A stretch of 64,000 nucleotides of DNA from Pyrobaculum oguniense TE7 (GCA_000247545.1 CP003316.1:1893233-1957232), one strand, 5' to 3'; shown: positions 1 to 64,000, counted from the stretch's first letter. Notes: generated from the sequence alone by a model not told the origin. Translations and numbers: made by a program.

Positions 1-337
1 CGTATAGCGGCGTGATATATGTATAGGAATGTAAAAGGTCGCAAATACAAAATACACCCCAACAACTTCCAGATCCAGGCCCACAATCATCATGAGCACT
101 CCCCTTTTGCATATGGCAAAGTGACCAGCGTGAGAGGACAAAAGCCTTCGCCTATCTTACCAGCCGCTGCGTAGAGAGTCACGGCGAGACCCACAACAAA
201 CACGCTGTTGGATGCGACGGCTGTGCCGTGCATGTAAGGTGCTGGGTCCAGACCGTCAAAAACTTAGCCAATACTAGAACTGCGCCGATTTTTAGGTGGA
301 AGCCTTCACGAAGTTTCAACAACGCCTCCAGCTCCAT
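1..337 (-). pseudogene. Decayed second copy of the DUF996-type membrane protein gene
   Basis: Reading down from an ATG at 337, the minus strand encodes MELEALLKLREGFHLKIGA, nearly the same as the start of the intact neighbour (MEFEALLKLRKGF). After about 25 codons the match moves to other frames: a stretch near 215-145 resembles the neighbour's second membrane helix (VVGLAVTLYAAAGKIGEGF against VGLALSLYAVFSKIRGGF). A further stretch near 112-1 resembles its third helix (MMIVGLDLEVVGVYFVFA). Stops and frame changes separate these blocks, so the gene is dead. The remnant runs off the left edge. This is a tandem duplication of which one copy is being lost. Confidence 0.75.
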
Positions 338-437
338 CAACAAAAAACGATGTGGGTGTTATGCCTGATATTGCATCTGACGCCGTCTAGGTTCTCCTTG
401 GCCCCGGCCAACCACGGCGGCTTGCTGCTTTATCCGA

Positions 438-1115
438 CTAGACGTTCGTGGCCTGCGTCTTGACTCCCTCAGCGGCTCTGCCCAGTGCCACGTACATCAG
501 TATATGGCCCACGAACTGCAAGACTGCTGGAAGGCCTACAAAGGTGAGCACCAAGTCTATGATGTACAATATCCCCGCGGCGAGGAACAAGCTGTCTTTA
601 TACCTGTCATTAAGCTTAAACGCGCCAACGACGTAGGCCAATACACTGCCCAAAACCGCAAATATGAGGCCCAAGACTATTACGGCCAGCGGTAGGATAA
701 ACATGGCGAATACACCGCCGTGGTGGCGCCCACCAGGCGGTAAGGTGGGTAAGGCTGTGGCCAAAAAGGCGATGAAGAGCAACGCCCCGACTATCCACAG
801 AACTAGACCTACCAGCATCAACGTTGTTCCGGTGTAGCATATCCCGAAGCTTCTGTCCACCTGTGAGAGCTCCCGGAAGCCGCCTCTTATTTTGCTAAAC
901 ACGGCGTAGAGGGACAGGGCAAGACCTACAAGGAGGGCTACCACCGCAACCGCGACTGAACTTAACGCAAGTGGGGGTTTGGGCGCCTCGCCAAACGGCG
1001 CAACTGCCAAGAATAAGGATGTCAACCCCGCTAAGAAGCCTGCGAAAACCATAATAGCAGCGACTATTAGGTAAAGAAATCCTTTACGAAGTTTTAATAG
1101 TGCCTCAAATTCCAT
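438..1115 (-). CDS. DUF996-type multi-pass membrane protein
   Basis: 225-residue integral membrane protein with about five hydrophobic helices (roughly residues 14-36, 50-72, 98-122, 135-165, 178-205). A charged loop containing FSKIRGGFRELSQVDRSFG follows helix two. Length and layout fit the archaeal DUF996 family, whose function is unknown. The N-terminus MEFEALLKLRKGF is conserved in the dead copy immediately downstream (1-337), which supports this ATG start. It is transcribed leftwards in the same direction as aIF-1A but 67 bp away. Family assignment is from memory of the pattern, not from a search. Confidence 0.75.
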   Translation of the reverse strand: MEFEALLKLRKGFLYLIVAAIMVFAGFLAGLTSLFLAVAPFGEAPKPPLALSSVAVAVVALLVGLALSLYAVFSKIRGGFRELSQVDRSFGICYTGTTLMLVGLVLWIVGALLFIAFLATALPTLPPGGRHHGGVFAMFILPLAVIVLGLIFAVLGSVLAYVVGAFKLNDRYKDSLFLAAGILYIIDLVLTFVGLPAVLQFVGHILMYVALGRAAEGVKTQATNV

Positions 1116-1182
1116 AGATCAAATCTTTCACTATGTTTTAAGTTTTAAACCTCTGAACAACGCCGCATGACTAGACTGCGGC

Positions 1183-1476
1183 CTATATGTAGGACTCTAG
1201 GCTCTCTATCGCCTCGGCAAAGCCCCGCCTCTTCAGCTCCTCTAAGTCACGCTTCTCGTATTTGTGGACGATGTCCCCCTTCTCCTTGTCGAAGTCCCAG
1301 AGGGCAACTATTACGTAATCCCCCGCCTTTAGCCATAGCCTCCTCCTCAGCCTGCCGGGAAGCCTCACCACTCTTATCTGGCCGTCAGCGCAGACGACCT
1401 TAAACCTGCCATCCCCCAGCATCTCCACCACCTTCCCTAGAATTTCACCCTCCCCCGGAACTCTGAACTCGGACAT
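1183..1476 (-). CDS. eif1A: Translation initiation factor aIF-1A
   Basis: 97-residue protein that is nearly all S1-like OB-fold: PGEGEILGKVVEMLGDGRFK, then CADGQIRVVRLPGRLRRRLW and LKAGDYVIVALWDFDKEKGD, which are hallmark segments of aIF-1A/eIF1A. It binds the small ribosomal subunit A site and helps initiator tRNA and mRNA positioning. Length is normal for archaea, with the short C-terminal helix YEKRDLEELKRRGF. Upstream lies a small nuclease-like gene pair read in the same direction, ending 46 bp before this start. Function is confident from family knowledge. Confidence 0.95.
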   Translation of the reverse strand: MSEFRVPGEGEILGKVVEMLGDGRFKVVCADGQIRVVRLPGRLRRRLWLKAGDYVIVALWDFDKEKGDIVHKYEKRDLEELKRRGFAEAIESLESYI

Positions 1477-1521
1477 GGCACCTCGTATACGTATCTTTAA
1501 AAGCTTACAAGCAACCGCAAC

Positions 1522-2121
1522 CTAGGGCCCTTTCCGCCGGTGCCGAGTAAGCTTTTTAAAAACCTCGTCGATCTCGAGAAACAACGCCCCAAGTTTCTTG
1601 CCCGGCGCAAGGCTTACTTCGGCGGCCCAAGGCGGCGCTTTCTCCCTGACTCCCACTCCAAGTCGGAAGTGAATAACTCCGAGGTGTATGCCCCACCTCT
1701 TCAAAAACGCCCCGTAGTTCACAGCGAAGTCGTCAAGCTGGCTGACAAGCTCGGCCGACTCAAAACGGTGGACCTTCACTTCCAGAATCAGCAGGTCGTC
1801 GCCTAACACCACAGCTAGGTCAGGATTCGTAGCGGTTGGATCGACAGGAATGCTTAGCTCTCTAAACCTTGGCTCCAGCACTACGCCGTGGCATCTCGTA
1901 GTGGCGTAGCACGCCACAAGTGCTGTGCCAAGGAGACCTAGGTGCCCCTTGTAGTTGGGGCCGAATCTTTCCCGCAACCACCCCAAGCCCTCGCGGCTCC
2001 ACGATGTGCACGTTCTGTTAATAAGCTCCACATACTCGTCGAAGCTGAGACCAGAGCGAGACCTGCCGCTAAACTCATCTCTAGCCGCTGGGTGGTTGTG
2101 GCTCCGCCTTATATCTCCCAT
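1522..2121 (-). CDS. Hypothetical protein, possible PD-(D/E)XK nuclease-like fold
   Basis: 199 residues, no membrane segment. The middle carries NPDLAVVLGDDLLILEVKVH (about residues 98-117), in which PDL followed 13 residues later by EVK resembles a PD-(D/E)XK nuclease core. An upstream helix-rich segment (FDEYVELINRTC...LGLLGTALVACYATTRC) could supply the remaining fold. The start overlaps the end of the Panacea-like gene by 41 bp, so the two are one transcription and translation unit. A toxin or defence nuclease paired with that protein is an inference. It may equally be a DNA-binding protein without catalysis. Confidence 0.55.
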   Translation of the reverse strand: MGDIRRSHNHPAARDEFSGRSRSGLSFDEYVELINRTCTSWSREGLGWLRERFGPNYKGHLGLLGTALVACYATTRCHGVVLEPRFRELSIPVDPTATNPDLAVVLGDDLLILEVKVHRFESAELVSQLDDFAVNYGAFLKRWGIHLGVIHFRLGVGVREKAPPWAAEVSLAPGKKLGALFLEIDEVFKKLTRHRRKGP

Positions 2122-2626
2122 GCGCCAGCTCCTTCTTCTCTAGCCTGACGCCCTCCAGCTCTAGGTATTTGTCAACTGGTAGGCCGAGGTACTCCAGCTT
2201 CTTTTCCTCTATATCAAGCCCAAGCATCTCGTTAACTATCCTCTCCAGCTCCCAGCCCCTGCGCCTACCGTACTTTTCCACAACCTCGTCCAGCCTTGCG
2301 GCCACCGGCGGTGGAAGGGAGGCGCCCCGTCCCCCCTTGGCCACGATCTCTGTATACTCACCGAACCGAATCTCCACTAGGCCTCTCTCCTCAAGGCCCT
2401 CCACGGCATCGTAAACCTCGTTGCTCATAGGGCCAAATGACCAGATGTAAAACTCAGCCCTAGCGGCGGGATGCCCCCCGTAGGTATACTTGACAATCAC
2501 CCGGCCCAGGCGCCATTTCGACTCGTACTGCGTCAAAAACACCAGCTTCATCAGCTTCTTCATTCCCTGTACCTCCCCCATTTTTTTAATTATGTAAAGA
2601 ACCACGTCCTCAACCTGGTACTCCAT
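2081..2626 (-). CDS. Panacea/DUF4065 (SocA-like) domain protein, candidate antitoxin
   Basis: 181 residues. The N-terminal half carries MKKLMKLVFLTQYESKW and FYIWSFGPMSNEVYDAVEGL followed by EERGLVEI, matching the pattern of the DUF4065/Panacea domain (a K-L-K-L helix, then F-x-W-x-x-G-P, then a helix and wing). Panacea proteins are known in other prokaryotes as antitoxin modules that neutralise diverse toxins. The C-terminal third is charged and helical. A TATA-like ATATATAG lies about 24 bp before the ATG on this strand (around 2647-2654). It is the first gene of a two-gene unit with an overlapping nuclease-like gene, the order often seen for antitoxin-toxin pairs. Confidence 0.6.
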   Translation of the reverse strand: MEYQVEDVVLYIIKKMGEVQGMKKLMKLVFLTQYESKWRLGRVIVKYTYGGHPAARAEFYIWSFGPMSNEVYDAVEGLEERGLVEIRFGEYTEIVAKGGRGASLPPPVAARLDEVVEKYGRRRGWELERIVNEMLGLDIEEKKLEYLGLPVDKYLELEGVRLEKKELAHGRYKAEPQPPSG

Positions 2627-2716
2627 TACTCTCTATTCGTATACGTCTATATATCTGTTTTGCCATCCCGCCGATTGTGTCGTCTGATGTTTTTAAATAG
2701 GTTGAGTGGGAGCTAC

Positions 2717-3448
2717 GTGTTCACCTACTACCTCCGATGCGATGCTGAAAAGGCGAGGGAGGCGCTGGATGGGGACTACAAAGTGGTGGATCTCGGAGGC
2801 GCGGTGAGAGTGGTGGAGAGCTTTGTTACTCTGTACGCCGGCGGCGTGCCGCTCTGCATGTACAAGAGCTGGCGCATGACCTACACCGACTACCAAATCT
2901 ACGGCCTCGCCAAGGCGGAGGTTTTTGTCAGGAAAGACGGCGTATTGGTGAGGCTGGTGAGGGCCGACGAGAAGGTAGGCCTCCCAGAGCTAGTGGAGGG
3001 GTCGCCCCTAGTGGTCCACGCCATGGACGTCAACGAAAACGGCGTGATGTACCGCGTCTTCAGGATAGGCGGCTACGTGGAGCTGGCGGCGAGGGGAGTC
3101 GCTGGCGGGATAAAAGAGGCCTTCCACCCAAAGAAGGGGGTAAACCTGCTCATCGTCGACTTGCCCATCTCGCCGAAGTTCCAGCACCTACTGGGAGAGG
3201 CGTTCGACTTGGCGAGGGAGCACTTCGTTGAGCTCCACACCACGATGCTCTCCGACGTGTGCCCCCTGTGCGGGGGCCGGATGGAGAAGAGGGGGAGGCT
3301 GGTGCGGTGCCCCCAGTGCAAGGTGCAACTCAGCCGCGACGTAAACGCGGTTTGGGCCCTGGCGAGGAACATCGTGAGGAGGCTGGGCAGAGAGCAACAA
3401 CTGGCCGAGCTCAGGGAGATATTTCGCCTATACTACCCAAACGTATAG
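2717..3448 (+). CDS. Compact TnpB/OrfB-like protein (RuvC-like with C-terminal zinc ribbon)
   Basis: 243 residues from the GTG at 2717; an in-frame ATG at 2687 is the alternative. I prefer the GTG because TTTTTAAAT at 2690-2698 is a good TATA box 23 bp before it. The C-terminus has a four-cysteine zinc ribbon (C182, C185, C198, C201) followed by SRDVNAVWALARNI, the RuvC-III end of TnpB. VVHAMDVNENG (D104) resembles RuvC-I and LLIVDLP (D148) sits where RuvC-II should be, with Asp in place of the usual Glu. The N-terminal TnpB domains and most of the helical insert are absent (typical TnpB is about 400 residues). No TnpA or terminal repeats are visible. It is probably a domesticated or degenerate relative. 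Confidence 0.65.
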   Translation: MFTYYLRCDAEKAREALDGDYKVVDLGGAVRVVESFVTLYAGGVPLCMYKSWRMTYTDYQIYGLAKAEVFVRKDGVLVRLVRADEKVGLPELVEGSPLVVHAMDVNENGVMYRVFRIGGYVELAARGVAGGIKEAFHPKKGVNLLIVDLPISPKFQHLLGEAFDLAREHFVELHTTMLSDVCPLCGGRMEKRGRLVRCPQCKVQLSRDVNAVWALARNIVRRLGREQQLAELREIFRLYYPNV

Positions 3449-3587
3449 ACGGCGTTTCCAGCCTCTTAGGCCAAGCCCCTTAGCCTCCAGACCCGTTGCA
3501 GGGATAAACGCAGGGCAGGCTACCACGGTCATTAAAGCTACATACAACTACAGCCCGCATAAACGCGAAGGGAATCCTCAAGGTGGC

Positions 3588-3615
3588 AATGCTTTTAAGC
3601 CTGTTTTTTTGAGTC
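3588..3615 (+). promoter_or_regulatory. Surface-cassette promoter, copy 1
   Basis: AATGCTTTTAAGC then CTG, seven T's (3604-3610) and GAGTC before the ATG at 3616. The TATA-like CTTTTAAG is centred about 21 bp before the start. The same arrangement precedes the cassettes at 6348 and 12165. Confidence 0.65.
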
Positions 3616-5769
3616 ATGGTGTCCAGCAAGGCTATAATGTTGGCGTTAATAGGGTTAGTGATCCTCGTATTTGCAAGGGCTGGGGGAATAGCGGTGTATA
3701 TTAATAGCAGCGTGGAGATCCCGCCCCTGGCGTATTACGACGGAAAGGCGCTGAGGCCAGTCCATGTGACATACGTGGGGGAGTGGGACAGGGCGTTTTG
3801 GTATGAGGCCAACGCCACTGTTAATATACCCACGTGGAGTTTTAAAAAAGCCGTAATTTACCTACCGCGCGAAGCCCTCGGGGCTAGAGCCCCGCCTAAC
3901 TTCAAGAGGGGAGTCCTCCGCGTATATATAAATAATACTGTAGTAGAGCTCGTTGAGGCACCGCCGGAGGTAATAGCCACTTACAGCTATTTAAAGCCAG
4001 GCGAGGAGATAAAGGCTAGTAAGGCCAAAGCCACGTGGGTCAAGTCGCCAGTTGGAAGAGGGCCAGCGGAGAGGGATAAGGAGCAGAACGGGAGAGACGC
4101 TACTGACAAATTCAGCTCTGTCCTACAAGCGTTTCAAGCGTCTTCTGTTGTCTTTCCAGACGGCGCCTTTATATACAAGCAGTTTAATGGGTTGGTTAAC
4201 AGTAACAGTGAGCGGTGTCTGGAGGTTTTGAGGACTGACTCCTACAGCCCGCCAGATAATCCGACAGTGGCCTCTGTTGGTTATAACGCCACTTATGTGT
4301 GGAGGACTGCGTGGTATGTATTTACCAGTAGTCTCAGTAGCGGGGCAGTTGCGGGGAAGGGGGTAATTAAGGTGTGGGAGGTGGACCCGGCGACGCTAAA
4401 TAAGAAGTATCTCTTGGGGGCGTGGTCTGTGGATTTGAGAAACGGCTACGTCACGTTCACCACTTCAATCTCTCTGAACTGGCCCGATAAGTTCATAGGC
4501 TTAGAGCTGTGTTTCGTCCCCAGCGTCAGCGCCACGTATACAGTAGGCGCAAACGCCACTCTAGGCTTTAGGAAAAACGCCATATCAATTGCCATGGGGA
4601 GCTACTCGCTTGGGGTTGTCCCAGTAGACAGGACGCAATATGTGGGTGGCGTTGTGTATTACCAAGTCCTTCGACCCCCCATTAGGAATATTATTTTTGG
4701 TCCATTTACTCTAGCTGACGGTTATTACGGCCAGACGCTGAACTTAGATATGACCGTATACGTGCCGTGGAGCACATCACAATGCCCGACGCTTGTAGTG
4801 ACGACATACGTGGGAGATTTAGCCCACATGCAAATCGACTCGATCTCCTTTACGGCATCTGGGTACGGCAACGGCGCGTGTAGATATGAGGTGAGGAGGA
4901 CGGTCACGCTCAGCTCTTCCGCAATCGGGTTCTGGTACGACGAGGCGAGGGCTAGGGACAAGGCCGTGGTTATAAGAGTTTCGTTTAACTACAACGTCTC
5001 AGAAGTGGTAATATACAGAGTGGACATCTCGGGATACAGATTTGCAGAAAACTACATAGATAAAAACGTTAACTCATGGCTGACCCTTGTACTCAGGGGC
5101 TACTACTCGCAGACGCTTAGAGCTTGCACTATGGCGAGGTTGCCGCAAGTGAACTATACAGTGGTCTTGGCCAATATAGAGACGTATAGCGCGGCAGCGG
5201 GAACAAGGCCCGCCGACTTCCTTGCCGTTAACGTAGGCGCTCCAAGTGGGTATAAAATACAGAGCGTGGAATTCCGCATTAGACCGTCTGCCGCATTTGC
5301 GCCTCCTGTTAATGTGTACGTCAAGGGTACGAAGTTTGAAGAGCCCTGGTGGTTGACTTGGACGTTTAGAATTGCCCAAGCGATAAAGACGGTACTAGAC
5401 TTCCTTGGCCTCATACCAGGTCCTTTGAGCTGGTTTATAGATAGAGTTTTTGATCTCCGCGGATTATTATACCCGGATTTGACTATTACGCAGACCGCTG
5501 ATTATGTTGCTGTAACTTGGCGTGCTGGAGTGTACGACAGTTATTACCAAGTGGCGTTTGAAATTGGCGTGGCTAACGTAGACAGAGTGCTAGAGGCGAC
5601 TAATGTATATGTCTCAAATTCTGCCTATTTGTGCATGTACGCGCCCATTTCATCACAGATGCCCAAGCTAGATACCAATGCCCCATTTGATACCCAATAC
5701 CTCAGACACTGGGTATACGGCATAAGGGTTACCCGTGACATCCCGTTTATAGTAGATGCGGCTGGTTAG
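3616..5769 (+). CDS. Large secreted surface protein of the four-copy cassette family (copy 1)
   Basis: 717 residues. An N-terminal signal peptide or anchor (about 1-22, LALIGLVILVFARAGG) is followed by a beta-rich region with N-x-S/T sites. A charged linker spans about 135-165 (KSPVGRGPAERDKEQNGRD) and is followed by a long Tyr/Ser/Thr/Asn-rich beta core. A hydrophobic helical segment starts near residue 575 (EEPWWLTWTFRIAQAIKTV), and a beta-rich tail closes the protein. The EPWWLxW segment recurs in copy 4. I recognise no characterised family. The protein is presumably exported and glycosylated. Its stop overlaps the start of the next gene by 14 bp in the +1 frame. Very likely a real gene; function unknown. 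Confidence 0.9.
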   Translation: MVSSKAIMLALIGLVILVFARAGGIAVYINSSVEIPPLAYYDGKALRPVHVTYVGEWDRAFWYEANATVNIPTWSFKKAVIYLPREALGARAPPNFKRGVLRVYINNTVVELVEAPPEVIATYSYLKPGEEIKASKAKATWVKSPVGRGPAERDKEQNGRDATDKFSSVLQAFQASSVVFPDGAFIYKQFNGLVNSNSERCLEVLRTDSYSPPDNPTVASVGYNATYVWRTAWYVFTSSLSSGAVAGKGVIKVWEVDPATLNKKYLLGAWSVDLRNGYVTFTTSISLNWPDKFIGLELCFVPSVSATYTVGANATLGFRKNAISIAMGSYSLGVVPVDRTQYVGGVVYYQVLRPPIRNIIFGPFTLADGYYGQTLNLDMTVYVPWSTSQCPTLVVTTYVGDLAHMQIDSISFTASGYGNGACRYEVRRTVTLSSSAIGFWYDEARARDKAVVIRVSFNYNVSEVVIYRVDISGYRFAENYIDKNVNSWLTLVLRGYYSQTLRACTMARLPQVNYTVVLANIETYSAAAGTRPADFLAVNVGAPSGYKIQSVEFRIRPSAAFAPPVNVYVKGTKFEEPWWLTWTFRIAQAIKTVLDFLGLIPGPLSWFIDRVFDLRGLLYPDLTITQTADYVAVTWRAGVYDSYYQVAFEIGVANVDRVLEATNVYVSNSAYLCMYAPISSQMPKLDTNAPFDTQYLRHWVYGIRVTRDIPFIVDAAG

Positions 5770-6316
5770 AGAGCTTGGCCTAAAATATTTGGCTTTTTCC
5801 CCAGCTATCCTAGCCTTTCCCTACCTTTCCTACGGGCCGCTGGTGAGCTGGGATCCCTCTTGGGGTTTTAGGATGGGGGTTGGGCTGATGGGCCTCGGGC
5901 ATTATCTATACTTAGTCATGCAAGTGGCGTACTATGCTTGTAAACTCCCGCCGAAATACATAGCCCTTTCCACAGCGGTTTTTTTAGCATACTTCTTGTC
6001 TTTGACGCGGCCTGAGCTGGTCGTCTTGTCGCTAGTCGGGCTTATCTACTCAGCGGCTGTTGTTTTGTACTTCGGCGTGAAAGACGGAGTTTTCGCGAAC
6101 TGGCTTGGGGCTATCGCGTGGCTATTCCTCTGGAACTTAATAGGAGGGGTTTTGTCAATTCCAGCGCATATTTACTTCGGCGGGGGAGACATATGGCTGT
6201 GGTGGAGGGAGCCCCCGGCAGATCCCCTCTACGCGCTGGCAGTGGGAATTGCGGGGGCCGTGGCGACGTGGGCTTTGGGTAAAATCCGCCTACTGGTTGA
6301 ATTCACCTGCCGGTAG
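5756..6316 (+). CDS. Small multi-pass membrane partner of the surface cassette (copy 1)
   Basis: 186 residues, four to six hydrophobic helices and short loops, no signal peptide. It starts MRLVRELGLKYLAF; the pattern MR...GLK recurs at the start of the copy 3 partner. The start codon lies inside the end of the large gene (14 bp overlap, +1 frame), which suggests translational coupling. A WLWWREPPADP loop lies near residue 150. No characterised family is recognised. Position suggests it anchors, exports or processes the large protein, which is inference. Confidence 0.85.
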   Translation: MRLVRELGLKYLAFSPAILAFPYLSYGPLVSWDPSWGFRMGVGLMGLGHYLYLVMQVAYYACKLPPKYIALSTAVFLAYFLSLTRPELVVLSLVGLIYSAAVVLYFGVKDGVFANWLGAIAWLFLWNLIGGVLSIPAHIYFGGGDIWLWWREPPADPLYALAVGIAGAVATWALGKIRLLVEFTCR

Positions 6317-6319
6317 CGT

Positions 6320-6347
6320 AATGTTTATAAAGCCGTTTTTTTGACAT
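6320..6347 (+). promoter_or_regulatory. Surface-cassette promoter, copy 2
   Basis: AATGTTTATAAAGCCG, then seven T's (6336-6342) and GACAT before the ATG at 6348. It differs from the copy 3 promoter at only a few positions, and the similarity extends a few bases upstream (TAGCG). Confidence 0.7.
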
Positions 6348-8669
6348 ATGTTGTCTAGAAGAGCGTTAATAACTGCGATGTTATTAATTGCAGTACTAAG
6401 GGCGGCGGATATTTCCAGCTACGTCTTCGTAGAGTTTAACCCGGGAGACGGCTTTCCCTACGTTGTGATTAACTCCACAGCGGTTGAGCCAGTGCCCATA
6501 GTCTACATCATGGTAGAGAGAGATATAATAATGCAGGAAATGGCTTTAAACACCACCATGTACTTGCCCCAGGGCGTGTACCTTGCCTTACCCAGGAGGT
6601 ATTTCGCGCCGCGGCCGCCGGCGCCTCCGCCGGGCGTAAGGGGGCGTGTGGTGGACATAGAGGTAGAGGGCTTGGGAGTAGCCCGGGTTGTCATCGCCAG
6701 AAACGCCACGGAGATCCCCAACGCCGTGGCTTACTATGTGTATCTAGACGCGGAGGAGAGAGGCGGGAGGTATTACTACAAAGGCAAGCCGCTGGACGTC
6801 AGAAGGCCCAAGACGCCGAGGGACCGGGCGGGCGGTAGCGCCCAGGGTAGCGAGCCCGTGGGCCAAGCGGAGCCGATGTACTACACAGAGACTAAAAGCG
6901 GCACCGCCGTAAGTAGCTGGGCGAGATACGTCTTCAACCCAGCGTCGCCAATTAACGTGAGAAACCCCCCATCTTCTAGCTACACGCCGGTGAGGTACTT
7001 CAACGCCACGGGTTACGCCAACAACGACTTTGTAATGGGCACAACTCCATGGGCCTATCTAGGCCATGGCGTCTCTGACATATATCTAGCCATCCAAGGG
7101 GGGTCGAGTAGCTCTATCCGCTACTCCCTTTGCCCCTACTCCACGCCTACTCCAACTCCCCCGGCGTCGCCCACCGCCTCCCCATGCGTGCGCAACTCCC
7201 AGACCGCGCCGAGCTTCGGCCGCTACCTATTGGCGCGTATAAGCGCGGCGCCCTATGCCAATAGCTATTTATGGTTCTACGCAGAGATTTACAACCCACT
7301 TAACCTTCCCATCAACGCCTCTATAGCTGTGGTGTACAACAGGCCCGCCCCTTCGGACGGCTCCGTCTACTCTTTGCTAACGGCCAACTGGCTCTCCTCA
7401 GTGGGCCAGCCGGGATACACATTCGGCGCAGACTACGGCTACAGCGTGAGGGTGTCCAGACTCCTCTTTACTGTTAGAATACCACCAGGCGCCCAGATGC
7501 CTATAAACATTGCGTTAGTAGGCCTGGCGGTATACACCTGTAGCCCCAGCTCTACACTTACCGTAAAGATATACACGCCGGCCGACCCAAACGCCTACGT
7601 CACAGCCACGGGGCAGAAGTACACATCTGCCGAATGCGCCACATACTTCTTTAGCGACATATACGGAACTTTGCCGGAATCAGCCGTAGTTCCGTTACTA
7701 GCGGCGAATTCTACGGTGATACCGCTGATTATAGAGTTTAATCCCAGCCTCTATGCCAGCTACCCAAATCGAGTAACTGTGACGTTTAAATCACTATTTG
7801 CCTTCGGCCAGCGCTGGCCAGAGATATGGAGACACAACGCCAACAATTGGATAAGCAGTTCTAAGACTTACCCATACACAACATTACCTGTTAAAGTTGT
7901 TTTTAGAGATTACTTAGCATTTTCAGTGTGGTCCACTGCGTATAATTTAAAGAACGAGTCGGTATCTCCATGGACAGATCTCAACATATTAGCTTACGCC
8001 GTGTTGACTACACAAGTAGGCTCTAGCGTAGCTTACGATCCACCCTCGTTCCCTAGGGCTTCGCTACAGTACATCCCTCTCGATCAATATCTTCAACTTA
8101 AGAAGGTGTGTCTGGCGTTTGAGAGCGTAAAGGCTGGCGCGGTTGGCTCGTTGACTACCTACGTCAGCGTTGAGGGGCAGAGCCCGTGGCTTGAGGCGTT
8201 TGCCTCCATTGTTTCCGCCGTTACTAATGCAATTGGAAACACTATAACAGGTTATCAGATAATAAGCAAGATTTTTGGACTGGCGATGCCCTCGTTTTTA
8301 GGACCCCTTGGCTACGTGGTTTGGGGGCTTGGCATATTCGCGGCGTTAGTGCCCATGTCTGGAAATATCAACTGTGCGCCGTCTTCAGACTGGCTCTCTC
8401 ACGGCTACGACGCGGGTACTGGGTACATAAAGGCGGCGGGATGGAAAATAGGCACGAATGAGTTGCCGTCTTACGCCGGGGGGCTTAAGGTGAAGATCTC
8501 TATGCTGATTGACCACTCGTTTTACCACAGTGTAAAAACCGTTGCGCCGGGAAGGGGGATATACGTAGACTTCTTCTCCTATGCCATATTTGACTCCTCT
8601 AACTACTTCACAGGGCCGTTGGAGCCCTATGCGCTGGGCGTTGGGAGGTTCTATCTTAAAATCCAGTAG
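6348..8669 (+). CDS. Large secreted surface protein of the cassette family (copy 2)
   Basis: 773 residues. N-terminal signal peptide (about 1-22, ALITAMLLIAVLRAADISS), beta-rich N-terminal domain and Pro-rich stretch (RPPAPPPG, about residue 88). A charged linker lies near 150-180 (RRPKTPRDRAGGSAQGSEP). Near 260 there is a Pro/Thr/Ser-rich insert flanked by cysteines (PTPTPPASPTASPC). A long beta core follows, and a late hydrophobic segment starts near residue 610 (SPWLEAFASIVSAVTNAIG). The PNAVAYYVYLD segment matches PEVIATYSYLK in copy 1. It is a divergent paralogue of copies 1, 3 and 4 and of unknown function. The start is fixed by the shared promoter 5 bp upstream. Confidence 0.9.
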   Translation: MLSRRALITAMLLIAVLRAADISSYVFVEFNPGDGFPYVVINSTAVEPVPIVYIMVERDIIMQEMALNTTMYLPQGVYLALPRRYFAPRPPAPPPGVRGRVVDIEVEGLGVARVVIARNATEIPNAVAYYVYLDAEERGGRYYYKGKPLDVRRPKTPRDRAGGSAQGSEPVGQAEPMYYTETKSGTAVSSWARYVFNPASPINVRNPPSSSYTPVRYFNATGYANNDFVMGTTPWAYLGHGVSDIYLAIQGGSSSSIRYSLCPYSTPTPTPPASPTASPCVRNSQTAPSFGRYLLARISAAPYANSYLWFYAEIYNPLNLPINASIAVVYNRPAPSDGSVYSLLTANWLSSVGQPGYTFGADYGYSVRVSRLLFTVRIPPGAQMPINIALVGLAVYTCSPSSTLTVKIYTPADPNAYVTATGQKYTSAECATYFFSDIYGTLPESAVVPLLAANSTVIPLIIEFNPSLYASYPNRVTVTFKSLFAFGQRWPEIWRHNANNWISSSKTYPYTTLPVKVVFRDYLAFSVWSTAYNLKNESVSPWTDLNILAYAVLTTQVGSSVAYDPPSFPRASLQYIPLDQYLQLKKVCLAFESVKAGAVGSLTTYVSVEGQSPWLEAFASIVSAVTNAIGNTITGYQIISKIFGLAMPSFLGPLGYVVWGLGIFAALVPMSGNINCAPSSDWLSHGYDAGTGYIKAAGWKIGTNELPSYAGGLKVKISMLIDHSFYHSVKTVAPGRGIYVDFFSYAIFDSSNYFTGPLEPYALGVGRFYLKIQ

Positions 8670-9177
8670 TCTTTTTTCCCTCGGATTCCTCTCGCTTTTC
8701 TCGGCGTCACTCCTCCCCCTGGGATCTGCCCAGCTTATCCGCGCCAATGTGGCGTATACCTTCTCGGTCGTGTCGGCCGTGTGCCTCTTCGTGTCGTGCC
8801 GCCGTTATTTTTACACAGCCGCGGCGTTTGGGGCCGTTTTGTGGGGGCTGTCCTTCGCCTACCCCCACTTCCTCGTGGCGTTTCTCTCCATGTGGCTTTA
8901 CCTGGGCTGGGCTTGGCTCGGCTTGCTGTGGGCCTCTTGGAGGCTTTGGAGAGTTAAAGGCGTTGTCACCGCCTTTGCGGCGCTGTATGTGATAAACCTT
9001 ATGTACATACCCCTCGAATTTGCCAATTTATTGCCCGATTGGGCGCTGGCGGCAATAGGGGACAACCCTCGCACGACCTTCCTCAACTGGGCTAGGTATT
9101 TGCTAACCTATCTCACCACCATGGCCGTGTTGCAGACAATCCGCGTCTTGGCCAAGCTCGACCAGCGGCGCCGCTAG
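8629..9177 (+). CDS. Small multi-pass membrane partner of the surface cassette (copy 2)
   Basis: 182 residues from the ATG at 8629 (MRWALGGSILKSSS). The reading frame is open further upstream (ATG 8581), but 8629 matches the MR start of the copy 1 and 3 partners. Five or so hydrophobic helices, a Trp-rich centre (MWLYLGWAWLGLLWASWRLW) and a basic C-terminus (LAKLDQRRR). It overlaps the large gene by 41 bp in the +1 frame. Its TAG stop shares a CTAG with the stop of the convergent radical SAM pseudogene. Function unknown. Confidence 0.8.
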   Translation: MRWALGGSILKSSSLFSLGFLSLFSASLLPLGSAQLIRANVAYTFSVVSAVCLFVSCRRYFYTAAAFGAVLWGLSFAYPHFLVAFLSMWLYLGWAWLGLLWASWRLWRVKGVVTAFAALYVINLMYIPLEFANLLPDWALAAIGDNPRTTFLNWARYLLTYLTTMAVLQTIRVLAKLDQRRR

Positions 9178-10062
9178 GATAGGAGGTGGCTTCCGTCGCA
9201 GTGCGCACCTGGTGTGTTCAAATCGGCGAACTCCTCCCGGCAGATGTTGAACTGGAGGCCGTGGCGCCTGGCGTATTCAGCCACAAGCGCCAGGATTCTC
9301 CTCCTGTACTCCCTCGGCGCGTACCACTGTCCGTGGAAGTACTGCCCCTCTTGGAAGTACATCCTCCGCCAACGTGAGTGCTTTGTCTGGAAAGGCCTTT
9401 GCCAGGCGGGCAAAGTTATCTCTCTTGGCCTTATACGTACTGGCGACGAGATGTTTAGCCCCGGCCTCAGCGGCTTTTGACACCACCTCCTCAATATTGT
9501 CCACGTCGTCGTTGAGCAAGGGAATTAAGGGGTCAAGCCTCACTGCGACGGGCACTCCAGCCTCCGAAAGGCGCCTTACGGCGTCAAGCCTCCCCGCGGG
9601 CCGCGGCGCCCCAGGCTCTAATACCGACGCCAGCTCTTCTCTAAGCGTGGTGATTGTGATCTGCACCGCCACACGCCCCCTGTGTCTTTGGAAGATGTCT
9701 AAATCCCGGAGGACGAGGGGGGACTTCGTCACTATAAGCACCTTGTACCCCCTCTCCAAGAGCATTTGCAATACCCTCCGGGTCAGCCCCAGCCTCGCCT
9801 CTGGAGGGGTGTAGGGGTCGGAAGAGTTAGATAGGGACACCACGGCGCCTTTTGGAATTTTTTCCAGATCCCGCCTCACTTTATCCAATAGGTCCTCCTT
9901 GGGCCGGGGATTGAAGGCATCTGGTATATACGACGTGATGTAGCAGTAAAGACACCCGTGGCCGCAGCCGGTGTAGGGGTTGAGGCCGTATTTAAAGGGG
10001 CAGGTGCAGAGGGGGTTGCCCCAGGGGTCAAAGGGCCTGACGACGCTAAGCGATATGCGCAT
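9174..10062 (-). pseudogene. Radical SAM (SplB-like) gene with a +1 frameshift, left-arm copy
   Basis: The N-terminal 230 residues match the right-arm copy (16604-17509) almost residue for residue, including the Fe-S motif CGHGCLYCY. After AFPDKA the frame changes. The right copy reads GCCCCCACCTGGCGC while this copy reads GCACTCACGTTGGCGG, one base longer, near 9373. The rest of the protein (RRMYFQEGQYFHGQWYAPRE to GAHCDGSHLLS) continues intact in the next frame down to a TAG at 9174. A single insertion therefore truncates the product at 9277. It could be a recent inactivation, a sequencing error or a recoding site; the intact downstream part suggests the lesion is recent. Confidence 0.75.
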
Positions 10063-10071
10063 ATCGGGCGG

Positions 10072-10839
10072 CTATCTCCTCTGCCCCACCTCTATCCCCA
10101 GCTCTCTCAGCTGTTTGCTAAGCATTTTCAACATGGTCTTGACGTCTATCTCGGCCACGCGTCCGTTGACAATTTCAAAATGTATCCAGTCGTGGGCAAC
10201 CTTAAGCCTCCTCGCCCTAGATATCCTCATACGCCTCACGTACAGCCCCATCTCCTCCAAGTTGGGATCCACCTCTATTTGTATAACCACGTCTGCCAAG
10301 TGGACGGATGTAGCCAACACGCCGTATACCTCCTCCACGTCTGTATGCGCAGTAGCCACGACTATGGAGTCGGTATGCCTGGCAAAGATCTTAAAGGCGC
10401 GGAACACGTCTAGCGCAGACCCCGGGCTTCTTATCAACACTTCGTTAAGCGAGTCCACCACGACGACGCCCCCTCTGAAATCCCCGGCGAATTCAGCCAG
10501 CTTATTCACCAAGGCGTAGGCGTCAGGCGTCTCAAGCCTGTGTCTAAACGTCGGCTTCAACTTGGCCAGCCGCTCGCCGGGCGCGACAAATCCGTCAACA
10601 ACTATTACCCGGTCCGCCGGCCCCCCGTGGCTTTTTAACTCCTCTAAAACCTCGTCTGCCAGCGCGTCAATGGCGAAGAACAAAACGGGCGCCCCTGCCC
10701 TTGCCGCCGTCGCCGCTATAGTTGAGGCGAAGAAAGTCTTCCCCACTCCAAGGAAGCCCTCAATTAGGACCACGTAGCCAGGGGGGATGCCATCGGGAAT
10801 CTGCTCGTCTACTGGATCAATTCCCGTCTTAAAACCCAT
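10072..10839 (-). CDS. KaiC-like RecA-superfamily ATPase, left-arm copy
   Basis: 255 residues, single RecA-like domain. Walker A is EGFLGVGKTFF (about residues 28-38) and Walker B GGVVVVDSLNEV (about 122-133). A later ATAHTDVEEVYGV segment is typical of KaiC-like proteins. The starting block MGFKTGIDPVDEQIPDGIPP is shared with the right-arm copy (15832-16599). It is followed after 9 bp by the radical SAM gene, so the pair is probably one operon. Archaeal single-domain KaiC relatives are nucleotide-dependent regulators of mostly unknown role. Cytoplasmic. Confidence 0.85.
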   Translation of the reverse strand: MGFKTGIDPVDEQIPDGIPPGYVVLIEGFLGVGKTFFASTIAATAARAGAPVLFFAIDALADEVLEELKSHGGPADRVIVVDGFVAPGERLAKLKPTFRHRLETPDAYALVNKLAEFAGDFRGGVVVVDSLNEVLIRSPGSALDVFRAFKIFARHTDSIVVATAHTDVEEVYGVLATSVHLADVVIQIEVDPNLEEMGLYVRRMRISRARRLKVAHDWIHFEIVNGRVAEIDVKTMLKMLSKQLRELGIEVGQRR

Positions 10840-11285
10840 GTAAAAAACGCGACGGCCTTATTAAAAACTTCGCCTCCAATCAATAAGTATAACACTTTGC
10901 GGAGCGGGCCCCTCCGGCATCCTAACAAAGGGGCGTTTATTTTTACCTCCAAGAATGCTGTTATATACGCAAAAGAGCCGCGACAAATATTCCCAATAAA
11001 CGCCGTGAAGAGATGCGGTACTCCTGACTCTTCGTTGTAGTTTACAAATCCGTGGGCGGCGGCGTTTATCACCTCGCCTGCGTCTGGTGTAAAGAGCAGA
11101 ACAACACTTGTGCACCTAACAGTCTCGTCGTAAAACTCCACTATCGCCGTCAATGCGACTGTAACCAGCAGTGTGGCGATTACTACTGCTAGAGATCATA
11201 GTGTAGTGAACAATACCTATTTTTCGTTAATAACGGATTTTAAATGCTGTTGCCTAACAGAGAGGGAATAAAAATGGCACGGCCC
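10840..11285 (-). other. Spacer between left-arm KaiC and phosphoesterase genes, with a possible broken pilin-like ORF
   Basis: 446 bp without a firm gene. On the minus strand from about 11196 to 10940 a frame reads SLAVVIATLLVTVALTAIVE followed by a mixed segment (TSVVLLFTPDAGEVINAAAH). It resembles the hydrophobic N-terminus of archaeal type IV pilin-like proteins. An ATG at 11199 lies one base out of frame, so any such gene is broken or starts at the TTG at 11153. The equivalent spacer of the right arm shows no counterpart. Confidence 0.3.
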
Positions 11286-11918
11286 CTAATAATACAGCTT
11301 TTTTAAACTCACCACGGCCTTTGTTCCATCTAGTACCGCCTCGGCGTAGTAGCCGTCTTTCAAGGGGCCTGGGTTGACGACGATCGTATCGCCGATTATG
11401 TCAATGCCTCTATCCTCGTGTATGTGGCCGTGGACGGAGAGAATCGGTTGTTTTTCCTCGATGTATTTCTTAACCGCCAGGCTGCCAACTGGCCTTACCC
11501 CGCCCACTTTGTCTAAATGTCCCCTCGGCGGGTTGTGGACCACCAAGACGTGGGGCGTGGGCGTAAGGGAGTAGAGTAGCCCCTGGAGATCCTCTTCCGA
11601 CACTCTGAACAAGTCGTTGAAGGGCGTCGGGAGGCTCCCCCCGGCGCCTCCGATCACGTAGGGGCCCAGCCTTTGAGTCCTCCCGTGGACAGGCTTAATA
11701 GAGTCCTTCTCAAACCCGGCCAGCTCCGGAGGGTCTGTATTCCCCGGCACGAAGTACACAAGGGCTATCCCGGCGAGAGCCTCCAGCGCCTCCACAGCCG
11801 CCTCAACGCTCCGCTTGTAGGTGAAGTCGCCAGCCGCTATTACCGCGTCGTAACTGCCCCGGATTAATCTCACTTGTTTAACTCCGTCGTGTACATCGGC
11901 GACTAGTAGCAGGCGCAT
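11286..11918 (-). CDS. Calcineurin-like metallophosphoesterase, left-arm copy
   Basis: 210 residues with the full set of metallophosphoesterase motifs in order: DVHD (about 8-11), GDFTY (about 31-35), GNTD (about 60-63), VVHNPPRGHLD, and HGHIHEDRG with the metal-binding HxH pair (about 160-167). It resembles the small archaeal phosphoesterases of the COG2129 type; the substrate is unknown. A partner of very similar sequence is at 14815-15441. The TATA-like GTTTAAAAC lies about 27 bp before the ATG on this strand. Its start faces the copy 3 surface cassette promoter across 246 bp. Confidence 0.88.
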   Translation of the reverse strand: MRLLLVADVHDGVKQVRLIRGSYDAVIAAGDFTYKRSVEAAVEALEALAGIALVYFVPGNTDPPELAGFEKDSIKPVHGRTQRLGPYVIGGAGGSLPTPFNDLFRVSEEDLQGLLYSLTPTPHVLVVHNPPRGHLDKVGGVRPVGSLAVKKYIEEKQPILSVHGHIHEDRGIDIIGDTIVVNPGPLKDGYYAEAVLDGTKAVVSLKKLYY

Positions 11919-12136
11919 TTGCGCTTTAAGATATTCTGTTTTAAACTTGACGGCGCTAGTTAATGCGCCTCCCTACATTTATATAACAACATGTAGAACG
12001 GCGACTAGGCAAAGCAAAAGCGACACTGGGAAGCACTCTCCAACACTCGCCAAAGTCCCCGGGCGTACCCAGACCTCACAGCCCCCTCGCTTTTTAACGC
12101 GGAAAGGACACTGAATAGGAAATACTACTATAGCGC

Positions 12137-12164
12137 AATGTTTATAAATCCGTTTTTTTGAGGC
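12137..12164 (+). promoter_or_regulatory. Surface-cassette promoter, copy 3
   Basis: AATGTTTATAAATCCG, seven T's (12153-12159) and GAGGC before the ATG at 12165. It is nearly identical to the copy 2 promoter, including an upstream TAGCG. Confidence 0.7.
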
Positions 12165-14255
12165 ATGTTGCCGAGATCTCTTCTAGTAATGGCGTTGGCG
12201 GCTTGGGCTGTGTTGCTAACAGCGCAGGGACCGCCTGGGGAGCTGTTCTGCGCCTCGGCGGGGGAGCTGGGGCTTGCGGGAGAGCCGTCAACGCTTATGT
12301 TCTCAGTGTTTGAAAGGGGGTCTTGGAGGCCTGCCGCCGCATATATAGAGCCGGAGAACGTCACCTTCCTCCTCGTGCCGCTCCTCACTAGAAACGACAC
12401 TGACATATCTAAAGCCGCGGTGCCGGGCAGGCTCCCGCCCCCTGTCTTGAGAAACGAGACAGTGGTGTGTTTTGAGGCCGCCCCGGGGAGGCCGGCGGTG
12501 AGCCCGCCCGCGCCCGGCCTCCTCATAGTGGCTGAGAAGGGGGGCGCCAAATACCACGTCTTCGTCGCGAGGGCCGAGGATGTGGAGAACCCCGCCAAAT
12601 TCACGCTGGCCCTGCCCGATAAGGCCGAGGGGAGGAAGCCGGACAAGGTAGAGCTGGTGGACAAACGGCCGCCTCGCGGGGGCAAGAGGGGACAGCCAGA
12701 GGCAGATGCTCAGTCCGTGAGTAGCCTTAGCTACTGGGCCGCCTTCAAGCTGTACAAGACCTCCACCCAGCTCGCCGCTGGGCAGTGCGCCAGCACGGTC
12801 TTCGACGTGCCCGACGGCACCTCCCAAGTGGCCGTCGTTCTAACAGGGGGCACCACCCCCGGCGCGTACCAATACACCATATACAACACCTTCAACCCGT
12901 CCCAGAGGTGGAGCGGCACAGTATACGTGCTACAAGGCTCGCCCCAGACGGTGGCGGCTTGGCTGTCCTCCGGAAGAGCCCAGTACTACGTACAGATATG
13001 CAACAGAAACTCCCAAACCGCCGCCGTATACACATCTGTACTGCTAAAAGCCCAGAACCAGCAGTATTTCAGAAACGACGTTATAAGAACTCCTAGGCTC
13101 TACATCTACACCTACTTGCCTACATACTGCGGTGCGGGCCTCTGTCCAACCGTAGTGTATCAAAACTCCTACTTCGCCATTCCCGGGTTTTACGTAGACG
13201 CCGCCTCCTATATCTTCCTCAACATCTATGTAAAGGTGCCAAAAGCCGCCGCCACGTCCAACCCAGTTGTTGTGTACTGGGGAGGTATCCCCGTGGCGAC
13301 TCTCTACGGCTACGACTCGGGAAACTACAAAATCTACTCAGGCGAGGTGGTGGTGCCGGACAGCTACTTGATGCACCTCCTACCCACCTACGGCCAAGGC
13401 GGAGTCATCTCAATAGGCCCCTTCACCATATACGCAAACGCCGCATATGAGGTAGAGGTCAAGGCGGCTGTGAGGAGGCCGCAGGAGCTGGCGCCTGCAG
13501 GCGATGACAGGGTATACAATACATATGTCAGGAGGTTTAGAGAAAGCTTCCTATTCCTAGACAAGAGGGCGTTCATAGCCGACATAGACTACATCTCGGG
13601 TACTGGATATGGCCACTTTGTTATCAGCACTAAGCCGATTAAAGACATTGGCACCAGCGCCTTTTCATACGTTCGCTTCTACGTGAAGTTCTACGACGAA
13701 TATATGAATCCTGTTTATGTCGTGGGAGACGGGGCCCTGCCGGTCTATCCATCGTCGGGGCGGGATGATCTTTTGGGCAAAATACCTATCATTTTGCTGA
13801 TACTGCAGATATACGACTTGATCAAGAGCTCAATTGATGCCTTGAAAAAGGCAGTGCCAGGTTTCCCAATAATTAGCTACATAACTTCAGCCATGGACGC
13901 CTATGTTCGAGCATCGGAAGCATCAGTCAAGGCAGAGATGGTAGATCCTTATACGTTAAGGATTACACTGTATACTGGTTGGTACAACGATCCGCTTACG
14001 ACATGGATAATCGCATCCCCCGTAGGATTACCGTACTACTTTGCGGTGACTGGGATTGAATACTTTGTTATGGAGCCTTATTTCCCGTGGATTACTGTGT
14101 TCAGATTGGACAAGCCTGCGTTGCCATACACATCGTACGGATATGTCGAATATATGACCAACACCACCTACTTTCCTTACAGGACCTTGACCTGCGGCGT
14201 ACAAGAGGCAGGTGATTTCCGCCCAGACCTCTGTGACTATGCGTATTATCGCTAG
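12165..14255 (+). CDS. Large secreted surface protein of the cassette family (copy 3)
   Basis: 696 residues. Signal peptide about 1-22 (LLVMALAAWAVLLTAQG) and an N-terminal domain with two cysteines (LFCASAGE, VVCFEAAPG). The charged linker lies near 148-175 (RKPDKVELVDKRPPRGGKRG). A Tyr/Thr/Ser-rich beta core follows, with scattered cysteine pairs (YCGAGLC). The late hydrophobic segment lies near 538-575 (IPIILLILQIYDLIKSSIDA), followed by a beta-rich tail. Layout matches copies 1, 2 and 4. It is the only copy enclosed by the inverted duplication. It overlaps the next gene by 17 bp in the +1 frame. Function unknown; an exported, probably glycosylated surface or filament protein is inferred. 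Confidence 0.9.
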   Translation: MLPRSLLVMALAAWAVLLTAQGPPGELFCASAGELGLAGEPSTLMFSVFERGSWRPAAAYIEPENVTFLLVPLLTRNDTDISKAAVPGRLPPPVLRNETVVCFEAAPGRPAVSPPAPGLLIVAEKGGAKYHVFVARAEDVENPAKFTLALPDKAEGRKPDKVELVDKRPPRGGKRGQPEADAQSVSSLSYWAAFKLYKTSTQLAAGQCASTVFDVPDGTSQVAVVLTGGTTPGAYQYTIYNTFNPSQRWSGTVYVLQGSPQTVAAWLSSGRAQYYVQICNRNSQTAAVYTSVLLKAQNQQYFRNDVIRTPRLYIYTYLPTYCGAGLCPTVVYQNSYFAIPGFYVDAASYIFLNIYVKVPKAAATSNPVVVYWGGIPVATLYGYDSGNYKIYSGEVVVPDSYLMHLLPTYGQGGVISIGPFTIYANAAYEVEVKAAVRRPQELAPAGDDRVYNTYVRRFRESFLFLDKRAFIADIDYISGTGYGHFVISTKPIKDIGTSAFSYVRFYVKFYDEYMNPVYVVGDGALPVYPSSGRDDLLGKIPIILLILQIYDLIKSSIDALKKAVPGFPIISYITSAMDAYVRASEASVKAEMVDPYTLRITLYTGWYNDPLTTWIIASPVGLPYYFAVTGIEYFVMEPYFPWITVFRLDKPALPYTSYGYVEYMTNTTYFPYRTLTCGVQEAGDFRPDLCDYAYYR

Positions 14256-14787
14256 GTTTGGGCTAAAATCGACTTTTTTCCTCTACCTCTTCTCATACGT
14301 GTTGCTGGCCGGCGTGGCTGTGGGGGCTTTTAGGTATCCTCACTTCATGTTGGTTGGGGCGCTGGCGTACGTCGCCGCGTATTACGTGGCCTGCGGCCGG
14401 TGGCTATTCCCGACTGCGACGTACGGGGCTGGGCTATTGGTCTTGGCTTTCGATAAGGTGTTTCCCCCGGCTTCGGTTTTCGGGCCGCTCCCGGTAGACG
14501 CGAGCTGGGTGCATCTCTACTTCCCAGCGGCCGGCGGGGCGCTGGTGCTGTACGCCGGGACCTTCGCCAAGAGGTTTGGGTGGAAGGTGCTCTCGGTGTT
14601 TTCCATACTGCTGGCCGTTGGTCTGGGGCACGTGTTCATCTCGTGGGTTAGCCCCTTCTGGAGACTGATTGTTCCGTCCCTCGGCCTGGCGCCCGTATTC
14701 CCCGAGCCTTTCGACGCCCCGTTGTACATACTGCTGTACCAGATGTGGAGGGTGGTCCATCAAGTCTTCACCCGGGTTAGGTGTTGA
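14239..14787 (+). CDS. Small multi-pass membrane partner of the surface cassette (copy 3)
   Basis: 182 residues from the ATG at 14239 (MRIIARFGLKSTFF). This start shares MR...GLK with the copy 1 partner and is preferred over an upstream ATG at 14212. About five hydrophobic helices, with WLFPTATYGAGLLVLAFDKV in the middle and a basic tail ending VFTRVRC. The start codon lies within the last codons of the large gene. The right-arm phosphoesterase begins 28 bp after its stop. Confidence 0.82.
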   Translation: MRIIARFGLKSTFFLYLFSYVLLAGVAVGAFRYPHFMLVGALAYVAAYYVACGRWLFPTATYGAGLLVLAFDKVFPPASVFGPLPVDASWVHLYFPAAGGALVLYAGTFAKRFGWKVLSVFSILLAVGLGHVFISWVSPFWRLIVPSLGLAPVFPEPFDAPLYILLYQMWRVVHQVFTRVRC

Positions 14788-14814
14788 GTTTTTAACTGGT
14801 GGGTTTCTCGCTCT

Positions 14815-15441
14815 ATGCGCCTCCTCCTAGTTGCCGATGTCCACGACGCTGTTAGGAACATAAAGGCTATTAGGGGTAGCTACGACGCCGTCATAGCCGC
14901 CGGGGATTTCACCTACAAGAGGCAGCTTGACGCCGCGGCCGAGGTGCTTGAGGCCCTAGCCGCGATTGCGCCGGTGTACTTCGTCCCCGGCAATACCGAC
15001 CCGCCCCAGCTCGCCGCCTACGAGAAGGGGTACATCAAGCCTCTTCACGGAAGGACGGCGGCGCTGGGCCCCTACGTTGTCGGCGGCGCCGGGGGGAGCT
15101 TGCCGACTCCCTTCGACGACTTGTTCAGAATGACTGAGGAGGATCTGCAACGCCTCCTCTCCTCCCTAAGCCCAGCCCCCCACGTCCTCGTAGTGCACAA
15201 CCCGCCCCGCGGCCACTTGGACAGGGTCGGCGGCGTGAGGCCGGTGGGTAGCGTAGCCGTGAAGAGGTACATAGAGGAGAGGCAGCCCATCCTCTCGGTC
15301 CACGGCCACATTCACGAGGATCGCGGCATAGACATAGTCGGCGACACGATAGTCGTAAACCCCGGCCCCCTCAAAGACGGCTACTACGCCGAGGCCGAGC
15401 TCAACGGCGCCAAGGCCGTGGTGGTGCTGAAAAAGATATAG
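14815..15441 (+). CDS. Calcineurin-like metallophosphoesterase, right-arm copy
   Basis: 208 residues, intact, with DVHD, GDFTYK, GNTDPP, VVHNPPRGHLD and HGHIHEDRG in the standard order. It is very close to the left-arm copy over the whole length. GAGTTTTTAAC about 20 bp before the ATG can serve as its own TATA box, although the cassette gene ends only 28 bp upstream and read-through is possible. Substrate unknown. Confidence 0.88.
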   Translation: MRLLLVADVHDAVRNIKAIRGSYDAVIAAGDFTYKRQLDAAAEVLEALAAIAPVYFVPGNTDPPQLAAYEKGYIKPLHGRTAALGPYVVGGAGGSLPTPFDDLFRMTEEDLQRLLSSLSPAPHVLVVHNPPRGHLDRVGGVRPVGSVAVKRYIEERQPILSVHGHIHEDRGIDIVGDTIVVNPGPLKDGYYAEAELNGAKAVVVLKKI

Positions 15442-15831
15442 CGGCCACTGAAGCGGCCCGCTCCTACACGTAAGTCGAGCGGTTCTCTGTTTTTCAGCTG
15501 CCACAGGGCGATGCGGAGTCCCGGATCCACAAGTTGCTTTGAGCAAGCGGCTCATGTCTCTGGGGTTGATTTTCTACATGTACCAGGCTCAACCCGTAGA
15601 TCCGAAACCGAAGGAGCCCCGCGAACCGGCGTGTCCATCGGGATAGGCGTCTATTGACGACGGTGAGCCGCGCCGCGGGCTACGCCCTTTGGGCGGCTGG
15701 GCATGTGGACAAGGCGTATGTGATGCGCACCTCGACGCCATATCCACTGTGTTTGTGCCTCTACCTGTCGGCTTCTTGCCTCTTACACCTTTTTGGCGGT
15801 AACTGTTTTTTAGTTGGCGAAAGGATGTGTC
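15442..15831 (+). other. Spacer between right-arm phosphoesterase and KaiC genes
   Basis: 390 bp with no supportable gene on either strand. A TATA-like CTGTTTTTTAG near 15803-15812 is about 23 bp before the KaiC-like start and is its probable promoter. The remainder is GC-rich and I see no clear remnant. Confidence 0.5.
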
Positions 15832-16599
15832 ATGGGATTTAGAACTGGCATTGAGCCCATTGACGAACAGATCCCCGAGGGCATCCCCCCGGGGTACGTG
15901 GTTTTGATAGAGGGGTACCTGGGGGTTGGGAAGACCTTCTTCGCCTCCACCATCGCCGCGACGGCGGCAAGGGCCGGCGCGCCTGTGCTCTTCTTCGCCA
16001 TAGACGCCCTCGCCGACGAGGTGTTGGAGGATCTCAAGCGGCGGGGCGCCCCCACCGATAGCATCACAGTAGTGGACGGCTTCGCGGCGCCCAGCGAGCG
16101 CTACGCAAAGCTCAAGCCCCCGTCGAGGCACAGGCTGGAGACGCCCGACGCCTACGCGTTGATGAACAAGTTGGCGGAGTTCGCGCCGGAGTTCCGGGGA
16201 GGCGTCGTGGTGGTGGACTCGCTGAACGAGGTATTGATAAGGAGCCCCGGCTCCGTCCTAGACCTCTTCAGGGCGTTTAAGATCTTCGCCAAGTACACGG
16301 AGTCGGTTGTGGTGGCCACCGCCCATACCGACGTCGAGGAGGTCTACGGCGTCATAACCGCGGCGTCGCACCTAGCCGACGTCATAATACAAGTCGAGGT
16401 GGATCCCAACTTGGAGGAGATGGGCCTCTACGTGAGGCGCATGCGCGTAGCGAGGGCGAAGCGGCTGAGGATTTCCCACGACTGGGTCCACTTCGAGGTG
16501 GCGGATGGCCGCGTTGTTGAGATCGACGTAAAGACCATGTTGAAGATGCTGAGCCGACAACTGAAGGAGATGGGTATCGAGGTACGCCAGAGGCAGTAG
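15832..16599 (+). CDS. KaiC-like RecA-superfamily ATPase, right-arm copy
   Basis: 255 residues from the ATG at 15832 (MGFRTGIEPIDEQIPEGIPP), which matches the left-arm start; an upstream ATG at 15814 lies in the promoter. Walker A is EGYLGVGKTFF and Walker B GGVVVVDSLNEV. The C-terminus KTMLKMLSRQLKEMGIEVRQ matches the other copy. The radical SAM gene begins 4 bp after the stop, so these two are one operon. Probable cytoplasmic regulatory ATPase; partner and role unknown. Confidence 0.87.
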   Translation: MGFRTGIEPIDEQIPEGIPPGYVVLIEGYLGVGKTFFASTIAATAARAGAPVLFFAIDALADEVLEDLKRRGAPTDSITVVDGFAAPSERYAKLKPPSRHRLETPDAYALMNKLAEFAPEFRGGVVVVDSLNEVLIRSPGSVLDLFRAFKIFAKYTESVVVATAHTDVEEVYGVITAASHLADVIIQVEVDPNLEEMGLYVRRMRVARAKRLRISHDWVHFEVADGRVVEIDVKTMLKMLSRQLKEMGIEVRQRQ

Positions 16600-16603
16600 C
16601 CCA

Positions 16604-17509
16604 ATGCGCGTTTCGCTGAATGTAGTCCGGCCCTTCGACCCGTGGGGCAATCCCCTCTGCAGATGCCCCTTTAAATACGGGCTAAACCCTTACACTGGAT
16701 GCGGGCACCGTTGCCTATACTGCTACATAACCTCGTACATCCCCAATGCCTTCAGCCCCAGGCCCAAGGAAGACCTCATTGACAAGGTAAGGCGCGACTT
16801 GGAGAAGATCCCCAGAGGTGCCGTCGTCTCCCTTTCCAACTCCTCTGACCCCTACACCCCGCCGGAGGCCCAGCTGGGACTGACAAGGAGGGTGCTCCAG
16901 ATGCTTCTGGAGAGGGGCTACAAGGTGTTGATAGTCACCAAGTCCCCCCTAGTCTTGCGGGACTTAGACGTTCTGCAACGGCACCTAGGCCGCGTCGCAG
17001 TTCAGATAACCATAACAACCCTGAGGGAGGACCTCGCCGCCGTCTTGGAGCCAGGCGCCCCTAGGCCCGTTGGTAGGCTGGAGGCGGTGAGGCGACTCTC
17101 CGAGGCCGGCATACCGGTTACGGTGAGGCTCGACCCCATTATCCCCCTGCTCAACGACGACGGGGAGAACATAGAGGAGGTGGTGTCCAAGGCCGCAGAG
17201 GCGGGGGCGAGGCACCTCGTGGCAAGCACCTACAAGGCTAAGCGGGACAACTTCGCCCGCCTCGCCAAGGCCTTCCCCGACAAGGCCCCCACCTGGCGCA
17301 GGATGTACTTCGAAGAGGGGCAGTACTTTCACGGCCAGTGGTACGCCCCGAAGGAGTACCGGAGAAAGGTGCTGACACGCGCCGCGGAGGCCGCGAGGAG
17401 GCACGGCTTACAATTTAACATATGCAGGGAGGAGTTCGCCGATTTGGAGACGCCTGGAGCCTACTGCGACGGGAGTCAAATGCTGGGCGAGACAAGCCAG
17501 CGTATCTAG
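16604..17509 (+). CDS. Radical SAM protein, SplB-like (COG1533 type), right-arm copy
   Basis: 301 residues, intact. The 4Fe-4S/SAM motif is CGHRCLYCY (about residues 33-41), after FKYGLNPYTG. A second conserved block is SLSNSSDPYTPPEA (about 79-92), typical of the spore-photoproduct-lyase-like COG1533 radical SAM group. A C-terminal EGQYFHGQWYAPKEYRR and a cysteine pair (ICREE, AYCDG) complete it. The reaction is unknown. Co-transcribed with a KaiC-like ATPase. The left-arm copy is frameshifted, so this is probably the functional version. Confidence 0.88.
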   Translation: MRVSLNVVRPFDPWGNPLCRCPFKYGLNPYTGCGHRCLYCYITSYIPNAFSPRPKEDLIDKVRRDLEKIPRGAVVSLSNSSDPYTPPEAQLGLTRRVLQMLLERGYKVLIVTKSPLVLRDLDVLQRHLGRVAVQITITTLREDLAAVLEPGAPRPVGRLEAVRRLSEAGIPVTVRLDPIIPLLNDDGENIEEVVSKAAEAGARHLVASTYKAKRDNFARLAKAFPDKAPTWRRMYFEEGQYFHGQWYAPKEYRRKVLTRAAEAARRHGLQFNICREEFADLETPGAYCDGSQMLGETSQRI

Positions 17510-17609
17510 CCTCCTCTCCGGCATCTGCGAAAACTGCGCGGCGTACCACGGGAGGACTCCTCGCCGTTGCAGTGTCTAGGCTTTTATATACTAGGGCTTT
17601 GTACATATA

Positions 17610-18305
17610 GTGGCGTTGCCGATCCGCGACATAAACCCTCCGAGGACGTATCCCTACGTGACAAAGGCCCTGGTCTTTATCAACATTGCCGTATTCATCT
17701 ACGAGTTAGTAAAACCGGAAATTATACTCCAATATTCCCTCATACCGGCATATGCTTGGGACCAGCCGTATAGGTGGGTGACCCACATGTTCCTCCATGG
17801 GGGGCTCCTCCACATAGTCGGCAATATGATATACCTCTGGGTGTTTGGCGACAACGTAGAAGACCACTACGGCCACCTCCGCTTTCTCCTCTTGTACCTC
17901 ATGTGGGGATTCGTAGCGGCTCTTGTCCAATACCAAATCACGGCGTGGCAGACGGCCGCCATGGCCGCGGCTGGGCCTTTCAACAACCCGATGTATACTC
18001 CGATGCTTGGAGCATCTGGCGCCATAAGCGGGGTGCTGGGGGCGTACATGATCCTCTACCCAAGAGCCACCATTGTGACACTAGTCTTTTTCTTTGTCAT
18101 CACGATAGTCGAGATCCCGGCGTGGGTCTACATAGGATTTTGGTTTCTCTACCAGCTCTTCTACGGCGCAGTAGATTTATTCACCCTACAACCAAGCGGG
18201 GTCGCGTACTTCGCGCACATAGGGGGGTTCCTCGCAGGTGCGTTGACCGCAATGATCTATAGAAGAAAGCAGAAAATTTACTATTGGTATTGGTATCAAA
18301 TATAG
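17610..18305 (+). CDS. Rhomboid-family intramembrane serine protease
   Basis: 231 residues, six or so membrane helices. It has the classic rhomboid order: HMFLHGGLLHIVGNMIYLW (the H-x-x-x-x-H-N helix), then LGASGAISGVLGAY with the catalytic Ser (about residue 135), then YFAHIGGFLAGAL with the catalytic His (about 205). It cuts membrane proteins within the bilayer. The GTG start at 17610 is chosen because CTTTTATATA at 17581-17590 is a TATA box about 25 bp upstream. A second rhomboid is at 43286-44401. Confidence 0.92.
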   Translation: MALPIRDINPPRTYPYVTKALVFINIAVFIYELVKPEIILQYSLIPAYAWDQPYRWVTHMFLHGGLLHIVGNMIYLWVFGDNVEDHYGHLRFLLLYLMWGFVAALVQYQITAWQTAAMAAAGPFNNPMYTPMLGASGAISGVLGAYMILYPRATIVTLVFFFVITIVEIPAWVYIGFWFLYQLFYGAVDLFTLQPSGVAYFAHIGGFLAGALTAMIYRRKQKIYYWYWYQI

Positions 18306-18855
18306 TTAGGAATTCTTTGAAAATTCTCTATTCATTTCTTCATTCACTTCTTCAAACGCACCGCCGAGGGGAAACCGCCCTAAGTGCGCCTCAATGTAGG
18401 GGCATGGGTTCTACAGGGGCGTGAGGATAGACCACCTCTGTGATATGGCCTGAAATAGAGGCGTTTTTTCAAATTATCTAGCGGCCAGAACTGGCGGAGA
18501 AGTGGAAAGACGTAGCGTCCCAGATCTTGGAGAACAGATAATAAGGCCTCTTGCCCAAGAGGTGCTTAAGACCGAGTCTTAAATACATGCAGAGGGGCTT
18601 GTCAGATGGGCGAGGAGGAGAAAGCCGCCGATGGCAATTGTAAAGATCCTAGAAGTAGTGGCGGCGCAGGGGCACTGGCGTCTGAGAAGGGCTATTGTTA
18701 AAGTGGAGTGCTACGGTGAGAAGTTGCTAATGCAAGGTACGCGCTACGTCCTCTCCGAAACTCCAGGTAGACACCTGCTAGTCACGCCAAGTTTCCAAAC
18801 GCCCCGTATCTCACAAAAGAACCTGTCGAGACTAGGGCAGTGCCACCGGAGTAGG
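18306..18855 (+). other. Gene-poor stretch with a possible frameshifted small ORF
   Basis: 550 bp. A good TATA box (CTTAAATAC, about 18573-18581) precedes an ATG at 18606 that opens MGEEEKAADG and soon stops. The +1 frame then continues from 18631 with AIVKILEVVAAQGHWRLRRA and further protein-like sequence to about 18800. This looks like a small gene broken by one frameshift. I do not recognise the family. The first 250 bp hold nothing I can name. Confidence 0.3.
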
Positions 18856-19122
18856 CTATTCCCGGTCTGTGGTTTTTTTAGCCTCTTTTCTTCTATTATT
18901 TTCAAAATTTTCAAGCTTTCTCAACACATTGGCACAGTTGAGCACATATATAGTCGTGGTGTGGATCTTAACAGATTTTATATATCCGTTATTTTCAAGC
19001 CAGAAGAGGTGCCACTGTGCGGCCCCCCAGGTAAGCCCCATTTCTTTCACTACCTCAGACACTGTGGTATACCCAGTTGACGCTATCCTCTTCAATATTT
19101 TCACCTTGACATCATCAAGCAC
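18856..19122 (-). CDS. Small winged-helix DNA-binding protein
   Basis: 88 residues from the GTG at 19122. A longer open frame extends to 19362, but the TATA-like GTATAAAAC near 19146-19154 lies 28 bp before the GTG and the upstream part looks non-coding. The sequence LDDVKVKILKRIASTGYTTV, SEVVKEMGLTWGAAQWHLFW and LENNGYIKSVKI forms an HTH and wing of the ArsR/MarR-like kind. A charged C-terminal tail (FENNRRKEAKKTTDRE) follows. Probably a transcription regulator; target unknown. It is divergent from the NfeD operon 160 bp away, a possible target. Confidence 0.65.
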   Translation of the reverse strand: MLDDVKVKILKRIASTGYTTVSEVVKEMGLTWGAAQWHLFWLENNGYIKSVKIHTTTIYVLNCANVLRKLENFENNRRKEAKKTTDRE

Positions 19123-19285
19123 GCTCTCTACAAATACCCTTGTTTTATACTTTGCGGAGGATTTATATAACAGTACGCTACAATTCAACACGCCCCTGGC
19201 GTGGGGTGTCGAGTCGCCGTGTGGGCGGCTGTGAAAACGCCCCCTCCGCGGGGCGTACATTATAAACCCCTCTCCGTAGATATAT

Positions 19286-19645
19286 GTGGATGTTGCCCTT
19301 TCCTCAGCTACGCTGGGATTGCTTGGGGCGGTCATACTTGTGCTCACAGTAGCCGGCCGCATACCCGCGTTAATAGGCTACCCCCTTGGGGGGTCGTTTG
19401 TTGCGCTGTATCTCCTAATCCTAGTGGTCGGGCTGAAATCAGCGCGTGATTTTAGGAAGAGGCCGACGCCCTCAGCCTCTGTCGTAGGGAAGAGGGGAGT
19501 TGTGGTGGAGTCCGATAGGTCATGGGCGCTGATAAAGCTGGAGGGCGCGTACTGGAGAGTTTTCTGCGAGGGCTGTTCTCCGGGAGACGTCGTCGAGATA
19601 GTGAGGGTAACCGATGCCGGCGTGGTGGCAAGGAAGATATCATGA
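19286..19645 (+). CDS. NfeD-like membrane protein
   Basis: 119 residues. Two N-terminal membrane helices (about 8-27 and 32-50) are followed by an OB-fold-like soluble domain (VVGKRGVVVES, then RVFCEGCSPGDVVEIVRVTD and AGVVARK), the layout of a short NfeD. NfeD proteins work with membrane stomatin-like proteins or proteases; none is adjacent here. The GTG at 19286 is chosen because CATTATAAACCCC lies about 22-25 bp upstream. It overlaps the next gene by ATGA, so it heads a three-gene operon. Confidence 0.75.
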   Translation: MDVALSSATLGLLGAVILVLTVAGRIPALIGYPLGGSFVALYLLILVVGLKSARDFRKRPTPSASVVGKRGVVVESDRSWALIKLEGAYWRVFCEGCSPGDVVEIVRVTDAGVVARKIS

Positions 19646-20133
19646 CGCCTCTGGCTATCCTCATCGTCTTGGCGGGTGTTGCTATCCTCCACTTTGTATG
19701 GCCCTTTCTCGCTGGTAGGGGAGGGGCGTACAGCACGTCGAGTTTAAGGGCGGCGGCGTGGGCGTTTGAAAAAATCGGCGTAAAGGGGAAGAAGGTATAC
19801 GACTTGGGCTGCGGTTACGGCGTGGTCCTAGCCCTAGCGAAGAAAATGGGCGCCGTGCCCGTTGGCGTTGAGCTTGACCCATTACGGTGGCTGATATGTG
19901 CTCTGAGGTGTAGATGTAAGGTGTTGCTTGGCGACATGTTCAAGACCCCCCTCCACGACGCCGACGTAGTTTACATCTTCCAGTGGCCTTCTGTGAACGA
20001 GCGCTTGGCCGACAAATTCGCCAAAGAGCTTAGGCCTGGTGCGTACGTCGTCTCTTACATGTGGGAGGTGCCTGGACTTCGGCTCGTGGACCACAACCCC
20101 CGCCTAAGGGTATACGTATACCAGAAGACATGA
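19642..20133 (+). CDS. Membrane-anchored SAM-dependent methyltransferase
   Basis: 163 residues from the ATG at 19642, which overlaps the previous stop (ATGA). One N-terminal membrane helix (about 4-22, AILIVLAGVAILHFVWPFLA) precedes a Rossmann methyltransferase core with the SAM-binding motif VYDLGCGYGVVLALAKKMGA (about 52-71) and VGVELDPLRW. It is short for the class, and a YIFQWPSVNERLAD segment follows. The substrate is unknown; the membrane anchor and operon suggest a lipid or membrane-protein target. Confidence 0.8.
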   Translation: MTPLAILIVLAGVAILHFVWPFLAGRGGAYSTSSLRAAAWAFEKIGVKGKKVYDLGCGYGVVLALAKKMGAVPVGVELDPLRWLICALRCRCKVLLGDMFKTPLHDADVVYIFQWPSVNERLADKFAKELRPGAYVVSYMWEVPGLRLVDHNPRLRVYVYQKT

Positions 20134-20660
20134 ACCCGCCCACCCGGTGCGCAGAGGCTCTGAGAAGTGTTGCCCACGTCCGCCCCGGCGCCGTCAGAGA
20201 CGCCTTCGGATTTGCCTTTGCCTTCTCCCTCTTGTTCATGCCGTTTTACCTCTTGGGATACTTCATCGGACACGCCCTCCTCGCCTTTATGAAGTCCTTT
20301 GTGCTTATATACATGGCGGCGTTCTTAATAGCTTCAGTCCTCCCGCATAGGTGGGCGTCGAGGGTGGTCAGAGGTGGCAGAAATTATCTAGGGGAGGTCT
20401 TAACGACGGCGATTATGCTATCCTCGACTTGGTTTGGATCTGAGTTCGCAGAGACGTTTTCCGCCTCGGCGGCTGTTGTTTCCTCTGCCTTAAGCCTCTA
20501 TGCTCTAGTGAGTGGCGACGGGGAGAGGCGGCTGTCGGCTTGTCTGTTTCTGCCAGCGGTCGCCTCCGGCGTCGTGACGCCCAGCTGGACCGCCCCCGCC
20601 TGGATTTTCTTCGCCATGTTCGTTGCTGGGCTCGACGCGGTTAGGCGGGGAGAGCTGTGA
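20130..20660 (+). CDS. Hypothetical multi-pass membrane protein
   Basis: 176 residues from the ATG at 20130, which overlaps the methyltransferase stop by ATGA; the longer open frame upstream is not needed. About four or five hydrophobic helices (AFGFAFAFSLLFMPFYLLGY, SFVLIYMAAFLIASVLP and others). No family recognised. It is translationally coupled to an NfeD-like protein and a membrane methyltransferase, so a joint membrane function is likely but unknown. Confidence 0.75.
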   Translation: MNPPTRCAEALRSVAHVRPGAVRDAFGFAFAFSLLFMPFYLLGYFIGHALLAFMKSFVLIYMAAFLIASVLPHRWASRVVRGGRNYLGEVLTTAIMLSSTWFGSEFAETFSASAAVVSSALSLYALVSGDGERRLSACLFLPAVASGVVTPSWTAPAWIFFAMFVAGLDAVRRGEL

Positions 20661-20691
20661 ACTACTTTTATATTAGCCACGTTTCCTGGTC

Positions 20692-23529
20692 GTGAGCGAG
20701 TTGGCTAAGTTTTTCATAGAGCTTGGCGAGAAGTGGCAGAGGAGGTGGGCAGAGGCGCGGGTGTTCGAGCCGGAGCCCACTCCCGGCGCGCCGAAGTTCT
20801 TCATAACGGCGGCCTACCCGTACCCCAACGGCGCTATACACATCGGCCACGGCCGCACTTATCTAATCGCCGACGTCTTGGCGAGATTCCACCGCCACAT
20901 GGGCCGCGCCGTGCTGTTCCCCATGGGGTTCCACTACACTGGGACGCCCATCCTCACCATCGCCGAGGCCATCGCCGCCGGGGACAAGGCGGTTATGGAG
21001 GAGTATATGGCCATCTACGGCGTCCCCGAGGAGGAGATAAAGAAGATGGGCGACCCGTTGTACCTCGCCCGGTACTTCCACGGGCAGTCTAAGCGGGCTA
21101 TGCAGAAGTTCGGCCTCTCTATTGACTGGGCGCGCGAGTTCACCACCATCGACCCCGAGTACCAGCGCTTTATCCAGTGGCAGTTCGAGAAGCTTAGGAA
21201 GAGGGGGCTAATCGTCAGGGGGAGGCACCCAGTTGGCTGGTGTCCCCGCCACTCAATGCCGGTGGGGGCCCACGACACGAAAGACGACAAGGAGCCCGAT
21301 ATAGGGGAGTGGACTTTGATATACTTCGCGGATAGGGATGGGCTGGTTTTCCCCGCCGCCACGCTTAGGCCGGAGACAGTGCTCGGCGTTACGAACATGT
21401 GGATTAATCTTGAGGGGGAGTACGTCGTGGCCGAATACGACGGTAGGAAGATGGTGTTGAGCAGAGACGCCGCCTACCGCCTGTCATTCCAAGGCGCTGT
21501 GAAGGTGCTACGCGAGGCGAAGGGGCGGGAGTTCGTGGGCAGGGAGGTCCAGAACCCCGTGACGGGGGAGTGGGTGCCGATATACGGGGCGAAGTTCGTC
21601 GACCCCAAGGTGGGGACCGGCGTCGTGATGTCTGTGCCTGCCCACGCGCCTTACGACTACGCCGCCCTTCGGGACATCGGCGCAGTTAGGCTAATCCCGC
21701 TGATTAGGGTGGAGGGCTACGGCGAGTATCCGGCTAAGGAGGTGGTGGAGCGGATGGGGATTAAGAGCCAGACGGATCCGGCGCTGGAGGAGGCCACGAA
21801 GGAGGTGTACTCGGCTGAGTACGCCAGGGGCGTGATGCGGGAGGACGTGGCGGAGCTGGTCGGCCGGCACCTCCCCGAGCCTGCGAGATCTATGGTTATG
21901 GCCGTGTTTAAGATGTACTTCGCCGGGAGGCCGGTGAGGGAGGCTAGGGAGTTCATCTCGAAGTGGCTCGTCGAGGCGGGGCTGGGCGGCGTCATGTACG
22001 ATATTATGAACAAGCCGGTGTACTGCCGTTGCGGCACGGAGATCGTTGTGAAGGTGCTTGAGGATCAGTGGTTTATAAACTACGGCGAGCCTAGGTGGAA
22101 GGAGCTCGCCAAGAAGCTAGTGGAGGAGATGGCCATAGTGCCCCCCGAGGCGAGGGCCCAGTTCTTCGCCACTATAGACTGGCTGGATAAGAGGGCTTGC
22201 GCCCGGACTAGGGGCCTTGGGACGCCGCTTCCGTGGAGCCAGGGTTGGGTTATCGAGAGTCTGAGCGACTCCACAATATACATGGCCTACTACGCGGTGA
22301 TTAAGAGGATAAGGAAGTACGGCCTTAGGCCGGAGCAACTGACAGAGGAGTTCTGGGACTACGTCTTCCTCGGAATTGGGACGCCGGAGGAGGTGTCTGC
22401 GATGACTGGGGCGCCGGCGGAGGCGCTTAGGGCTATTAGGGAGGAGTTCGAGTTCTGGTACCCCCTGGATTCGAGGAATTCTGGCAAGGACCTCATCCCT
22501 AACCACCTCACCTTCTTCATCTTCAACCACGTGGCGATTTTCCCCAGGGAGAAGTGGCCGAGGCAGATCGTGGCCAACGGCTGGGTTCTGAGGGAAGGGG
22601 AGAAGATGTCTAAGTCGAAGCGCAACGTCCTGCCGCTGGACAAGGCAGTGGAGATGTACGGTCCCGACCCGCTGAGGGCCACGCTGGCCATCTCAGCAGA
22701 GGTGGAGCAAGACCTCGATTTCAGACACGCCGAGGCCGTTAGGAACGCCCAACAACTCATGTCCATATACACGCTGGCCCAGAGGCTGGCCCAGTCGGCC
22801 GAGGATCGGGAACCCACTTGGCTAGACCGCTGGTTGCTGTCCGAGGTGGCTCTGGCGCTTGAGAGAGTGAGGGATGCTTATGAGAAGGTGAGGGTGCGCC
22901 AAGCCGCCGTGGAGGTGCTGTACAACGTGAAGAACATCTTCGATTCCTACATGGCCGCGGTGGAGAAGCCGTCGAAGCTCGCAGTGGAGGCGGCCAAGGC
23001 GTGGGTCGTGGCGCTTGAGCCAATTGCACCGCATATCGCCGAGGAGGTTTGGAGCCTCTTAGGAGGGGAGGGGTTCGTGGCAAGCGCAAAGTGGCCTCAG
23101 CTCAAGCCCGACCCGGCGGCGTTGCTGGCAAGGAGGTATGTCGACATGGTGGTGGAGGACGTGAAGAAGATCCCGGCGTACGGCGAGGGGGTGAAGCGGG
23201 TTGTGCTGTACATCAACCCCAACTTCACGTGGGTTAGGGCCGCCCTAAACAACGACGTCAAGTCCGCCATAGCGGCAGGTACCCCGCCTCAGCTGGCCAA
23301 GCGCCTTGTGGAGCTGGTGAGGACGCTGGGCGACGAGGTCAGGTCGCTCATAGCCGCGGTTGAGAACTTCGACGAGCGGGAGGCCCTCCTGTCTTACAAA
23401 AACTACGTGGAGAAGGCGCTGGGAGCCCCGGTGGAGGTCTACACTGCGGAGGACCCGGCGGCGCCCGATCTCGGCGGGAAGAAAAAGGCGGCGCTCCCGC
23501 TGAAGCCCGGGATATTTATAGAGCGCTAG
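20692..23529 (+). CDS. leuS: Leucyl-tRNA synthetase
   Basis: 945 residues, the usual archaeal length. Class I motifs: HIGH at about residue 50 (GAIHIGHGRTYLIAD) and KMSKS at about 639 (REGEKMSKSKRNVLP). A CP1 editing insert carries the LRPETVLGVTNMWINLEGEY region (about 225-245), and an anticodon-binding helical domain follows. It charges tRNA-Leu with leucine in the cytoplasm. The GTG start at 20692 has ACTTTTATATTAG about 22 bp upstream. Its TAG shares CTAG with the stop of the convergent reverse gyrase gene. Confidence 0.97.
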   Translation: MSELAKFFIELGEKWQRRWAEARVFEPEPTPGAPKFFITAAYPYPNGAIHIGHGRTYLIADVLARFHRHMGRAVLFPMGFHYTGTPILTIAEAIAAGDKAVMEEYMAIYGVPEEEIKKMGDPLYLARYFHGQSKRAMQKFGLSIDWAREFTTIDPEYQRFIQWQFEKLRKRGLIVRGRHPVGWCPRHSMPVGAHDTKDDKEPDIGEWTLIYFADRDGLVFPAATLRPETVLGVTNMWINLEGEYVVAEYDGRKMVLSRDAAYRLSFQGAVKVLREAKGREFVGREVQNPVTGEWVPIYGAKFVDPKVGTGVVMSVPAHAPYDYAALRDIGAVRLIPLIRVEGYGEYPAKEVVERMGIKSQTDPALEEATKEVYSAEYARGVMREDVAELVGRHLPEPARSMVMAVFKMYFAGRPVREAREFISKWLVEAGLGGVMYDIMNKPVYCRCGTEIVVKVLEDQWFINYGEPRWKELAKKLVEEMAIVPPEARAQFFATIDWLDKRACARTRGLGTPLPWSQGWVIESLSDSTIYMAYYAVIKRIRKYGLRPEQLTEEFWDYVFLGIGTPEEVSAMTGAPAEALRAIREEFEFWYPLDSRNSGKDLIPNHLTFFIFNHVAIFPREKWPRQIVANGWVLREGEKMSKSKRNVLPLDKAVEMYGPDPLRATLAISAEVEQDLDFRHAEAVRNAQQLMSIYTLAQRLAQSAEDREPTWLDRWLLSEVALALERVRDAYEKVRVRQAAVEVLYNVKNIFDSYMAAVEKPSKLAVEAAKAWVVALEPIAPHIAEEVWSLLGGEGFVASAKWPQLKPDPAALLARRYVDMVVEDVKKIPAYGEGVKRVVLYINPNFTWVRAALNNDVKSAIAAGTPPQLAKRLVELVRTLGDEVRSLIAAVENFDEREALLSYKNYVEKALGAPVEVYTAEDPAAPDLGGKKKAALPLKPGIFIER

Positions 23530-26500
23530 GCGGAGAGGTGGGGTAGTATCTCTTTTCTAAACTCGGTAAACAGCTCGTTTAACACGTCGTCGTATTTGGC
23601 CTTCCCCTCCTCTATCATGTCCATGTGGCTTTCTATCAGCCGAGTCCTCTCTTCGGCCACTAGAGGTCCGAAGGTCTCCTCGAGGTAGTGATATACCTCT
23701 ATCCCCCGCTTCGTCGGCACCATGAGCTTGGTGCGGCCTGTCACATAGACGTAGTACCTCTTTGACAACACCTGCAGTATTCTAGCGTATGTGCTGGGCC
23801 TTCCTATCCCCCTCTGCCTCATCAACGCGAGGACCTCAGCTTGTGAGAGTATTCTCCTCACAACGCGGTACCTCTTAATAACCACGTCTATTGTCCCGGT
23901 GGACAACTCAGGCTCCACGCGCGAGACTTGGTACAGAGTCTGGAATCCCATCTCCTTTATGCCGACGACGCGCTCTATATCCACGACGTAGCCGTCTATC
24001 TCCAGCTGGTACTTCGCCACCTCTACTGTGCTTGGGCCCATCTGGCTTGCCATAAAGCGGCGGAAGATTAGGTCGTAGAGCTGGTAATGGGCCCTCGTCG
24101 GCCTTATGGCGAGCTGGATCACCCCGGCGTTGACCAGGCCTCTGAGCTCCTCCACGTCTATTGGCCTTGTGGGCCTTATGGCTTCGTGGGCGCCTTCTTT
24201 CTCCTCACCCCACGTCCTGGGCTTGAAGAGGTCCTCACCAAATCGTTTTGCTATATACTCCCGCGCGATGGCCACGCCCGCGGCAGACACCCGGGTGCTG
24301 TCTGTGCGGTGGTACGTGATGAGGCCGCTTTCGAAGAGATCCTGGGCTATCCTCATCGCGGCGTCTGCAGAGAGGCCGAGCCTCGCAACTGCGTCTCTGA
24401 GAAGCTCGTCAGTGGTGTACGGCGGGGGCGGGTTGATAGAGCGGACCTCCCTGCCTGCCAGCTTGATTGCTACCCTCTTCTTCTTGCGCAGGACGTCCAG
24501 CGCCTCTCTGGGGATTTGTATCCTCAGCTCTCCCTCCTCCAGCTGGAGGTCGACGTTGTACATCCTGTTCCTCAGCGACTCCTCGTAGGTCTTCACCACC
24601 CAGCCCAGCACCGGGGTCTGCACCCTCCCGGCGGATAGGTTGGGGTTTTGGAACTTGTTCTGCAGTATCTTGCTCAGCCCGAAGCCTATCCACCTGTCCT
24701 CCACCCTCCGCACGATCTGGGCCTTTACCAGTGAGAAGTTTATCTCCCGCGGGTTGGCCAAGGCGTTGATTATCGCCTTCCTCGTCACTTCGTGGAACTC
24801 CACCCTCTTTATGTCCTGGACATAGGGACGTAGGGAGACGTAGAGGTCGAAGGCTATTTTCTCGCCTTCGGAGTCGGGGTCTGTTCCGATGAGCACTGTG
24901 TCCACTTCGACGGCCACGTTTCTAATCGCCTCCAATACGTCGAGCGGCTTGCACTCCGGGGGCACGTCGACATCGTCTACATATACGCCATTTCGGCACC
25001 TCCAGATCTTGTTGTAGACTGGGATGTAGGCCCCCTCCTTTACTAATACGGCGTATTGGCCCCCGTCGTAGCCGTCAGTCTTGAAGTCGCCGAACCACTT
25101 CAACAACATCTCTCTCTGCCGCGCCTCTATTCTGTCAAGCGACGTTGGGAGCTCGTAGAGGTGGCCCAGCGAGGCTGTGATCATGAGGACCGCGTCCCCC
25201 GTAGAGACCTCATATATAGGCACCCCCTCTGCCACGAGGAGGCTCGGCCTGCCGAAAAAGTTGGCGATTGTCCGCGCCTTTGTGGGCGACTCCACGACCA
25301 TGAGAACCGTCTTCATAAGCTCCACGCTCCTCCTCTCTGGCGCCACTCTCCCCTCCATGATGTCCCGGATAATGCGCCTATCTCTGTCGACCTCCTGTAA
25401 AACCTTGTCGAGATCCACCTCTTTTATATGGGCGAACTCCGCCTCGTCGAATCTAAGCTTGAGCTCGCGCCTCAGCGCCTGGAAGACCTTGGCGTCGTCT
25501 ACGATCATCACGCTCAGACCCTTGGAGAGACCTCCCACGTACAGCCGGGAAGTCCTCCCACTGCCCTGGATATACGTCGTGACGTCGGGCACCAAGACGT
25601 AGAGCTCGCCGCCGACGTAGGTGAGCCGTATTTCGGTAGACGTCTCAATCGCCTTGCGGATCTCCTCCCTCTCCAAGAGGAAGTTGACAAACTCCACAGC
25701 CGACTTCACCACCTCGACCGCGTGTTTGTCAAACCCGTTCAGCTCAGCACCCTCCGCCGCCTTTTTCAGCGCCTCTTGGACGCTTAGGGCGTAGGGGGCC
25801 AACCTCTTGAGCTGGCCTATCAGCCTGTCAGCCTTGTAGCGCAAGTCGGAGGCAAGCACCGCGCGGACGTTGTACAAGAAGGTGAGATAGGCCGGGATGG
25901 AGAACTCTTCCAGCCTAACCCTAAACCTGAACTTGGGCACCCCGACGAATACGACGTATCTGATGACGTGTGGGAGGTCTATCCCCCTCACAAGCGCAGA
26001 CCTAGAGGAGGCCAAGCCGACGAGAGCGACTAGCTCGCCCTTTTCAAAGCTCTCCAACACGCCTCGGCGGGGGCGGAAGAAGTGCTCCACGGCCAGCCCT
26101 TCAGCCTTCGCCCTCTCCAAAATGGTCATTCCCAGCTCCCTGTCTTGCACATAGACAATACCGCCGGGCCCAAGCCTCTTAAGCAACTCCACGGCCTGCT
26201 CCACCACGTCGCCAGAGGCCTCTGTGTATAGGTCAACAACGTTTCTAAGCCCCTCCGCCCGGCCCCCCACGTCGAATCCCAGAATCTCTCTAAACAGCAT
26301 AAGCCTAAGCGTCCTCCTCGCCTTGGCCAACGCGCCGGACGCTATGAAAATGCCAAGTCTCAGTCTCCTCGCCTCCTCGTGGAGCTTAGCTCTAAGCTCT
26401 GCGATCTGTTGGCTAAGCCTCTCCATCTCCTTGAGGTCGCCCGCCACCTCTGCCTTCCTCAGCTGTTTTGTCATGTTGATAACCTCCAGGGCGGTGCTCA

Positions 26501-27209
26501 GGACAGAGTCGGAAACGCCGAGGAGACGCAGAATTCTGTCAATGTTCTTGCTTGTGGCGCGCAAGATGCTGTCCACGTCGTCGGCGGCGACGTAGTCGAA
26601 TTTAAACGCCTTCAACATGTCGAAGTATTTTGGCAGAAAAGCCGACGTGACGACCAAGACGTCGAACTCGCCCCTCTGCACCGCGTCCAAGACCTCCTTC
26701 TTCTCGCGGTCTGACAAAAGGGAGTGGTAGGCGAGTGCCCTCACCGAGATCCCGGCCCTCTCCGCAAAAACCAGTAGCTTTCTATAAGCCTGGTGGGCCA
26801 ATGCGGAGGTGGGGAAAATCAATAAGGCCTTCTTCCCCTCCTTAGCAACATGAAGGGCGGCGACTAAGACGAAGGTGGTCTTGCCGGAGCCCGTCGGCGC
26901 CACTATGGCGAAGCTCTTCCCCCTTACAAGCCTCCTGGCCCAAAGCCGTTGCGCTCCCCACATGTCGAAGCCTACTACTTTTTTGAAAAATTCTGTAAAC
27001 CCCTCGTAGCCGCGGAGGTAAGCATCTACCCAAGCCAGCCCCTTCAAGACGCGCCTCCTCCTAAGAGCCGCCACTACCTCCCTAATGGACCCGGCCTTAG
27101 TCCCCTCAGGTAGGCACTCTCTGCACGGGAGCCCAAGGACAAGGCGGTCCGACGTGATGGGCCCGCCGCAGTTAGGGCACGTGTGAAGGTACACCACCAA
27201 CGGAACCAC
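23526..27209 (-). CDS. rgy: Reverse gyrase
   Basis: 1227 residues. An N-terminal zinc finger (C11, C14, C29, C32) precedes a helicase-like half with Walker A APTGSGKTTF (about 104-113) and DDVDS (about 225). A topoisomerase IA half begins near residue 605 (MVVESPTKARTIANFFG), and its active-site Tyr lies in GLITYHRTDSTRVS (about 960). It introduces positive supercoils using ATP and is the marker enzyme of hyperthermophiles. No intein is visible; length is normal. The GTG start has TTTTTATTG about 25 bp upstream. Confidence 0.98.
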   Translation of the reverse strand: MVPLVVYLHTCPNCGGPITSDRLVLGLPCRECLPEGTKAGSIREVVAALRRRRVLKGLAWVDAYLRGYEGFTEFFKKVVGFDMWGAQRLWARRLVRGKSFAIVAPTGSGKTTFVLVAALHVAKEGKKALLIFPTSALAHQAYRKLLVFAERAGISVRALAYHSLLSDREKKEVLDAVQRGEFDVLVVTSAFLPKYFDMLKAFKFDYVAADDVDSILRATSKNIDRILRLLGVSDSVLSTALEVINMTKQLRKAEVAGDLKEMERLSQQIAELRAKLHEEARRLRLGIFIASGALAKARRTLRLMLFREILGFDVGGRAEGLRNVVDLYTEASGDVVEQAVELLKRLGPGGIVYVQDRELGMTILERAKAEGLAVEHFFRPRRGVLESFEKGELVALVGLASSRSALVRGIDLPHVIRYVVFVGVPKFRFRVRLEEFSIPAYLTFLYNVRAVLASDLRYKADRLIGQLKRLAPYALSVQEALKKAAEGAELNGFDKHAVEVVKSAVEFVNFLLEREEIRKAIETSTEIRLTYVGGELYVLVPDVTTYIQGSGRTSRLYVGGLSKGLSVMIVDDAKVFQALRRELKLRFDEAEFAHIKEVDLDKVLQEVDRDRRIIRDIMEGRVAPERRSVELMKTVLMVVESPTKARTIANFFGRPSLLVAEGVPIYEVSTGDAVLMITASLGHLYELPTSLDRIEARQREMLLKWFGDFKTDGYDGGQYAVLVKEGAYIPVYNKIWRCRNGVYVDDVDVPPECKPLDVLEAIRNVAVEVDTVLIGTDPDSEGEKIAFDLYVSLRPYVQDIKRVEFHEVTRKAIINALANPREINFSLVKAQIVRRVEDRWIGFGLSKILQNKFQNPNLSAGRVQTPVLGWVVKTYEESLRNRMYNVDLQLEEGELRIQIPREALDVLRKKKRVAIKLAGREVRSINPPPPYTTDELLRDAVARLGLSADAAMRIAQDLFESGLITYHRTDSTRVSAAGVAIAREYIAKRFGEDLFKPRTWGEEKEGAHEAIRPTRPIDVEELRGLVNAGVIQLAIRPTRAHYQLYDLIFRRFMASQMGPSTVEVAKYQLEIDGYVVDIERVVGIKEMGFQTLYQVSRVEPELSTGTIDVVIKRYRVVRRILSQAEVLALMRQRGIGRPSTYARILQVLSKRYYVYVTGRTKLMVPTKRGIEVYHYLEETFGPLVAEERTRLIESHMDMIEEGKAKYDDVLNELFTEFRKEILPHLSA

Positions 27210-27316
27210 AAAACCCCAGTTGTTTAGGCAATAAAAAGGTTTGGACAGCCCGGCGTTCTCACGGGCCTATTATTGTAACAATACTCAACTTTATATAGGG
27301 GAGGCAAGTAGGGCGA

Positions 27317-27718
27317 ATGGAAAAAATAATTCAATGGGTGGAGACGTTTAACAGCATTGCCCGAAACGAGAACAACTTCCACAGCTTCTCCATAGAGAAA
27401 GGCGAGGACTTCGTCGACGCAGTACTCACACTAGAGGAGATTACGCGGGTCGAGGACTGCAGAGGCGGCGCCTACGCCACCGCCGCCGTAGCTATGAGAG
27501 GCGGCAGAGCCGTGCTGGAGATGTCCTCTGGCAGGTACAAGAAGTGCCCAGCCCCCGGCGGATACACGGCTGAGTACACCGCAGGCGCCGTGGAGAAGAT
27601 AGACCTAGGCGACGACCCCGAACTGATAGGCTTCGTAAAGTCGATAAAAAACGAGGGCGACCTTGTGGCTTTGATAGAGGCGGTCCTCCAGACTGCGGCA
27701 ACCCCCTCTAGCCAATAG
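27317..27718 (+). CDS. Hypothetical protein
   Basis: 133 residues, acidic, soluble, no recognised family. It contains [20 protein letters not shown] and [20 protein letters not shown], giving two cysteines in the middle. A strong TATA box (CTTTATATAGG, about 27290-27300) precedes the ATG at leaderless spacing, so expression is likely. The 3' end overlaps the convergent macro-domain gene by 11 bp. Confidence 0.7.
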
Positions 27719-28244
27719 TCTTTTTAAATACCTCGACGAATTTTTGAAAGGCCTCCTCGCCGTAGAGCACCACCATAATCCTCCGCACCGACCTCAGCTG
27801 CGGCGCCGCTTCTTTTATCGCCTGGGCCATCTGCAAAGCCGCCGCGTCGTATGGACAGCCGAAAATCCCAGTGCTTATGGCGGGGAACGCTATTGACAAC
27901 AAGCCCAGCTCCTCGGCCTTGCGCAGGGCGTTTCTCACAGCCTCGCCCAGCTTCTCAATCGGCTCAACGCCGCAACGCGGCCCCACGGCGTGGATCACGT
28001 ACTTGGCCCTCAGCCTCCCCGCAGACGTCACCGCAACCCCGCCAACCGGCACAGGGCCGTGGCGCCTAACCCACTCCCTGCTCTCCTCCTGTATGACTGC
28101 CCCGCCCTTCCGCACAATAGCCCCGGCGACGCCGCCGCCGTGTTCTAGGTATGAGTTGGCGGCGTTGACAATAGCGTCGGCCTCCACCTCAGTTATGTCC
28201 CCCTTCATTAAGACCACCTCTACCCCACTTACCTTAAACTCCAT
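27708..28244 (-). CDS. Macro-domain protein (ADP-ribose binding / deacylase type)
   Basis: 178 residues from the ATG at 28244. The frame is open to 28298, but TTGTTAAAACC about 24 bp before 28244 is a TATA box and macro proteins usually begin just before this point. Motifs: [20 protein letters not shown], then [11 protein letters not shown] (the ligand loop), and [12 protein letters not shown] (phosphate loop). This is a single-domain macro protein like those that remove ADP-ribose from proteins or act on O-acetyl-ADP-ribose. Cytoplasmic; no partner gene nearby. Confidence 0.92.
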
Positions 28245-28368
28245 ACAGGTGGGAGCGCACCTGGTTTTAACAATTTCAGCGCAAATCATCCCGCTCATGG
28301 TCGCACAGGGGCTAGCTCATCACCAGCATCTGGTGGCAATATGTAAATATGTACCAAATTGATTTTAT

Positions 28369-30027
28369 GTGCCTCTACATTTCGACGTTGCGTTGCTCCA
28401 TGCGCCAAGCGTCTACGATTTTAGAAATTTGAGACGTGTCCACTACGGGCCTATCAGCGACGTGATACCGTCTAGGCCCGTGTTCGACATGTACCCCGTG
28501 GGCTTTACCCACATTGCCTCTTACCTGGAGAAGAGGGGGGTGAAAACCGGCATTTTCAACATAGCGGCGAGGATGCTCAACGAGCCCGGCCTAGATGTCC
28601 CCAAGCTTATCAAAGGCATAAAGGCCGCCCTATACGCGGTGGATATCCACTGGCTCGTACACGCCCACGGAGCAGTGGAGGTGGCTAAGCTGGTAAAGGA
28701 GGTACACGGCGCGCCTGTGGCGGTCGGCGGCTTCTCAGCTACGTACTACTGGCGGGAGATACTGGAGAAGTACCCCTTCATCGACTTCGTGGTTCTAGGC
28801 GACACAACGGAGCCTGTGATGTACCAACTGCTCCACGCCGTGGAGGGCGGGGACCGGGAGAGACTCTACGAAATCCCCAACCTAGCGTTTAGAGACGGGG
28901 ATAAAATAGTCAACACGGGCATTCGGTATGTCCCCCAGGAGCTGGACGACTTGAAGCCCGACTACACAGCAGTGGCCCGGGCGATGATCAGAAGCGGTAT
29001 TAGGAACTCGCTGCCCTGGAGTACCTTTTTCAAGCACCCAATAGCCGCCGTTATCTCGTACAAGGGGTGCCCCCTCAACTGCCTAGCCTGCGGGGGGAGC
29101 AACTACACGTACAGGGCAGTCTTCGGCAGAGGAGGGCTAGGCCGGAAGAGCCCCCGGACCTTGGTGGAGGAGTTCAGGGAGATAACTGATTGGCTTAAAG
29201 TCCCTGTGTTCTTCGTCGGCGACCTGCAGTACCTAGGGAGGAGGTACCTGGAGGAGTTTACAGAGCTACTGAGGCGGGAGAAGCCCAGCGTAGAGCTCAT
29301 ATTCGAGTTCTTCACGCCGCCGCCGCGGGAGGTGCTCAGCCTATACAGAAGGGCGGGGGACGTGGTGTACCTCCAGATATCCCCCGAGTCCCACGACGAG
29401 GATATTAGAAAACACTATGGGAGGCCCTACGACAACTCCAGCCTCTTGAAATTTATAAAAAGCGCCGCAGAGCTCCGTTTTGAGCGGGTCGACCTCTACT
29501 TCATGGTGGGCCTGCCCATGCAGACCCCCGAAAACGTGAAGGGGCTGGGCGACTTCTTCTTAGAGCTGGCAAAACACGGCGGCGGAGCCCTCAACGCCTT
29601 TGTAGCGCCCCTCGCCCCCTTTGTAGATCCCGGGAGCCCCGCCTTCCATAACCCCTCGAAATACGGCTACGTCTTACTGGCCAAAAGCTTCGAGGAGCAC
29701 AGAAGGCTCCTCCTCGCCGAGAGGTGGTACATGATGCTGAACTACGAGACGACAACCATGACCAGGAGCCAAATCGCCGAGGCGACATACAACGCTGTGG
29801 AGAGCCTAGCAAAGGCTAAATACGCCGCGGGGGTTATAGACGACAAATACCTCGACGCCATCTTAGAGACTGTCAAAAACGCGAGAAACGGCGTACCGCC
29901 CGCGGGGTTGAACTCTAAAGAAACAGTTAGAGAAGAGGAGTTGTACCCAAAAAAGTTCTGGATCTCGTACCTAACCCCCCGCTCTGTCGCCGAGATAATA
30001 AGGTATTCGCTAGGAAGGTTCACGTAG
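28369..30027 (+). CDS. B12-binding-domain radical SAM protein
   Basis: 552 residues. The N-terminal 190 residues form a Rossmann-like B12-binding-type domain (VALLHAPSVYDFR, YPVGFTHIASYLEKRG, AVGGFSATYY). The radical SAM core has the CxxxCxxC cluster in YKGCPLNCLACGGSNYTYRA (about residues 225-244), then VFFVGDLQYLGRRY and VYLQISPESHDEDIRKHYGR. It resembles the Ta0216-type B12/radical SAM family, whose reaction is not known to me. The GTG at 28369 lies about 22 bp after a TATA-like GTAAATATG. Confidence 0.85.
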   Translation: MPLHFDVALLHAPSVYDFRNLRRVHYGPISDVIPSRPVFDMYPVGFTHIASYLEKRGVKTGIFNIAARMLNEPGLDVPKLIKGIKAALYAVDIHWLVHAHGAVEVAKLVKEVHGAPVAVGGFSATYYWREILEKYPFIDFVVLGDTTEPVMYQLLHAVEGGDRERLYEIPNLAFRDGDKIVNTGIRYVPQELDDLKPDYTAVARAMIRSGIRNSLPWSTFFKHPIAAVISYKGCPLNCLACGGSNYTYRAVFGRGGLGRKSPRTLVEEFREITDWLKVPVFFVGDLQYLGRRYLEEFTELLRREKPSVELIFEFFTPPPREVLSLYRRAGDVVYLQISPESHDEDIRKHYGRPYDNSSLLKFIKSAAELRFERVDLYFMVGLPMQTPENVKGLGDFFLELAKHGGGALNAFVAPLAPFVDPGSPAFHNPSKYGYVLLAKSFEEHRRLLLAERWYMMLNYETTTMTRSQIAEATYNAVESLAKAKYAAGVIDDKYLDAILETVKNARNGVPPAGLNSKETVREEELYPKKFWISYLTPRSVAEIIRYSLGRFT

Positions 30028-30108
30028 CGCGTTCTTTACTTTCAGCGTACTCTCTCCCCTATACTTAATATTAGTGGTGCTCATATACATTATTGAAAAT
30101 AGGACTAT

Positions 30109-31767
30109 GTGTTTGTAATTGGGCCGAGGCCGCCTGTAAAGGCCGAGCGGGTAGACTTAATCCCCCTAGTGAGGAGGGGCTTTGTGTACGCAGAGGCGGG
30201 CGGCGCCGTGTGGCGCATATGCGAGCCGGCTGGGGACAGAGATCTGCTGAGAGCTAAGCTGGTGTCGAAGGGGTATAAGGTGTCCCAGTCCTACATACCC
30301 CCGTCTGTGCGGCCCTACCTAGAGGGCAAGAGGCAGCCGAAGCTCGGCGGCCGCGTCGCCGCGGTCTACACTGAGGGCGGAGAGACGCGGTGGCTTATGG
30401 AAGGCGAGATCGGCGTGGGGTGCCCGCCGGCTGACTACGTGGCTTACTGGGGCGAGAGGCCGAGATGCCCCGGCGTTTTGGTAGACCTCAAGAAGATGTA
30501 CAGAAGGGGCTTGTGGGCCGAGGCGGCTGAGAGGTTCGGCGACGGCTGGCTCCTAAAGGCGCTGAGGAGGAGGCCGGAGGACGTGCTGGAGGCCGCCTAC
30601 GCCCTGGCCGTCGAGGCGGTCAGCTTCTTGGAGGCGCTGGCCGCGGCGACGGGGATAGGCGTAGACGCAATCCTGGCCGTCTTCGAGACCAACTCAGTGG
30701 CGGCGCTGGCTGAGGCGGTCTTCCACTTCGAGGCGGAAAGGCGGGGCTACGTCCTGGAGGACTCGCGGCGGCTTTTCGACATGCCCTACTTCGACATGGC
30801 CAGGGGCAGGGCGCCTGGGGTGTACAGGAGGGTGGCGGAGCTGGACTTCAAGTCCCTCTTCCCCTCCCTCGTGGTTAAGTACGGCATAGACCCCACTACG
30901 GCAAGGCCCTGCGCGGAGGGCTTGCCGGCGGGGCCTCTTGGGAGGTACTGCTTCGACGGCGGGCCCGTCGCCTATGTGGTGAGGAGGTGGCTGGAGGCCA
31001 GGCTTGCCGCGGCGGACAAGGCTCTGTCTGACGGGCTTAAGTGGCTCATGAACGCGGGCATCGGGGCCTGGGGCAAGGCGGGGTGGGGGATCATATGCGA
31101 GCCGTGCCTCCTCGCAGTGAGATCGGAGGCGGCACGACTCTTCGACGAGGCTTGGAGGAGGTTTTCCCCGATATACGGCGACACAGACTCCGTATACGTC
31201 GAGGAGGAGAAGGCGGGGGAAGTGCTCCGGTGGGGCTCCTCACTGGGCGGCCTGAGGCTGGAGCTCAAGGGGGTTTGGGACGTCTTCGTGCTGGCGCGGG
31301 CGAAGGGCGGCGGCGTTGCTGAGAAGAACTACGTAAAGGCCAAGGGGGATCGCTGGGAGGTAAAGGGAGGCTTGCTGAGGCCACACGACCTCCCCCTAGC
31401 TGTGAGGCTTAGGTACAGGGAGGTGGTGGAGGCGGCGGCCGGCGGCGGAGATCCGCTCGGAGCCGCGGTGAAGATAGTCAAGGAGGCTCCCCCCGAGCAG
31501 CTCTTCGTCTACAAGCCCGTCTGGAGGCGGAGGCTCGGCGAGGTGGAGAGGGAGACCCCCCTCCACGTGGCGGCGCGGTACCTGGCCGGGAGGTGTAGAT
31601 GCGACCCGGTGGACGTGTTCTACCTCCCCGGCGACGGCGTGGTATACGTCCCCTGGGCCGCTGTGGACAAGAGGTTGAGGACAAGGCCGGCGCGGGCGGA
31701 GGAGGTTAGGCGGGCCGCCGTGGAGTACGTGGGGAGGCTGTGGAAGCTACGGGCCCTGGCCCCGTGA
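30109..31767 (+). CDS. Short family B DNA polymerase (PolB2-like) with intact catalytic carboxylates
   Basis: 552 residues, much shorter than replicative PolB (about 780). Motif A is ELDFKSLFPSLVVKYG with Asp at 246, and motif C is IYGDTDSVYV with D358 and D360. In the motif B position KWLMNAGIGAWGKAGWG (from K311) replaces the usual K-x-x-x-N-S-x-Y-G. I see no convincing 3'-5' exonuclease motifs in the first 240 residues. It resembles archaeal PolB2/Dpo2, a group often described as having damaged active sites; here the metal-binding Asp residues are all present. A translesion or repair polymerase is plausible. The stop overlaps the next gene by GTGA. Confidence 0.75.
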   Translation: MFVIGPRPPVKAERVDLIPLVRRGFVYAEAGGAVWRICEPAGDRDLLRAKLVSKGYKVSQSYIPPSVRPYLEGKRQPKLGGRVAAVYTEGGETRWLMEGEIGVGCPPADYVAYWGERPRCPGVLVDLKKMYRRGLWAEAAERFGDGWLLKALRRRPEDVLEAAYALAVEAVSFLEALAAATGIGVDAILAVFETNSVAALAEAVFHFEAERRGYVLEDSRRLFDMPYFDMARGRAPGVYRRVAELDFKSLFPSLVVKYGIDPTTARPCAEGLPAGPLGRYCFDGGPVAYVVRRWLEARLAAADKALSDGLKWLMNAGIGAWGKAGWGIICEPCLLAVRSEAARLFDEAWRRFSPIYGDTDSVYVEEEKAGEVLRWGSSLGGLRLELKGVWDVFVLARAKGGGVAEKNYVKAKGDRWEVKGGLLRPHDLPLAVRLRYREVVEAAAGGGDPLGAAVKIVKEAPPEQLFVYKPVWRRRLGEVERETPLHVAARYLAGRCRCDPVDVFYLPGDGVVYVPWAAVDKRLRTRPARAEEVRRAAVEYVGRLWKLRALAP

Positions 31768-32228
31768 CCACCCACGGCTTTGTGAGGGCAGGCGACGTGC
31801 TGAGGGCGGCCGCCATTGCGCAGAGCCGCGGCGGGGAGGTGGACTTCTGGACTCTCTACAGGCTGTGGGGCACATATGCGGTCGCCGTGCTGGAGGCGGC
31901 CCAGCTCTGGGGAGTCCTCAAGTGGGCCCGGGAAGACGACCCAAAGGCCCGGGTGGCGTACCGCCTCGCGCCGCGGGGAGCCGCCCTGCTCAGATCCGCC
32001 GAGATCCGCTGCTCCGTTGACGCATATGCGCTCCGGGGGAGGATAAGGCTGTTGACCCCCTTCGGCGCTCTTGAGGTGCCGCTCGACCCGGGCCACCTCC
32101 TCTCCGCCGCTTACAAGCTGGCGGAGGGCTGTGGGGCGAGCCCGCGGGAGCTCTACGCCGAGGTGAAGGCCGTAGCGGAGAGGGCCGCCAAGGCCGCCCG
32201 GGGGCTTGAGAAGTGGCTCCTCGGCTAG
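31764..32228 (+). CDS. Polymerase-linked small protein, possible winged helix
   Basis: 154 residues from the GTG at 31764, which overlaps the polymerase TGA. Helical, basic, with DFWTLYRLWGTYAVAVLEAA then WGVLKWAREDDPKARVAYRL, which could be a winged-helix, and a helical C-terminus. No known family recognised. The 4-bp coupling to the polymerase suggests an accessory subunit or a regulator of it. The stop shares CTAG with the convergent XdhC-type gene. Confidence 0.65.
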   Translation: MTTHGFVRAGDVLRAAAIAQSRGGEVDFWTLYRLWGTYAVAVLEAAQLWGVLKWAREDDPKARVAYRLAPRGAALLRSAEIRCSVDAYALRGRIRLLTPFGALEVPLDPGHLLSAAYKLAEGCGASPRELYAEVKAVAERAAKAARGLEKWLLG

Positions 32229-33007
32229 CTGGGGGGTCTCCACTCGCACCGGTATTTAGACAAGTCTTCGCCCTCGCCAAGCGCCACGCTCCGCGGGTTT
32301 TTCACCTCCCTCATCGGCTTGCCTGTACCTCCTCTGAAGTACATCACAACTTCGGCGACTATGCTCACTGCTATCTCCCCGGCGGTTTTAGCCCCGATGT
32401 CCAAGCCGGCGGGCGATCTAAGTCTCTTGTCGATCTCCGCCGGCGGAATCCCCCTCCGCTCCAGCTCCCTTATCACAAGGGCGGCCCTCTTCTGGCTGGC
32501 CAAGAGGGCCACGTAGCCGGCGCCTCTTCTGAGGGCCAGCTCAGCCACGTCGACGTCTGAGGGATGGCCGCCCTCGTTGGCGATAACCACCGCCGAGCCC
32601 TCCCAGAGGAAGTCCCCAAGCTCCTCCAAGCCGCCGGAGTGCTGAGCCGCCTCCGATCTGTGCCCAATAGCCACCACGTTAAAGCCGGCCGCTGTAGCCA
32701 CCTGCGACACCTTCTTCGCAACTTCGCCAAAGCCCACCGCGACGAGGGTAGGCCTTACTAAAACCACCTCTGCCGAGACGTATAAATCCCCTATCTTCCC
32801 CTCGAACTTCTCCCCCTGCTTCTCTAACCTCGGCAACTCCCTCACCACAGAACTGGGCAAAAAACCGAGGAGGGCCCTCCCATCGGCAACTATGTCAACC
32901 ACCCAACGCCTCCCATCGTAGGCCCTCACCAACACGGCGGTAGGCCCCAGGCGCGCGGCCACGTCGAGAGCCCTCAGGACGTCGCATACAGACACGGCAT
33001 GTGCCAC
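32225..33007 (-). CDS. XdhC/CoxI-family protein
   Basis: 260 residues. The C-terminal SPAGLDIGAKTAGEIAVSIV block (about 203-222) is the hallmark of XdhC/CoxF-type proteins, which help insert or sulfurate molybdenum cofactor in hydroxylases. Before it lies a Rossmann-like domain (PTLVAVGFGEVAKKVSQVAT, then VVIANEGGHPSDVDVAELAL). No molybdenum hydroxylase gene is in the window, so its client is elsewhere. GTG start at 33007. Confidence 0.85.
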   Translation of the reverse strand: MAHAVSVCDVLRALDVAARLGPTAVLVRAYDGRRWVVDIVADGRALLGFLPSSVVRELPRLEKQGEKFEGKIGDLYVSAEVVLVRPTLVAVGFGEVAKKVSQVATAAGFNVVAIGHRSEAAQHSGGLEELGDFLWEGSAVVIANEGGHPSDVDVAELALRRGAGYVALLASQKRAALVIRELERRGIPPAEIDKRLRSPAGLDIGAKTAGEIAVSIVAEVVMYFRGGTGKPMREVKNPRSVALGEGEDLSKYRCEWRPPS

Positions 33008-33057
33008 GTATTACAATAAAAAGTTTCACGACTGGGCGTCGTATAGCGCCGACGCTA

Positions 33058-33210
33058 ATGGCCTTCACCGACCCCTACGGCTAGTACATCGCGATGTTCG
33101 ACGGCAGGCCCATCTTCCACGAGAGACAGCAACAGGCGTCCCCAGCGCCAAGCTTCGACAGTGCGCCGGCGACAAAACCGCTGGAGAAGGCCCAAGAGAA
33201 TTCCCTTTAA
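33058..33210 (+). pseudogene. Possible decayed short ORF
   Basis: Within a 264-bp gap an ATG at 33058 opens MAFTDPYG, meets a TAG at 33082-33084, and continues in frame with YIAMFDGRPIFHERQQQASP to a TAA at 33208-33210. The DPYGxYIAMFDGRPIFHE run looks protein-like. It may be a small gene with one nonsense mutation or chance. No family recognised. Confidence 0.25.
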
Positions 33211-33271
33211 CCTCGCTGCGCTACTGCGCTCTCAGGGCATCATGTTTTATAAACCTCCATTTGTTCTTTAC

Positions 33272-33712
33272 GTGAGACGCGAAGCCGCCTTTTGGATCAA
33301 GGAGGCTTGGTCTGACCTCTGCACGGCCAAGATCCTGCATGGGGCGAGGAGGTGGAACGCCTCTGCGTTTTTTAGCCAACAAGCCGTGGAGAAGGCGTTG
33401 AAGAGCCTCTACTTTGTGGTGTTGCGGAGGGAGCCTCCCAAGACACATGTCTTGACTGAGCTCTACCGCGAGCTGAGGGCGGCTGGGTTTCGGCTAGGCC
33501 CAGAGCTTGAGGAGGGGGTGGCAGAGCTCAACAAGTTCTACTCCGTGTCAAGATATCCAGACGCCGCCGCCGGCCAGCCCTACGAGGCTGTGACTAGGCG
33601 CGACGCCGAGCGATCGCTGGAAATCGCGGCGCAGGTGGTGGAGCTCGCCGAGGAGTTCCTGAGGTCGGCGGGGTATGAGGGCACCCCCCAGGATATTAGA
33701 GATTGTCGATAG
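33272..33712 (+). CDS. HEPN-domain protein of a HEPN/MNT pair
   Basis: 146 residues from the GTG at 33272; TTTTATAAACC at 33244-33254 is about 24 bp upstream, so longer starts at 33161 or 33242 are less likely. Helical HEPN features: AAFWIKEAWSDLCTAKILHG, then SAFFSQQAVEKALKSLYFVV, and SVSRYPDAAAGQPYEAVTRR near the C-terminus. In the two-gene HEPN/MNT systems the HEPN protein is the RNase-type toxin. It overlaps the nucleotidyltransferase gene by 38 bp. Confidence 0.85.
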   Translation: MRREAAFWIKEAWSDLCTAKILHGARRWNASAFFSQQAVEKALKSLYFVVLRREPPKTHVLTELYRELRAAGFRLGPELEEGVAELNKFYSVSRYPDAAAGQPYEAVTRRDAERSLEIAAQVVELAEEFLRSAGYEGTPQDIRDCR

Positions 33713-34007
33713 GTTCATAAAAGGCCTCGAGGAGGCCGGCTTCAGAGTAGTCGAGGCGTATCTGTTCGGCTCCTATGCCAGAGGGGATTGGCTCGAGGAA
33801 AGCGACGTCGACTTGGTGGTAGTTTCGCCAGACTTCGAGGGGACGAGGTGGCTCGACCGCCTCGACCTGGCGGCCAAGATCTGGCTGAGGCTTGGGCTGG
33901 AGAAGTGGGTGGAGGTGTTTCCATACACACCGGAGGAGTTTGAAGAGGCTAAACAAAGGAGCGTTGCACTTAGAGACGCCGAGAGGTACTGGATAAAAGT
34001 CAGGTAA
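33675..34007 (+). CDS. MNT-type minimal nucleotidyltransferase, HEPN antitoxin partner
   Basis: 110 residues. It has the nucleotidyltransferase motif FGSYARGDWLEESDVDLVVV (about 31-50) with both active-site Asp residues, and a later VFPYTPEEFEEAKQRS. MNT proteins of this type neutralise HEPN toxins, in studied cases by AMP transfer. Overlapping genes imply co-translation. The 3' end overlaps the convergent Rieske gene by 8 bp. Confidence 0.88.
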   Translation: MRAPPRILEIVDRFIKGLEEAGFRVVEAYLFGSYARGDWLEESDVDLVVVSPDFEGTRWLDRLDLAAKIWLRLGLEKWVEVFPYTPEEFEEAKQRSVALRDAERYWIKVR

Positions 34008-34290
34008 AGACTATGTATTCTCCCTCAACCCTGTAGCTTATCTTTCTTAGAGGCTCTGCTGTCAGCTCCGGCGTCAAGGAGGCGCCGGTCCTTAGGTCGA
34101 ACTTGCACCAGTGGCATGTACACACTATGTGATCCCCTTCCAGCTGCCCCGCAGTGGTGAAGTTACAAAACGCGTGGGGGCATTCGTCCCTGTAGACGTA
34201 GACCTCTCCTCCTCTCCTAACCACAAACGCCTCAAGCTCCGGAATAGGCACAATGGCCACCTCCGGCAGATCTCTAATCTTTATCTTCAT
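34000..34290 (-). CDS. Rieske-type [2Fe-2S] ferredoxin
   Basis: 96 residues from the ATG at 34290 (CCTTTTAAAAACCC about 24 bp upstream). Rieske ligands: CPH (C-x-H, about 37-39) and CTCHWCKFDLRTG (C-x-x-H, about 57-60). The domain stands alone, as in ferredoxin components of dioxygenases or soluble electron carriers. No signal or membrane helix, so cytoplasmic. A second stand-alone Rieske is at 40045-40395. Confidence 0.88.
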   Translation of the reverse strand: MKIKIRDLPEVAIVPIPELEAFVVRRGGEVYVYRDECPHAFCNFTTAGQLEGDHIVCTCHWCKFDLRTGASLTPELTAEPLRKISYRVEGEYIVFT

Positions 34291-34375
34291 TAACAACGCC
34301 CCGATGGGTTTTTAAAAGGCTTCCGCCCCCGGAGGTAGCTTGCACAGAGGAACCCGCGGCGCGGCCATCGCAACA

Positions 34376-34774
34376 TTAGATAAAGTAGACCACCTCCTCC
34401 AGCTCCCTGTTTCTTTTCACAACTCTTTCCAGCTCCGCCTCTCTTCTAAAGTAGGCCTTGACGCCGAGGAGACGCGCCAGGGCTATGGCGTAGCAGTCGC
34501 CTATAGCCACCGCGTTTTTACACTTGCACTCGGCGGCGGCTCGGTGGAGCTCAAGCCTATCCACCACTTTGAAGACCCGCGACTTGGTTAGCAGATCCAC
34601 GACCCTACTCGCCGCCTTCGCCCCCGCCCGCCTGCGCAACACGTACTCAACCTCGGCTGGGTTCACGGCGGATATGTACGGGATCAGACGACCCGATACG
34701 ATCTCCCTTTCCACGTCGGCCAGCTCGCCGTCGAGAATACCGAGGACAACCCCCGTGTCAAGAACCGCCCTCAT
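34376..34774 (-). CDS. PIN-domain ribonuclease toxin, VapC-like
   Basis: 132 residues. PIN acidic positions are seen in AVLDTGVVLGILDGE (D6), in NPAEVEYVLRRRAG (Glu), and in AVAIGDCYAIALARLLGVKA (Asp about 93). The length is typical of VapC. It is preceded by and overlaps by 17 bp a frameshifted antitoxin gene on the same strand. Without a working antitoxin the toxin may be silent, inactive or controlled by another protein. Confidence 0.85.
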   Translation of the reverse strand: MRAVLDTGVVLGILDGELADVEREIVSGRLIPYISAVNPAEVEYVLRRRAGAKAASRVVDLLTKSRVFKVVDRLELHRAAAECKCKNAVAIGDCYAIALARLLGVKAYFRREAELERVVKRNRELEEVVYFI

Positions 34775-34998
34775 CCTCCGACCTACCTCGCCTCAGCCCG
34801 GCGTAAAGCTCCCCCGGCCTCACGCGGGCGCGGACGATGCTCAGCGCCTCGGCGAAAGCCGCCGTGTCCACGGCGTATTGATCAAGGAGGTAGTTAATCG
34901 CCTCGTCGACGCTGACGCGCCTCCCCGTCTTGGCCCCGAGCCCCCACCAGCCGCCTAAGTCTCTCCTTTGTCCCCCTCCTCACCTTAATGGACTCCAC
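34758..34998 (-). pseudogene. VapB-type antitoxin gene with a frameshift
   Basis: From a GTG at 34998 (TATA-like TTTTATAGG 24 bp upstream) the frame reads VESIKVRRGTKERLRRLVGA and then loses sense. Another frame takes up AKTGRRVSVDEAINYLLDQY and runs on to GELYAGLRRGRSEDEGGS before a TGA at 34758. Joined, the two halves make a normal VapB-like protein of about 80 residues, so one indel near 34930-34945 breaks the gene. It directly precedes the PIN toxin. Confidence 0.65.
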
Positions 34999-35139
34999 AA
35001 ACACCACCTCTACCACCTATAAAATTTGTAGTGAAAAGGCCGTGTGCTTCGAGGGCATTGAAAAAACGGCGAAGGGGTGGGGCAATCACCGACGCCGAGG
35101 TGCTGTCAGCTGTTAAAAAATTGCAGAGAGGCAGAGCCC

Positions 35140-35532
35140 CTAATGCGCCGTGTTGACCTGCCCGTCCCGCCTCTCCCCGAATTGCCCACGTTGTCTAACA
35201 TTTGAGACGTGTCCGTGGCGTGCTTGGCCAGGAACGCGGTGATAGAGGCCGTGCTCGACTCGTTGAGCTTCGCAGAGAAGAGCCTCGGCGTGCGCAAGAT
35301 CTACGTAATAGGCCACATGAGGTGCGGCGCCGTGGCCCTAGCCGCCCAGGACAAAGCCCCTCCGTCACTGGTGCCCCAGCTAGAGGCGGCGCCGAGGAGG
35401 GCCTCCTATGACGTGAGGAGGGCCGGGTTGGAGGTCGTGTGCATCTCCTGCGGGAAGCTACGCGCCCTCGGCGCCGAGGTGTAGTGCTATTACTACAGGG
35501 ACAAGCCATTGCTGGAAAAGGTGTGCATATAG
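35140..35532 (+). pseudogene. Decayed beta-carbonic anhydrase gene
   Basis: An open segment at 35209-35484 contains KIYVIGHMRCGAVALAAQ, the His/Cys zinc motif (G-H-x-x-C-G-A) of beta-carbonic anhydrases. Just upstream, in another frame, CAVLTCPSRLSP (from 35144) resembles the C-x-D-S-R zinc motif with its Asp region lost. The main frame ends in a TAG at 35482-35484 but then continues as CYYYRDKPLLEKVCI to 35532, as if by a nonsense mutation. At least one frame break and one stop make this a dead gene. Confidence 0.7.
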
Positions 35533-35635
35533 AGCGATTTAACCTCTTTTGATGTAACCAGATCAAGGCGGGACATCTTGAGAGACACGGCATCAACTAC
35601 GTTAAGTACAAAGCCCTCGCCCGATCTAATGTCCA

Positions 35636-35650
35636 ATTAACAATGTTTAG
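35636..35650. promoter_or_regulatory. Third copy of the AACAATGTT-type element
   Basis: ATTAACAATGTTTAG lies between the dead carbonic anhydrase gene and the 3' end of the PhnD-like gene. It resembles the two elements at the divergent transporter promoters (36751-36769 and 36841-36854). Confidence 0.35.
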
Positions 35651-35740
35651 AGGCGGTGCCCAGTAGTGCAGACACGCCTTTTTAGAACAACAGGCGGTCG
35701 AATTCGGAAATTGAGATATGGGAAAAAAGTGGGAGGTTGC

Positions 35741-36724
35741 CTAACGCCTTAGATAGTAGTCTCTTAGCTTTAGCTGGTCTAGGGCGTCCATTAGCGGACG
35801 TAGGTGCTCTTCCGCGCTTCTCTCGCCGAACTTAACAAATATCGCCGATACGTACTTACGCATCAGCTCTGGCCTCTCGTTTAGCTTCAGCAAAGCCGCT
35901 TTCACCTCTTCTTTCAGCTCTGGGGGCAGATCCCTCCTAATCAGCACAGTGTGGGCGGGGTTTGGGCCTGCCACCGCCTCAGAGCCATCTCTGAGTCTGA
36001 GCACTCTGCTGTTGTTCATGGCTTCCCAGTACAGCGAGGCGGCCACGTCGCCCGCCATCACTGTAACGTCGACTTTGCCCTTTTTAAGCGCTTCCCAGCA
36101 CTGGGCGTAGCCGCCGCCGAATACTACCTCACCGAAGAACTGCTCGGCGAGCTTACTAGGCGGCTCCCCATTCGGTGTTATATACCCCTTATCTGCCAGG
36201 AGCTTCATAGGCATTATAAATCCAGAAACAGAGGTCTCCGATGGGAAGCATATCTTCTTCCCCTTAAGCTCCTCCAGCGCGACGTAGGGGGAGTCTTTTA
36301 AGACGATGAAGTAGCTGTAGTAAAACGGCGCCACCACCGGCTTGTTGTCGATTATAACTTCTCTGTACTCCACGAGGAGCATCTCCACCTCGGCTTCTCG
36401 GAGGGCGAGGGCGCTGACCAAGGCCCCCGGCCCAAGCGCCACGTGCGCATGCCCAAACTTCAAAGCCTCAACCAACGCCGCGGCGCTCAGCGGGTAGTAA
36501 ATCTCCACATCTAGCCCAATCTCCTCCTCAAAGAATTGCTCAAGCTCTTGCGCCTCCGCAACGCTGACTTTTGTACTTACGCCCGGGTTCACCACTATGA
36601 CCAGCTTCTGCAACTCTACGCCCGATTTCTGCTCATGTGGCGAGATCTGCCCCAAGATGACAGCCACCGCAAGCACTCCCGCTATCACTAGCGCCGCCAA
36701 CCACACGTACTTAGGCCTAGGCAT
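35741..36724 (-). CDS. PhnD-type ABC transporter substrate-binding lipoprotein-like protein
   Basis: 327 residues. An N-terminal membrane anchor or signal (about 7-25, WLAALVIAGVLAVAVILGQ) precedes a periplasmic-binding-protein type 2 fold with VIVVNPGVSTKVSVAEAQEL, HAHVALGPGALVSALAL, and GKKICFPSETSVSGFIMPMK. The pattern fits PhnD/SsuA-type proteins that bind phosphonate, phosphite or related oxyanions; the true ligand cannot be told. Its start is divergent from the ATPase and permease genes, sharing a 160-bp control region with two inverted-repeat elements. Confidence 0.85.
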   Translation of the reverse strand: MPRPKYVWLAALVIAGVLAVAVILGQISPHEQKSGVELQKLVIVVNPGVSTKVSVAEAQELEQFFEEEIGLDVEIYYPLSAAALVEALKFGHAHVALGPGALVSALALREAEVEMLLVEYREVIIDNKPVVAPFYYSYFIVLKDSPYVALEELKGKKICFPSETSVSGFIMPMKLLADKGYITPNGEPPSKLAEQFFGEVVFGGGYAQCWEALKKGKVDVTVMAGDVAASLYWEAMNNSRVLRLRDGSEAVAGPNPAHTVLIRRDLPPELKEEVKAALLKLNERPELMRKYVSAIFVKFGERSAEEHLRPLMDALDQLKLRDYYLRR

Positions 36725-36750
36725 GAGCTAGACTCGTTTTCTATTTTTAG

Positions 36751-36769
36751 CTATTAACATTGTTAATAG
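36751..36769. promoter_or_regulatory. Palindromic operator at the PhnD-like promoter
   Basis: CTATTAACATTGTTAATAG is an inverted repeat with only the central base unpaired (arms CTATTAACA and TGTTAATAG). It lies 27-45 bp upstream of the PhnD-like start, over or next to the expected TATA/BRE. Candidate regulator site. Confidence 0.6.
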
Positions 36770-36840
36770 TACTTGGAAGAAGTTAGTTCTAAAAGGAAGG
36801 CATTTCGGTAAGGTTGGCTCGCCTCTCATCAGCGCGCCAG

Positions 36841-36854
36841 TAAACAATGTTAAT
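36841..36854. promoter_or_regulatory. Second operator copy at the ATPase promoter
   Basis: TAAACAATGTTAAT shares the AACAATGTTAA core with the palindrome at 36751. It ends directly before the TATA-like CTTTTAAAT (36855-36863) of the ATPase gene. Confidence 0.55.
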
Positions 36855-36883
36855 GCTTTTAAATGGAAAATACATTACAACCC

Positions 36884-37501
36884 GTGTTGGTACTTGAATC
36901 GGTATATTTTAGCTACAGGGAACCTCTGCTCCGGGGAGTAAACCTAATTGTGGAGAAGGGTAGCAGGATCGCCATAATGGGCAAAAGCGGCGCTGGGAAG
37001 ACCACTTTATTGAAGATAATGGCGGGGCTTCTTGCGCCTCAAAAGGGGCGCGTGGCGAGGGGGTTTAGGGCTGTGTCTTATATACCTCAGAACGCCGGTC
37101 TTGTGGAGACCGCCACGGCGCTTGAGAACGTGCTCTACGCAACGCTAAGCGCCAAGGGCATCTTCCTAGGCTTGTGGGACGCGGCGTTGAGGGAAAAAGC
37201 GGAAAAGGTAATAGAGGCCGTGGGGCTTGGGCATAAGAAAAACGTCATAGTCTCCAGGTTAAGCGGCGGCGAGCGGCAAAGAGTTGCCATAGCCCGGGCC
37301 TTGATGCAAGGCGCCGAGCTCATTCTCGCAGACGAGCCAATCTCCAACCTCGACTACGAAAACGCGGTCTCCGTGCTGAGGATCCTAACCAACCAGCCAG
37401 GCATCTCTGTGGTGGCCGTGATGCACGACGTAGACCTCGCAATGGAGTACTTCTCCCGGGGATACGAACTACGCAACGGCGTCCTCGTAGAGCTCTGGTA
37501 A
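36884..37501 (+). CDS. PhnC-type ABC transporter ATPase
   Basis: 205 residues from the GTG at 36884; the ATG at 36863 overlaps the TATA-like CTTTTAAAT, so the leaderless GTG about 25 bp after it is preferred. Walker [14 protein letters not shown]-loop IPQNAG, signature [16 protein letters not shown], Walker [14 protein letters not shown] and the switch His in MHDVD are all present. It couples ATP hydrolysis to import with the overlapping permease gene (TAATG overlap). PhnC-like by context with PhnD- and PhnE-type partners. Confidence 0.9.
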
Positions 37502-38226
37502 TGATAATACTTACGCTCATACTGCTAGCCCTCCTCATAGGCCTAGCCCTGGGTATTTTCGAAATAGACCTCCCCAAGGCGGTTAGGAACATACAGACAT
37601 TCCTCTCGGAGCTGTCGCTAGACAAAGAGGCCCTCGCCGTGGGTCTATACGCCCTATACGAGACAGTACTTATATCTCTCTTCTCAACAGCCGCGGCCAT
37701 ACTCATCGCCATGCCGATGGCAGCTGTGGCTTCCGGACACGTGGGAAGCCCGCCGCTCGCCATTGCGGTCAGAGTCGCCGCAACATTTATGAGATCTATA
37801 CCCGCAGTTCTCTGGGCCGTCCTAGGCGTCGTGGCGCTCGGCCCTGGGAAAGAGGCTGGGGCAATTGCGCTATTCATCTACAGCGTAGGCTACCTAGTCA
37901 AGCTCTTCTACGAAACCTTTGAAAACGTCGACAAGAACTTCGTAGACGCAATGAGGGCCATCGGAGCGAGGGGGCTAAAACTGGCCCACCTAATATATCT
38001 ACAGGAGCGAAGACAGTTCATCACTAATATGATCTTCATACTAGAATACAACATCAGAACCGCCACTATAATCGGACTCGTCGGGGCAGGAGGAATAGGG
38101 TACTACATAGCTCAATACATAAACCTTCTCAAATACGACGCCTTAGCTACCATAATAATATTGACATTCCTATTTGTATTAGTATTAGAGTTAATTTCAT
38201 ATCTATGGAGAAGATACTATAAGTAA
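37501..38226 (+). CDS. PhnE-type ABC transporter permease
   Basis: 241 residues, about six membrane helices. It carries the inner-membrane permease signature around AMRAIGARGLKLAHLIYLQE (the EAA-like loop) and the late GLVGAGGIGYYIAQYINLLK block typical of PhnE. The start codon overlaps the ATPase stop. Together with the divergent binding protein it forms a complete importer, most likely for a phosphorus-containing oxyanion. Confidence 0.9.
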   Translation: MIILTLILLALLIGLALGIFEIDLPKAVRNIQTFLSELSLDKEALAVGLYALYETVLISLFSTAAAILIAMPMAAVASGHVGSPPLAIAVRVAATFMRSIPAVLWAVLGVVALGPGKEAGAIALFIYSVGYLVKLFYETFENVDKNFVDAMRAIGARGLKLAHLIYLQERRQFITNMIFILEYNIRTATIIGLVGAGGIGYYIAQYINLLKYDALATIIILTFLFVLVLELISYLWRRYYK

Positions 38227-38564
38227 ATATGTCGGCCACGCCGTTGCGCCAGGTAGGGTCGCGAAGGAATAGACGGGCCCGGGACCGGCACAGCCCGCAT
38301 AAGGCGGGGCTTTGGCCTCTGGGCCCCCATCAAACAGCGGCGGCGGAAAGAGCGCAAACGAGGTAGCAACCTGGAACAACGTTGCATTTTGGAATAAGCC
38401 AATCGCCTCCGTAGGCGTAAGGCAGGTTGCTACTAAACGAGGCGTAGCGCAGGTGAAGCCACACCTTACGAAGAGGTGTTAGCTACGCCATGCGACGTCA
38501 AGAAGACCGAGCACGAAGTCGTAGCTATTGGCCTAAGGTTTTTAAAGGTGATACAGTTAGGGAC
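38227..38564. other. Gene-free stretch with nested hairpins and a small promoter
   Basis: 338 bp with no supportable protein gene before 38565. It contains the candidate structured RNA at 38350-38445. Near 38538-38546 GGTTTTTAAAGG is a TATA box for the downstream gene. Confidence 0.5.
38350..38445. ncRNA. Candidate structured RNA, strand unknown
   Basis: An 11-bp perfect inverted repeat (GTAGCAACCTG at 38363-38373 with CAGGTTGCTAC at 38423-38433) encloses smaller hairpins. These are TTGG/CCAA around a 6-base loop (about 38389-38402) and CGCCT/AGGCG with loop CCGT (38404-38417). Such nested pairing in a gene-free region suggests a folded RNA. I cannot match it to RNase P, SRP or a known guide RNA. 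Confidence 0.3.
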
Positions 38565-39071
38565 GTGGACGGCGTGGAGCTTAGGTATAGGGCCTTGCTG
38601 GGGCGTATCTACGCGGAAAAGTTGCTGGCGGGTGTGGATAGTTTCGTGGTGGTGTACGACGAGACGCCAAGCTGTATAGCCATGGCCGCGGCGTTGCTCG
38701 CCGCCGCCAAAACCGCACGGGCCGATGCTGTTCCCTCCGGTAAGCTCGCCGGCGAGGTAGACAGCGCAGTGCTGGTAATGAGCCCCCACGTAGCTGGGCT
38801 CGGCAGTAGGGCCGTCGATGTTTTGAAAAAGGTGAGGAGGTTCGCCGCTTTGCACACGCCGGTGTTCTACGCCCTCGACGAGGCAGAGGGAGCCGCCGAG
38901 GCCCTCAGCGGCAAGGAGGTGAGGTTCGCCGTGAGGGAGCAACCCGGCGAGATAACATTCTACAAGGTGTCTGTAGACGGTAACAACTTAACGTCTGAGA
39001 TCTACGATGTATACAAGCTATCCCCCGAGGAGGCGGCGCTGGTCAGGCAATACGAGGCGCAACACGGCTAG
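38565..39071 (+). CDS. Hypothetical protein
   Basis: 168 residues from the GTG at 38565, placed by a TATA box about 24 bp upstream; the longer frame from 38490 begins inside the promoter. An alpha/beta protein (SFVVVYDETPSCIAMAAALL, VLVMSPHVAGLGSRAVDVLK, FAALHTPVFYALDEAEGAAE). Alternating strands and helices suggest a Rossmann-like fold, but no motif is decisive. No family recognised. Confidence 0.6.
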   Translation: MDGVELRYRALLGRIYAEKLLAGVDSFVVVYDETPSCIAMAAALLAAAKTARADAVPSGKLAGEVDSAVLVMSPHVAGLGSRAVDVLKKVRRFAALHTPVFYALDEAEGAAEALSGKEVRFAVREQPGEITFYKVSVDGNNLTSEIYDVYKLSPEEAALVRQYEAQHG

Positions 39072-39126
39072 GTTATTCCTAGGGGGGCGGATAATAATAT
39101 TAATTTTTTAACACGGAACTGTACAC

Positions 39127-39321
39127 ATGATAGATGAGAGTCTTAAGGGGCGTCGCGTCTTGCTGATAATAGCCTCGTGTAACCAGCTTGAGGAATCCCA
39201 GCTGAGAAAAGTGGAGGGGCTTGTCCTATACGTCTCTAGGGATAAGGTGGGCGTACAGACGGGCGACAAGGTAGAGGTGGTGGATAAGGGCTGGATAGTC
39301 TCTGTCAAGGTCCTGGACTAA
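39127..39321 (+). CDS. Small hypothetical protein, beta-rich
   Basis: 64 residues with a beta-rich C-terminal half (VEGLVLYVSRDKVGVQTGDK, VEVVDKGWIVSVKVLD) that could be a small barrel such as an SH3-like or OB fold. TATA-like TTTTTTAACA lies about 20 bp before the ATG. No family recognised. Confidence 0.55.
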   Translation: MIDESLKGRRVLLIIASCNQLEESQLRKVEGLVLYVSRDKVGVQTGDKVEVVDKGWIVSVKVLD

Positions 39322-40004
39322 ACCCCCTCAGCCGAACTCCAAGCGGGTCCACCGCGTCGACGCCTTAATCCACTCGCACCTCCAGCAAGCCGCTACCCTC
39401 CCTAGGGGGTGGTACAGGTCATGGGTTAAAGGCGAGGTGGTGGTGTTAGTCGCGGTACGCCAGGTACACGGCGCCCCTCCATCTTTACGTCGTCTTGAAG
39501 CCGATGACGCTGTAGAAGCGCTTCGCCTCGCCTAACAGCGTTGTCCTCATGTGGATGTGGCCCAGCTCGGCGCCAGCCGGCTTGTCGCCGGCCTCTTTGG
39601 GCAAATCCCTCAAGCCTAGGGGCAGGACGTCCATCAGCGCGGGTCTCCTCGGCCATTTCCCCCGCGGTTTGCCGGCGTAGATCTCCACGCCTATGCCGTC
39701 GAAGTCCCTGACATATACGGACTAGGAGACGAGGCGGTCTGCGAGGCCCTCCACCACCTCCTTAAACTCGAGGACCCTCCTCAACACGGCGCCTAGGCTC
39801 CGCCTGTCGGGCACCCTCGGGGCCACGTGGCATAGGTACGACCCAGGCGGGCGGCGCGCCTCGCCCTCCACGAGCTTGAGGACGTACCCCGCCACACAGA
39901 GGCCCTCCCCCGCCGGGCTCCACCCCGAGACCCAGAACCCTCCCGTAGAACTCCCCAGCCTCCTCCACGTCGGAAACCGCGAGTACGGCGCCACCCAACA
40001 CCAT
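39322..40004 (-). pseudogene. Decayed two-domain VOC (glyoxalase / catechol-dioxygenase-like) gene
   Basis: The first frame begins MVLGGAVLAVSDVEEAGEFY, a typical VOC domain start. A second frame carries GYVLKLVEGEARRPPGSYLC to a stop near 39722. The piece at 39485-39710 reads VEIYAGKPRGKWPRRPALMD and ELGHIHMRTTLLGEAKRFYS, the junction and second-domain start of CatE-like proteins. Further down come HHHLAFN and VDPLGVRL fragments. At least two frameshifts and three stops break it. An ancestral gene of about 230 codons is clear. Confidence 0.75.
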
Positions 40005-40044
40005 TGAAAAACGTCGATTTTCTTATATAACCCCTCCGCCAGGC

Positions 40045-40395
40045 CTACACGTCCACTTCTATCCAGCCTCCGTTATTCCTCACCTGGTACGTCCTCAAGC
40101 CGAGCCTCTCCTTGGGCGCGTTGGGAGCCACGTATGGGGGCTCCAGCATCGCGCCGGTCCTGAGGTCAAACACGGCGTGGTGGCAAGGGCACTTCACTGT
40201 CAGCTTCTCCTCGTCTAGGAGGCCCAGTATGCACTTGGCGTGGCTACAAACAGCGTCTATGCCGTAGAGCCTCCCCCCAATGTTAGCAATGAACACAACA
40301 TTGCTCTCCACCTTGTCGCCATCCCTTACGTCTATCTTAACCGCCACTGCCTTAGCCTTCTCAAGCGCGGCGGCCGATATCGTCCTCTGCCACAT
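40045..40395 (-). CDS. Rieske-type [2Fe-2S] protein
   Basis: 116 residues from the ATG at 40395 (TATA-like GTTAATATTTAG 25 bp upstream); a TTG two codons earlier is possible. Rieske ligands: VCSHAKC (C-x-H) and KCPCHHAVFDLRTGAMLEPP (C-x-x-H). An N-terminal helical segment (ALEKAKAVAVKIDVRDGDKV) precedes the domain. No membrane helix, so a soluble electron carrier. It is followed downstream by a dead VOC dioxygenase-like gene, which could once have been a partner. Confidence 0.88.
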   Translation of the reverse strand: MWQRTISAAALEKAKAVAVKIDVRDGDKVESNVVFIANIGGRLYGIDAVCSHAKCILGLLDEEKLTVKCPCHHAVFDLRTGAMLEPPYVAPNAPKERLGLRTYQVRNNGGWIEVDV

Positions 40396-40521
40396 ACCCA
40401 AAGCTCGGATTTCTAAATATTAACATTTTGCAGAAGTGTAGCTAAAGAGGCGCGCAGAAAATAGCGTATGAGTAGCGGGACGGGCAAGGCTAGGGCTTTT
40501 GGCAAAAGCGTATAGAGCCAG

Positions 40522-40622
40522 TGGGCCCGCCGGGATTTGAACCCGGGACCTCCCGGTTATGAGCCTTACGCGGGGCGCGGGGCTGGGCCCCAGGGCGCTC
40601 TACCTAGCTAAGCTACGGGCCC
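40522..40622 (-). tRNA. tRNA-Met (CAT), elongator type, with a 27-nt non-canonical intron
   Basis: On the minus strand the acceptor stem GGGCCCG pairs with CGGGCCC, followed by discriminator A. The D arm is GCTT/GAGC and the T arm CCGGG-TTCAAAT-CCCGG. The anticodon loop CTCATAA has anticodon CAT. The anticodon stem CCCGG/CCGGG forms only if 27 nt (40566-40592) are removed between its third and fourth bases, giving a 74-nt mature tRNA. Introns at such positions are common in Thermoproteales. CAT could also be tRNA-Ile2; the first pair G-C argues against the initiator. Confidence 0.92.
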
Positions 40623-40690
40623 TTGTGTGTAGAAAGGTGGTAACTTTAAATTTTTCCTCTCTGAATAGAACAGCGCGTTACCCCGAGTAC

Positions 40691-41092
40691 TTATTGTAGC
40701 AGATCGATGGCGAACTTCGTGATGGCCCAGGGGTCCCACCGCCCCTCCGGCAGGTGGGGCTCTCCTCTCGGCATCTCCGCCTTCTTCAGAGCCTCGGCCG
40801 GCCCCAGCGCAGCACATATGGCCTCCGACGCCCCGGCGGCTGATATCCTCAACGCGTCTTTTATTTGGCTCGTCTTGGCGAGGAACAGCAACGCAGAGAT
40901 ATTTGGGTTGCGGGCGGGGCCACGCCAGCTGTAGGCGTAATATAGAGCCTGGAGGAGCTCCCTCCAGTGCGCCACAGCCTCCTTCCTCACGCATATAGCC
41001 ACGGCGCCTTCGGCGTCTATTTCTATTTTCTCCGGGGGGCGCTCGAAGTGGACAAGCTCCGCAGTAAAGCACAGCTCGTCGCCGCACAACAT
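40691..41092 (-). CDS. Cgi121-like KEOPS complex subunit
   Basis: 133 residues. The central RNPNISALLFLAKTSQIKDA and LRISAAGASEAICAAL match the conserved core of Cgi121 (N-I-S-x-L-L-x-L-x-x-x-x-Q-I-x-x-A). KEOPS makes the t6A modification of tRNA, and Cgi121 helps recruit the tRNA. Other KEOPS genes are not in the window. It lies just upstream of the tRNA-Met gene on the same strand. Assignment is by motif pattern only. Confidence 0.65.
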   Translation of the reverse strand: MLCGDELCFTAELVHFERPPEKIEIDAEGAVAICVRKEAVAHWRELLQALYYAYSWRGPARNPNISALLFLAKTSQIKDALRISAAGASEAICAALGPAEALKKAEMPRGEPHLPEGRWDPWAITKFAIDLLQ

Positions 41093-41164
41093 GTGCGTCC
41101 CGGGAGGCTGGTTTAAAAGATTTGAAACTTAGAAGCTTTAAAAATGAAATTCGAAGCTGCCTCT

Positions 41165-42331
41165 ATGAAAAGGGTGGTGATAGTCGGTGGGGGCATCGCT
41201 GGCATGACTGTGGCAAAGACGTTGCTAGAGGGCAAGATGCAGGCCGAGATAACGGTGGTAAACTCGGCGCCCCACTACTTCGCGGGGCCCAGCAGGCCGC
41301 TCCTGCTAACGGGGGAGCAGTCGCTAGACCGCATTGTGAGGAGTTATGAAGAGGTCGCTAGGAGAGGCGTCAAGGTGATGGTCGGCACAGTCTACTCCGT
41401 GGACCCGGCGAATAGGAAGGTGCGGCTGGTCGGCGGCTACACCTCGGACGGAGGCATATGGGAGCTTCAATACGACTACCTCGTCCTGGCGCCAGGCGTG
41501 GTGCTAGACGGCTCCGGCATAACGGGCTACGACAAGTACAGGGGCAACGTGCTGAACGTCTACGACCCCGGCAGGGTGCGCACTTTGAAAGAGAGGGTGT
41601 GGAAAGCCGAGAAGGGCACCGTGATCGTCTACGCGCCGAAGGCGCCCTATAGGTGCGCCCCAGCGCCTACCGAGACCGCCACCCTAATAGACGCCGTGCT
41701 CAGGCACAGGGGGGTAAGGGACAAGTTCAGGATTATACACATAGACGCCAACGACAAGACCCAGCCTCCCGTAATCGCCGACGTGGTGGCCGAGCTGTAC
41801 AGGAAGCTGGGCATAGAGCTCGTCGTCAACCAGGAAATCGCGGAGATCGGGGAGAACTACGTCGTGACTAAGAGCGGCGAGAGGTACAACTACGACATCT
41901 TGGCAATGCTGGAGCCCAACAGGGCGCCTAAGTTCATAGCCGAGGCCGGCTTGGGGGAGAACTGGATCAGCGTGCGCGGACCCCAGGACCTCCGCCACCC
42001 CAAGTTCGACGACGTACTCGCCGCGGGCGATGCCGCAGGCCTGCCGTTGCCCAAGAACCAGGAGATCGCCTTCGAGAGCGCCTTATTCGCCGCCAACAAG
42101 ATACTCGAGATGGAGGGGCTGAGCCACAGAGCCAGCGTCCAGTACGCCTTCTTGGGCTGGGCCTATGTCGGCAACCCTGAGGGGAGGCTGGAGACTCTGT
42201 CCCTCATGTTCGGCCTAGACTTCACCACACAGCCGCCTAAGCCGACCAAAGACCCGCAACCGAAGAGAGAGTACACACAGCGAAAAGACAGCTGGGAGCA
42301 GAGCTACCTCGCCAACCTATTTGGGTACTAG
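41165..42331 (+). CDS. FAD-dependent oxidoreductase, sulfide:quinone reductase-like
   Basis: 388 residues from the ATG at 41165 (GCTTTAAAAATG about 25 bp upstream); the ATG at 41144 sits beside the TATA box. The dinucleotide-binding motif [20 protein letters not shown] opens the protein. [11 protein letters not shown] and [20 protein letters not shown] (second FAD contact) follow, with Cys in [11 protein letters not shown] near residue 168. The layout fits sulfide:quinone reductase or flavocytochrome c sulfide dehydrogenase relatives that oxidise sulfide at the membrane. The C-terminus is amphipathic. Confidence 0.82.
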
Positions 42332-42337
42332 TCTTTT

Positions 42338-43258
42338 TTACTCGCTTAGCTCCTTTCTGTGTTTTGTCCAAAACTCCCTCAGCGCTTCTAGGTGGTCTCG
42401 GGGTAGGGGTTTGCCGTCGGAGGCCTCGGCGTATTCCTCCAGCTCCTCTACAGAGGTGGCCGTTACCAAGACGCTGGTGACTGGGAAAGAGAGCACGAAC
42501 TTGAGGGCGTACTGCCCCAGGGTGTAGCCCAGCTCCTTGGCCAGGGGGGCTACCTCGGCCTCCACCAGCTTCCTGGCCTTTATGAGCCACTCCTTCTTCC
42601 GGAGGGAGCGGTGGTCCTCCGGCGGGAACTCCGGCTTGAACCTGTCGGTCAACACGTCGCTGGCGTGCGGGACCCTCGCCAGCAGAATCCTCCCGGCGCC
42701 GCGGCCGACCAGCTCGAGAGCCGGCTCTTGCTCCAGTATGTTAAAGACGAACATCAAGGCGTCGTATCCCGCCTCAAGCGCCGCGAGGCCCTCAGCGAGG
42801 ACGTTGGTCTCCGGGCCCAGAGCGGCCCCTATCCTGTCGGCCCAGACTCCTCTTTTGGACAAGGCATACTCCGCCGCGGACTTAACCGCGTCCGCCGGCG
42901 GGTTGTGGAGCATCAAGATGTCCGGCCTCCTGCCAAGCCTCTCCACGGACTTAGACACGGCGAATTCCAGATACTGGGGGTCGTACCTCCTGGCCGGCTT
43001 CGCGCCGGAGTAGAAGTCGTAGCCCACCTTCGTGGATATGACCACGTCATAGCCCTTGAGCCACTGGCCGAGGAGCTCCTCGCTCCGGCCGCGGCCGTAT
43101 ACGTCGGCCGTGTCGAAGAGGTTTATGCCGAGGTCGAGGGCCCTCTTCACCAGCCTCCTGGCTGTGTCGTCGTCTAGCCTATACAGGTCGCTCCCCACAA
43201 CCCACGCCCCGAAGCCGATCTCGGAAAGCCTCAGCCCAAGCGTCTCCCTATACCGCAT
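42338..43258 (-). CDS. Aldo/keto reductase
   Basis: 306 residues, TIM barrel. Catalytic tetrad: Asp and Tyr in NLFDTADVYGRGRSEELLGQ, Lys in VVISTKVGYDF, His in DILMLHNPPADA. The late VTSVLVTATSVEELEEYAEA binds NADP(H) in this family. It reduces carbonyl compounds; the substrate is unknown. It is convergent with the flavoprotein gene, 6 bp between stops. Confidence 0.92.
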   Translation of the reverse strand: MRYRETLGLRLSEIGFGAWVVGSDLYRLDDDTARRLVKRALDLGINLFDTADVYGRGRSEELLGQWLKGYDVVISTKVGYDFYSGAKPARRYDPQYLEFAVSKSVERLGRRPDILMLHNPPADAVKSAAEYALSKRGVWADRIGAALGPETNVLAEGLAALEAGYDALMFVFNILEQEPALELVGRGAGRILLARVPHASDVLTDRFKPEFPPEDHRSLRKKEWLIKARKLVEAEVAPLAKELGYTLGQYALKFVLSFPVTSVLVTATSVEELEEYAEASDGKPLPRDHLEALREFWTKHRKELSE

Positions 43259-43285
43259 ATCCCTAGCCGAATGCGAAATTTAAAG

Positions 43286-44401
43286 CTAGAGGACTTCCCA
43301 CTCTTCCTGCGTCTTGACTGCGTCGTAGAGCAACAACAAAAGCGCGCCTATTAACCCCACTGAGAGGAGGATGCCTATGTTGCTAGCCGGTCCGTGGCTT
43401 ACCAACAAATAGCCGTCTACCGGGAAGCAAGACACACCTACAGGTAGGCAACCGGTGATAACCTGCTCCACTTTGAGAGGCTGAGGCGGACCCGTCTCTA
43501 CCAACTCCTCCACACCGCCGTCTAGCCGATACTTCACAGTGTAGACGTGCCACATGTGGCCTTTCACGCCCAGAGCCGCCACTGCTACCACGGCTATCAC
43601 CGCGAGTGCGACGACTACCTTAACTACCCCGTCCCAACCTGTGACTAACACTTCGTACTCGTCTGGAGGGGGGCCTCTATACTCCCCCTGCTTCGCCATC
43701 TGCCTCAACCTCGCCACGTTTTCCCTCTTGGCGAAGATGGGGGCTAGAGCTATCCCAGCCACAAGACCGCCGAGATGGGCGAAGACCGCCACAGAAGGCT
43801 CCAAGACTGGCAACACGAACTGGAATCCAAGCCATATGGCTATGTCGCGGCGCGCGGTGAGCCTCATGCAGTAGCAGGAAAAACGAAAGCAGAAGCAACG
43901 GTAGGTGGAGGCCCCGGGCCACAGGTAGAGGTATGCCCCCAGGACTCCGCTTATGGCCCCGGACGCCCCCACCATCGGCGCCAGCATCACCCTAGGCGTC
44001 CCCACTGCGGAGGAGTAGAGGACTTGTGAAGCGACGGCGGCGTAGCCGCAGATCAAGTAGAAGACGAGGTACCTCAGCCTCCCCATCGCCGCCTCTACGT
44101 TGTCGCCGTGCTTGTACAAATAGGCCATGTTTCCCAGTAGGTGGATAATGCCGGCGTGGGCGAACATTGAGAGCAACACCTTCGGCGCCATGGGGTTTTC
44201 AATAAACTCGGACGCAGTCAAGCCGACGCTCCACGGGTCGTTTGACATTGCGCCAAACGTGGCGAGGAACATCAAGATATTTGCCGTCAATAAACCGTAG
44301 GTCACGTAGGGGGTGTACCGAGGCGAGGTGTCTTGTAGCTCCTTCCACGTGGCCTCAATAATGTGAGTCCACTTGCCCTTCTCCTCCTCTCCGTCAGACA
44401 T
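43286..44401 (-). CDS. Rhomboid-family protease with a C-terminal soluble extension
   Basis: 371 residues. Rhomboid core: FAHAGIIHLLGNMAYLYKHG, then MVGASGAISGVLGAYLYLWP with the catalytic Ser (about 148), and VAVFAHLGGLVAGIAL with the catalytic His. Between them lies an unusual Cys/Phe-rich stretch (YRCFCFRFSCYCMRLTARRD). After the core come a linker, a membrane helix (VVVALAVIAVVAVAALGVKG), a domain facing out with two cysteines (GCLPVGVSCF) and a last helix. It overlaps the upstream PaREP1-like gene by 8 bp. Confidence 0.88.
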   Translation of the reverse strand: MSDGEEEKGKWTHIIEATWKELQDTSPRYTPYVTYGLLTANILMFLATFGAMSNDPWSVGLTASEFIENPMAPKVLLSMFAHAGIIHLLGNMAYLYKHGDNVEAAMGRLRYLVFYLICGYAAVASQVLYSSAVGTPRVMLAPMVGASGAISGVLGAYLYLWPGASTYRCFCFRFSCYCMRLTARRDIAIWLGFQFVLPVLEPSVAVFAHLGGLVAGIALAPIFAKRENVARLRQMAKQGEYRGPPPDEYEVLVTGWDGVVKVVVALAVIAVVAVAALGVKGHMWHVYTVKYRLDGGVEELVETGPPQPLKVEQVITGCLPVGVSCFPVDGYLLVSHGPASNIGILLSVGLIGALLLLLYDAVKTQEEWEVL

Positions 44402-44927
44402 TAGGCTCGGCGGTGGGCGGCGCTAATACGCCGCAGACCCTCTTGTACAGCTCGTCGCGGGGCGCTATTCGGCCAGCCAGGCGGCAGATGGAGATGGCCG
44501 CGGTTCTGTCGTCTGGTATATCCGAGAAGAAGCCCTCTGGGTCGGGGGCGTTGTACTGGTACCTATGGAGGTGGAGGGCCACGGCTGTGTGCTCCACAGC
44601 GTCCCCACCAACCACCGCCGCCAGCCTAGCCATATGCGACGTAGGCACCAGAGCGATTACCACGTCCGCCTCCTCCACATCAACCTCCTCCCCTACCATA
44701 ATCTTCCTCGAGCCGGGGTACAGCTCTTTCAAGTACTCCCTCTTATCAGCGAGGAGCGCCCCGAGATAGGCCTTCCAGGCCTGGAAAGCCTTACCTGCGG
44801 CGTTTCTCACCAAGCCGTCATCCAGAAACTCCAGGGCCAGCCTCGCCTCGATCAACGCCTCCTTCAGCCTCGCCTCCCTGTACCTCGCCAAGTCCAGCCA
44901 CGGCCTAACCAGCGTGGGAAAATCCAC
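44394..44927 (-). CDS. PaREP1-like protein
   Basis: 177 residues. The helical N-terminal half (PWLDLARYREARLKEALIEA, RLALEFLDDGLVRNAAGKAF, QAWKAYLGALLADKREYLKE) matches the PaREP1 family, first noted as a repeated gene family of Pyrobaculum aerophilum and thought to be HEPN-related. A later segment (GFFSDIPDDRTAAISICRLA) is also typical. Function unknown. GTG start with a TATA-like TTTTTATTTG about 22 bp upstream. It heads a two-gene unit with a rhomboid protease. Confidence 0.75.
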   Translation of the reverse strand: MDFPTLVRPWLDLARYREARLKEALIEARLALEFLDDGLVRNAAGKAFQAWKAYLGALLADKREYLKELYPGSRKIMVGEEVDVEEADVVIALVPTSHMARLAAVVGGDAVEHTAVALHLHRYQYNAPDPEGFFSDIPDDRTAAISICRLAGRIAPRDELYKRVCGVLAPPTAEPNV

Positions 44928-45184
44928 GCCAAAATATCACAACGCAAATAAAAACTTAGAGAGCCCGCGAGGTTTCAAACACGGCGCGGTGCGAGTGTGT
45001 GCAGAGACAGGGCACATAGGCTGTTGAAGCTAGGCGCAGTTGAGTAGGTGCACAAGGCGAGGTGCGGTAACTAGTACGTGAGGATACTAGTAGCCGCGAA
45101 GCCGCGGGCCTCTGCTTGGGAGAGGAGGCAGTGCGACGTTGTGAACCAACGGCCTTGTAACAATAAACCGTTTAAAAAGCCGTG
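44928..45184. other. Short gene-free stretch with three adjacent hairpins
   Basis: 257 bp. In a row lie ACTAGTA/TACTAGT (45070-45091, 8-base loop), CCGCG/CGCGG (45094-45107, loop AAGC) and CCTCT/AGAGG (45109-45125). It sits downstream of the ATPase B gene (read leftwards) and upstream of PaREP1. Could be a small RNA or a termination region; no coding signal. Confidence 0.35.
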
Positions 45185-46588
45185 CTAGAGTTGGACCGAT
45201 TCGTAAACATGACGCCTGTAGAATTTCTGCGTTATCTGCGGTCGGGCGTTAGTGAGCTCGTCCTCTGGGAGTATTGATAGGACGTCCCAGCCGATGTCCA
45301 ACGTCTCCTCGAAAGAGCGCCTCTCGTAGTACCCCTGCTTGATGAACTTCTGCTCGAATGCGTCGGCGAAGCGCAGGTAGCGCCTCTCGCGCCAGCCGAG
45401 GTTGCGCTCGCCCACCAGCGTGGCCAAGTTCCTTATTTCAAGCGCCTTTGAATACGCCGCGATTAGGGTGTTCGCGACGTCTTTATGATCTTCCCTAGTT
45501 TTGCCTTCGCCGATGGCGTCTTTGGCGAGGCGGCTCAGCGACATGATTACGTCGAAGGGCGGATATATGCCCTTGCCCCACATCGCCCTTGACAAGACTA
45601 GTTGGCCCTCCGTGATGTATCCTGTTAGGTCTGGTATGGGGTGGGTTATGTCATCGTGGGGCATGGTCAAGATGGGGAACTGCGTAACGGACCCCTTGCG
45701 GCCGTGGGCTTTGCCGGCTCTCTCGTATATCGTAGCCAAGTCGGTGTACATATAGCCGGGGTAGCCGCGTCTCCCCGGCAACTCGCCTCTGCCCGACGAC
45801 AGCTCTCTCAGCCCCTCGCAGTAGTTGGTCATATCCGTGATAACCACGAGGACATGGTACCCCAGCTGCCATGCGAGGTACTCGGCAATTGTCAAGCCGA
45901 TGCGTGGGGCGAGGACGCGCTCTGCCACTGGGTCGGAGGCGAGGTTGAGCACAGCCACGGCCCTCCTCAAGGCGCCGGTTTTCCTAAACTCGTCCATGAA
46001 GAAGAGGGCCTCCTCCGTCTTGATGCCCACGCCGACGAAGACTACGGCGAACCCCTCCTCGCTACCCCTTACCGTGGACTGCCTCACCACCTGGGCCGCC
46101 ATGAGGTTGTGCGGAAGGCCGGTACCTGAGAAGATGGGCAACTTCTGCCCCCTGACCAAGGTATAGAGGCCGTCGATTGCAGATATGCCCGTCTCAATGG
46201 GCTCCTCTGGGTACTCCCTGGAGTAGGGGTTGAGTGGCTCGCCGTTTACGTCGCGGAAGTCCTCCGGCGGCGGGAGGGGCATGTGGTCGCGCGGTTGCCC
46301 CTTCCCGTCTAGAATCCTCCCGATCAGCTGCTCCGATACGGGGAGCTTCAGAGTCTTGCCGTAGAACCTCACCGTGGAGCCCCTTGCAGGTAGGCCCAGG
46401 GTGCCGCCAAGCACCTGCGCCACGGCGTAGTCCGTCCCCACCTCAATTACCTGAACCCTCCTCGGCTCGCCGTCTGGCCCAACCACCTCTCCAATCTCGC
46501 CGTATGACACGCCCCTGGTCTTTTCAATAACTATAAGAGGGCCCTTAACCTCCCTCACAGTGGAGTAAGATACCACCGGCGTCAGCAT
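45185..46588 (-). CDS. atpB: A-type ATP synthase subunit B
   Basis: 467 residues from the ATG at 46588 ([20 protein letters not shown]); the frame is open to 46753 but the TATA box at 46603-46614 lies inside that part. Typical blocks: [75 protein letters not shown]. The Walker A is replaced by FSGTGLPHN, as normal for the non-catalytic B subunit. Part of the membrane ATP synthase head. The other subunits are not in the window. Confidence 0.96.
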
Positions 46589-46602
46589 AGTACTGGGAAA
46601 AG

Positions 46603-46614
46603 CTATATTTATAT
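46603..46614. promoter_or_regulatory. Shared TATA element of divergent atpB and dehydrogenase genes
   Basis: CTATATTTATAT is the only AT-rich element in the 42 bp between the two start codons (46588 minus, 46631 plus). It is about 20-21 bp from each, the leaderless spacing seen elsewhere here. Both genes therefore seem to use one TATA sequence in opposite orientations. Confidence 0.65.
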
Positions 46615-46630
46615 GTCTTAAGTACGCGGC

Positions 46631-47485
46631 ATGCGAGTAGGGGTAATCGGGCTGGGAATAATGGGCCAGCCGATGGCCATGCACCTCCACAAGGCTGGGC
46701 TCCTCGCCGCGGTTTACAACAGGACGAGGGCTAAGGCGAAGCCCTTTGAGCAACTAGGCGTCTACGTCGCCGACTCTCCGGCCGACCTCGCCAAGAGGGT
46801 AGACGTGGTGATCGAGATAGTATCAGACGCCCCCGACGTGGAGCAGGTCTTTTTCGGCCCCAGCGGCGTGGCGGAGGGGGCCAAGCCCGGGCTGATTGTG
46901 GTAGATATGTCCACAAACTCGCCTGAGTGGGCGAGGCGCTTCGCCGAGCGGTTCGCCCAGCTCGGGGTGGAGTTCCTCGATGCGCCGGTGACCGGCGGGC
47001 AGAAAGGCGCCGTGGAGGGGGCCTTAACCATAATGGTCGGAGGGAAGGAGGAGGTTTTCAAAAAAGTTCTGCCGGTGTTCCAGGCCTTCGGCAAGCAGAT
47101 CGTGTACATGGGCCCCGTGGGCTACGGCCAAGCTATGAAGCTGGTAAACCAAGTCGCCGTTGCGCTGAACACAGTGGCCATGGTGGAGGCTGTGAGGCTC
47201 GCCAAGGCCCTTGGGCTAGACGTGGACAAGGTGGCCCAGATTCTCACAGGAGGGGCCGCCAGATCCGGCTCCATGGAGCTTTACCTCCCCAAGTTGCTCA
47301 AGGGAGACTTGACCCCCGGCTTCAAGTCCGCCCACTTGAAAAAAGACCTGGTATATGCCCTCGAATACGCCCACAGAGCTAACCTCCCGATGCCGGCCAC
47401 AGCCCTTGCACTGGAGCTCTACAAGAAAATGGTAGAAAGGGGGCTGGGAGAGCTTGGGATACACGCCCTCGGCGAGGTGTACTAG
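46631..47485 (+). CDS. 3-hydroxyisobutyrate dehydrogenase-family oxidoreductase
   Basis: 284 residues. Rossmann motif [19 protein letters not shown], substrate motif [20 protein letters not shown] (about 114-133) and catalytic Lys in [20 protein letters not shown] (about 168-187). This family reduces or oxidises beta-hydroxyacids and includes glyoxylate, succinic-semialdehyde and tartronate semialdehyde reductases; the substrate cannot be told. The ATG is 42 bp from the divergent atpB start. Confidence 0.92.
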
Positions 47486-47764
47486 CTACGGAGAGCTCGG
47501 AGGCCTAATCCTGTAGACCCCCTCCTCAACTTTTTTAAAGAGGTATACCCCCCTCTCCGTCTTTACTGCAAGCTCTCTTGGCCATGACGAGGCGTCCACC
47601 TCCACCCTAGAAAACCCGGCCTTTTTGAAAACCTCCTCGACGTCGTCGCGGGGGAGGTCCTCCGGGATCAAAACCGCGTAGTCAAAAACACCGCCCCTCA
47701 CCAGCTGTGCGAGCTCTTCGCGGTCCTCTTCCTCTGTCACGTCGTATATCAACCTCGGCTCCAC
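47486..47764 (-). CDS. Small hypothetical protein
   Basis: 92 residues, acidic, GTG start. Alternating helix and strand (LAQLVRGGVFDYAVLIPEDL, VEEVFKKAGFSRVEVDASSW, VYLFKKVEEGVYRIRPPSSP). No family recognised. It follows the GNAT gene on the same strand by 23 bp, so likely an operon. Its stop abuts that of the convergent dehydrogenase (TAGCTA). Confidence 0.6.
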   Translation of the reverse strand: MEPRLIYDVTEEEDREELAQLVRGGVFDYAVLIPEDLPRDDVEEVFKKAGFSRVEVDASSWPRELAVKTERGVYLFKKVEEGVYRIRPPSSP

Positions 47765-47787
47765 GGCCCTCCAGAAATGTCTAAATT

Positions 47788-48477
47788 TTAAAGCTCGACC
47801 GCGTACAATACGTGCGACGCGTACCTCTGCTTGTACCCGCTTGGATCCACCGAAGTGACGTCGGTCTGCGGGTCACCCTGAGCCGCGCCGAAGGAGAACC
47901 TCCCCACGTACAACGCATCCCCCACGCAGGGCCTGCCGCGTGATAGCAGGTCCCAGGGCGTCACTGCGGTGCATACCCAAGGCTCGTCTGGGAGGCACGC
48001 ATACCCCCTAGTCCTGCCCAAGGCCTCGGCCACAGCCTCGTAGGCCTCGAGCCCAGAGAGGCACCTCCCCGTCCCGCCTCCCGCCGGCCTGCCGCCGTAG
48101 ATCACCATCCGCTCCTTGAACCCCACCTTCTTCACCAAGCCGTGGCTGGGGGTATTCCACTCCGCCACCAGGAGAGTCGCCACGGACGCCCCAGCCCTCC
48201 TAGTCTCATCAAGGAGAAAACGAGTCATGGCCTCGCCGATGCCCCTCCCCCTGAGCTCCGGCTTGACCCGGAGGCCTTGCAAATACGCCGACTTGCCCAC
48301 TAGCTTCATGGCAGCCACCGCCGCTATGTGGCCCTCCAAGACAGCCACATAAGCCCTCCCCTCCGCCACCCACCGCCCAATCACTTCAGGTATATAGTCC
48401 CCCCAGTCCCACGTGTCCATAGTGAATGACACTATCTCTGGGATGTCCCCCTCGGATGCCTTCCGGAAGGTGAGCAT
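47788..48477 (-). CDS. GNAT-family N-acetyltransferase
   Basis: 229 residues. The N-terminal 150 residues form the GNAT fold, with the acetyl-CoA loop in GLRVKPELRGRGIGEAMTRF (about 70-89) and later NTPSHGLVKKVGFKERMVIY. The last 80 residues form an added domain (VCTAVTPWDLLSRGRPCVGD, VGRFSFGAAQGDPQTDVTSV) that I do not recognise. Target unknown. Its start is only 26 bp from the divergent pseudouridine synthase start. Confidence 0.85.
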   Translation of the reverse strand: MLTFRKASEGDIPEIVSFTMDTWDWGDYIPEVIGRWVAEGRAYVAVLEGHIAAVAAMKLVGKSAYLQGLRVKPELRGRGIGEAMTRFLLDETRRAGASVATLLVAEWNTPSHGLVKKVGFKERMVIYGGRPAGGGTGRCLSGLEAYEAVAEALGRTRGYACLPDEPWVCTAVTPWDLLSRGRPCVGDALYVGRFSFGAAQGDPQTDVTSVDPSGYKQRYASHVLYAVEL

Positions 48478-48503
48478 TAAAAAACGCGGCCCCTATACTA
48501 TTT

Positions 48504-49277
48504 ATGCCTTACCTATACCGCATAGCTTACGACGGCACGTTGTTCTACGGCTTCACCGGCCACCCCAACTCCCTGGAGCCCAAGCTGAGAGCTGCCCTCG
48601 GCGAGATTCTGGGAAGAGGGAGCCGCACAGACCCAGGCGTCTCGGCGGTGGCCAATGTCGTCATGACGAGCCAGAGGCTACACCTGGGATACGTCAACTC
48701 GAAGCTCCCCCGCGGAGTCTGGGCCTGGGGCGTGGCCGAGGTGCCGGAGGGGTTCAACCCCCGGAGGGCAAAGGCGCGTAGATACCTCTACGTAGCCCCC
48801 CACTGGGGCGAAGACGTGGAGGCGATGAGGGAGGCGGCCGCCGTGTTGGTTGGGACGCATGACTACAGCTCTTTTATAAAGCGGAGGGGGGACAAGGCGA
48901 CGCCTGCGGTGACCACAGTGTACAAAATCGAGGTGGAGCAAAGAGGTGGGCTTATATACATGATGTTCGTGGGCCGGGGCTTTAGGAACAAGATGATACG
49001 GAAAATGGCCTGGGCGATACTCGCCGCGGGCCGAGACGTCTTGAAGGCCAGCTACTTAAGAGAGCTGGTGGAGCGTCCCAGGCCAGGCGCGGTGCCCTCC
49101 GCACCGGCCGAGGGGCTTGTATTACTGGACATAGACTACGGCATAGAGTTCGAGGTTTACCACACGGCGCTTAGAGAGGCCTACACCTACTTCCTCCGTA
49201 AGTACAGAGCGGTTGAGGCGCACGCCGCGGCGCTTAAGGCGGCGGGGGAGGCACTGGCGCGACTTGACGTGGTGTAA
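48504..49277 (+). CDS. truA: tRNA pseudouridine synthase, TruA family
   Basis: 257 residues. The family opens with YRIAYDGTLFYGFTGHPNSL. The catalytic Asp is in GRGSRTDPGVSAVANVV (about residue 36). The late FVGRGFRNKMIRKMAWAILA and the GTHDYSSFIKR block are also TruA hallmarks. It isomerises uridine to pseudouridine in the anticodon arm of tRNA. TATA-like ATTAAAAAAC lies 23 bp upstream, overlapping the divergent GNAT start. Confidence 0.92.
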   Translation: MPYLYRIAYDGTLFYGFTGHPNSLEPKLRAALGEILGRGSRTDPGVSAVANVVMTSQRLHLGYVNSKLPRGVWAWGVAEVPEGFNPRRAKARRYLYVAPHWGEDVEAMREAAAVLVGTHDYSSFIKRRGDKATPAVTTVYKIEVEQRGGLIYMMFVGRGFRNKMIRKMAWAILAAGRDVLKASYLRELVERPRPGAVPSAPAEGLVLLDIDYGIEFEVYHTALREAYTYFLRKYRAVEAHAAALKAAGEALARLDVV

Positions 49278-49306
49278 GTCTTTAAATATACAATTGGTGT
49301 GCTACC

Positions 49307-49957
49307 ATGGGTTATTACTACTGTGACTTTGACGCCGCGGCTGCAGCGGTGGACTCCATGCTGAGGGAGCTGGTGAAGGAGCACTTCGGCGACATGCCCC
49401 ACGGGGAGCTCGAGGCAGTGCGCGAGTTCGTATTTAGGGACTTTATGCACTACCTAGCCACACGGGCCGGTATCTATAACTGGAGGAAGTTCTCCGAAGA
49501 GAGGGGGCGCCAGCGGCTGTGCATGTATATCGAGAGGAAGTGGCAAAACTTGTGGCAACTAGCAACCGAGTGGCTAAACTTATGGAAAATTAAGTGGAGC
49601 CAGAGGGTGAGGCTGGTGTTCTCCGAAGAGGAGTTCAAGAGGGCAACTCAGTCGGTGAAGTGGAGCAACGGGATAGAGGATGTTTTGAAAAAGATCGACA
49701 TTACCGAGTTGAGACTCTTCGTCATCGCGAACCTTATCAGACACGGCGAAGTTGCAGGCGTGGAGCAGATCGCGGAGTACTTAATTAGAGATGAAATAAA
49801 CGCCATTGTCGAGAGGCACGGCCCCGAGAAGGCCGTGGAGATGTACAAAAGCGGCAAGCTAGCCTCAAGGCTGTTGGCAAGAATCGCCTCGCTGAAAAAC
49901 GTCGGAGACCCCCTACTCCTCCTCAAATTCGACTTCGGGAGGGCGAGGAACTACTAG
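49307..49957 (+). CDS. Hypothetical protein
   Basis: 216 residues, mostly helical and charged, with a Trp-rich part near 80-100 (KWQNLWQLATEWLNLWKIKW). C-terminal helices follow (RLFVIANLIRHGEVAGVEQI, RHGPEKAVEMYKSGKLASRL). No family recognised. A TATA-like CTTTAAATATAC lies about 25 bp before the ATG. The stop abuts the convergent neighbour's stop (TAGCTA). Confidence 0.75.
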   Translation: MGYYYCDFDAAAAAVDSMLRELVKEHFGDMPHGELEAVREFVFRDFMHYLATRAGIYNWRKFSEERGRQRLCMYIERKWQNLWQLATEWLNLWKIKWSQRVRLVFSEEEFKRATQSVKWSNGIEDVLKKIDITELRLFVIANLIRHGEVAGVEQIAEYLIRDEINAIVERHGPEKAVEMYKSGKLASRLLARIASLKNVGDPLLLLKFDFGRARNY

Positions 49958-50437
49958 CTATTTCACATACACCCTCGTCTCCTTCGTAAGGTAGGCAGGC
50001 TCCCTCGGCGACACCTCCTTCACGACCATCTTTACCCACTCCCCGCTCCCAGTTTGGAGAAAACCCGAGAAGTTGGCGAAGACGGGCACTCTGTACGCCA
50101 CTATTAAGTTTACTAGCCTCACGACATCCTCTGCGTCGATCGGCCTCGCCGTCTCGAAACCAAGCGAGATGGAGTCGGCCTCGTACACCCGTCCAAACCT
50201 CCTCACTAGGACTGTCCTGAATCCGCTGACAGCCATGTAGACGTCTGCCGACACCACCACACCCGCCTTAATGTCCTCCCTCACCTCCACCACCCGGGCA
50301 GAGGACGCCCCCACCTTGCTCTCTACCCTAATCCCATCCCCCAGCCGCACCCCCAATGCCCTCGCTATATCTGCCCCCAGCCGCGCCTTGAACCCCACCT
50401 CCTCCACAAATCCATAAAGCCGCGCCACGGCGTACAC
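49958..50437 (-). CDS. Possible stand-alone Cdc48/VAT N-domain-like protein
   Basis: 159 residues with a layout resembling the N-terminal substrate/cofactor-binding domain of Cdc48/VAT. A double-psi-barrel-like half (LGADIARALGVRLGDGIRVE, SSARVVEVREDIKAGVVVSA) is followed by a second half ending VVKEVSPREPAYLTKETRVY, much like the P-x-x-P-V-x-x-x-x-x-T-x-I end of that domain. There is no AAA domain. If correct it could act as an adaptor or competitor for Cdc48 substrates. The similarity is by eye only. Confidence 0.4.
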   Translation of the reverse strand: MYAVARLYGFVEEVGFKARLGADIARALGVRLGDGIRVESKVGASSARVVEVREDIKAGVVVSADVYMAVSGFRTVLVRRFGRVYEADSISLGFETARPIDAEDVVRLVNLIVAYRVPVFANFSGFLQTGSGEWVKMVVKEVSPREPAYLTKETRVYVK

Positions 50438-50490
50438 CCAGCCACCCTACTGGGGTGTAAAAATATTTTTACATACGAACACGCCGCTCT

Positions 50491-51237
50491 GTGCTTTACA
50501 TAGTGGGCGTAGGGCCCGGCCCTGGCTACGTCACAGAAGCCGCCGCCAAGGCGCTGGCAGACGCAGACTGCGTATTCTACGAAGACTACACAGGCCCCCT
50601 TCACCTCGAGTCAATAAGGCGCTACGCCAAAACAGAGCCGATAAGGCTGACTAGGAGAGACCTAGAAGATGAGTCGGGAAGGGCAATACTCCAGTGCCTA
50701 GAAAAGGGCGGCAGGGCCGTCCTCGCCACCGCAGGCGACCCAATGCTCGCCACAGCCCACGCCGCGGTCGTCGCCGCCGCGAGGAGGCGGGGCCACCGCG
50801 TCGAGGTGGTGCCAGGAGTGTCGATAATATGCGCCGCCATGTCGGCGGGGTGCCTCTCGGTGTACAAGCTGGGAGGCGTAGCCACTGTGACCTACCCCAG
50901 AGGCGGGGTCTACTCGAGGAGGCCCTACGAGCTGGCAGAACAGAACATCAAGAGGGGGATGCACACACTCCTTCTGCTAGACGTAAAGGAGGACGGCTCC
51001 TTCATGCCGCCCCGGGACGCCGCCGCGGTGCTCCTCGCGCTGGAAAGGCTGGAGGGGAGGGGCGTCTTCAAGCCGGAAACCCCAGTCGTCTTGGTGCACC
51101 GGCTGGGCTGGGGAGGGGGGGCTAAGTACACAAACCTCGCCCAAATCGCGGCGAGCGACTACGAGGGCCCCGCCGTTATTATCATCCCCGGCGTGCTCGG
51201 CCCCGTGGAGGAGGAGTGCCTCCAGACGCTGAGGTGA
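50491..51237 (+). CDS. dph5: Diphthine synthase
   Basis: 248 residues of the tetrapyrrole-methylase fold. MLYIVGVGPGPGYVTEAAAK and VVPGVSIICAAMSAGCLSVY are characteristic of Dph5. It methylates the modified histidine of elongation factor 2 with SAM during diphthamide synthesis. The stop overlaps the next start (TGATG), so an operon follows. The archaeal length is normal. Confidence 0.94.
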   Translation: MLYIVGVGPGPGYVTEAAAKALADADCVFYEDYTGPLHLESIRRYAKTEPIRLTRRDLEDESGRAILQCLEKGGRAVLATAGDPMLATAHAAVVAAARRRGHRVEVVPGVSIICAAMSAGCLSVYKLGGVATVTYPRGGVYSRRPYELAEQNIKRGMHTLLLLDVKEDGSFMPPRDAAAVLLALERLEGRGVFKPETPVVLVHRLGWGGGAKYTNLAQIAASDYEGPAVIIIPGVLGPVEEECLQTLR

Positions 51238-51767
51238 TGTCCGCAGAGGCAGAGATAACCCCGGTCTACGCCCAGGGCTTCTATATCGTGACCCAAGGCG
51301 CGGTACAGATGGTCATAGTATTCGACTACGTGGACAAGGGGCAGTACTACCACCACCTCTTGAGGAAGGGAGGGGAGGAGCTGGCCAGGGAGGTGGACAC
51401 GGTGTGGCAGAACATGCAGAGCTTCATGGACGATGAAATCGTCAGGGTGAATGGCCAGCGAGTCCGGCCCCTAATACACGACGTGTACATCGGGCTCAGG
51501 GGGTCCCCTGCCAGGCCCTACATCACCTTCATCGGCTCCTTCCCCGCCCCCCTCAAGCCGGGTGAGAACATATATGAAAATTACTACGAAAAAGAGGTGG
51601 CCGAGTACGACTACGAGGCTGTGTGGATATTTCCACAAAACGCCGAGGTGGTGGAGTGGTACTTCCACGGCGAAGTGGAGACTCCTGAGCCGAACATACT
51701 GAGGGTGTCGGTCTCCAAGGGCACCGAGGTCGGGGGCAGAGAATACATAAAATTCCTAATCAAATAA
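51237..51767 (+). CDS. Hypothetical protein coupled to dph5
   Basis: 176 residues from the ATG at 51237, overlapping the Dph5 stop. Soluble, aromatic-rich (FYIVTQGAVQMVIVFDYVDK, VWQNMQSFMDDEIVRVNGQR, AEYDYEAVWIFPQNAEVVEW). No family recognised. Translational coupling with dph5 suggests co-regulation at least. Confidence 0.72.
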   Translation: MSAEAEITPVYAQGFYIVTQGAVQMVIVFDYVDKGQYYHHLLRKGGEELAREVDTVWQNMQSFMDDEIVRVNGQRVRPLIHDVYIGLRGSPARPYITFIGSFPAPLKPGENIYENYYEKEVAEYDYEAVWIFPQNAEVVEWYFHGEVETPEPNILRVSVSKGTEVGGREYIKFLIK

Positions 51768-51791
51768 ATAAGTAAGGAGTCTATTCAATAC

Positions 51792-52217
51792 GTGGAGCTG
51801 TGGAGTAGGCTGCGATACCTATGGGCCAGCCTCGTCTTCAGAAACAAGCCCATAATTAACAAGGCAAAGATCGAACACGACTACGTTGAGGAGGCAATTA
51901 AGTACTGCCCCCGGCCTTACAGATATATGTGCTACACAGCGGCGAAGGAGCTCAAAATAAGCCTAGCCGCCATCGCCGCAAAGGGCATAGACGTGCCCAC
52001 TGCAGCCGCCCTCGCCCTCGAAGACGTCACCACAGGCAACCACCACATGCCGCGCTTCTGGCGATACATAGCCACAGGAGACCCCGGCCCCGACGCCCAA
52101 AGAATACTGAAAAAATGGATGACCACATTTCGCCCAGGCACGACAAAAAGAGGCGAAAGGCCCGCGCCAACACGTAGAGCACGCGCCGATGACGGCGGTC
52201 GCCGCGCCACGGCCTAG
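51792..52217 (+). CDS. Hypothetical protein
   Basis: 141 residues. The helical N-terminal 100 residues (WSRLRYLWASLVFRNKPIIN, HDYVEEAIKYCPRPYRYMCY) have two cysteines; the C-terminal tail is Arg-rich and probably disordered (TRRARADDGGRRATA). Twenty-four bp after the previous gene, same strand, so probably in the dph5 operon. No family recognised. Confidence 0.6.
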   Translation: MELWSRLRYLWASLVFRNKPIINKAKIEHDYVEEAIKYCPRPYRYMCYTAAKELKISLAAIAAKGIDVPTAAALALEDVTTGNHHMPRFWRYIATGDPGPDAQRILKKWMTTFRPGTTKRGERPAPTRRARADDGGRRATA

Positions 52218-52309
52218 CCGCCGGACGCGCAATGCGGCGTGATACAACCCCTTAACTTGGTCTAATGAAATTCGCAAAAAATATTTATTGACCAAGCAGA
52301 GAAGCGTCA

Positions 52310-53317
52310 ATGTCTGTGGCAGGTGGGCTGGAATACCTGGAGAAGCTCAGGGACTTCTTCTACGGGTTGGCCGAGCTGAGGGATAGGCTCAAGGAGAGGG
52401 GCTTCACGTGGCCTAGGCCATACCCCGCCGAGGAGGCCGGCACCGTCAAGGTGAAGGTGGGGTTCCCGGCTATGTTGAGAAACGGCGTGATTATGGACGT
52501 GACCAACGTGGAGCAGGCTCAGATAGCCGAGGAGGCCGGCGCCGTTGGGGTGATGGTGCTGGACAAGCTCCCGTACGACGTGAGGAAGGCCGGCGGCGTC
52601 GCCAGGATGGCCGACCTCAAGGTGATAGAGGAGGTCATGTCCCACGTCACAATCCCCGTAAGCGCCAAGGTGAGGATTGGCCACTACTACGAGGCCTTCT
52701 TGTTGCAAGAGATCGGGGTCGACCTAATAGACGAGTCCGAGGTCCTGACCCCCGTCGACGACCAGCACCACATCAACAAATGGTTTTTCACCGTGCCCTT
52801 TGTCAACGGGTGCCGCGAGCTGTGCGAGGCGTTGAGGAGGATATCCGAGGGCGCCTCCATGATTCGATCCAAGGGCGAGGCGGGCACCGGCAACGTGAGC
52901 GAGGCGGTTAAGCACTTCAAGGCGTTATACAGGGCTATAAACGAGCTGGGCGCCGCAGAGGAGGAGAGGCTGAGGGACTACGCCAGGCAGTGCCAAGTGC
53001 CCCTTGAGCTGGTGGCCTTGACCGCCAAGATGGGCAGGCTACCCGTAATAACCTTCGCGGCGGGGGGCATAGCAACGCCGGCCGACGCGGCCTTGATGAT
53101 GTGGCTGGGGGCAGACGGCGTCTTCGTCGGATCTGGGATCTTCAAGTCCCAAGACCCGAGGCAGAGGGCTGAGGCCATCGTCTTGGCCACGGCCAAGTGG
53201 GACGACCCAGAGGCCGTGGTGGAGGCCCAGAAAATGGTGAGCGAACGCGCCGCGATGGTGGGTATCGACCTCAAGACCCTCAAGCCCGAGGAGCTTCTCC
53301 AGACGCGGGGTCTATGA
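52310..53317 (+). CDS. pdxS: Pyridoxal 5'-phosphate synthase subunit PdxS
   Basis: 335 residues, TIM barrel, slightly longer than the usual 295 through an N-terminal extension and an insert near 200. Catalytic elements: Asp in [20 protein letters not shown], Lys in [20 protein letters not shown], Lys in [20 protein letters not shown]. With PdxT it makes PLP from ribose 5-phosphate, glyceraldehyde 3-phosphate and glutamine. It overlaps pdxT by 4 bp (ATGA). Confidence 0.97.
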
Positions 53318-53928
53318 AAGTGGGCGTGCTGGCGTTGCAGGGCGATGTGGAGGAGCACCTAGAGGCCTTTAGGAGGGCCGCCGCTGAGCTGAACATCTCG
53401 GCGGAGGTGGTTAGGGTAAAGAGGGCAGACCAGCTGGACGGCTTGTCGGCTTTGGCTATACCCGGAGGAGAGTCCACCACTATCGGCAAGCTGGCCCAGA
53501 GGCTGGGGATTTTAGACCGGCTAAGGACCGTAGTTGAGTCAGGGGTTCCAACCCTGGCCACCTGTGCGGGGGCCGTGTTGCTGGCCAAGGAGGTGAGTGA
53601 CGCCATTGTGGGCCCTACGGGCCAGCCGCTCCTCGCCGTGCTCAACGCCGCCGTTGTTAGAAACGCCTACGGGAGGCAGAGGGACTCCTTCGAAGCCAAT
53701 GTCGACGTGGAGGGCGTAGGTACGGTGAGGGCAGTGTTCATAAGAGCCCCGATCTTCGCCAAGACGTGGCCCCCCGCGAGGGCCATCGCGCATGTCGACC
53801 ATCCCCGCGCCGGCAGGGCAATAGCCGCTGTTAGACAAGACCACGTGCTGGCAACAGCCTTCCACCCGGAGCTTACCACCACGGCCTTTCACAAGGCCGT
53901 ACTGGAAATGGCGGCAGGTAGGCTCTAG
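53314..53928 (+). CDS. pdxT: Pyridoxal 5'-phosphate synthase glutaminase subunit PdxT
   Basis: 204 residues from the ATG at 53314, overlapping the pdxS stop. [20 protein letters not shown] start, GGEST near 48, catalytic Cys in [16 protein letters not shown] (about 82) and His/Glu in [10 protein letters not shown] (about 184). It releases ammonia from glutamine and passes it to PdxS. Confidence 0.97.
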
Positions 53929-54256
53929 GAAACAACAACAGGATCAATAGAGAGACTTTAGAAGCCACGGGGAGAGAAGAGCGAGAGCTGAGCCGCACCA
54001 CCGCCGCCCACCCGGAGTCCCCCTCCGCCCTCTTAAACGAAGCCACGGGCCGACTACCGCCCTGTCGAAGCGCCGGATCACCTAAGCCAATGCACGTAGC
54101 TACCTTTCGCCACTATACAGTCCGCCGCGTCGCCGTGATGCCTGGGCTTGCGGCGAAGCCGGATGGTCCCAGGAAATGCGAGCCCCTCAGTTTTTTCATG
54201 CCGCGTCGGGGGCTCGGCTCGGCCCTCCTGTTAGTTACGTCGTTGTTGCGGTGGGC
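53929..54256. other. Gene-free stretch with a hairpin followed by a T run
   Basis: 328 bp between convergent pdxT and the KaiC-like gene. On the plus strand CCTGGG (54141-54146) can pair with CCCAGG (54168-54173) around GCTT-GCGGCG-AAGC. Six T's follow at 54191-54196. This may be a terminator or small RNA. Nothing else is seen. Confidence 0.35.
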
Positions 54257-55078
54257 CTAGGCAGGCTCCAGGACAATCCCCCGGCTGGGCTCTATTCTCA
54301 CTCTGTAAGCCCTTGTGGCGTGGTTCGTCATCCGCATCTTCTTCACTATCAGCCACCTCCTCACCTCCTTTGCCGACTCGACGTCGTCCATCCACATGTG
54401 TATCACGCCGTCTGCGATGTGCTCTAGGCCGAAGCCGAACGCCTGCCTCGTCGTCGGGGCGTACTGGCTTGTGAGAAGCGCGGTGACGTTCTCCCTATGC
54501 GTGGCTATCTTAAGCTGGTAGGAGTACTTCCTGGCCATGACGGGCTTGTCCACCCAAAAGGCCGACATGGAGTCTATCACCAGGCGGACGTGCCTCTCGG
54601 GAGTACCCCTCTCCTTGGCCACTGCGAGGAGGTCGTAGGCCTCGTTTATCGCCTCGATCAGCGTGTCTATGGACAACGCGGCGTAGCGCCTAACCTTCTC
54701 GGGGCTCTCCTCCTTAGCCTTTTCGGTCAGCTGCCGCGCCACCTTCAACAAGCCGAAGATGTCGATGACGACAATTTCCGGGAGCTCCTCAGGCTCCTTC
54801 CTCCACGCTATGTTGTAGGCGGAGAACTTCGAGAAGTCCATGCCCAGCTGCCTCGCCTGCTCCATGACGTCGCGGAACTCCTGCTCCGTAGTGACGTAGA
54901 CAACCGGATCACCGGACCTAAGCCCGGCGTAGGCGAAGTGCATGCACAAGATGGACTTCCCAACGCCGGGCTCCCCAGTCACCACCACCCAGCTCCCCTG
55001 AGGTATGCCGCCTTCAAGCGCCCTGTCCAGCTCCTCCACCCCGGTGGAGACCCTCTTCACGTCCTTGCCAGCGCGCAA
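54257..55078 (-). CDS. KaiC-like RecA-superfamily ATPase
   Basis: 273 residues, single KaiC domain, not closely related to the duplicated pair. It starts VSTGVEELDRALEGGIPQGS, with Walker A VVTGEPGVGKSILC (about 33-46), catalytic Glu region VTTEQEFRDVM, Walker B RHVRLVIDSMSAFW (about 172-185), and a KaiC-type ALLTSQYAPTTRQAFGFGLE. It follows a membrane protein gene on the same strand by 9 bp, which suggests a membrane-linked regulatory role. Target unknown. Confidence 0.88.
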   Translation of the reverse strand: MRAGKDVKRVSTGVEELDRALEGGIPQGSWVVVTGEPGVGKSILCMHFAYAGLRSGDPVVYVTTEQEFRDVMEQARQLGMDFSKFSAYNIAWRKEPEELPEIVVIDIFGLLKVARQLTEKAKEESPEKVRRYAALSIDTLIEAINEAYDLLAVAKERGTPERHVRLVIDSMSAFWVDKPVMARKYSYQLKIATHRENVTALLTSQYAPTTRQAFGFGLEHIADGVIHMWMDDVESAKEVRRWLIVKKMRMTNHATRAYRVRIEPSRGIVLEPA

Positions 55079-55087
55079 CTATATAAG

Positions 55088-55843
55088 CTATCCGCGCAAC
55101 GCCACGTACAGGGCGTAGGCGACTGCCACCGCCCTCAGCCCGGTGTGCGTCGCCTCATATATCAGCGCCGCCCGCCTAGCCTCCGGCACGTTCCTATACA
55201 GCCAGACCCGCGCCTCCTTACAACAGTAACTAAGCCTCGGAGGATTCGGGATGAAAATCCATCCTAAAGCTAGGATGTCTCCGAGTGCCTCCGCTACCCC
55301 CCTCTCACCGCACCTCTCCTTCACCACTTCCTTGTGTGCAAATTTGAGACAGTGAAATGTTTGGAGATATGTTGCGTAAAGCGACCTAGCAACGATCCAT
55401 GCCAAAGCGACCCCCAAGCTAATGCCGGCAAGCCCCAGCGGCTCAGTAATCTTCACTGGTATGAAAAGCAGAATAATAACCAAAGCTCCCCTTACCTCGT
55501 TTATGAAGGCTACTGCGAGGTATTTTGCTGGAAGCCCACAAGAAGCGATACGAATAACAGAGTTGTAGTCCGCTACATATGCAGGCCTGCCAAGCACCAA
55601 TGCGAGCGCTACTAAAGGGACAAAATAATAGATCAATAAGATGCCCCTTTGGGGTTGCGGGAGCGTCGCTATTAAAATGACGGCGGTTATTTCTAGGAGG
55701 CCTCCTGCTAGTCCCGCGGCGGCCGCTACGTCTTCGTAGAAGACGCGCCGGTCCCACCGCCGCCCCTCCACCACGGCGTTGCAGATAGACTTCACGTATT
55801 CACAGACACAATCCCAAGCCTCCCGCCCCCCGCCTAAAACCAC
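55088..55843 (-). CDS. Hypothetical membrane protein linked to a KaiC-like ATPase
   Basis: 251 residues from the GTG at 55843, chosen because GTTTTTATAAC lies about 22 bp upstream; the frame is open to 55924. The N-terminal 45 residues include several cysteines (DCVCEYVKSICN). Three to four membrane helices follow (GGLLEITAVILIATLP, GILLIYYFVPLVALALVLG, GALVIILLFIPVKI and others), then a cytosolic part with SYCCKEARVWLYRNVPEARR. No family recognised. Likely in one operon with the KaiC-like gene. Confidence 0.7.
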   Translation of the reverse strand: MVLGGGREAWDCVCEYVKSICNAVVEGRRWDRRVFYEDVAAAAGLAGGLLEITAVILIATLPQPQRGILLIYYFVPLVALALVLGRPAYVADYNSVIRIASCGLPAKYLAVAFINEVRGALVIILLFIPVKITEPLGLAGISLGVALAWIVARSLYATYLQTFHCLKFAHKEVVKERCGERGVAEALGDILALGWIFIPNPPRLSYCCKEARVWLYRNVPEARRAALIYEATHTGLRAVAVAYALYVALRG

Positions 55844-56334
55844 GGGAAAAAAGGGTTTAGTTATAAAAACAAACTTACTGAAATGGGCGTGATGTTGTGT
55901 GCCGCCCCTGAGCCGTGATGTCATTCCTGTCGGGGCTGAACATTGTGACTGCTCATTTGTGCAAGCCGCCTAGCCAAATTCCAAGCTCTTGTGACGAGAG
56001 CGTGTAGCTCGCCTCGATAAGGCGTTGTGGCGCTCTTACAGCGATTTATAGCCTTAAGCGCATTGAGCTAGGGCACTATTACGCAAAAGCTCTGGCCCCG
56101 GCCGCCGTCACGTCCAGTGCGCGGCTACGTCCCAACCGCCCGCGCCGTAGACCCTCATGGCAACCCTCTAGTTAATCCAAGACGCCTAGATGCGTCGAGG
56201 GGGCTACGACTCTTTGGGTGTGGACTCGGAGCTTAGGCCTCTTTTCGAATTACGTCAAGCCAGCTGGCTTTGTGTTGCTATGCTACATTGCCAAATGGAC
56301 ATGCTAGAATTAAATATCTGAACAATTTTAAAAT
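55844..56334. other. Gene-free stretch upstream of the encapsulin gene
   Basis: 491 bp. AATTAAATATC near 56308-56318 is the TATA box of the encapsulin gene (about 22 bp before its ATG), and the region from 55859 holds the promoter of the leftward membrane gene. Between them I see no gene, repeat or convincing RNA. Confidence 0.5.
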
Positions 56335-57456
56335 ATGGTATTCTCGAAGAACCCGGTAGACATTACTAGGGACAGAAAGTTGTCCTCTGGTGAGATCGCC
56401 GACTCGCTTAGGCTTGCCATTATGGCCGAGCTAGATGCCATAAGCCTATATCTCCAATTGGCCAGGCTAATCGACGACGAGAGAGTAAGGAAGGTCTTTG
56501 AGGACGTAGCTAAGGAGGAGAAGACGCACTTCGGCGAATTTCTCGCACTGCTTAAACACTTCGACCCCGAGCAGGTGGAGCAGTTGAAGGCAGGCCTGAT
56601 AGAAGTCGGCGAGCTGACAGGCATAAAGGCGCCGATGAATGATCCCGACAATAAGCGGGTTGGCGAGTCTAACGCGCGCGGAGACCCCCCGCCTGACGTG
56701 GTCTCTTCATCGGGCCTAAGCCCCGAAGAGCTCAGGCACTTGCAGAATAGAGTGAGGGAGGTCTCCGGCAAGGCGAGGAGGTTTAGGAGGTATCTTGCGA
56801 CATATGAGGCAGGCCCTGGGATCGACGCAGTGCCGCTGGAGGAGGCGGCCCCCGGCCCCACAATAGCCGCTAATAGGTCGGTGGTGCCGCTTAAGGAGCT
56901 GAGCGTGAAGTTCTCCATATCGCAGAGGCAGATCGAGTACGCAAGAGCCAGGGGCGAGGCGGTCTACTCGACGTCGGCGGATAGGGCAGCGGTTAGGCTT
57001 GCGTATGAGGAAGACGCAACAATACTCGGCGATATTCTGGGCAACCCGAAGGTCAAGACAATGGGCATCACGTCGTGGGAGGCGCCGGGGTCTGCCGTAG
57101 CTGAGGTCTCAAACGCCGTAAATCTGCTTTACAGCAACTACGTGCCCGAGCCCTATGTGTTATTTGTAAGCCCCGGCAGATTCACGAAACTCTTGACAGT
57201 TGTCGAGAAGACTGGCGTCATGGAGCTGACGAGGGTTAAGTCCCTAGTTCAAGACGTCGTTGTGGTGCCCCAACTGAGAGACGACACGGCGCTGTTGCTG
57301 TCAACCCACCAATCAGTCATCGACGTGGCCGTGGGCGTAGACACGGCGCTGGTATACCTAGGCCCTGAAGACGGTACACACGGGTTTAACCTGTGGGAGA
57401 CCCTGGCGGTGAGGATCAAGGATCCCAACGGCGTAGTAGTACTAAGACAACCTTAG
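56335..57456 (+). CDS. Ferritin-like domain fused to an encapsulin shell protein
   Basis: 373 residues. Residues about 18-100 form a ferritin-like helical pair with iron ligands E32 (IMAELDAISLYLQLAR) and E62/H65 (AKEEKTHFGEFLALLK). After a flexible linker (about 105-135) comes an HK97-fold encapsulin domain of the family 1 type (KARRFRRYLATYEAGPGIDA, ITSWEAPGSAVAEVSNAVNL, ending LWETLAVRIKDPNGVVVLRQ). The same fusion is known from Pyrococcus furiosus, where the shell stores iron inside a 30-nm-class particle. It probably stores iron and limits oxidative damage. No separate cargo gene is adjacent. Confidence 0.92.
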   Translation: MVFSKNPVDITRDRKLSSGEIADSLRLAIMAELDAISLYLQLARLIDDERVRKVFEDVAKEEKTHFGEFLALLKHFDPEQVEQLKAGLIEVGELTGIKAPMNDPDNKRVGESNARGDPPPDVVSSSGLSPEELRHLQNRVREVSGKARRFRRYLATYEAGPGIDAVPLEEAAPGPTIAANRSVVPLKELSVKFSISQRQIEYARARGEAVYSTSADRAAVRLAYEEDATILGDILGNPKVKTMGITSWEAPGSAVAEVSNAVNLLYSNYVPEPYVLFVSPGRFTKLLTVVEKTGVMELTRVKSLVQDVVVVPQLRDDTALLLSTHQSVIDVAVGVDTALVYLGPEDGTHGFNLWETLAVRIKDPNGVVVLRQP

Positions 57457-57852
57457 AAACAACAAGCTCAGCGCTCTTTTTCATCTCCGTCCTTTCTCCT
57501 TAAGGGGCTAATTGTTTCTCCTCGTGAACAAAGGAGTCTCTACACGGCATCTGGATTTAACAGGTGGAGAATACGGCATCCTAGGGCTGCGTCTCGGGGC
57601 ATTTTGCTATGGTAACATGCGGCGGTTAAAAAGAGGATGAATTCATAATACGGCTACCAACGCTGTGATTATCATCGCCAGGGTGAAAGGCGAAATTAGC
57701 CACTGCTTTACAACTGTACATAACACAACTTCTCCATCTCTACGGCGGCGTAGCGCGGCGTGGCGTTTACTGGGGAGTTCTCATTTGGGATGCCGGGAAG
57801 GTTTACGATGAGTAGCAGTGCTCTGTGAGTTTTTAAATTCTTATAGGAGTTT
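57457..57852. other. Gene-free stretch after the encapsulin gene
   Basis: 396 bp. Pyrimidine-rich T runs (57476-57481 and CCTTTCTCC nearby) probably end encapsulin transcription. On the minus strand a short hydrophobic run (WLISPFTLAMIITALVAVL, about 57715-57655) looks like the tail of a membrane protein but has no start in frame. GTTTTTAAATTC (57829-57840) is the TATA box of the next gene. Confidence 0.4.
57476..57481 (+). terminator. Probable T-run terminator of the encapsulin gene
   Basis: CGCTCTTTTTC 20 bp after the stop, followed by more pyrimidine-rich sequence. Archaeal terminators are often simple T runs. Confidence 0.4.
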
Positions 57853-58071
57853 TTGGGAACGGAGTCGTGGCTTCGTAAACATGCAGTGGAGGAGGTTGAG
57901 TACGCTGTTTATTTCTGTGCTCCGAGAAAGGAGGTGGCTGAAGCGGCTGTGGAGGCGCTGAACGATGAGCAAGTCTTCCGATGTTGGGCGGCGGATTACG
58001 TGGTTGGTTGCGATGACGACGAGAGTTACAAGAAGGCAGAAGAAATCGTGCGCCGCATTGCGGAGAGGTGA
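57853..58071 (+). CDS. Small hypothetical protein
   Basis: 72 residues, TTG start, placed by a TATA box about 20 bp upstream. Sequence: helix, strand, helix (VEEVEYAVYFCAPRKEVAEA, WAADYVVGCDDDESYKKAEE) with three cysteines. No family recognised. Possibly a small toxin-antitoxin-type or regulatory protein; no evidence for either. Confidence 0.45.
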   Translation: MGTESWLRKHAVEEVEYAVYFCAPRKEVAEAAVEALNDEQVFRCWAADYVVGCDDDESYKKAEEIVRRIAER

Positions 58072-58420
58072 GGCGTAGAGCCAAGATTACTGCGCCACAA
58101 CCTGGAGCGTGCCAGAGGGCTCTCTGAAGAGGTGTTGGTAGAGGAAATGATGTGGAACGTCTTAGGGATAGACACGACGATAGAAACAGAGTAACCTCCT
58201 TTTTCATTCTTTACTGCAAGCGCTGATTGACCTTCGATAAGCAGGATTGGAACTTCCCGGGGCAACAAAGGCGCATCTGCGGCTTAGCGTGGTGGACAGT
58301 CGAAAGCCCTTTAGGAGCTTTACGCTAAGGATTGGCTTAGTTCTAATTTTGAAACAGATCACGTTGCAGTGAAGACTGATTGTTAAGAATGTCGAATATG
58401 TCCAATAAAGAGCGGCGTTA
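58072..58420 (+). other. Stretch with a short protein-like fragment
   Basis: 349 bp. From about 58078 to 58194 a plus-strand frame reads VEPRLLRHNLERARGLSEEV and ends MMWNVLGIDTTIETE at a TAA, but has no start codon. It looks like the 3' end of a lost gene. T-rich sequence (58200-58204) follows. Nothing else is seen. Confidence 0.3.
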
Positions 58421-58654
58421 TTATTGTTGGGGTCTAATCCTCTTGACGCTGTCTAGCACCTTCTCGGCGAGTAGGACGAGCTCCTCGTGCTCTTCCTGTG
58501 TGAAGTCGTCGTGCCACTTCTCCAGGAGCCTCCTCAAGAGGGCGAGGTTGAAGTGTAGCGCCGGCCAGTAGGGGTGGTGCTCCGCTATGCCGGCAGAGAG
58601 CTGTTCCAGCTCCTCCACCCTCTTCAGCATTGCGCGGGAGACGTCAGGCTCCAT
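58421..58654 (-). CDS. Small helical hypothetical protein
   Basis: 77 residues, all helical (AMLKRVEELEQLSAGIAEHH, FNLALLRRLLEKWHDDFTQE, EHEELVLLAEKVLDSVKRIR). It overlaps the upstream gene by 11 bp, so the two are co-translated. No family recognised. The paired small-gene layout would fit a toxin-antitoxin-like unit, but no motif supports that. Confidence 0.6.
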   Translation of the reverse strand: MEPDVSRAMLKRVEELEQLSAGIAEHHPYWPALHFNLALLRRLLEKWHDDFTQEEHEELVLLAEKVLDSVKRIRPQQ

Positions 58655-58976
58655 ATTGCAAAACGCGGCCTAGCTGTTGCTTAGGCCTCTCCGCCCCCTT
58701 TGCTCCGGTTTTCAGCGCCACGTACTGGCTTAATAGGCGCGGTAGCACGACGTTGGTTACTTTTTCCCAATCGCGCTGTATGGCGTCTCTGAGCCACCGG
58801 CAGTTCACCCCGCCGTACACGGCGTAGTACATGGAGAAGGACTTATCCAAGAAGTCGTACACGTCGTGTCTCTCGCCCGCCCTCTCCACCTCAACGGCGA
58901 GAGAGCTTTGCCCCATCTTCTCCAGAATCTTAATAACTTCTGGGTGTAGGAGGTGGAAAATTACCTCCCGGCTCAT
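58644..58976 (-). CDS. Hypothetical protein, first gene of a two-gene unit
   Basis: 110 residues. MSREVIFHLLHPEVIKILEK, then GQSSLAVEVERAGERHDVYD, DFLDKSFSMYYAVYGGVNCR and a basic C-terminus. Mixed helix, cytosolic. No family recognised. It overlaps the downstream small helical gene by 11 bp. Confidence 0.6.
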   Translation of the reverse strand: MSREVIFHLLHPEVIKILEKMGQSSLAVEVERAGERHDVYDFLDKSFSMYYAVYGGVNCRWLRDAIQRDWEKVTNVVLPRLLSQYVALKTGAKGAERPKQQLGRVLQYGA

Positions 58977-59006
58977 GGATCTGTGCCTTTGTGAATTAAT
59001 AAATCT

Positions 59007-59912
59007 TTACAAGTAGTCGTCTCTCCGGGCGATGTTCCTAACAGGGCCGCCAGTGGCGTAGGCGACGAGGTTCTTGACGGCGTCCATCACCATCTTGCGC
59101 CACACCTCCTCGCTTCCGTACCCCCCGGCGACCCACGGCGTCGCGACCACGTTGGGCAGCGAGAAAAACTCGGCGTCCTTGGCGAAGTCGTTGCGCCCCC
59201 ACCACACGTCGCTGGCGAAAATGAAGCGCGGTCTCTCCTTCACAATCCTCAGCGCCCCCTCCCTGTCAACAACCTCGGCCCTCCCCACGTTGACGAATAC
59301 CCCGTCCTCCGCCATAAGCGCCAAGTGCTCGTATCTTATCAGCCCCCTAGTGCGCCGGGTCAGCGGCAGGGCGCAGACCGCCGCCTTGGCTCCCCTAAGC
59401 GCCTCCTCTAGGCTTGAGGTGAAGCGCCACGGCCCCTCCCGCGGGGTCCGGGCAAAGCCCCAAACCTCCGCTCCAAGCGCCGCGAGAAGCCGCGCAACCC
59501 TTATGCCGATTTCGCCGAGGCCCAAGACAGCTACCTTTTTGCCTTGTAGAAGGGGCACTTCAAGATTTTTGTCATAGTCGCCGCGTCTCATCTTCTCGCT
59601 GTAATGTATTATCCTCTTGTAGGAGGCGAGGAGTAGGCCCAGCGCGAATTCGGTAACAGCGTCAGCGTTTGAACCAGCGTTACCCGCCACAACCACGTGA
59701 GGTGGGATATGCTCCCAAGGCAGGTGGTCTAGGCCTGCTAATACCACCTGGATAAATTTCAGCTTCGGCATCTTTTTCAACTCCTCCGGGCTGAGCCTAT
59801 AGACAAACGCCACCTCGACACCGCTCAGATCACCCCCCTTGACAATTTTATAGTACCTCCCCAGCTCTTCCTCCGCCTCTTTTGGCAAGTTGAAGTTTAC
59901 GTACAGCTCCAT
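59007..59912 (-). CDS. D-2-hydroxyacid dehydrogenase-like protein with an altered active site
   Basis: 301 residues with the family NAD-binding motif KKVAVLGLGEIGIRVARLLA (about 130-149) and the substrate Arg in VFVNVGRAEVVDREGALRIV (about 214-233). The catalytic His, normally in T-P-H-x-A-G, is replaced: VVATPWVAGGYGSEEVWRKM has Trp. The catalytic Glu region reads ASDVWWGRNDFAK rather than the usual D-V-x-x-x-E-P. The catalytic dyad thus seems lost or rebuilt. It may use other residues or act as a binding protein. Confidence 0.8.
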   Translation of the reverse strand: MELYVNFNLPKEAEEELGRYYKIVKGGDLSGVEVAFVYRLSPEELKKMPKLKFIQVVLAGLDHLPWEHIPPHVVVAGNAGSNADAVTEFALGLLLASYKRIIHYSEKMRRGDYDKNLEVPLLQGKKVAVLGLGEIGIRVARLLAALGAEVWGFARTPREGPWRFTSSLEEALRGAKAAVCALPLTRRTRGLIRYEHLALMAEDGVFVNVGRAEVVDREGALRIVKERPRFIFASDVWWGRNDFAKDAEFFSLPNVVATPWVAGGYGSEEVWRKMVMDAVKNLVAYATGGPVRNIARRDDYL

Positions 59913-59937
59913 GGCTTAAGGCAGTAATGAGTTAATA

Positions 59938-61071
59938 TCAATATCTCGACGTGGGGATCGCCGACAGCCTCAACACAGCCTCCGCCTCGTCCACGACGTC
60001 GCCGGGGATAAAGACGTGGTGGTTGGCGGGAGCCTCTGCCTCAAGCCTTACATGCCTGTCGAACTTCACAAAGGCTTGGGTGCGGCACGCGTCTGGCAGG
60101 AAATTGCCGCTTTTAACCACTTCAACCGTCCCCAAAGCCGCTCTGTCAAGCCTCGGGCTTATAGAGACTACTGTGTAGACCCGCTCTCTTAGCTCGGCGA
60201 CAAGCCCGTAGGGGAAGCCTGACTCGAAATGCGTCGTAACTCTCCAGCTCTTCGCCATGTCAAGGGAGATTGTGCAGTGGGCAAAGACCCCCTCAGCCCC
60301 TGTGTATTTAACCACGTTGGCAATCCACCCGCTACTGCCCGTGAGCCCCCTCGCCATTAGCATGAGGAACCCCGAGGCTAGATCCCCCTCACACGCCACT
60401 GTCTTGCCCCTGGAGTTGAGGACTGCGATTGACAGACAGGGGGTATACCTCCTTTTCATTAAAAAGGGGAAGCACTGGATGGCCACTACATCCGCCCCCG
60501 CGGCGTATTGAGAGAGGGCAGCGGCAATTTTCGCCACCTTCTCGTCGCCGAATAGCGCCAAGGCCTCCCGGTCAGGATCAGAGGAGTCGACTAGCTTTTC
60601 GAACTCCTCCAAGGGGACGACTCTAATAGACCAGCCGAATCTCTCCCTTAGGACTCTGGCTTGTGCGGTCTCCACTCCTATTAACACGGCCTTTGCCCCT
60701 ATTAACGACGACGCCGTATTTGCCACCCTCCTCGCCTTGGCTAGCGCCTCCCTGCAATTTCTATATGAGGGGCAGTGGAACGCCACGGCCGGCAGGCCGC
60801 GCGCTTCGAGCTCAGCCTTTGTGTGCAAGGCGCTTGCAAAACTGTTGTGCTCCCCGAAGCCCACTAACACGGCGCCTCGGGCCTTACACCTCTCCACTAG
60901 CTCAAGGGCAGTTGCGGTAGTCCCCCCAGTGGCGTGAATAATCAGAGGGAAGCTGGGCCCGCACTCCCCCACCTCTTTCAACTCCCCCACAGCAGAGGCT
61001 ACTGAGCTCTTCACGTCCTTTACAAAATCCTCTCCGTGAATGGGCGAATATAGGAAATAGGCCATATACAT
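59938..61071 (-). CDS. L-fucose/L-arabinose isomerase-like protein
   Basis: 377 residues. The N-terminal two-thirds are alpha/beta (IIHATGGTTATALELVERCK, LVGFGEHNSFASALHTKAEL, GADVVAIQCFPFLMKRRYTP). Then comes VACEGDLASGFLMLMARGLT and a C-terminal barrel (KSWRVTTHFESGFPYGLVAE, DACRTQAFVKFDRHV). The E-G-D metal-site segment and final domain resemble the FucI/AraA-like superfamily. Sugar isomerase activity is plausible but the substrate is unknown. It precedes the dehydrogenase-like gene on the same strand by 25 bp, so they may form one pathway unit. Confidence 0.7.
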   Translation of the reverse strand: MYMAYFLYSPIHGEDFVKDVKSSVASAVGELKEVGECGPSFPLIIHATGGTTATALELVERCKARGAVLVGFGEHNSFASALHTKAELEARGLPAVAFHCPSYRNCREALAKARRVANTASSLIGAKAVLIGVETAQARVLRERFGWSIRVVPLEEFEKLVDSSDPDREALALFGDEKVAKIAAALSQYAAGADVVAIQCFPFLMKRRYTPCLSIAVLNSRGKTVACEGDLASGFLMLMARGLTGSSGWIANVVKYTGAEGVFAHCTISLDMAKSWRVTTHFESGFPYGLVAELRERVYTVVSISPRLDRAALGTVEVVKSGNFLPDACRTQAFVKFDRHVRLEAEAPANHHVFIPGDVVDEAEAVLRLSAIPTSRY

Positions 61072-61143
61072 ATTTTAGCCTTTTAAAATATGCAATACGC
61101 GCTGATCTCGAACGGCACTCAGCGTTTAAGCAGGTGTCAGCAC

Positions 61144-61677
61144 TCACTGCCTCTCAAACCTTCTGTACAAGCCAACTGTAACGATATTAGCTACGGCGAA
61201 ATAGGCCGCTGAGAGGCTCAGGAAGAGAGCCACGTCTAGCCTCTCGTACGGGTCGAGCCCCACCGTATTTGCCCTCGTCGCTAGGCCAGTTAGCATATCA
61301 GTAACTGCCATGGCAACGGCGGCAAATAGATGGACTGATACGACGTACAAAAACCCCCAGAAGACGCCGAATCTCTTGGCCGCCGCATACCACATAAGCA
61401 AAAAGGCAAACAACAACACGAGGGGAGCAACCGCCAAGGCGGGGAGAAACACAGAAGACGCGACGAGAGGGAGAACCGTAAAAAAGGCAAGACAAGCGCG
61501 CCGCCAAGTAAAGCCAACAACAACCAAGAAGGCCAAGAGCCAGAGCCACACATACACCCCAAAAAACAAGCCGATCAGAGGGCCCCATGGGACAATCGGC
61601 CAGATAAGGCCAAAGGCTACGAATAGAATAAAAAACAATAATTTGGCTTTACTCTTCAAACCAGCCAGATCTGGCAT
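61144..61677 (-). CDS. Small multi-pass membrane partner of the surface cassette (copy 4)
   Basis: 177 residues, about five hydrophobic helices (LLFFILFVAFGLIWPIVPWG, IGLFFGVYVWLWLLAFLVVV and more). The start MPDLAGLKSKAKLLFF keeps the GLK found early in the copy 1 and 3 partners. It overlaps the large gene by 29 bp, again in the +1 frame. The tail is basic (LYRRFERQ). Function unknown. Confidence 0.83.
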   Translation of the reverse strand: MPDLAGLKSKAKLLFFILFVAFGLIWPIVPWGPLIGLFFGVYVWLWLLAFLVVVGFTWRRACLAFFTVLPLVASSVFLPALAVAPLVLLFAFLLMWYAAAKRFGVFWGFLYVVSVHLFAAVAMAVTDMLTGLATRANTVGLDPYERLDVALFLSLSAAYFAVANIVTVGLYRRFERQ

Positions 61678-63871
61678 CCGTTAATCCGCTAAACATCCAA
61701 ACTTTCACGCGCGGATGACCTATTGAAGGATATAATAATCCACTAGTAGGTCTAATATACCACTCCAAGCCGGGGCTGTAACATACGTATTCGAGACAGA
61801 GCTGATCCACCACAACCCTTGTGGTCGCTTCGGAGTAATATACGCTTTGGGGTATTCGTACCCTGAGGTGTACTTTGTCATTAGGGGCATTATCGCCCCA
61901 TCCTCTTTGCCACGTAATTTTTATTGTATAATTATCTATTCTGGTCAAGGACGCTGTAGTTACTGCCGTGTCTAGCGCCCTATCCGCTGCAAAGGAGATT
62001 GCAGTGTACAGAAGGCTAGCTACTCTACCGATGTCCAGTAGCGCCACTGCGAAATCAACCGCGGTCTTGGCCAGCCTAGCCCAGAAGAGCCACCAAGGCT
62101 CTTGAATTGCCTCCAGAGAACCGGCGGGCTGTACATAGTGAGTATCTAGAAACAGCGTTCTTCCTTGCGGCGCCACCACCCGGCTAAACTTCAAAACGAC
62201 TTCGAACCTCTTCATAGGCGTTGAGCTAAGAGAAGTAGACTGGCGGCCAGCCACCGACATTGTGAAAAATGCATCACTAGATGTTGTGGCATGCACATTA
62301 AACGTGAATAGGCCGTGGACTATCACAAGGGGGCCTATGGTGCCTTCTTGAGGTGGGTAGCGCGTGTATAAAATTTGGATCTGAGCGGTGCTATGGGGGT
62401 ACTCCCATATGGAATCTATTCTCCCATTATATGAAGATCTCCAGACCTCTGCCCACCTCCAGCCTCTAAGGGCTTCATGTGGCATAACCGCTATGGAGTA
62501 TACATATGGCAACTCTGTGGTGGTGGTATATCTTATGCGCAACACGTAGTAGAATCCTCCTGAGAAGGATTTTGTCCAGCTGGTTGTCCAAGCGTCTACA
62601 GGCGCGGAGAGGTCAACGAAGTAGAGACAACTGGTGCTGGTAGAGGAGTACGGGTAGATTTGTCTGTAGGCGGCCCACATGGCGTTGACATTCATATCCA
62701 CGGCTAGCGGGGGGCAGGCGCCGCTGACCGGGCGCGTTGTTATTGAGACGTAGGCCTTGTGCTGGCCGTAGGCTATGCCATCGGGTATGAAGTAGGGCCC
62801 TAGGACAATTCTCGAGACGTATTGGTTTATGGATGCCGCCTCGCCAGTGGTGTAGGACATGAACTGGCTCATTTCAAACCCGTAGGTATACGTGCGCCTA
62901 TAGGCAACTGAGGCGTTTACCGAGACGGCGACGTTTAGAGTGTAGGTGGACGATGTTGGCTCCGCGATTACCCTAACCACAACGGCCATGGGCATGGCGG
63001 CTGACGCCGAGGCGTTTACATACTGTACGTAATACCTCGTCTTATTCACCAGGTTGAACCTCAAGACGCCAGTTCTCTCACAATAGACGTTGATACCTGC
63101 GCTACTAAGCCGATAAGTCTCCACCTCGATTCTCAACCTCACGTTGGAGTAGCTACCTTTCACAAAGGCCCCTATGTACATCTCAACGGCGTCGTAGCCG
63201 ATAAAAGCCGCGTTCGGAACGTTGCTACACAGGATTAAACCTCCCTGGGCGATAGGGGGCACCACGTAGGATCCCGCCTTGTCTATACGCACCTGCCTAA
63301 AATAGACCCCGCCGTATACTGTATATGTGGTCCCCGTCGCGGGATAGGATGTCTGCATTTGAATGACCTCGCCGCTTGTGGAGGCTATCCCCTCTGGTTG
63401 TCTCTCCTGGGTCTCAATTACGAGCCTGGCTTTGCCCACGTATTTGGCGCTAAACCCGTTCTGCTTTAACACCTCCACCACTTCTTCCAGCGAGCTCGCA
63501 ATTGTCTCCGCTATGCCCCTCTCAGGCTTTTTAATTTCCACTGGGTACCTCCCCACGGGGGTTTCAAGCCACGCCGAAGCTTTCCTCTTAGGCGGCTCCA
63601 CAGCAGGTATCGCCACTACTACCCGCCTGGCGTCGTACACTCTTACCCTAGTCGTGTTTCCAGTCAGCGCATAAACCGCATCGCCCTCCTCCACTGGAAC
63701 TAGAAATATCCAAGCTTGACTGCCCAATTCCCAATTTACCCCAGGTATGTGAATGACATCCCCTTTTAAAGGCTCAGGAAGCTCGACGTCAAAGAGATAT
63801 ACCTCCTTTGAATTAACCACGGCCACAAGCAATAACAGGGCCGCGAACAAGTACTTTACGCCCGTCTGCAT
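61649..63871 (-). CDS. Large secreted surface protein of the cassette family (copy 4)
   Basis: 740 residues. Signal peptide about 1-22 (KYLFAALLLLVAVVNSKEV), beta-rich N-terminal domain, and a basic linker near 110-145 (PPKRKASAWLETPVGRYPVE). A Tyr/Ser/Thr/Val-rich beta core carries many N-x-S/T sites. The late hydrophobic segment begins near residue 590 with EPWWLFWARLAKTAVDFAVA, matching copy 1 (EPWWLTWTFRIAQAIKTV). The C-terminal domain has a cysteine pair (QLCLEYVCYSPG). Far from the other three copies, on the opposite strand. Function unknown. Confidence 0.9.
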   Translation of the reverse strand: MQTGVKYLFAALLLLVAVVNSKEVYLFDVELPEPLKGDVIHIPGVNWELGSQAWIFLVPVEEGDAVYALTGNTTRVRVYDARRVVVAIPAVEPPKRKASAWLETPVGRYPVEIKKPERGIAETIASSLEEVVEVLKQNGFSAKYVGKARLVIETQERQPEGIASTSGEVIQMQTSYPATGTTYTVYGGVYFRQVRIDKAGSYVVPPIAQGGLILCSNVPNAAFIGYDAVEMYIGAFVKGSYSNVRLRIEVETYRLSSAGINVYCERTGVLRFNLVNKTRYYVQYVNASASAAMPMAVVVRVIAEPTSSTYTLNVAVSVNASVAYRRTYTYGFEMSQFMSYTTGEAASINQYVSRIVLGPYFIPDGIAYGQHKAYVSITTRPVSGACPPLAVDMNVNAMWAAYRQIYPYSSTSTSCLYFVDLSAPVDAWTTSWTKSFSGGFYYVLRIRYTTTTELPYVYSIAVMPHEALRGWRWAEVWRSSYNGRIDSIWEYPHSTAQIQILYTRYPPQEGTIGPLVIVHGLFTFNVHATTSSDAFFTMSVAGRQSTSLSSTPMKRFEVVLKFSRVVAPQGRTLFLDTHYVQPAGSLEAIQEPWWLFWARLAKTAVDFAVALLDIGRVASLLYTAISFAADRALDTAVTTASLTRIDNYTIKITWQRGWGDNAPNDKVHLRVRIPQSVYYSEATTRVVVDQLCLEYVCYSPGLEWYIRPTSGLLYPSIGHPRVKVWMFSGLTDARSGWFEE

Positions 63872-63915
63872 GTTCCAAAAAAAAAACGTTTTTTTAAGCT
63901 TTATTCATTACGGAC
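63872..63915 (-). promoter_or_regulatory. Surface-cassette promoter, copy 4 (with A7CGT7 palindrome)
   Basis: Minus strand: TAATGAATAAAGC, TTAAAAAAACG, ten T's (63877-63886) and GGAAC before the ATG. A perfect palindrome of seven A's, CG and seven T's lies at 63880-63895. The AATG/TATA-like/T-tract order matches the other copies, with a longer T tract. Confidence 0.6.
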
Positions 63916-63916
63916 A

Positions 63917-64000
63917 TCAGCGATTTACTCTCCGCTCAAGTCTGTCGCTTATTTCCTGAACATCGGTAGATTGTTGGCGACGGGCGAAGTCGCGACTTTA
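63917..64000 (-). CDS. Possible C-terminal end of a gene cut by the window edge
   Basis: The minus strand from 64000 reads a charged helical frame ending DVQEISDRLERRVNR at a TGA (63917-63919), just upstream of cassette copy 4. Too short to assign. Confidence 0.35.

Follow-up and report, generated by a model that had tools for sequence, protein, structure and literature searches.

Paired large- and small-protein gene cassettes in Pyrobaculum: interspecies transfer, apparent central replacement and a candidate variable surface complex

Here, I show that large, divergent proteins of Pyrobaculum belong to cassettes in which a small membrane-protein gene follows almost every large gene. New here are a nearly identical tract found in two species, the divergence of the centre of C-type cassettes between conserved ends, and the enrichment of homopolymer runs in the promoters; to these are added the pairing of the two genes, the homology of the large proteins and a layout seen in two predicted structures. 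The reading that I favour, with a confidence somewhat short of even, is that of a hypervariable, possibly phase-variable, membrane-docked surface complex, organised like VARTIG.

The product of the first gene would be a secreted protein of tandem jelly rolls with a single amphipathic helical hairpin close to its end, and that of the second a multi-pass membrane protein cognate to it. The two products may form a complex docked at the membrane, the small protein presumably keeping its large partner at the cell surface, where the latter could face other cells or viruses. Diversity would be generated in three ways: whole cassettes or blocks of cassettes would move between species and settle in shared hot spots; near-identical cassette ends would act as recombination arms, the centre being swapped as one unit; and slippage at the runs between the TATA box and the leaderless start could switch or tune each cassette.

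Four divergent gene pairs and one superfamily of large proteins

The window, i.e. the whole stretch of 64,000 nucleotides that was analysed, corresponds to bases 1,893,233-1,957,232 of the P. oguniense TE7 chromosome. The genome comprises 2,452,920 bases, namely a chromosome of 2,436,033 bases and a 16,887-base element (PMC3558965). Four large genes and four small ones are present where the initial annotation had placed them, with small corrections of starts, and the overlap of each small gene with the end of its large gene is seen in all four pairs (Table 1). All the large proteins have a hydrophobic segment at the N-terminus and a late hydrophobic stretch, and all the small ones about 5-6 hydrophobic segments (about 4-6 transmembrane segments superfamily-wide). 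The window types A, B, C and D have in common a TATA-like box, a T run and a leaderless ATG, so that the conservation of layout and promoter despite high sequence divergence, proposed at the outset, holds among the window cassettes. Other early statements need amending: four copies is right for the window and an undercount for the genome, which has 14 large genes; the recurrent EPWW motif is found in P0001 and P0007, P0003 having SPWL and P0005 no such motif there; and the MR...GLK start attributed to the small partners is that of P0002 and P0006, which P0004 and P0008 fit loosely.

Table 1. Cassettes, promoters and transferred tract in the window
Feature	Position	Strand	Remarks
Type A promoter	3585..3615	+	TATA-like CTTTTAAG, T7, ATG, leaderless layout
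Type A large secreted protein P0001, 717 aa	3616..5769	+	ORF; profile homology to types D/E, B, C
Type A small multi-pass membrane partner P0002, 186 aa	5756..6316	+	14-nt overlap with large gene
Type B promoter	6320..6347	+	TTTATAAA, T7 (T8 in P. aerophilum copy), ATG
Type B large secreted protein P0003, 773 aa	6348..8669	+	ORF; BLAST to P0007; profile link to A/D/E
Type B small membrane partner P0004	8629..9177	+	ORF; hydrophobic segments
Type C promoter	12137..12164	+	TTTATAAA, T7 (T8 in P. aerophilum copy), ATG
Type C large secreted protein P0005, 696 aa	12165..14255	+	ORF; AlphaFold model; contains transferred-tract edge
Type C small membrane partner P0006	14239..14787 (ATG); alternative GTG start 14212	+	ORF
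Type D promoter	63872..63905	-	A/T-rich box with T10 run
Type D large secreted protein P0007, 740 aa	61649..63871	-	ORF; AlphaFold model
Type D small membrane partner P0008, 177 aa	61144..61677	-	ORF
Tract 99.8% identical to P. aerophilum chromosome 630.7-639.8 kb	3401..12490	.	flanks 57-79% identical
Imported radical-SAM/KaiC-like/metallophosphoesterase genes	9277..11918 (whole set from 9187)	-	inside tract
Resident copy of radical-SAM/KaiC-like/metallophosphoesterase genes	14815..17509 (inverted repeat to 17478)	+	~76% identical to imported, inverted

By BLAST, similarity among the window large proteins is weak, P0003-P0007 being the best pair (7e-5; 36% over 36 aa) and P0001-P0007 reaching 6e-4. 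When their relatives are included, three clusters emerge: A/D/E (with P0001 and P0007), B (with P0003) and C (with P0005). Comparison of profiles with hhalign links A/D/E to B (probability 97.4, E 1.6e-11, 435 columns) and to C (probability 96.5, E 7.5e-10, 370 columns), while the direct comparison of B with C is weak. Judging from these links, the four large proteins belong to one superfamily, and the initial view of the units as paralogous is borne out as far as the large proteins are concerned. Across the A/D/E, B and C clusters, homology of the small proteins is not demonstrable by sequence or profile comparison; they are too divergent to be joined, so a single small family is unsupported.

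The initial annotation had recognised no known family, and library searches agree: P0001-P0008 have no match in Pfam, NCBIfam, PHROGs or PADLOC, the 17 members of alignment A5 give chance-level matches only in Pfam, and no solved structure was matched by sequence. For a C-terminal toxin domain the same four libraries gave no match, with the proviso that a new toxin could still escape them. The early suggestion that the units build filaments gains nothing from these searches, no filament or S-layer family being matched; nor did libraries and Foldseek relate the large or small proteins to a known adhesin, S-layer protein or receptor by family or confident fold. A virus or plasmid origin was also considered and set aside, single-protein scans of phages, plasmids, PHROGs and IMG/VR having given no match.

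AlphaFold2 models were built with genus-level alignments for P0007 (17 sequences; mean pLDDT 79.1, pTM 0.76) and P0005 (12 sequences; mean pLDDT 72.6, pTM 0.74). In both, the predicted order is an N-terminal helix (the signal peptide), a beta domain to about 150, a linker, tandem jelly-roll-like sheets, two helices and a final beta domain. The linker (~154-186), which is the charged linker of the initial annotation, is modelled with low confidence as disordered; the two helices form a hairpin at 593-636 in P0007 and, with low confidence, at 540-583 in P0005. As modelled, P0007 and P0005 thus share one layout, where unrelated folds would have spoken against the grouping of the large proteins. 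With both models Foldseek found no close relative, the best matches being two-jelly-roll and other beta-sandwich proteins with a query TM near 0.1.

Pairing and distribution among genomes

Profile searches covered 45 genomes of the order and, for the A/D/E profile, also 81 genomes of the class. Full-length members were found only in Pyrobaculum; the A/D/E profile matches 7 of the 81 class genomes, all of one genus, and in the class-wide scan some Pyrobaculum genomes have no large gene. In all, 50 large loci are spread over six Pyrobaculum genomes. The genomes named below are G000, which is P. oguniense TE7, the source of the window; G001, which I take to be P. aerophilum IM2 and which is the P. 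aerophilum copy in all comparisons; G002, presumably P. calidifontis; and G006, taken as Pyrobaculum sp. WP30.

In 47 of the 50 loci the large gene is followed, usually with an overlap, by its own separate small hydrophobic ORF with 4-6 transmembrane segments. Homologues that never occur with the partner would have told against the proposed unit; those outside the window do have it. Of the three other loci, one is a fused gene (G002), one has a small ORF interrupted by a stop (G003), and the third, at G000:713590, has no partner. The last (G000:C1:713590-715539) is a weak C-type large ORF of 649 aa. In the G002 locus (L027:1468-3825) a C-type large gene runs on in frame into a C-type small gene, giving 786 aa; as proof of an interaction it was discarded, for it lacks the large-protein end and the small-protein start and could have arisen by decay.

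In most copies both long reading frames are still open and, extreme though the divergence is, the motifs are retained and cysteines are mostly even in number. At four loci (G001, 1615 and 1862 kb; G003, 350 and 1267 kb) the large gene is broken and a small ORF is kept; G007 and G008 have small-gene remnants only, that of G007 lying where other genomes have a D-type cassette. All clear cases of a small gene with no large one beside it are truncated remnants. Besides full-length and broken copies and these remnants, the profile searches gave N-terminal fragments, and no stand-alone rear-end (toxin) or immunity cassette. Among the fragments are short A/D/E large-protein N-termini with an in-frame stop (G003:C1:1754854-1755018 and G009:C1:1316070-1316210), and an interrupted N-terminal piece of B type from an incomplete genome of another genus in the family (G013:C14:33228-33590), where it may reflect an old transfer or contamination.

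Recent transfer and apparent replacement of the cassette centre

The left part of the window is a hot spot, shared between species, which lies between an ABC transporter and a rhomboid/aminoacyl-tRNA-synthetase region. At this place G001 has cassettes of types F, A, B, C and E, and G003 two E, one F and two C cassettes; Pyrobaculum sp. WP30 has none around the KaiC-like operon found there. An ORF of the window (2471-3448) has a Cas12f1-like/TnpB zinc-ribbon (TNB) domain, and ORFs of 243-246 aa similar to it occur in G001, G003 and WP30 at the matching hot spot; the tract described next has its left edge near the end of the window ORF. An over-representation of cassettes in regions that P. arsenaticum lacks (PMC3558965, Table 5) is not pressed, these regions holding ~4 of 14 loci as against ~18% of the chromosome (own sum).

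Along the hot spot P. oguniense and P. aerophilum are 57-79% identical up to ~3.4 kb; from there to ~12.4 kb identity is 99.5-100% in most windows of comparison and 97% in two; to the right of ~12.4-12.49 kb, inside the type C large gene, it falls to 75-84% and then to about 60-66%. More distant flanks are 67-80% identical. The tract of about 9.1 kb contains cassettes A and B, the KaiC-like operon and cassette C up to about codon 110, and shows 22 differences, 3 of which are single-base indels. An identity of 99.8% between flanks of 57-79% is what a recent interspecies transfer would leave, and on this comparison the tract is a recent transfer between P. aerophilum and P. oguniense, one of its crossovers lying inside a gene. 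Both a resident and an imported KaiC-like operon are present in P. oguniense, which is for this reason likely to have been the recipient. The resident operon lies directly behind the imported one, which accounts for the inverted duplicate; an inversion of cassette C between the flanking inverted duplicates was rejected, the copies being only ~76% identical and transfer explaining the duplicate better. The three inversions reported for the P. oguniense genome lie elsewhere (PMC3558965, Table 7). Two clusters of substitutions inside the tract (8683-8697 and 4219-4371) are possibly short patches of gene conversion.

On a smaller scale, C-type cassettes appear to have exchanged their centres. Two of them, at 2068 kb in G003 and 683 kb in G009, occupy unrelated places with unrelated flanks. 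From ~150 nt upstream of the large gene to about codon 270 they are 84-98% identical; from that codon on, and through the first two thirds of the small gene, identity drops to 45-59%; at the end of the small gene it is 95-99%, and beyond it similarity is lost. Fourfold sites repeat the pattern (73-97%, then 12-55%, then 89%), therefore different or relaxed constraint alone is insufficient as an explanation. Similar divergence towards the rear is seen in the C-type pairs at 2081 and 2329 kb in G003 and in G000/G001. Near-identical ends around a diverged centre suggest that the large gene's rear and the small gene's front were exchanged as one piece. C-type cassettes are the only ones in which this mosaic was seen, divergence being even along most B, D and E pairs. 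A wider tracking of the large-protein rear by the small protein was looked for by distance correlations and dropped, these being similar for all parts of the large protein, its front included. The initial annotation had supposed that the units provide variety at the surface, a role with which the recombination and the interspecies transfer are compatible.

Promoter runs and possible roles

A homopolymer run in the promoter, a feature of phase-variable loci, is common in the superfamily. Within 45 bases upstream, a T or A run of at least 7 occurs in 23 of 42 distinct large genes and in 10 of 377 other ORFs of the regions retrieved, which served as controls (Fisher p 6e-19, a value inflated by the relatedness, and hence non-independence, of the cassettes). 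Two of the three indels of the transferred tract (6335 and 12152) sit in promoter T runs, T7 standing against T8 in near-identical copies; the third is an additional A at 9371 in the imported radical-SAM gene, which is either a frameshift or a misread. Sequencing by 454 is prone to homopolymer errors. As P. oguniense was sequenced largely by that method (PMC3558965), both T7/T8 differences and the radical-SAM indel may be reading errors. These runs make a concrete case for examining promoter phase variation in archaea.

The closest parallel is VARTIG of the Thermococcales (PMC8416519), where likewise a gene for a large secreted beta-sandwich protein comes first and type-specific membrane proteins follow, recombination between strains and species makes the large protein hypervariable at its rear, the distribution is patchy and limited to one lineage, and function is unassigned. 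In Pyrobaculum the type-specific membrane gene is present in the 47 loci mentioned above, and diversification of the rear by interspecies recombination in C-type cassettes only, in which crossover edges are visible in the DNA, a further difference from VARTIG. Moreover, each large gene here has one small partner instead of a heterogeneous set of extra genes; no Ig domain was matched in Pfam, beyond chance level, in P0001-P0008 or the 17 A5 members, the models showing tandem jelly rolls and a helical hairpin; and the cassettes are confined to Pyrobaculum, VARTIG having no reported counterpart outside Thermococcales (PMC8416519). For want of Ig domains and of the lineage, the cassettes are not classed as VARTIG members. 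Another system on this plan, seemingly unrelated and from a distant phylum, would point to a strategy common to both. In archaea, few hypervariable loci of self/non-self recognition or conflict are known. The exchange of a 9-kb block between species so diverged in its flanks, and the promoter runs, if slippery, raise the prospect, attractive if rather unlikely, of phase-variable, recombination-diversified surface recognition in a crenarchaeon, with segments and cassettes circulating among Pyrobaculum species and recognition (self/non-self, virus entry or antagonism) shared and changed community-wide.

The main rival takes the large protein for a secreted, membrane-active effector that works through its helical hairpin, and the small one for the immunity protein dedicated to it, in the manner of pore-forming colicins; I regard it as possible, on the unlikely side. 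Predicted archaeal polymorphic toxins have reportedly been surveyed by Makarova et al. in mBio in 2019. Near-strict pairing with overlapping genes speaks for the toxin-immunity reading, as do a large gene conserved in front and variable at the rear with a co-varying small-gene front in C-type cassettes, transfer and the hot spot, and the persistence of small ORFs at the four broken loci and as lone remnants in two further genomes. Polymorphic toxin systems (PMC3482391) resemble the cassettes in their multi-domain secreted protein with a variable rear, exchange by recombination and dedicated adjacent partner gene, for which the adjacent membrane gene is the putative counterpart in immunity; they differ in that the Pyrobaculum cassettes have no recognised toxin domain in any library, no recognised delivery domain and no stand-alone rear cassettes, their clear lone small genes being truncated. 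In addition, a single run-bearing promoter would shut immunity off together with the toxin, which would be dangerous among kin. A promoter common to the two genes is in keeping with a unit that is switched whole, as supposed for the surface complex.

An improbable alternative is that the jelly rolls bind ligands or glycans or form an enzyme like PNGase or PHM, the small protein being a signalling or transport partner and diversity tracking changing ligands. Foldseek matches PNGase Bb weakly to both models (E 9e-7, TM 0.11/0.15 and similar for the second model), and PNGase F and PHM, each with two jelly rolls, to the C-type model; an Arg/Glu pair (R472 and E475 of P0007) lies within a motif seen in all three clusters. 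Against this, no superposition on the PNGase/PHM two-jelly-roll superfamily is confident (query TM ~0.1, target TM at most ~0.2), there is no sequence similarity to solved structures, and C has no equivalent of Asp364, which is invariant in A/D/E. A PNGase-like enzyme was rejected, the fold resemblance being weak.

That the cassettes are mere passengers of a recombination-prone genus, expanding selfishly or neutrally with no recognition role, agrees with a variable copy number, broken copies and genomes that have none, and is very doubtful given that most copies keep long frames, even cysteines and motifs, and that promoters are kept.

Pyrobaculum has other multi-copy, strain-variable genes, the PaREP repeat families (PMC3558965). 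The large and small proteins of the window match no Pfam family, the PaRep models included, and the cassettes are thus distinct from the PaREP families in Pfam. Finally, on the minus strand at 1522-2626 the window contains a Panacea/SocA-like antitoxin gene that overlaps a gene for a 199-aa protein without a Pfam match, possibly a toxin-antitoxin pair.
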